A model generated the notes under the pieces. The model was not told the origin of the DNA, searched no databases, and was given only the letters and a program-made list of their open reading frames with translations. The translations under genes were made by a program, and so were the position numbers. 10,391 nt of DNA from a bacterium (lineage in GTDB: Bacteria; ARS69): contig JALGZO010000253.1 of assembly GCA_025774865.1 (NCBI GenBank), positions 1 to 10,391 of the forward strand, given 5' to 3'. Shown here in pieces: positions 1-10,391 of this stretch; position 1 is the first letter of the stretch, and each line of letters starts with the position of its first letter.

Positions 1-220
1 CTTGATGCCCCAAGCGCTGGAAACGCTCGAGGATTCGCAGTCCGACGGTGTGCCCGAGGTGAATGTCCGGGGCGGTGGGATCGAAACCCTGCTTCACGCG
101 GAGCGGGCGGCCGTTCTTCCGGGAGCGCTCGAGCTTCTCCCGCAGCGCCTCTTCGGTGAGGATCTCCTCGAGAGCCGGCGTCAGGATCTTCCACTGTTCT
201 TTGACCGAGGCGAACGCCAT
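1..220 (-). CDS. tyrS: Tyrosyl-tRNA synthetase, N-terminal fragment (gene continues past the left window edge)
   Basis: The enzyme charges tRNA-Tyr with tyrosine in the cytoplasm. Only the first 73 residues are visible. The fragment contains an '[20 protein letters not shown]' segment (about residues 41-60), which is the class I synthetase nucleotide-binding start of TyrRS; HLGH is its form of the HIGH motif. The preceding stretch ([13 protein letters not shown]) also matches the usual TyrRS N-terminus in spacing. The ATG at 220 is chosen because no in-frame ATG, GTG or TTG is seen just upstream and the length before the HIGH motif is normal. Its Shine-Dalgarno is weak. A much better-looking AAGGAG-ATG at 254 is out of frame. 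The gene is divergent from the peptidase gene to its right. The KMSKS motif and tRNA-binding domain lie outside the window. TyrRS is distinguished from TrpRS by the [13 protein letters not shown] wording. Confidence 0.93.
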
Positions 221-300
221 GACCGCACCCGCGAATGAATTGCCGAGGCGGCATGGTAGCTCCTTCTCGGGCCGACGACGAGACCCTTTCGGGCCGGTGT

Positions 301-329
301 TTGACCGAACCTGGCGAAGTCTCTACCAT
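301..329 (+). promoter_or_regulatory. Putative sigma-70-type promoter for the M14 peptidase gene
   Basis: TTGACC at 301-306 matches five of six bases of the -35 consensus. It is followed after exactly 17 bases by TACCAT at 324-329 (four of six of the -10 consensus). Transcription would start near 336, leaving a leader of about 55 bases before the ATG at 391. The position supports the 391 start, because an upstream in-frame ATG at 328 would overlap the -10 element. This is consensus matching by eye in GC-rich DNA, and the real sigma factor preference of this organism is unknown. Confidence 0.45.
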
Positions 330-390
330 GAGCGTACATCTTTTTCCCGTGGAACCGATCCGTTCCGATTCCCGCTCCGGAGCTGCCCCC

Positions 391-2673
391 ATGACTCGCA
401 TCGCCGTCTTCCTCGTGTGTCTCGCGTCCTTCCTGACTGCGGCCCGGCCGGCCGCGCGAGCTAGCGAATCCCCCACCGAGCGACCTCACATCCGCGCCGA
501 AGTGACGGTCCCGACCAAAGCACGACTGAAGGAGCTCGTGGCCTCGGACCTCGACATCACCGACGCTCACGGAACCACCTTCGAAGTGCTCGTCACCCGC
601 GCCGAGCTCGACGAGCTGATGGGGCGCGGCTTCCCCACGCGCATCGTGGAAGCCGACGTCTACGCGCCTGGTGGCCTGCGGGGAGGTGGCTGGCTTCCCG
701 AATACATGTCGTACACGGAAGCCGTCGCGGCGCTCAACGCATTCGCGTCGACCTATCCCGCGATAACCGACCTCTCGAGCATCGGGACGAGCACCGAGGG
801 CCGCGACATCTGGGCGCTGAAGATCTCCGACAACCCGACTGTGGACGAGAGCGAGCCGGAAGTTCTGATTCTCGGCAATACCCACGCCCGCGAGCAGATC
901 ACTCAGATCATCTGCGTCGCGATCGCCGACAGCCTCCTTTCGAACTACGGCAGCGATCCGCAGTACACGGAATGGGTGGATGAGCGCGAGATCTGGATCG
1001 TGCCGGTGCTCAACCCCGACGGGCTCACCTGGGTCGAGACGAACGACCTCTTCTGGCGAAAGAACCGCTGGGTCGATCCGCAGAGTCAGATCACCTACGG
1101 CGTGGACCTGAACCGCAACTACGCCTACGAGTGGGGGCACGACGACAACGGGTCGGACGGATCGAAATCGGGCCCGACCTATCGCGGGCCGTCTGCCGCA
1201 TCGGAGCCGGAAACGCAGGTCATGCAGAACTTCATCGACTCGCGAGACCTCGCGTTCTGCATCTCGTATCACGCTTACGGTAACCTGACGCTCTGGGCGC
1301 CGGGGTACAAACCGGCCATTCCGGTGGATCAGGATCTCTTCCTGGAGTTCGGGAAGGTCGTGAACCAGCAGAACGGCTACGAGCCGGGCAACACCGCGAT
1401 GGGCAACATCTATCTCACGAACGGCGTGATGGACGATTGGGTCTATCTCTCGCCGACCCATTCCAAGGTCTATTCGTTCACGCCGGAGGTCGGTACCGGC
1501 TCCGACTACTTCAATCCGCCGCCATCGCGCATCCCGACGCTCGTGCTCGAGGGTTCAGTCGCGGGCTGGACGGCGCTCGAGTACGCGGACCGGCCCGAGC
1601 GCCTGGCGCCGCCGGGGCAACCCACGATGCACGAAGTCGCGTCGCGGGCCGATGGCGACTACTCCGTGAGCTGGTCGGGACCGACCACCGCCGACACCGA
1701 GGTCGCCGTTTACGAACTCACCGAGAAGGAAGGCCCGTCCGTCGTCACCGACGACGCCGAGAGTGGAAGCGGCCACTGGGACCTCGGCGACTGGGCCGTC
1801 TCCGGCGCACGCAGCTTCAGCGGGTCGTCGAGCTTCCACTCCGGCAGCGGCGACGAGTTCAACCACATCCTGCTCGCGAAGGAGGGGTACGAGGTCCAGG
1901 CCGGCGACTCCTTCACGTTCCAGGCCTGGTACGACATCGAGAACAACTGGGACTACGCATACGTGCTGCTCTCCGCCGACGGCGGGCGTTCGCTCACGAA
2001 CCTCGAAGGGACCGGCACGACGATGTCCGACCCGAACGGCAACAACGCCGACCACGGGATCACCGGGTCCTCGGGGGGCTGGCAGCTCCACACCTACGAT
2101 CTGACTCCGTGGGTCGGGCAGACGGTCTGGCTGGGGCTGCGCTACTACACGGACCAGTCCGTGCAGGGAGAGGGCTTCTACGCCGACGATCTCCATCCCG
2201 TTCAGGAGTGGGCATCCACGACGATCCTGTCGTCGGCGGTCGTCGGCACGGAGTATCCGGTGACCGGCCAGCCCGACGGCACGTACTACTACTCCGCTCG
2301 GGGGCAGGACGCCGAAGGGGATTGGGGCTATCCCGCCGCGAACGTCTCCGTGATCGTGCAGGCGGCCACCGATGTCTCGACGCTGGGCGGGCGCCAGGTG
2401 TTCTCGCTCTCGGAGAACGTGCCAAACCCCTTCGGCGCGCGCACGACCATCCGGTTCAGTCTGCCGGTGGCCGCGGAGCACTCGCTCATCGTGTACAACG
2501 TGGCCGGCCGGCGGGTCCGTTCCCTTTCGTCGGGTTGGGTCCCGGCCGGGGCTCACGAGGTCCGGTGGGACGGTCGAAATGAAGAGGGAGACCTGGTGCC
2601 GTCCGGCGTCTACTTCTACCGCCTCTCGGCCGAAGGCCGGGAGCTCCACGAGCGCGCCGTTCTCCGGCGCTGA
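391..2673 (+). CDS. Secreted M14 zinc carboxypeptidase with jelly-roll/Fn3 region and C-terminal sorting-type domain
   Basis: A 760-residue exported metallopeptidase expected to remove C-terminal residues from peptides outside the cell. Residues 1-25 form a signal peptide (MTR, then a hydrophobic core, then ARAS). Residues about 34-90 look like the M14 activation propeptide. The catalytic domain spans about 105-400, with zinc ligands H165 and E168 (HARE) and H294 (SYHAYG). Substrate-binding residues are R223 (WRKNR) and N241-R242 (DLNRN). The catalytic glutamate is E366 (FTPEVG). Residues about 450-605 resemble the MAM-like jelly-roll of immune inhibitor A proteins, flanked by what look like two halves of an Fn3 domain. 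Residues about 668-760 are a FlgD-Ig/type IX-like C-terminal module (NPFGARTTIRFSLP, then WDGRNEEGDLVPSGVYFYRL). The start at 391 is preferred because it gives a clean signal peptide, has GGAG 8 bases upstream, and sits downstream of the promoter at 301-329. Exact substrate specificity (A, B or T type) cannot be read with confidence. Confidence 0.93.
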   Translation: MTRIAVFLVCLASFLTAARPAARASESPTERPHIRAEVTVPTKARLKELVASDLDITDAHGTTFEVLVTRAELDELMGRGFPTRIVEADVYAPGGLRGGGWLPEYMSYTEAVAALNAFASTYPAITDLSSIGTSTEGRDIWALKISDNPTVDESEPEVLILGNTHAREQITQIICVAIADSLLSNYGSDPQYTEWVDEREIWIVPVLNPDGLTWVETNDLFWRKNRWVDPQSQITYGVDLNRNYAYEWGHDDNGSDGSKSGPTYRGPSAASEPETQVMQNFIDSRDLAFCISYHAYGNLTLWAPGYKPAIPVDQDLFLEFGKVVNQQNGYEPGNTAMGNIYLTNGVMDDWVYLSPTHSKVYSFTPEVGTGSDYFNPPPSRIPTLVLEGSVAGWTALEYADRPERLAPPGQPTMHEVASRADGDYSVSWSGPTTADTEVAVYELTEKEGPSVVTDDAESGSGHWDLGDWAVSGARSFSGSSSFHSGSGDEFNHILLAKEGYEVQAGDSFTFQAWYDIENNWDYAYVLLSADGGRSLTNLEGTGTTMSDPNGNNADHGITGSSGGWQLHTYDLTPWVGQTVWLGLRYYTDQSVQGEGFYADDLHPVQEWASTTILSSAVVGTEYPVTGQPDGTYYYSARGQDAEGDWGYPAANVSVIVQAATDVSTLGGRQVFSLSENVPNPFGARTTIRFSLPVAAEHSLIVYNVAGRRVRSLSSGWVPAGAHEVRWDGRNEEGDLVPSGVYFYRLSAEGRELHERAVLRR

Positions 2674-2735
2674 GGCGCGGAAGGAACGCGGACCGGCGGG
2701 CGGGATCCGGCGGGCTCGCCCAGGGTTGAAGTCGA

Positions 2736-2742
2736 AGGGGAG
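2736..2742 (+). promoter_or_regulatory. Shine-Dalgarno sequence deciding the penicillin-binding protein start
   Basis: AGGGGAG ends 8 bases before the GTG at 2751, an ideal distance. An in-frame GTG at 2742 lies inside this sequence and would have no spacing from it. The later GTG is therefore preferred. Confidence 0.5.
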
Positions 2743-2750
2743 TGGAGCCC

Positions 2751-4970
2751 GTGGACGATCGGAAGCCCGAATCCAGTCGACCGGCCGGCCCTGACCGGCT
2801 GCCGAGGACCCAGCGCCGACCCGCGTGGCGGAAGTGGGCCACGGACGGGAAATCGGGCGGCGGCCTGTGGGTGTTTCTCGAGAACTGGCTGCTCTTCTCG
2901 CTGGTCTTCTTCTTTCTGGCCGGCGGCGGCTTCGTCGCGGCCCTGATCAAGTTCCAGAACGAGCTGCCGTCCACGTCGCACCTGGAGCAAATCGAACCGC
3001 CGTCGAACACTCGGATCTTCGACCGCACCGGCGAGTCGCTCGGCGATCTCTTCTCAGAGGATCGCCTCATCGTTCCGCTGGACGAAGTCCCCGGCCATCT
3101 CGTGCAGGCGGTCCTCGCCACCGAGGACCGCCGTTTCTACGAGCACTGGGGGATTCAGGTCCCGGCGCTGGCGAGGGCCTTCCTGGCGAACCTTCGGGCC
3201 GGACGAACCTCGCAAGGCGGCAGCACCATCACTCAGCAGCTGGCGCGCAACCTGTTCCTGACGCACGAGCGAACGATCACGCGCAAGATCAAGGAAGCCC
3301 TGCTGACCATCCGGCTGGAGAGGATCTACACCAAGGACGAGATCCTCGGGATGTACTTCAACCAGATTTACTACGGAAGCGGTGCCCACGGCGTGCGGTC
3401 GGCCGCCCGCGAGTACTTCGGGAGGGAGCTGTCCGACCTGACGCTCGGCGAATGCGCCCTTCTCGCCGGCATTCCGGCGAACCCCACGCTGTTCGATCCG
3501 CGGCGGCGACCGGAGAACGCCAAGGGACGCCAGCAGGTCGTTCTCTCGTCCATGGTCGATTACGGCGCCATTCGACCCGAGGCAGCCGAGGAGGCGTTGC
3601 GGGAGCCGATCGAGCTCGCCGTGCGCGAGGAGCGCACCATGCGTTCCCCCTACTTCGTGGAGTACGTCCGGCAGGACCTCGTCGAGCGGTACGGCGCCGA
3701 TCGCCTCTATCGTGACGGTCTCGAAGTCACCACGACTCTCGATTGGACGATCCAGGAGGCGGCCGAGGAAGCGCTCGAGAGACATCTTCGCCGCCTCGAA
3801 GACGTCAACCAGTACGACGTGGTCCGCGACTCGGCCTGGGTTGCTCCGGAGTCTCCGTTCGTGACGTCACCCTACGTACAGGGGGCGATCGTCGTACTCG
3901 ACACCGCGACCGGCGAGATCGTCGGGATGGTCGGCGGGCGCAGCTATTGGGAGAGCAAGTTCAATCGCGCCGTGCAAGCGCGTCGCCAACCCGGCAGCTC
4001 GTTCAAGCCGTTCGTGTACGCCGCCGCGATCGAGCAGGGCATCGGCCCTTCCTCGATCATTCTCGACGAGCCGCTGGTCGTTCCGATGCCGAACGGCGAC
4101 GTCTACAAGCCGGAGAACCAGAAGCGGAACTTCCGCGGCCCGATGACGATGCGCTTCGCGCTCTCGAGATCGGTGAACGTGCCCGCCGTTCGAATGATCC
4201 TGACCGTCGGCCCCGAAGCTGCGGTTGACGTTGCCCGGCGTTGCGGCATTCGCGGCCGGATCCTCCCGTTCCCCTCGACGGCGCTCGGAGCCTCTGAGGT
4301 GACCCTGATCGACCTCACGGGCGCGTACACCGTCTTTCCCAACCTGGGAATCCTGCACCGTCCCCGGGCGATCATCGAAGTGCGCGACCGCAACGGCTCG
4401 ATTCTCGACGCGGACGAGATGGTCACCCAGGAGGCACTCTCGGCGCCGGTCGCCGGCGTGATGACGAGCCTCCTGGAGGAGGTCATGAGCCATGGGACGG
4501 GCGCGTCCGCTCGCTGGAAAGGGATTACCGCACCGGCGGGAGGAAAGACCGGGACCATGGACGATTACACGGACGCGCTCTTCGTCGGGTTCACCTCGGA
4601 GTACACGTGTGGGGTCTGGGTCGGATTCGACGTGAAGCGGAGTCTGGGCAAGGACATGACGGGATCGGCCGCGGCGCTGCCGATCTGGATCGATATCATG
4701 CGCGTCGCGCTCGAGGGAAGGCGCCCCCAGCCGTTCGAGGTCCCGGACGGGCTCGTTTGGAAGGAGGTCTGCACGGAGTCGGGGCTCCGGTCGGTTCCGG
4801 AGTGCTTCGAGACCTATCGAGAAGTGTTCGTCGAGGGAGACGAGCCGACGGAGCCCTGCCCGGTCCACTTCGGCGGCACGGTTCTGGATCCCTGGAACGA
4901 GGACATTTCGTTCGAGGCGCTGGACCGCCAATCTCGGGCGGGCACGGACGATCTGGACCTGGAGCAGTAG
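2751..4970 (+). CDS. Class A penicillin-binding protein (PBP1A-type transglycosylase/transpeptidase)
   Basis: A bifunctional peptidoglycan synthase anchored in the inner membrane. It polymerises glycan strands from lipid II and cross-links stem peptides in the periplasm. It has 739 residues from the GTG at 2751; an in-frame GTG at 2742 would add three. A basic cytoplasmic tail is followed by one membrane segment (about 45-66, NWLLFSLVFFFLAGGG). The GT51 domain shows EDRRFYEHWG with catalytic E125, GGSTITQQLARN, RKIKEALL, and an EILGMYFNQIYYG-type motif. The transpeptidase domain has all three active-site motifs: SSFK with nucleophile S416, S474-V-N476, and KTGT starting at K599. The C-terminal tail has a spaced cysteine pattern (C674, C685, C703) commonly seen after the PBP1A transpeptidase domain. 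Length is normal and no key residue is missing. It follows the peptidase gene by 77 bases on the same strand with no clear terminator between, so read-through is possible. The exact paralogue (PBP1A, 1B or 2-like) is less certain than the class. Confidence 0.96.
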   Translation: MDDRKPESSRPAGPDRLPRTQRRPAWRKWATDGKSGGGLWVFLENWLLFSLVFFFLAGGGFVAALIKFQNELPSTSHLEQIEPPSNTRIFDRTGESLGDLFSEDRLIVPLDEVPGHLVQAVLATEDRRFYEHWGIQVPALARAFLANLRAGRTSQGGSTITQQLARNLFLTHERTITRKIKEALLTIRLERIYTKDEILGMYFNQIYYGSGAHGVRSAAREYFGRELSDLTLGECALLAGIPANPTLFDPRRRPENAKGRQQVVLSSMVDYGAIRPEAAEEALREPIELAVREERTMRSPYFVEYVRQDLVERYGADRLYRDGLEVTTTLDWTIQEAAEEALERHLRRLEDVNQYDVVRDSAWVAPESPFVTSPYVQGAIVVLDTATGEIVGMVGGRSYWESKFNRAVQARRQPGSSFKPFVYAAAIEQGIGPSSIILDEPLVVPMPNGDVYKPENQKRNFRGPMTMRFALSRSVNVPAVRMILTVGPEAAVDVARRCGIRGRILPFPSTALGASEVTLIDLTGAYTVFPNLGILHRPRAIIEVRDRNGSILDADEMVTQEALSAPVAGVMTSLLEEVMSHGTGASARWKGITAPAGGKTGTMDDYTDALFVGFTSEYTCGVWVGFDVKRSLGKDMTGSAAALPIWIDIMRVALEGRRPQPFEVPDGLVWKEVCTESGLRSVPECFETYREVFVEGDEPTEPCPVHFGGTVLDPWNEDISFEALDRQSRAGTDDLDLEQ

Positions 4971-4988
4971 AGACCGCCTCAATCCCTC

Positions 4989-5017
4989 TTGCGTCCTCCT
5001 CCTCCATCCCGTATCTT
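4989..5017 (+). promoter_or_regulatory. Possible promoter for the rpmG-rpmB unit
   Basis: TTGCGT at 4989-4994 and TATCTT at 5012-5017 are separated by 17 bases. They would give a leader of about 25 bases before the rpmG start at 5049. The -35 match is poor (three of six) and the -10 moderate (four of six). The 78-base gap between the penicillin-binding protein and rpmG contains no tRNA or other gene that I can see. Confidence 0.3.
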
Positions 5018-5037
5018 CGTCGGCCGTTGTGCTTTCC

Positions 5038-5046
5038 GGGAGGGAG
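5038..5046 (+). promoter_or_regulatory. Shine-Dalgarno sequence of rpmG
   Basis: The purine run GGGAGGGAG lies immediately upstream of the GTG at 5049. Its GGGAGG core is 5 bases from the start codon. It fixes the L33 start at this GTG and excludes the longer open frame extending upstream. Confidence 0.6.
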
Positions 5047-5048
5047 TC

Positions 5049-5216
5049 GTGGCCAAAGCCATCCGCGAGAAGATCCGCCTGGTGTCCAGCGCTGGCACCG
5101 GCTACTTCTACACTGTCACGAAGAATCGCCGGACGCATCCGGACAAGCTCAAGTGCACGAAGTACGACCCGAGGGTCCGGAAGCACGTGGAGTTCGTCGA
5201 GCACAAGATGAAATGA
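5049..5216 (+). CDS. rpmG: 50S ribosomal protein L33
   Basis: A small basic protein of the large ribosomal subunit, near the E site. At 55 residues it has the same length as Escherichia coli L33 and follows it closely: (V/M)[17 protein letters not shown], then [16 protein letters not shown], then [18 protein letters not shown]. Only one cysteine is present (in KLKCTKYD), so this is the zinc-independent form without the paired CxxC knuckles. The GTG start is set by the adjacent purine-rich ribosome binding site and by the family N-terminus. rpmB follows after 40 bases on the same strand, so the two ribosomal proteins are probably co-transcribed. Confidence 0.97.
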
Positions 5217-5222
5217 CCCCGA

Positions 5223-5237
5223 GCGCCCTAGGGGCGT
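5223..5237 (+). other. Small GC-rich inverted repeat between rpmG and rpmB
   Basis: CGCCC at 5224-5228 and GGGCG at 5232-5236 can pair around a TAG loop, and the bases at 5223 and 5237 add a possible G-U pair. There is no following T-tract, so it is not a standard intrinsic terminator. It could be a processing or attenuation element ahead of rpmB, or chance in GC-rich DNA. Confidence 0.25.
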
Positions 5238-5256
5238 CCGGGGCGGGGAGACCGCC

Positions 5257-5493
5257 ATGAGCAGGGTATGCATGGTGACGGGAATCCGTCCGAGCACGGG
5301 AAACAACGTCAGCCACGCGAACAACAAGACCCGGCGCCGCTGGAAGCCGAACCTCGTGAGGAAGCGCTACCTCCTGGAAGAGGAGAACCGCTGGATCCGC
5401 CTGCGAGTGTCGGCCAAGGGTATGAAGATCATCGACAAGCGAGGTCTCGCCACGGTCGTCCGTGAAATGCGCGCCCGAGGCGTCAAGATCTAG
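5257..5493 (+). CDS. rpmB: 50S ribosomal protein L28
   Basis: A structural protein of the large ribosomal subunit. At 78 residues it matches the length of E. coli L28 and its conserved blocks: [20 protein letters not shown] at the start, [28 protein letters not shown] in the C-terminal half, and an RARG end. Only C5 is present, so this looks like the form without a zinc ribbon. The ATG is supported by GGGGAG at 5245-5250, 6 bases upstream. Its last 11 bases, including the stop codon, overlap the end of the convergent deoA gene. No room is left for an ordinary terminator between the two transcription units. Confidence 0.97.
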
Positions 5494-6790
5494 CGGGTTC
5501 CACCATCAGCGCCGGCGCCGCCACCGCTTCCTCCGCGATCTGCACGGCGGCGCGAAACCGACCCGCCGCGCGTGCCGCGTCCTCGTCAGTGTTCGCGTGC
5601 ACGTCCGCGAGCGATCGCCCCGACTCGACCCGGTCACCGAGCTTCGCCCGCAGAACGAATCCCACGGACGGATCCACGGGGTCGCCCAGCCGCGCGCGGC
5701 CGGCTCCGAGGGCATTCGCGGCGAGTCCGATCTCACGGGTATCGAATCCGGCGAGAAAGCCGGTGCGCTCGGACGGGATCTCGCGCACTACGGGGGCACT
5801 CGGAAGCCGCGACGGATCGTCGACCGTGGCGGGATCACCCCCCTGGAGCTCGACCCAGCGGCGAAACGCCGCGAGCGCCTCGCCCGACTGAATCTTCTCC
5901 TTCACGAGCGCACGGCCCGCCTCCCGATCACTCGCGACTCCTCCCAGCACCGTCATCTCCGCGCCGAGAACGAGGGTCAGCTCCACGACGTCGGGGGGCC
6001 CTTCCCCGCGCAACACTTCGATCGACTCGACGATTTCGAGGGCGTTTCCGACGGCGCGACCGAGCGGCTGGTCCATCGACGTCACGAGCGCCGTCGCCTT
6101 CTTTCCCAGCTTGCCCGAGACTTCCACGAGAACCCGCGCGAGCTCGGCCGCTTCCTCGGGCTCGCGCATGAACGCACCCGTTCCGCTCTTGACGTCGAGG
6201 ACGAGCGCGTCCACGCCGGCCGCGAACTTCTTCGACAGGATGCTCCCGGTGATGAGAGGGATGCTCGGCACGGTGCCGGTGACGTCGCGCAGCTCGTACA
6301 GCTTGCGATCGGCCGGCGCCAGGGAATCGTTCGCCCCGATGATGGAGTAGCCCACCTCACGGATGACTCGTCGGAACGTCTCGGTATCGAGCGACGTGCT
6401 CAGCCCCGGGATCGATTCGAGCTTGTCGAGGGTCCCGCCGGTGTGTCCGAGGCCCCGTCCCGAGATCATGGGAATCGTCACGCCGGCGCTCGCGACTGCG
6501 GGGGCCAGTGGAATCGAGATCTTGTCGCCCACGCCACCGGTCGAGTGCTTGTCGACCTTCACCCCGGGGAGATCCACGAGGCTCAGAACCTCCCCGGAGC
6601 TCATCATGAGCCGCGTGAGGTCCGCGGTCTCCTGCGCCGTCATGCCTCGGTGGAGAACGGCCATGAGCCAGGCGGACATCTGGTACGCGGGGATCGTCTC
6701 GTCCAGGAAACCCTTCAGAAGGAACTCGAGCTCCTCCGCGGAAGTGACCTCTCCTTCCCGCTTTCGCTCGATGAGCTCCGGGACGTTCAT
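5483..6790 (-). CDS. deoA: Pyrimidine-nucleoside (thymidine) phosphorylase
   Basis: Catalyses reversible phosphorolysis of thymidine, deoxyuridine and probably uridine to the free base and (deoxy)ribose 1-phosphate. It has 435 residues, normal for the family. The N-terminal helical domain starts [20 protein letters not shown]. The phosphate site is [13 protein letters not shown] with K81 and S83. The family signature [16 protein letters not shown] begins at S110 and includes T120. Base-binding residues R168, S183 and K187 fall at exactly the positions I recall for the Geobacillus pyrimidine-nucleoside phosphorylase. That favours the broad-specificity Pdp type (EC 2.4.2.2) over strict thymidine phosphorylase, but 2'-hydroxyl selectivity cannot be read with certainty. 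The ATG overlaps the deoC stop as ATGA (6787-6790), indicating translational coupling. It is the last gene of the nucleoside operon and collides tail-to-tail with rpmB. The name could equally be pdp. Confidence 0.95.
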
Positions 6791-7632
6791 GAACTCCAGC
6801 CGTCGGGGGAGACGTCGCCCTGGACGATCTCGATCGACGCCGAGGCGCCGAGCCTCGTCGCGCCCGCCTCGACCATGCGACGCGCCACCTCGGCGTCGCG
6901 GATCCCGCCCGCGGCCTTCACCCCCATGTCCGGCCCCACGACCCGCCGCATCAACGCCACGTCCTCCACGGTCGCGCCCGACGGCCCGAATCCGGTGGAC
7001 GTCTTCACGTAGTCGGCCCCGGCCGCTTTCGCGAGCGCGCATCCCTCGGCCTTCTCCTCGTCGGTGAGATAGGCGTTCTCGAGGATCACCTTCACCTGGG
7101 CCCGCGGCTTCCCGCATTCGACGACGGCGCGGATGTCGCGCTCGACCGTTCCGTAGTCCTTCGACTTGAGAGCCCCGATGTTGATCACCATGTCGAGCTC
7201 CGTCGCCCCGTCGAGCACGGCGCGACGTGCTTCGAACGCTTTCGTCTCGGACTTGTTCATCCCGTGGGGGAACCCGATGACCGTGCACACCTTCACGCGC
7301 GTGTCCCCCAGCAGGTCGGCGCAGAGCGGCACCCACCACGGCTGGACGCACACGGACGCGAAGCCGTTCTCCCGGGCCTGCTTGCAGAGTCTCTCGATGT
7401 CCTCGCGCGGGGCGTCCGGCTTGAGGACCGTGTGATCGATCATGGCCGCCAGACCCGGCGCCGGCGTCTCGCCCGGTCCGCCGCCGAGCCGGCAGATCCC
7501 GAGGTCCCGACAGAGATCCACCAGACCGTCAGCCGGAACCTGCCGGCGCTCGCGTGAAGGCTGCGTCTCCCTTTCCGCCAGCGCGCGGACGACCTCCTCG
7601 GTGATGCGGGTGATCAGCTCCTCGCGCGTCAC
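6787..7632 (-). CDS. deoC: Deoxyribose-5-phosphate aldolase with N-terminal extension
   Basis: Splits 2-deoxyribose 5-phosphate into glyceraldehyde 3-phosphate and acetaldehyde through a Schiff base. It has 281 residues, against about 220-225 for the similar Bacillus type. The TIM-barrel core begins at about residue 64 ([10 protein letters not shown]). Core residues are D147 ([13 protein letters not shown]), Schiff-base lysine K210 ([10 protein letters not shown]) and K239 (GVKAAGGIR), so the enzyme should be active. The extra N-terminus has an amphipathic helix (residues 3-20, [19 protein letters not shown] region), a polar segment, and a second stretch with two cysteines ([16 protein letters not shown]) before the core. 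The GTG at 7632 is chosen because it overlaps the rpiB stop as GTGA, the junction style used elsewhere in this operon. Starting at the core methionine would leave a gap of roughly 190 bases. The extension resembles microcompartment encapsulation peptides. Its function is inferred; that of the core is near certain. Confidence 0.95.
7573..7626 (-). other. Candidate microcompartment encapsulation helix of DeoC
   Basis: Codons 3-20 encode a predicted amphipathic helix. Hydrophobic residues L6, I7, I10, V14, V15 and L18 form one face, with charged and polar residues on the other. It is followed by a polar segment ([11 protein letters not shown]) before the enzyme core. This is the design of N-terminal encapsulation peptides on known microcompartment cargo such as PduD and PduP. 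It also resembles the helix on the neighbouring RpiB-like protein. The pattern is seen in the sequence; the targeting role is inferred. Confidence 0.5.
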
Positions 7633-8168
7633 GACTCGAGTTCCATGATCTTGCGGACGCGTCGCAGGTGCCGATCCCCCTCGCATTCCGTCGAAAGCCA
7701 GAGCGAGACCATTCGCCGCGCGAGCGCCGCGGGGACGACGCGCGAGCCGAGAGACAGCACGTTTGCGTCGTTGTGTCGTCGGCTGTTGAGGACGGTGTCG
7801 ACGTCGTGGCAGACCGCGCACCTGATGCCCGCGATCTTGTTCGCGGCCATCGAGGATCCGATGCCCACGGTGTCGACCACGATGCCGGCCTCGCACCTTC
7901 CGTCGCGCACCTGGCCGGCCACGGCCGCCGCGAAATCGGGATAGTCCACGGACTCGTGCCCGTGGGTTCCGCAGTCGACCACCGTGAACGCCTTGGCCCG
8001 GAGATAGTCCGCGAGGTCGTCCTTCAGCGAGACCCCACCGTGATCGGCGCCGAGGGCAACGCGTTTGGGCGGCCAGGCCGCCGGCGTGGCGGCCTCGACG
8101 GCTGGGCGGCGGGCATCGACCTCCCGGAGGACGCGCCGCACGACGTCTTCGATCAATCGGCTTTCCAT
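7629..8168 (-). CDS. rpiB: RpiB/LacAB-family sugar-phosphate isomerase with N-terminal helix and altered active site
   Basis: Probably interconverts ribose 5-phosphate and ribulose 5-phosphate, or a related sugar phosphate. It has 179 residues, against about 149 in E. coli RpiB. The excess is N-terminal: an amphipathic helix (residues 2-17) and a Pro/Ala-rich linker ([15 protein letters not shown]). The core starts at about residue 35 with [10 protein letters not shown] (D42-H43). It continues with [16 protein letters not shown] with catalytic-type H132, LGSRVV, and [11 protein letters not shown], which matches the phosphate-binding C-terminus. E. coli RpiB has the catalytic cysteine in GILICGTGVG; this protein reads [10 protein letters not shown], so C66 is replaced by D99 and T68 by V101. 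The start is secured by GGAGGA 3 bases upstream. The gene overlaps cdd by 16 bases and deoC by 4 (GTGA). The family is certain, but the substrate is less so because of the active-site changes. Confidence 0.88.
8118..8165 (-). other. Candidate microcompartment encapsulation helix of the RpiB-like protein
   Basis: Codons 2-17 ([16 protein letters not shown]) place L5, I6, V9, V10, V13, L14 and V17 on one helix face and charged residues on the other. A flexible Pro/Ala linker then leads to the isomerase core. Short helices of this kind (LI-x2-VV-x2-VL pattern) are typical cargo tags of bacterial microcompartments, and ordinary RpiB proteins lack them. The function is inferred by resemblance. Confidence 0.55.
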
Positions 8169-8602
8169 TGATCCTCCAGGACGAAGGCCCTTGGCAGGAT
8201 CTCACCCAGCGTCACTTCGACGATTCCGTCGGCCCCGTCGATGAGGACCACGACGTCCGCTCCGCCGAACTCCCACAACACCTGCCGGCACGCGCCGCAC
8301 GGCCAGGGCGTGGCGGGACCCGAAGCGTGGACGGCGACCGCCGCGATCGGCGCCTCGCGGGGATCAAGGAGCCCCAGCACCCGGGCGGCGAAGACGGCGT
8401 TGCGCTCCGCGCAGATCGACAGGCCGTAGGACGCGTTCTCGACGTTGCAGCCGGTGATCACTTCACCGGACGCCACCCGGAGGGCCGAGCCGACGCGGTA
8501 GTCGGAGTAGGGTGCGTACGCGCGGGGCGCCGCGGCGCGGGCCGCCTCGACGAGCTCCTGGTGGTCTGGATTCATCGGGCGATTGTCGGCCTTTCCGCTC
8601 AC
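8153..8602 (-). CDS. cdd: Cytidine deaminase
   Basis: Deaminates cytidine and deoxycytidine to uridine and deoxyuridine, feeding the nucleoside phosphorylase encoded in the same operon. The small, probably homotetrameric type is indicated by [14 protein letters not shown] near the N-terminus. Zinc and catalytic motifs follow: [20 protein letters not shown], whose CAE supplies a cysteine zinc ligand and the catalytic glutamate, and [12 protein letters not shown], whose two cysteines complete a three-cysteine zinc site. The C-terminal LGEILPRAF is also typical. The start is uncertain. The GTG at 8602 gives 149 residues and overlaps the deoB stop as GTGA, the junction style of this operon. The ATG at 8575 gives 140 residues and better matches the Bacillus N-terminus (MN-x-ELI), but has no close Shine-Dalgarno. 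The end overlaps rpiB by 16 bases. Confidence 0.95.
8172..8177 (-). promoter_or_regulatory. Strong Shine-Dalgarno sequence of the rpiB-like gene
   Basis: GGAGGA (read on the minus strand) ends 3 bases before the ATG at 8168 and lies inside the end of cdd. It confirms that translation includes the N-terminal helix rather than starting at the isomerase core. Confidence 0.65.
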
Positions 8603-9774
8603 GCGGGCAAGTCCGCCAGAAACGACGAGCCGGCGCCGAGCTCTCCCGACTCGAAGTTGTCCGCGAGGGTCGCACCGAGGTCCGCGAAGGTGCTCCGCAC
8701 GCCGAGCCCCACGCCCCCCGGACGCCCCGTCCACGCGAGGAGCGGCACCTCCTCGCGCGAGTGGTCCGTGCTCGGCGTCGTGGGATCGTTACCGTGATCG
8801 GCCGTGAACAGGAGCAGCGTGTCGCGGTCCGCCGCCGCCAGCAGCTCCGGAACGCGCGCATCCAACTCCCGCAGCGCGCCGGCCATTCCCACCGGATCGT
8901 TGCGATGCCCGAAGCTCATGTCGAACTCGATCAGGTTCGTGAACACGAGACCCGTGTCCATCTCGCCGAGCGCATGGATGGTGGCGTCCACGCACTCCAT
9001 GTTCGGGAGCACGTGGTGGGACTTCGTGATACCTCGCTTCGCGAAGATATCGTCGATCTTCCCGACGGAGATCACCTCGTGGCCTTCCGCCGCCAGAAGA
9101 TCGAGAACCGTCGTGCCGCTCGGCGAAAGCGAGAAGTCGCGACGATTGTCCGTGCGACGATACTCGCCCGGCTCCCCCACGAACGGTCGAGCGATCACCC
9201 GGCCGACGGCGTGCTCCCCCGCGAGCATCGCGCGGGTTTCCTCGCACAGTCCGTAGAGGTCCGTCAGCGGAATCGTCTGCTCGTGAGCCGCGATCTGGAA
9301 GACGGAGTCGGCCGACGTGTAGACGATGGGACGGCCCGTTCGCTGATGCTCCTCGCCGAGCTCTTCGATGATCGCGGTACCGGACGCCACGACGTTCCCG
9401 AGCGCAGGCCTCCCCGCGATCTTCTCGAAGTTCCTCATCACTTCCGGGGGGAAGGCATCGGGATAGGTCGGCAGCGGCTCGCTCAAGATGACGCCGGCGA
9501 TCTCCCAGTGGCCCGTGGTCGTGTCCTTACCGGCCGAGACCTCGCGCATCCGTCCCCAGGACGCGGCGGGCTCCACGGTCCGCGATACGCCCTGCATCGC
9601 GACGACGTTGCCGAGGCCGAGCGCCTCGAGGTTCGGAAGGCTGATTCCTCCCACGGCGCGCGAGGTGTTCCCGAGCGTGTCGGATCCCTCGTCGCCGAAG
9701 TCGGCCGCATCCGGCGCGGCTCCGGCGCCGACCCCGTCCAGTACGACGATTGCGGCCTTGCGGAATCGCTTCAC
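8599..9774 (-). CDS. deoB: Phosphopentomutase
   Basis: Converts (deoxy)ribose 1-phosphate to (deoxy)ribose 5-phosphate, linking the nucleoside phosphorylase to DeoC and the RpiB-like isomerase. It belongs to the alkaline phosphatase superfamily, has two metal ions, and is cytoplasmic. At 391 residues it is normal for the family. Metal ligands are D13 (VVLDGVGAG), D285 and H290 (EFDMSFGH), D326-H327 (TADHGND) and H338 (STDHSR). The catalytic, phosphorylated threonine is T85 in GKDTTTGHWEIAG. These fall within one position of the Bacillus cereus enzyme as I recall it. The internal cap domain (about 100-215) carries the expected VYTSADSVFQIAAHE block. The GTG start at 9774 overlaps the alr stop as GTGA and leaves only a short VKRFRK ahead of the first strand. 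No key residue is missing. Confidence 0.96.
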   Translation of the reverse strand: MKRFRKAAIVVLDGVGAGAAPDAADFGDEGSDTLGNTSRAVGGISLPNLEALGLGNVVAMQGVSRTVEPAASWGRMREVSAGKDTTTGHWEIAGVILSEPLPTYPDAFPPEVMRNFEKIAGRPALGNVVASGTAIIEELGEEHQRTGRPIVYTSADSVFQIAAHEQTIPLTDLYGLCEETRAMLAGEHAVGRVIARPFVGEPGEYRRTDNRRDFSLSPSGTTVLDLLAAEGHEVISVGKIDDIFAKRGITKSHHVLPNMECVDATIHALGEMDTGLVFTNLIEFDMSFGHRNDPVGMAGALRELDARVPELLAAADRDTLLLFTADHGNDPTTPSTDHSREEVPLLAWTGRPGGVGLGVRSTFADLGATLADNFESGELGAGSSFLADLPA

Positions 9775-10391
9775 CCCTCGCCCGCCCCCGTCTGCTCCGA
9801 GCCGAGCAGCGTCCGCACTCCGACCTTTCGTCCGACTCTCGTGTACACCCGCGTCACCCGGCGACCGATCCCGCACAGGATCTCATAGGGAATCGTTCCC
9901 GCAAGGCGCGCAACGTCCGACGCCCGGATCGCCTCGTCCGCTTGGTGACCGAACAGGACCATCTCATCGCCGAGACGTGCATCGGGAACGCCGCGTAAAT
10001 CGAACACGGTGGTATCCATCGTCACGCGCCCGAGAATCGGTACCCGCCGTCCTCGCAGGAGGGCGTATCCGCGCCCCGACAGCCCGAACGGATAGCCGTG
10101 ACCGTACCCCACCGCCGCGGTACCCACTCGCATGCGCTCGGGCGCGACGAAGTCCCCTCCGTACGACACGGAATGTCCCGGCGGTAGCTCGCGCACGTGG
10201 ACGAGCCGCGATACGAACCGCATGACCGGACGGAGCTCGGCCGGCGGCGCCACCATGGCCGACGACGTGAGGCCGTACGCGAGGATGCCGATCCGCACCA
10301 TGTCGAAGTACGAGTCCATGTGGTTCACGACCGCAGCGCTGTTCGCGGCGTGCAGAATCCCCGGATCGATTCCGGCCGCGCGAACGGTCTC
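9771..10391 (-). CDS. alr: Alanine racemase, C-terminal part (5' end beyond the right window edge)
   Basis: A PLP enzyme that makes D-alanine for peptidoglycan. About 206 C-terminal residues are visible. They include the end of the barrel (GILHAANSAAVVNH, then FDMVRIGILAYGL with the arginine that contacts the PLP ring nitrogen). The C-terminal beta domain carries the second catalytic base, the tyrosine of SVSYGGDF, and the substrate-carboxylate region RVPILGRVTMD. The end, GIGRRVTRVY, is also typical. The PLP lysine lies outside the window. The usual GYADGYPR motif reads GYGHGYPF here, a departure whose effect I cannot judge. The stop overlaps the deoB start as GTGA, so alr is co-translated with nucleoside catabolic genes, an unusual partnership. 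The operon promoter should lie upstream of alr, beyond 10391. Confidence 0.92.
   Translation of the reverse strand, partial: ETVRAAGIDPGILHAANSAAVVNHMDSYFDMVRIGILAYGLTSSAMVAPPAELRPVMRFVSRLVHVRELPPGHSVSYGGDFVAPERMRVGTAAVGYGHGYPFGLSGRGYALLRGRRVPILGRVTMDTTVFDLRGVPDARLGDEMVLFGHQADEAIRASDVARLAGTIPYEILCGIGRRVTRVYTRVGRKVGVRTLLGSEQTGAGEG

What the first reader, a model, noticed from the sequence alone, without database searches (positions are those of the whole stretch)
7573..8168. DeoC and the RpiB-like enzyme both carry encapsulation-peptide-like N-terminal helices: candidate SPU microcompartment cargo
Seen: two adjacent, unrelated enzymes each have an extra N-terminus of roughly 35-65 residues made of a short amphipathic helix ([14 protein letters not shown] in the isomerase; [16 protein letters not shown] in the aldolase) and a linker before a standard core. 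Start codons that include the helices are supported by GGAGGA (isomerase) and a GTGA overlap (aldolase). Known: helix-plus-linker tags of this form direct cargo into bacterial microcompartments, and DeoC plus RpiB is, to my recollection, the signature pair of the largely uncharacterised SPU microcompartment class. The aldolase releases acetaldehyde, a volatile toxic intermediate of the kind microcompartments usually contain. Inference: this operon feeds a nucleoside-sugar-processing compartment. No shell gene is visible here.
Basis: partly seen in the sequence, partly recalled or inferred. Interest (0 to 1): 0.85.

Follow-up and report, generated by a model that had tools for sequence, protein, structure and literature searches.

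The report
Split microcompartment for DNA-sugar breakdown
Two enzymes of a DNA-sugar breakdown operon carry short helical address tags like those that send enzymes into bacterial protein organelles; the same genome encodes such an organelle on another contig, which makes the untested role of this organelle class (digesting DNA sugars) directly testable.

Summary
The RpiB-like isomerase (7629-8168, -) and DeoC (6787-7632, -) each carry an N-terminal amphipathic helix plus a flexible linker. Helices and the 4-nt gene overlap are conserved in three relatives. Cdd, DeoB and Pdp in the same operon have no tag. C260 has the gene order of SPU loci in Gemmatimonadota and Chloroflexi, but rpiB and deoC are missing and sit in the deo operon instead. 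Two near relatives and five Krumholzibacteriota genomes show the same split, one on a single 3.84-Mb contig with the loci about 2 Mb apart. In Krumholzibacteriota DeoC carries a helix in 38/38 shell-encoding and 0/30 shell-less genomes (few independent contrasts). The window RpiB belongs to the SPU isomerase group, in which Asp replaces the catalytic Cys. Best reading: a split SPU microcompartment fed by deoxynucleoside catabolism. Encapsulation is untested. One relative (G004, 82% complete) has tags but no shell gene found.

The parts
8112..8168 (-). Encapsulation-peptide-like helix of the RpiB-like isomerase (residues 1-19, [19 protein letters not shown])
   Evidence: AF2 helix 2-19; matrix scores above all background segments; VVRRV invariant in four genomes
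8064..8111 (-). Linker of RpiB (residues 20-35), variable in length among relatives
7629..8168 (-). rpiB-like sugar-phosphate isomerase, SPU type; Asp99 (7872-7874) in place of the catalytic Cys
   Evidence: PF02502, TIGR01120, residue check, tree
8172..8177 (-). GGAGGA ribosome-binding site before rpiB
   Evidence: read from sequence
7564..7632 (-). Encapsulation-peptide-like helix of DeoC (residues 1-23, [23 protein letters not shown])
   Evidence: AF2 helix 3-23; scores 24.0 with the SPU DeoC tag matrix, 0/4000 shuffles
7453..7563 (-). Low-confidence linker of DeoC (residues 24-60), with a pre-core motif around 7483-7512 (residues 41-50, [10 protein letters not shown]) resembling the GA.R motif of SPU DeoC
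6787..7632 (-). deoC, 2-deoxyribose-5-phosphate aldolase
   Evidence: PF01791, TIGR00126 278.9 bits over a 117.3 cut-off
7629..7632 (-). 4-nt stop/start overlap rpiB-deoC (GTGA), conserved as GTGA or ATGA in relatives
5483..6790 (-). pdp, pyrimidine-nucleoside phosphorylase; untagged
8153..8587 (-). cdd, cytidine deaminase; untagged
8599..9774 (-). deoB, phosphopentomutase; untagged
9771..10391 (-). alr, alanine racemase, cut by the contig end; same operon position in relatives

Best explanation
The window holds the substrate-feeding half of a split sugar-phosphate-utilization (SPU) microcompartment. Untagged Cdd, Pdp and DeoB act in the cytosol and turn pyrimidine deoxynucleosides into 2-deoxyribose-5-phosphate. 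DeoC and the RpiB-like isomerase carry N-terminal encapsulation peptides that load them into a shell encoded elsewhere in the genome (contig C260). Inside, DeoC releases acetaldehyde and glyceraldehyde-3-phosphate, and the tagged EutE-type dehydrogenase converts acetaldehyde to acetyl-CoA behind the shell. Shown: both tags, their specificity within the operon, the shell locus, its tagged dehydrogenase and class II aldolase, and conservation of the split in two phyla. Inferred: encapsulation, reaction direction, substrate entry through the shell, and what the isomerase and the class II aldolase act on.
For: Shell locus in the same assembly with a EutE-type AldDH. Tags outscore background and form helices with flexible linkers. 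C260 has SPU gene order minus rpiB-deoC. The same split is found in G002 and G003 and in five Krumholzibacteriota, with the whole alr-deoB-cdd-rpiB-deoC-pdp string in G064 and G065. DeoC helix and shell genes go together in Krumholzibacteriota, 38/38 against 0/30. The window RpiB shares Asp99 with all 11 SPU-locus RpiB and groups with the split Krumholzibacteriota, 98/92. RpiA is present in all five phylum members, so the tagged RpiB need not serve housekeeping.
Against: No experiment shows encapsulation. G004 carries both tags and no shell gene was found, though it is only 82% complete. The tag-shell association rests on few independent evolutionary contrasts. The window assembly is a metagenome bin with 8.3% contamination; C260 belonging to it is supported by its presence in relatives, not by linkage.
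Confidence: 0.82

Rival explanations
1. The compartment runs in the reverse direction: DeoC condenses acetaldehyde with glyceraldehyde-3-phosphate to store aldehyde carbon or balance NADH, as proposed for Atribacteria.
For: Such a role (aldehyde condensation and storage) is proposed for Atribacteria BMC loci with DeoC and RpiB (PMC6281690); the aldolase reaction is reversible (general knowledge).
Against: Here the tagged DeoC is in an operon with Cdd, Pdp and DeoB, which normally degrade deoxynucleosides, in two phyla.
Confidence: 0.12
2. The shell on C260 mainly serves another sugar through the class II aldolase (for example a fuculose- or rhamnulose-phosphate type), and DNA-sugar use is a side function.
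For: The class II aldolase is in the shell locus with a C-terminal tag, as in PVM and ACI types. Its best NCBIfam match is a ribulose-1-phosphate aldolase, but far below cut-off, 121 against 300.
Against: The aldolase is absent from the otherwise matching Gemmatimonadota loci L110 and L144. Tagged DeoC and Asp-type RpiB are found wherever the deo operon was recovered in the phylum. Both uses could coexist.
Confidence: 0.25
3. The extensions are not targeting tags but serve the enzymes themselves, for example oligomer contacts, as an N-terminal helix may do in some DeoC.
For: Some DeoC of genomes without shell genes have N-terminal extensions (G054, G032).
Against: Two unrelated enzymes share the tag form with the shell-linked AldDH and class II aldolase. 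The tag matches those of DeoC next to shell genes in other phyla. G126, which has no shell gene found, has lost the helix segment.
Confidence: 0.08

Closest known systems
SPU (sugar phosphate utilization) BMC, Axen 2014 (PMC4207490) and Sutter 2021 (PMC8217296)
   Same: DeoC (PF01791) and RpiB (PF02502) with EP-like tags, AldDH, BMC-H and three BMC-P, shell gene order, Asp-type RpiB
   Different: Signature enzymes are not in the shell locus but in a separate complete deo operon; a class II aldolase lies in the shell locus
HO BMC (Haliangium ochraceum type)
   Same: Some genomes have a DeoC-type aldolase at a different place with an EP-like extension (PMC8217296)
   Different: H. ochraceum shell has three BMC-T and one BMC-H (PMC4207490); here one BMC-T and two BMC-H. 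A tagged RpiB and a deo operon were not described for HO in the passages read
SPU-like BMC of Latescibacteria
   Same: AldDH and class II aldolase in the shell locus, RpiB-like protein (PMC4207490)
   Different: There the RpiB-like gene is in the shell locus with PduL, PduS and acetate kinase, and no DeoC is described; here DeoC and RpiB are remote
ACI and PVM BMC
   Same: Class II aldolase (PF00596); in ACI with a C-terminal EP and a BMC-P triplet
   Different: ACI AldDH lies on a satellite locus and the main locus has a hydroxyacid dehydrogenase; neither applies to C260

Membership tests
SPU BMC | BMC-H and BMC-P shell genes in the genome | tested here: met
   Two BMC-H, one BMC-T, three BMC-P on C260
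SPU BMC | PF01791 and PF02502 signature enzymes | tested here: met
   Both present and tagged
SPU BMC | Signature enzymes encoded in the shell locus | tested here: not met
   They lie on another contig; unlinked in G003 and G065. It is therefore filed as a split variant, not as a standard SPU locus
SPU BMC | BMC-type aldehyde dehydrogenase | tested here: met
   PRK15398 (EutE) 606 bits over 403, N-terminal helix
SPU BMC | Isomerase of the SPU group (shared Asp for Cys) | tested here: met
   11/11 SPU loci and 4/4 window phylum have Asp; group support 90/77, not starred
Encapsulation peptide | Terminal amphipathic helix of about 18 residues plus a poorly conserved disordered linker (PMC12339742) | tested here: met
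Encapsulation peptide | Directs cargo into a shell | not testable with these tools
   needs an experiment
Satellite BMC locus | Distal locus that contains shell proteins (PMC8217296) | tested here: not met
   No shell gene in the window
HO BMC | Shell composition of H. [quoted passage not shown]
   Two BMC-H, one BMC-T, three BMC-P
ACI BMC | AldDH on a satellite locus; hydroxyacid dehydrogenase in the main locus | tested here: not met
   AldDH is inside C260 and no hydroxyacid dehydrogenase was seen there

The most novel reading that the evidence does not exclude
The Asp-type RpiB of SPU compartments is not a ribose-5-phosphate isomerase but a different sugar-phosphate isomerase that works with the tagged class II aldolase. 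The split compartment would then have two aldehyde-producing branches (DeoC from DNA sugars; isomerase plus class II aldolase from a second sugar) sharing one dehydrogenase.
Probability: 0.25. Interest if true: 0.75.

Novelty: new variant of a known kind. Interest (0 to 1): 0.62.

Why it matters
SPU compartments are widespread (over 280 loci in 26 phyla in PMC8217296), but their role in breaking down DNA sugars is inferred from two enzymes next to shell genes. Here those enzymes, with their targeting tags, lie in an operon with the enzymes that make deoxyribose phosphate from nucleosides, and this is conserved in two phyla. That names a substrate to test. It also shows that catalogues which look only near shell genes can miss the signature enzymes, so some shell loci of unknown function may be split systems. 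The Asp-for-Cys change raises the question of what the SPU isomerase does.

Tried and rejected
Adjacency of C256 and C260 was considered, because C260 ends inside xerD and C256 ends inside alr. It is unlikely, since relatives G003 and G065 show the loci unlinked. A lone extension as proof of a tag was rejected: G054, without BMC-P genes, has an extended DeoC. A DeoC core tree to prove SPU descent failed: deep forks unresolved. Phylogeny-corrected testing of tag against shell has too few independent contrasts; there the tag states of Krumholzibacteriota were typed in after reading and follow shell status apart from rows left out, so that test is descriptive only. G131 looked like a tag without a shell until a truncated BMC-domain gene was found at its contig end. 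The genome-contig scan returned mostly Bacilli without extensions. The phylum of the window genome could not be named. Literature searches for a described deo operon encoding BMC cargo found none in the open-access library; subscription papers and preprints were not covered.

Full report
The window is contig C256 of a 4.7-Mb metagenome assembly in 785 contigs (92.65% complete, 8.3% contamination). On its minus strand it reads alr (cut by the contig end), deoB, cdd, rpiB, deoC, pdp. This is a pathway from pyrimidine deoxynucleosides to deoxyribose-5-phosphate and its cleavage. On the plus strand lie a carboxypeptidase-like protein, PBP1A and two small ribosomal proteins that I read as L33 and L28; the script labels rpmB and rpsR stand for these two.

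Observation. RpiB has 35 and DeoC 60 residues before their standard cores. Each extension is a helix plus a low-confidence linker in AlphaFold2 models. The starts are well supported: GGAGGA before rpiB, and a 4-nt stop/start overlap between rpiB and deoC that is kept in all four phylum members with the genes. The helices are conserved while the linkers change in length, and helix codons differ mostly at third positions. Cdd, DeoB and Pdp have no such extension, so tagging is specific to two enzymes of the operon.

The shell. PF00936 and PF03319 searches of the same assembly hit only contig C260: two BMC-H, one BMC-T with two BMC domains, and three BMC-P. Among them is a EutE-type aldehyde dehydrogenase (NF011927, 606 bits over a 403 cut-off) whose N-terminus begins MGIDAGRIDSIVARVVKRLESQ. 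After them comes a class II aldolase whose C-terminus ends ADEEIVARVTERVLAELRTQARGG. A matrix trained on these shell-linked tags in the family scores RpiB and DeoC N-termini above all 303 background segments. A matrix trained on DeoC tags of SPU loci in other phyla scores the window DeoC 24.0 against a background maximum of 7.4, with 0 of 4000 shuffles as high. RpiB N-termini in SPU loci of Anaerolineae and a Chloroflexi genome (L123, L175: INQIVRQVLAKLSA and VKEIVRQVLAQMTA) resemble the window RpiB tag.

The split. In SPU loci of Gemmatimonadota the order is rpiB, deoC, BMC-H, BMC-P, AldDH, BMC-T, BMC-P, BMC-P, and in Anaerolineales L164 a class II aldolase follows. C260 has this order without rpiB-deoC. 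Relatives G002 and G003 show the same pair of separate loci; G004 shows the deo operon only and G001 the shell locus only, in less complete assemblies. In G003 the shell locus lies mid-contig, about 46 kb or more from either end. Among 80 Krumholzibacteriota genomes, five (G060, G064, G065, G070, G072) have the split. G064 and G065 have the full alr-deoB-cdd-rpiB-deoC-pdp string near PBP1A; G070 and G072 have cdd-deoC-pdp and G060 deoC-pdp, near PBP1A. In G065 both loci are on one 3.84-Mb contig, about 2 Mb apart.

Tag and shell go together. Of 70 Krumholzibacteriota genomes with DeoC, 38 of 38 readable shell-encoding ones have a helix segment before the DeoC core, most of them inside an RpiB-DeoC fusion; none of 30 readable shell-less ones has it. 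The tag was read by eye and measured for the fusions. Fisher p is about 6e-20, but the genomes are related, and only two well-supported independent contrasts exist on the DeoC tree. One telling case is G126, which lies inside the shell-encoding group: no shell gene found, and only 18 residues between the two domains of its fusion (counted to the same point) instead of 64-103 in the relatives measured.

The isomerase. At position 99 the window RpiB has Asp where ordinary RpiB has the catalytic Cys (alignment to solved structures; Cys as catalytic base, PMC3212906). All 11 SPU-locus RpiB and all 4 of the window phylum have Asp; 13 ordinary copies have Cys. On the RpiB tree the window phylum and the five split Krumholzibacteriota form a starred clade (98/92) within the Asp group (90/77, not starred). 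RpiA is present in all five phylum members, so the tagged protein need not be the housekeeping isomerase. Its substrate is open.

Mechanism, by status. Shown by sequence: tags, operon, shell locus, tagged dehydrogenase and class II aldolase, conservation of the split. From established enzyme families: Cdd, Pdp and DeoB make deoxyribose-5-phosphate; DeoC makes acetaldehyde and glyceraldehyde-3-phosphate; EutE-type enzymes convert acetaldehyde to acetyl-CoA. Inferred: encapsulation, direction of flux, and passage of sugar phosphate through the shell. The reverse direction proposed for Atribacteria (PMC6281690) fits this operon less well.

Known and new. SPU compartments, their DeoC-RpiB signature and a suggested role in using products of DNA degradation are published (PMC4207490, PMC8217296). 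So is remote DeoC with an EP-like extension in genomes with HO compartments. Not found in the papers I could search: the tagged pair inside a complete deoxynucleoside operon, its conservation in two phyla, and the Asp-for-Cys marker of SPU isomerases. I therefore rate it a new variant of a known kind.

Noticed in passing
L303 (G126) 10260-11366: RpiB-DeoC fusion in a Krumholzibacteriota genome with no PF00936 or PF03319 gene found; the helix-bearing segment between the domains is gone, as if the tag was lost with the shell.
   Followed up: yes
window 7872-7874 (RpiB Asp99) and SPU-locus RpiB in L104-L175: All SPU-locus RpiB checked carry Asp in place of the catalytic Cys of ordinary RpiB, so the annotated ribose-5-phosphate isomerase function may be wrong or use another base.
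   Followed up: partly
L198, L209, L255 and other Krumholzibacteriota DeoC loci: RpiB and DeoC are fused into one protein with an internal helix (for example DLSEEDLQRIVARLQGLVGG) between the domains, so the targeting helix can apparently lie inside a protein.
   Followed up: partly
L110 9233-9490, L107 9169-9430 and equivalents in L108 and L174: Some SPU-locus RpiB have a different, longer N-terminal domain (VPDGALITPLARQVALERKLALV type) with at most a weak Pfam PDU_like match; possibly another targeting or assembly domain.
   Followed up: no
L068 9134-10408 and L070 10629-11870; absent at L008 7132-7139: Relatives G002 and G003 have a PduS-like SLBB/RnfC/4Fe-4S protein between AldDH and BMC-T; the window genome lacks it there.
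   Followed up: partly
G063: L177 (deoC), L223, L224, L225: A genome labelled only 'bacterium SJ803' has three BMC-P genes on three contigs and a remote DeoC with a short N-terminal helix, resembling fragmented (FRAG-like) BMC systems.
   Followed up: partly
window 7483-7512 and SPU-locus DeoC linkers: A second conserved motif (GA.R type; LGICRLGG in the window) lies just before the core of DeoC from shell-encoding genomes; its function is unknown.
   Followed up: partly
window 235-2673 (+): Carboxypeptidase-like secreted protein whose C-terminal part (NVPNPFGARTTIRFSL...VPSGVYFYRL) also hits many other places in the related loci, possibly a sorting domain.
   Followed up: no
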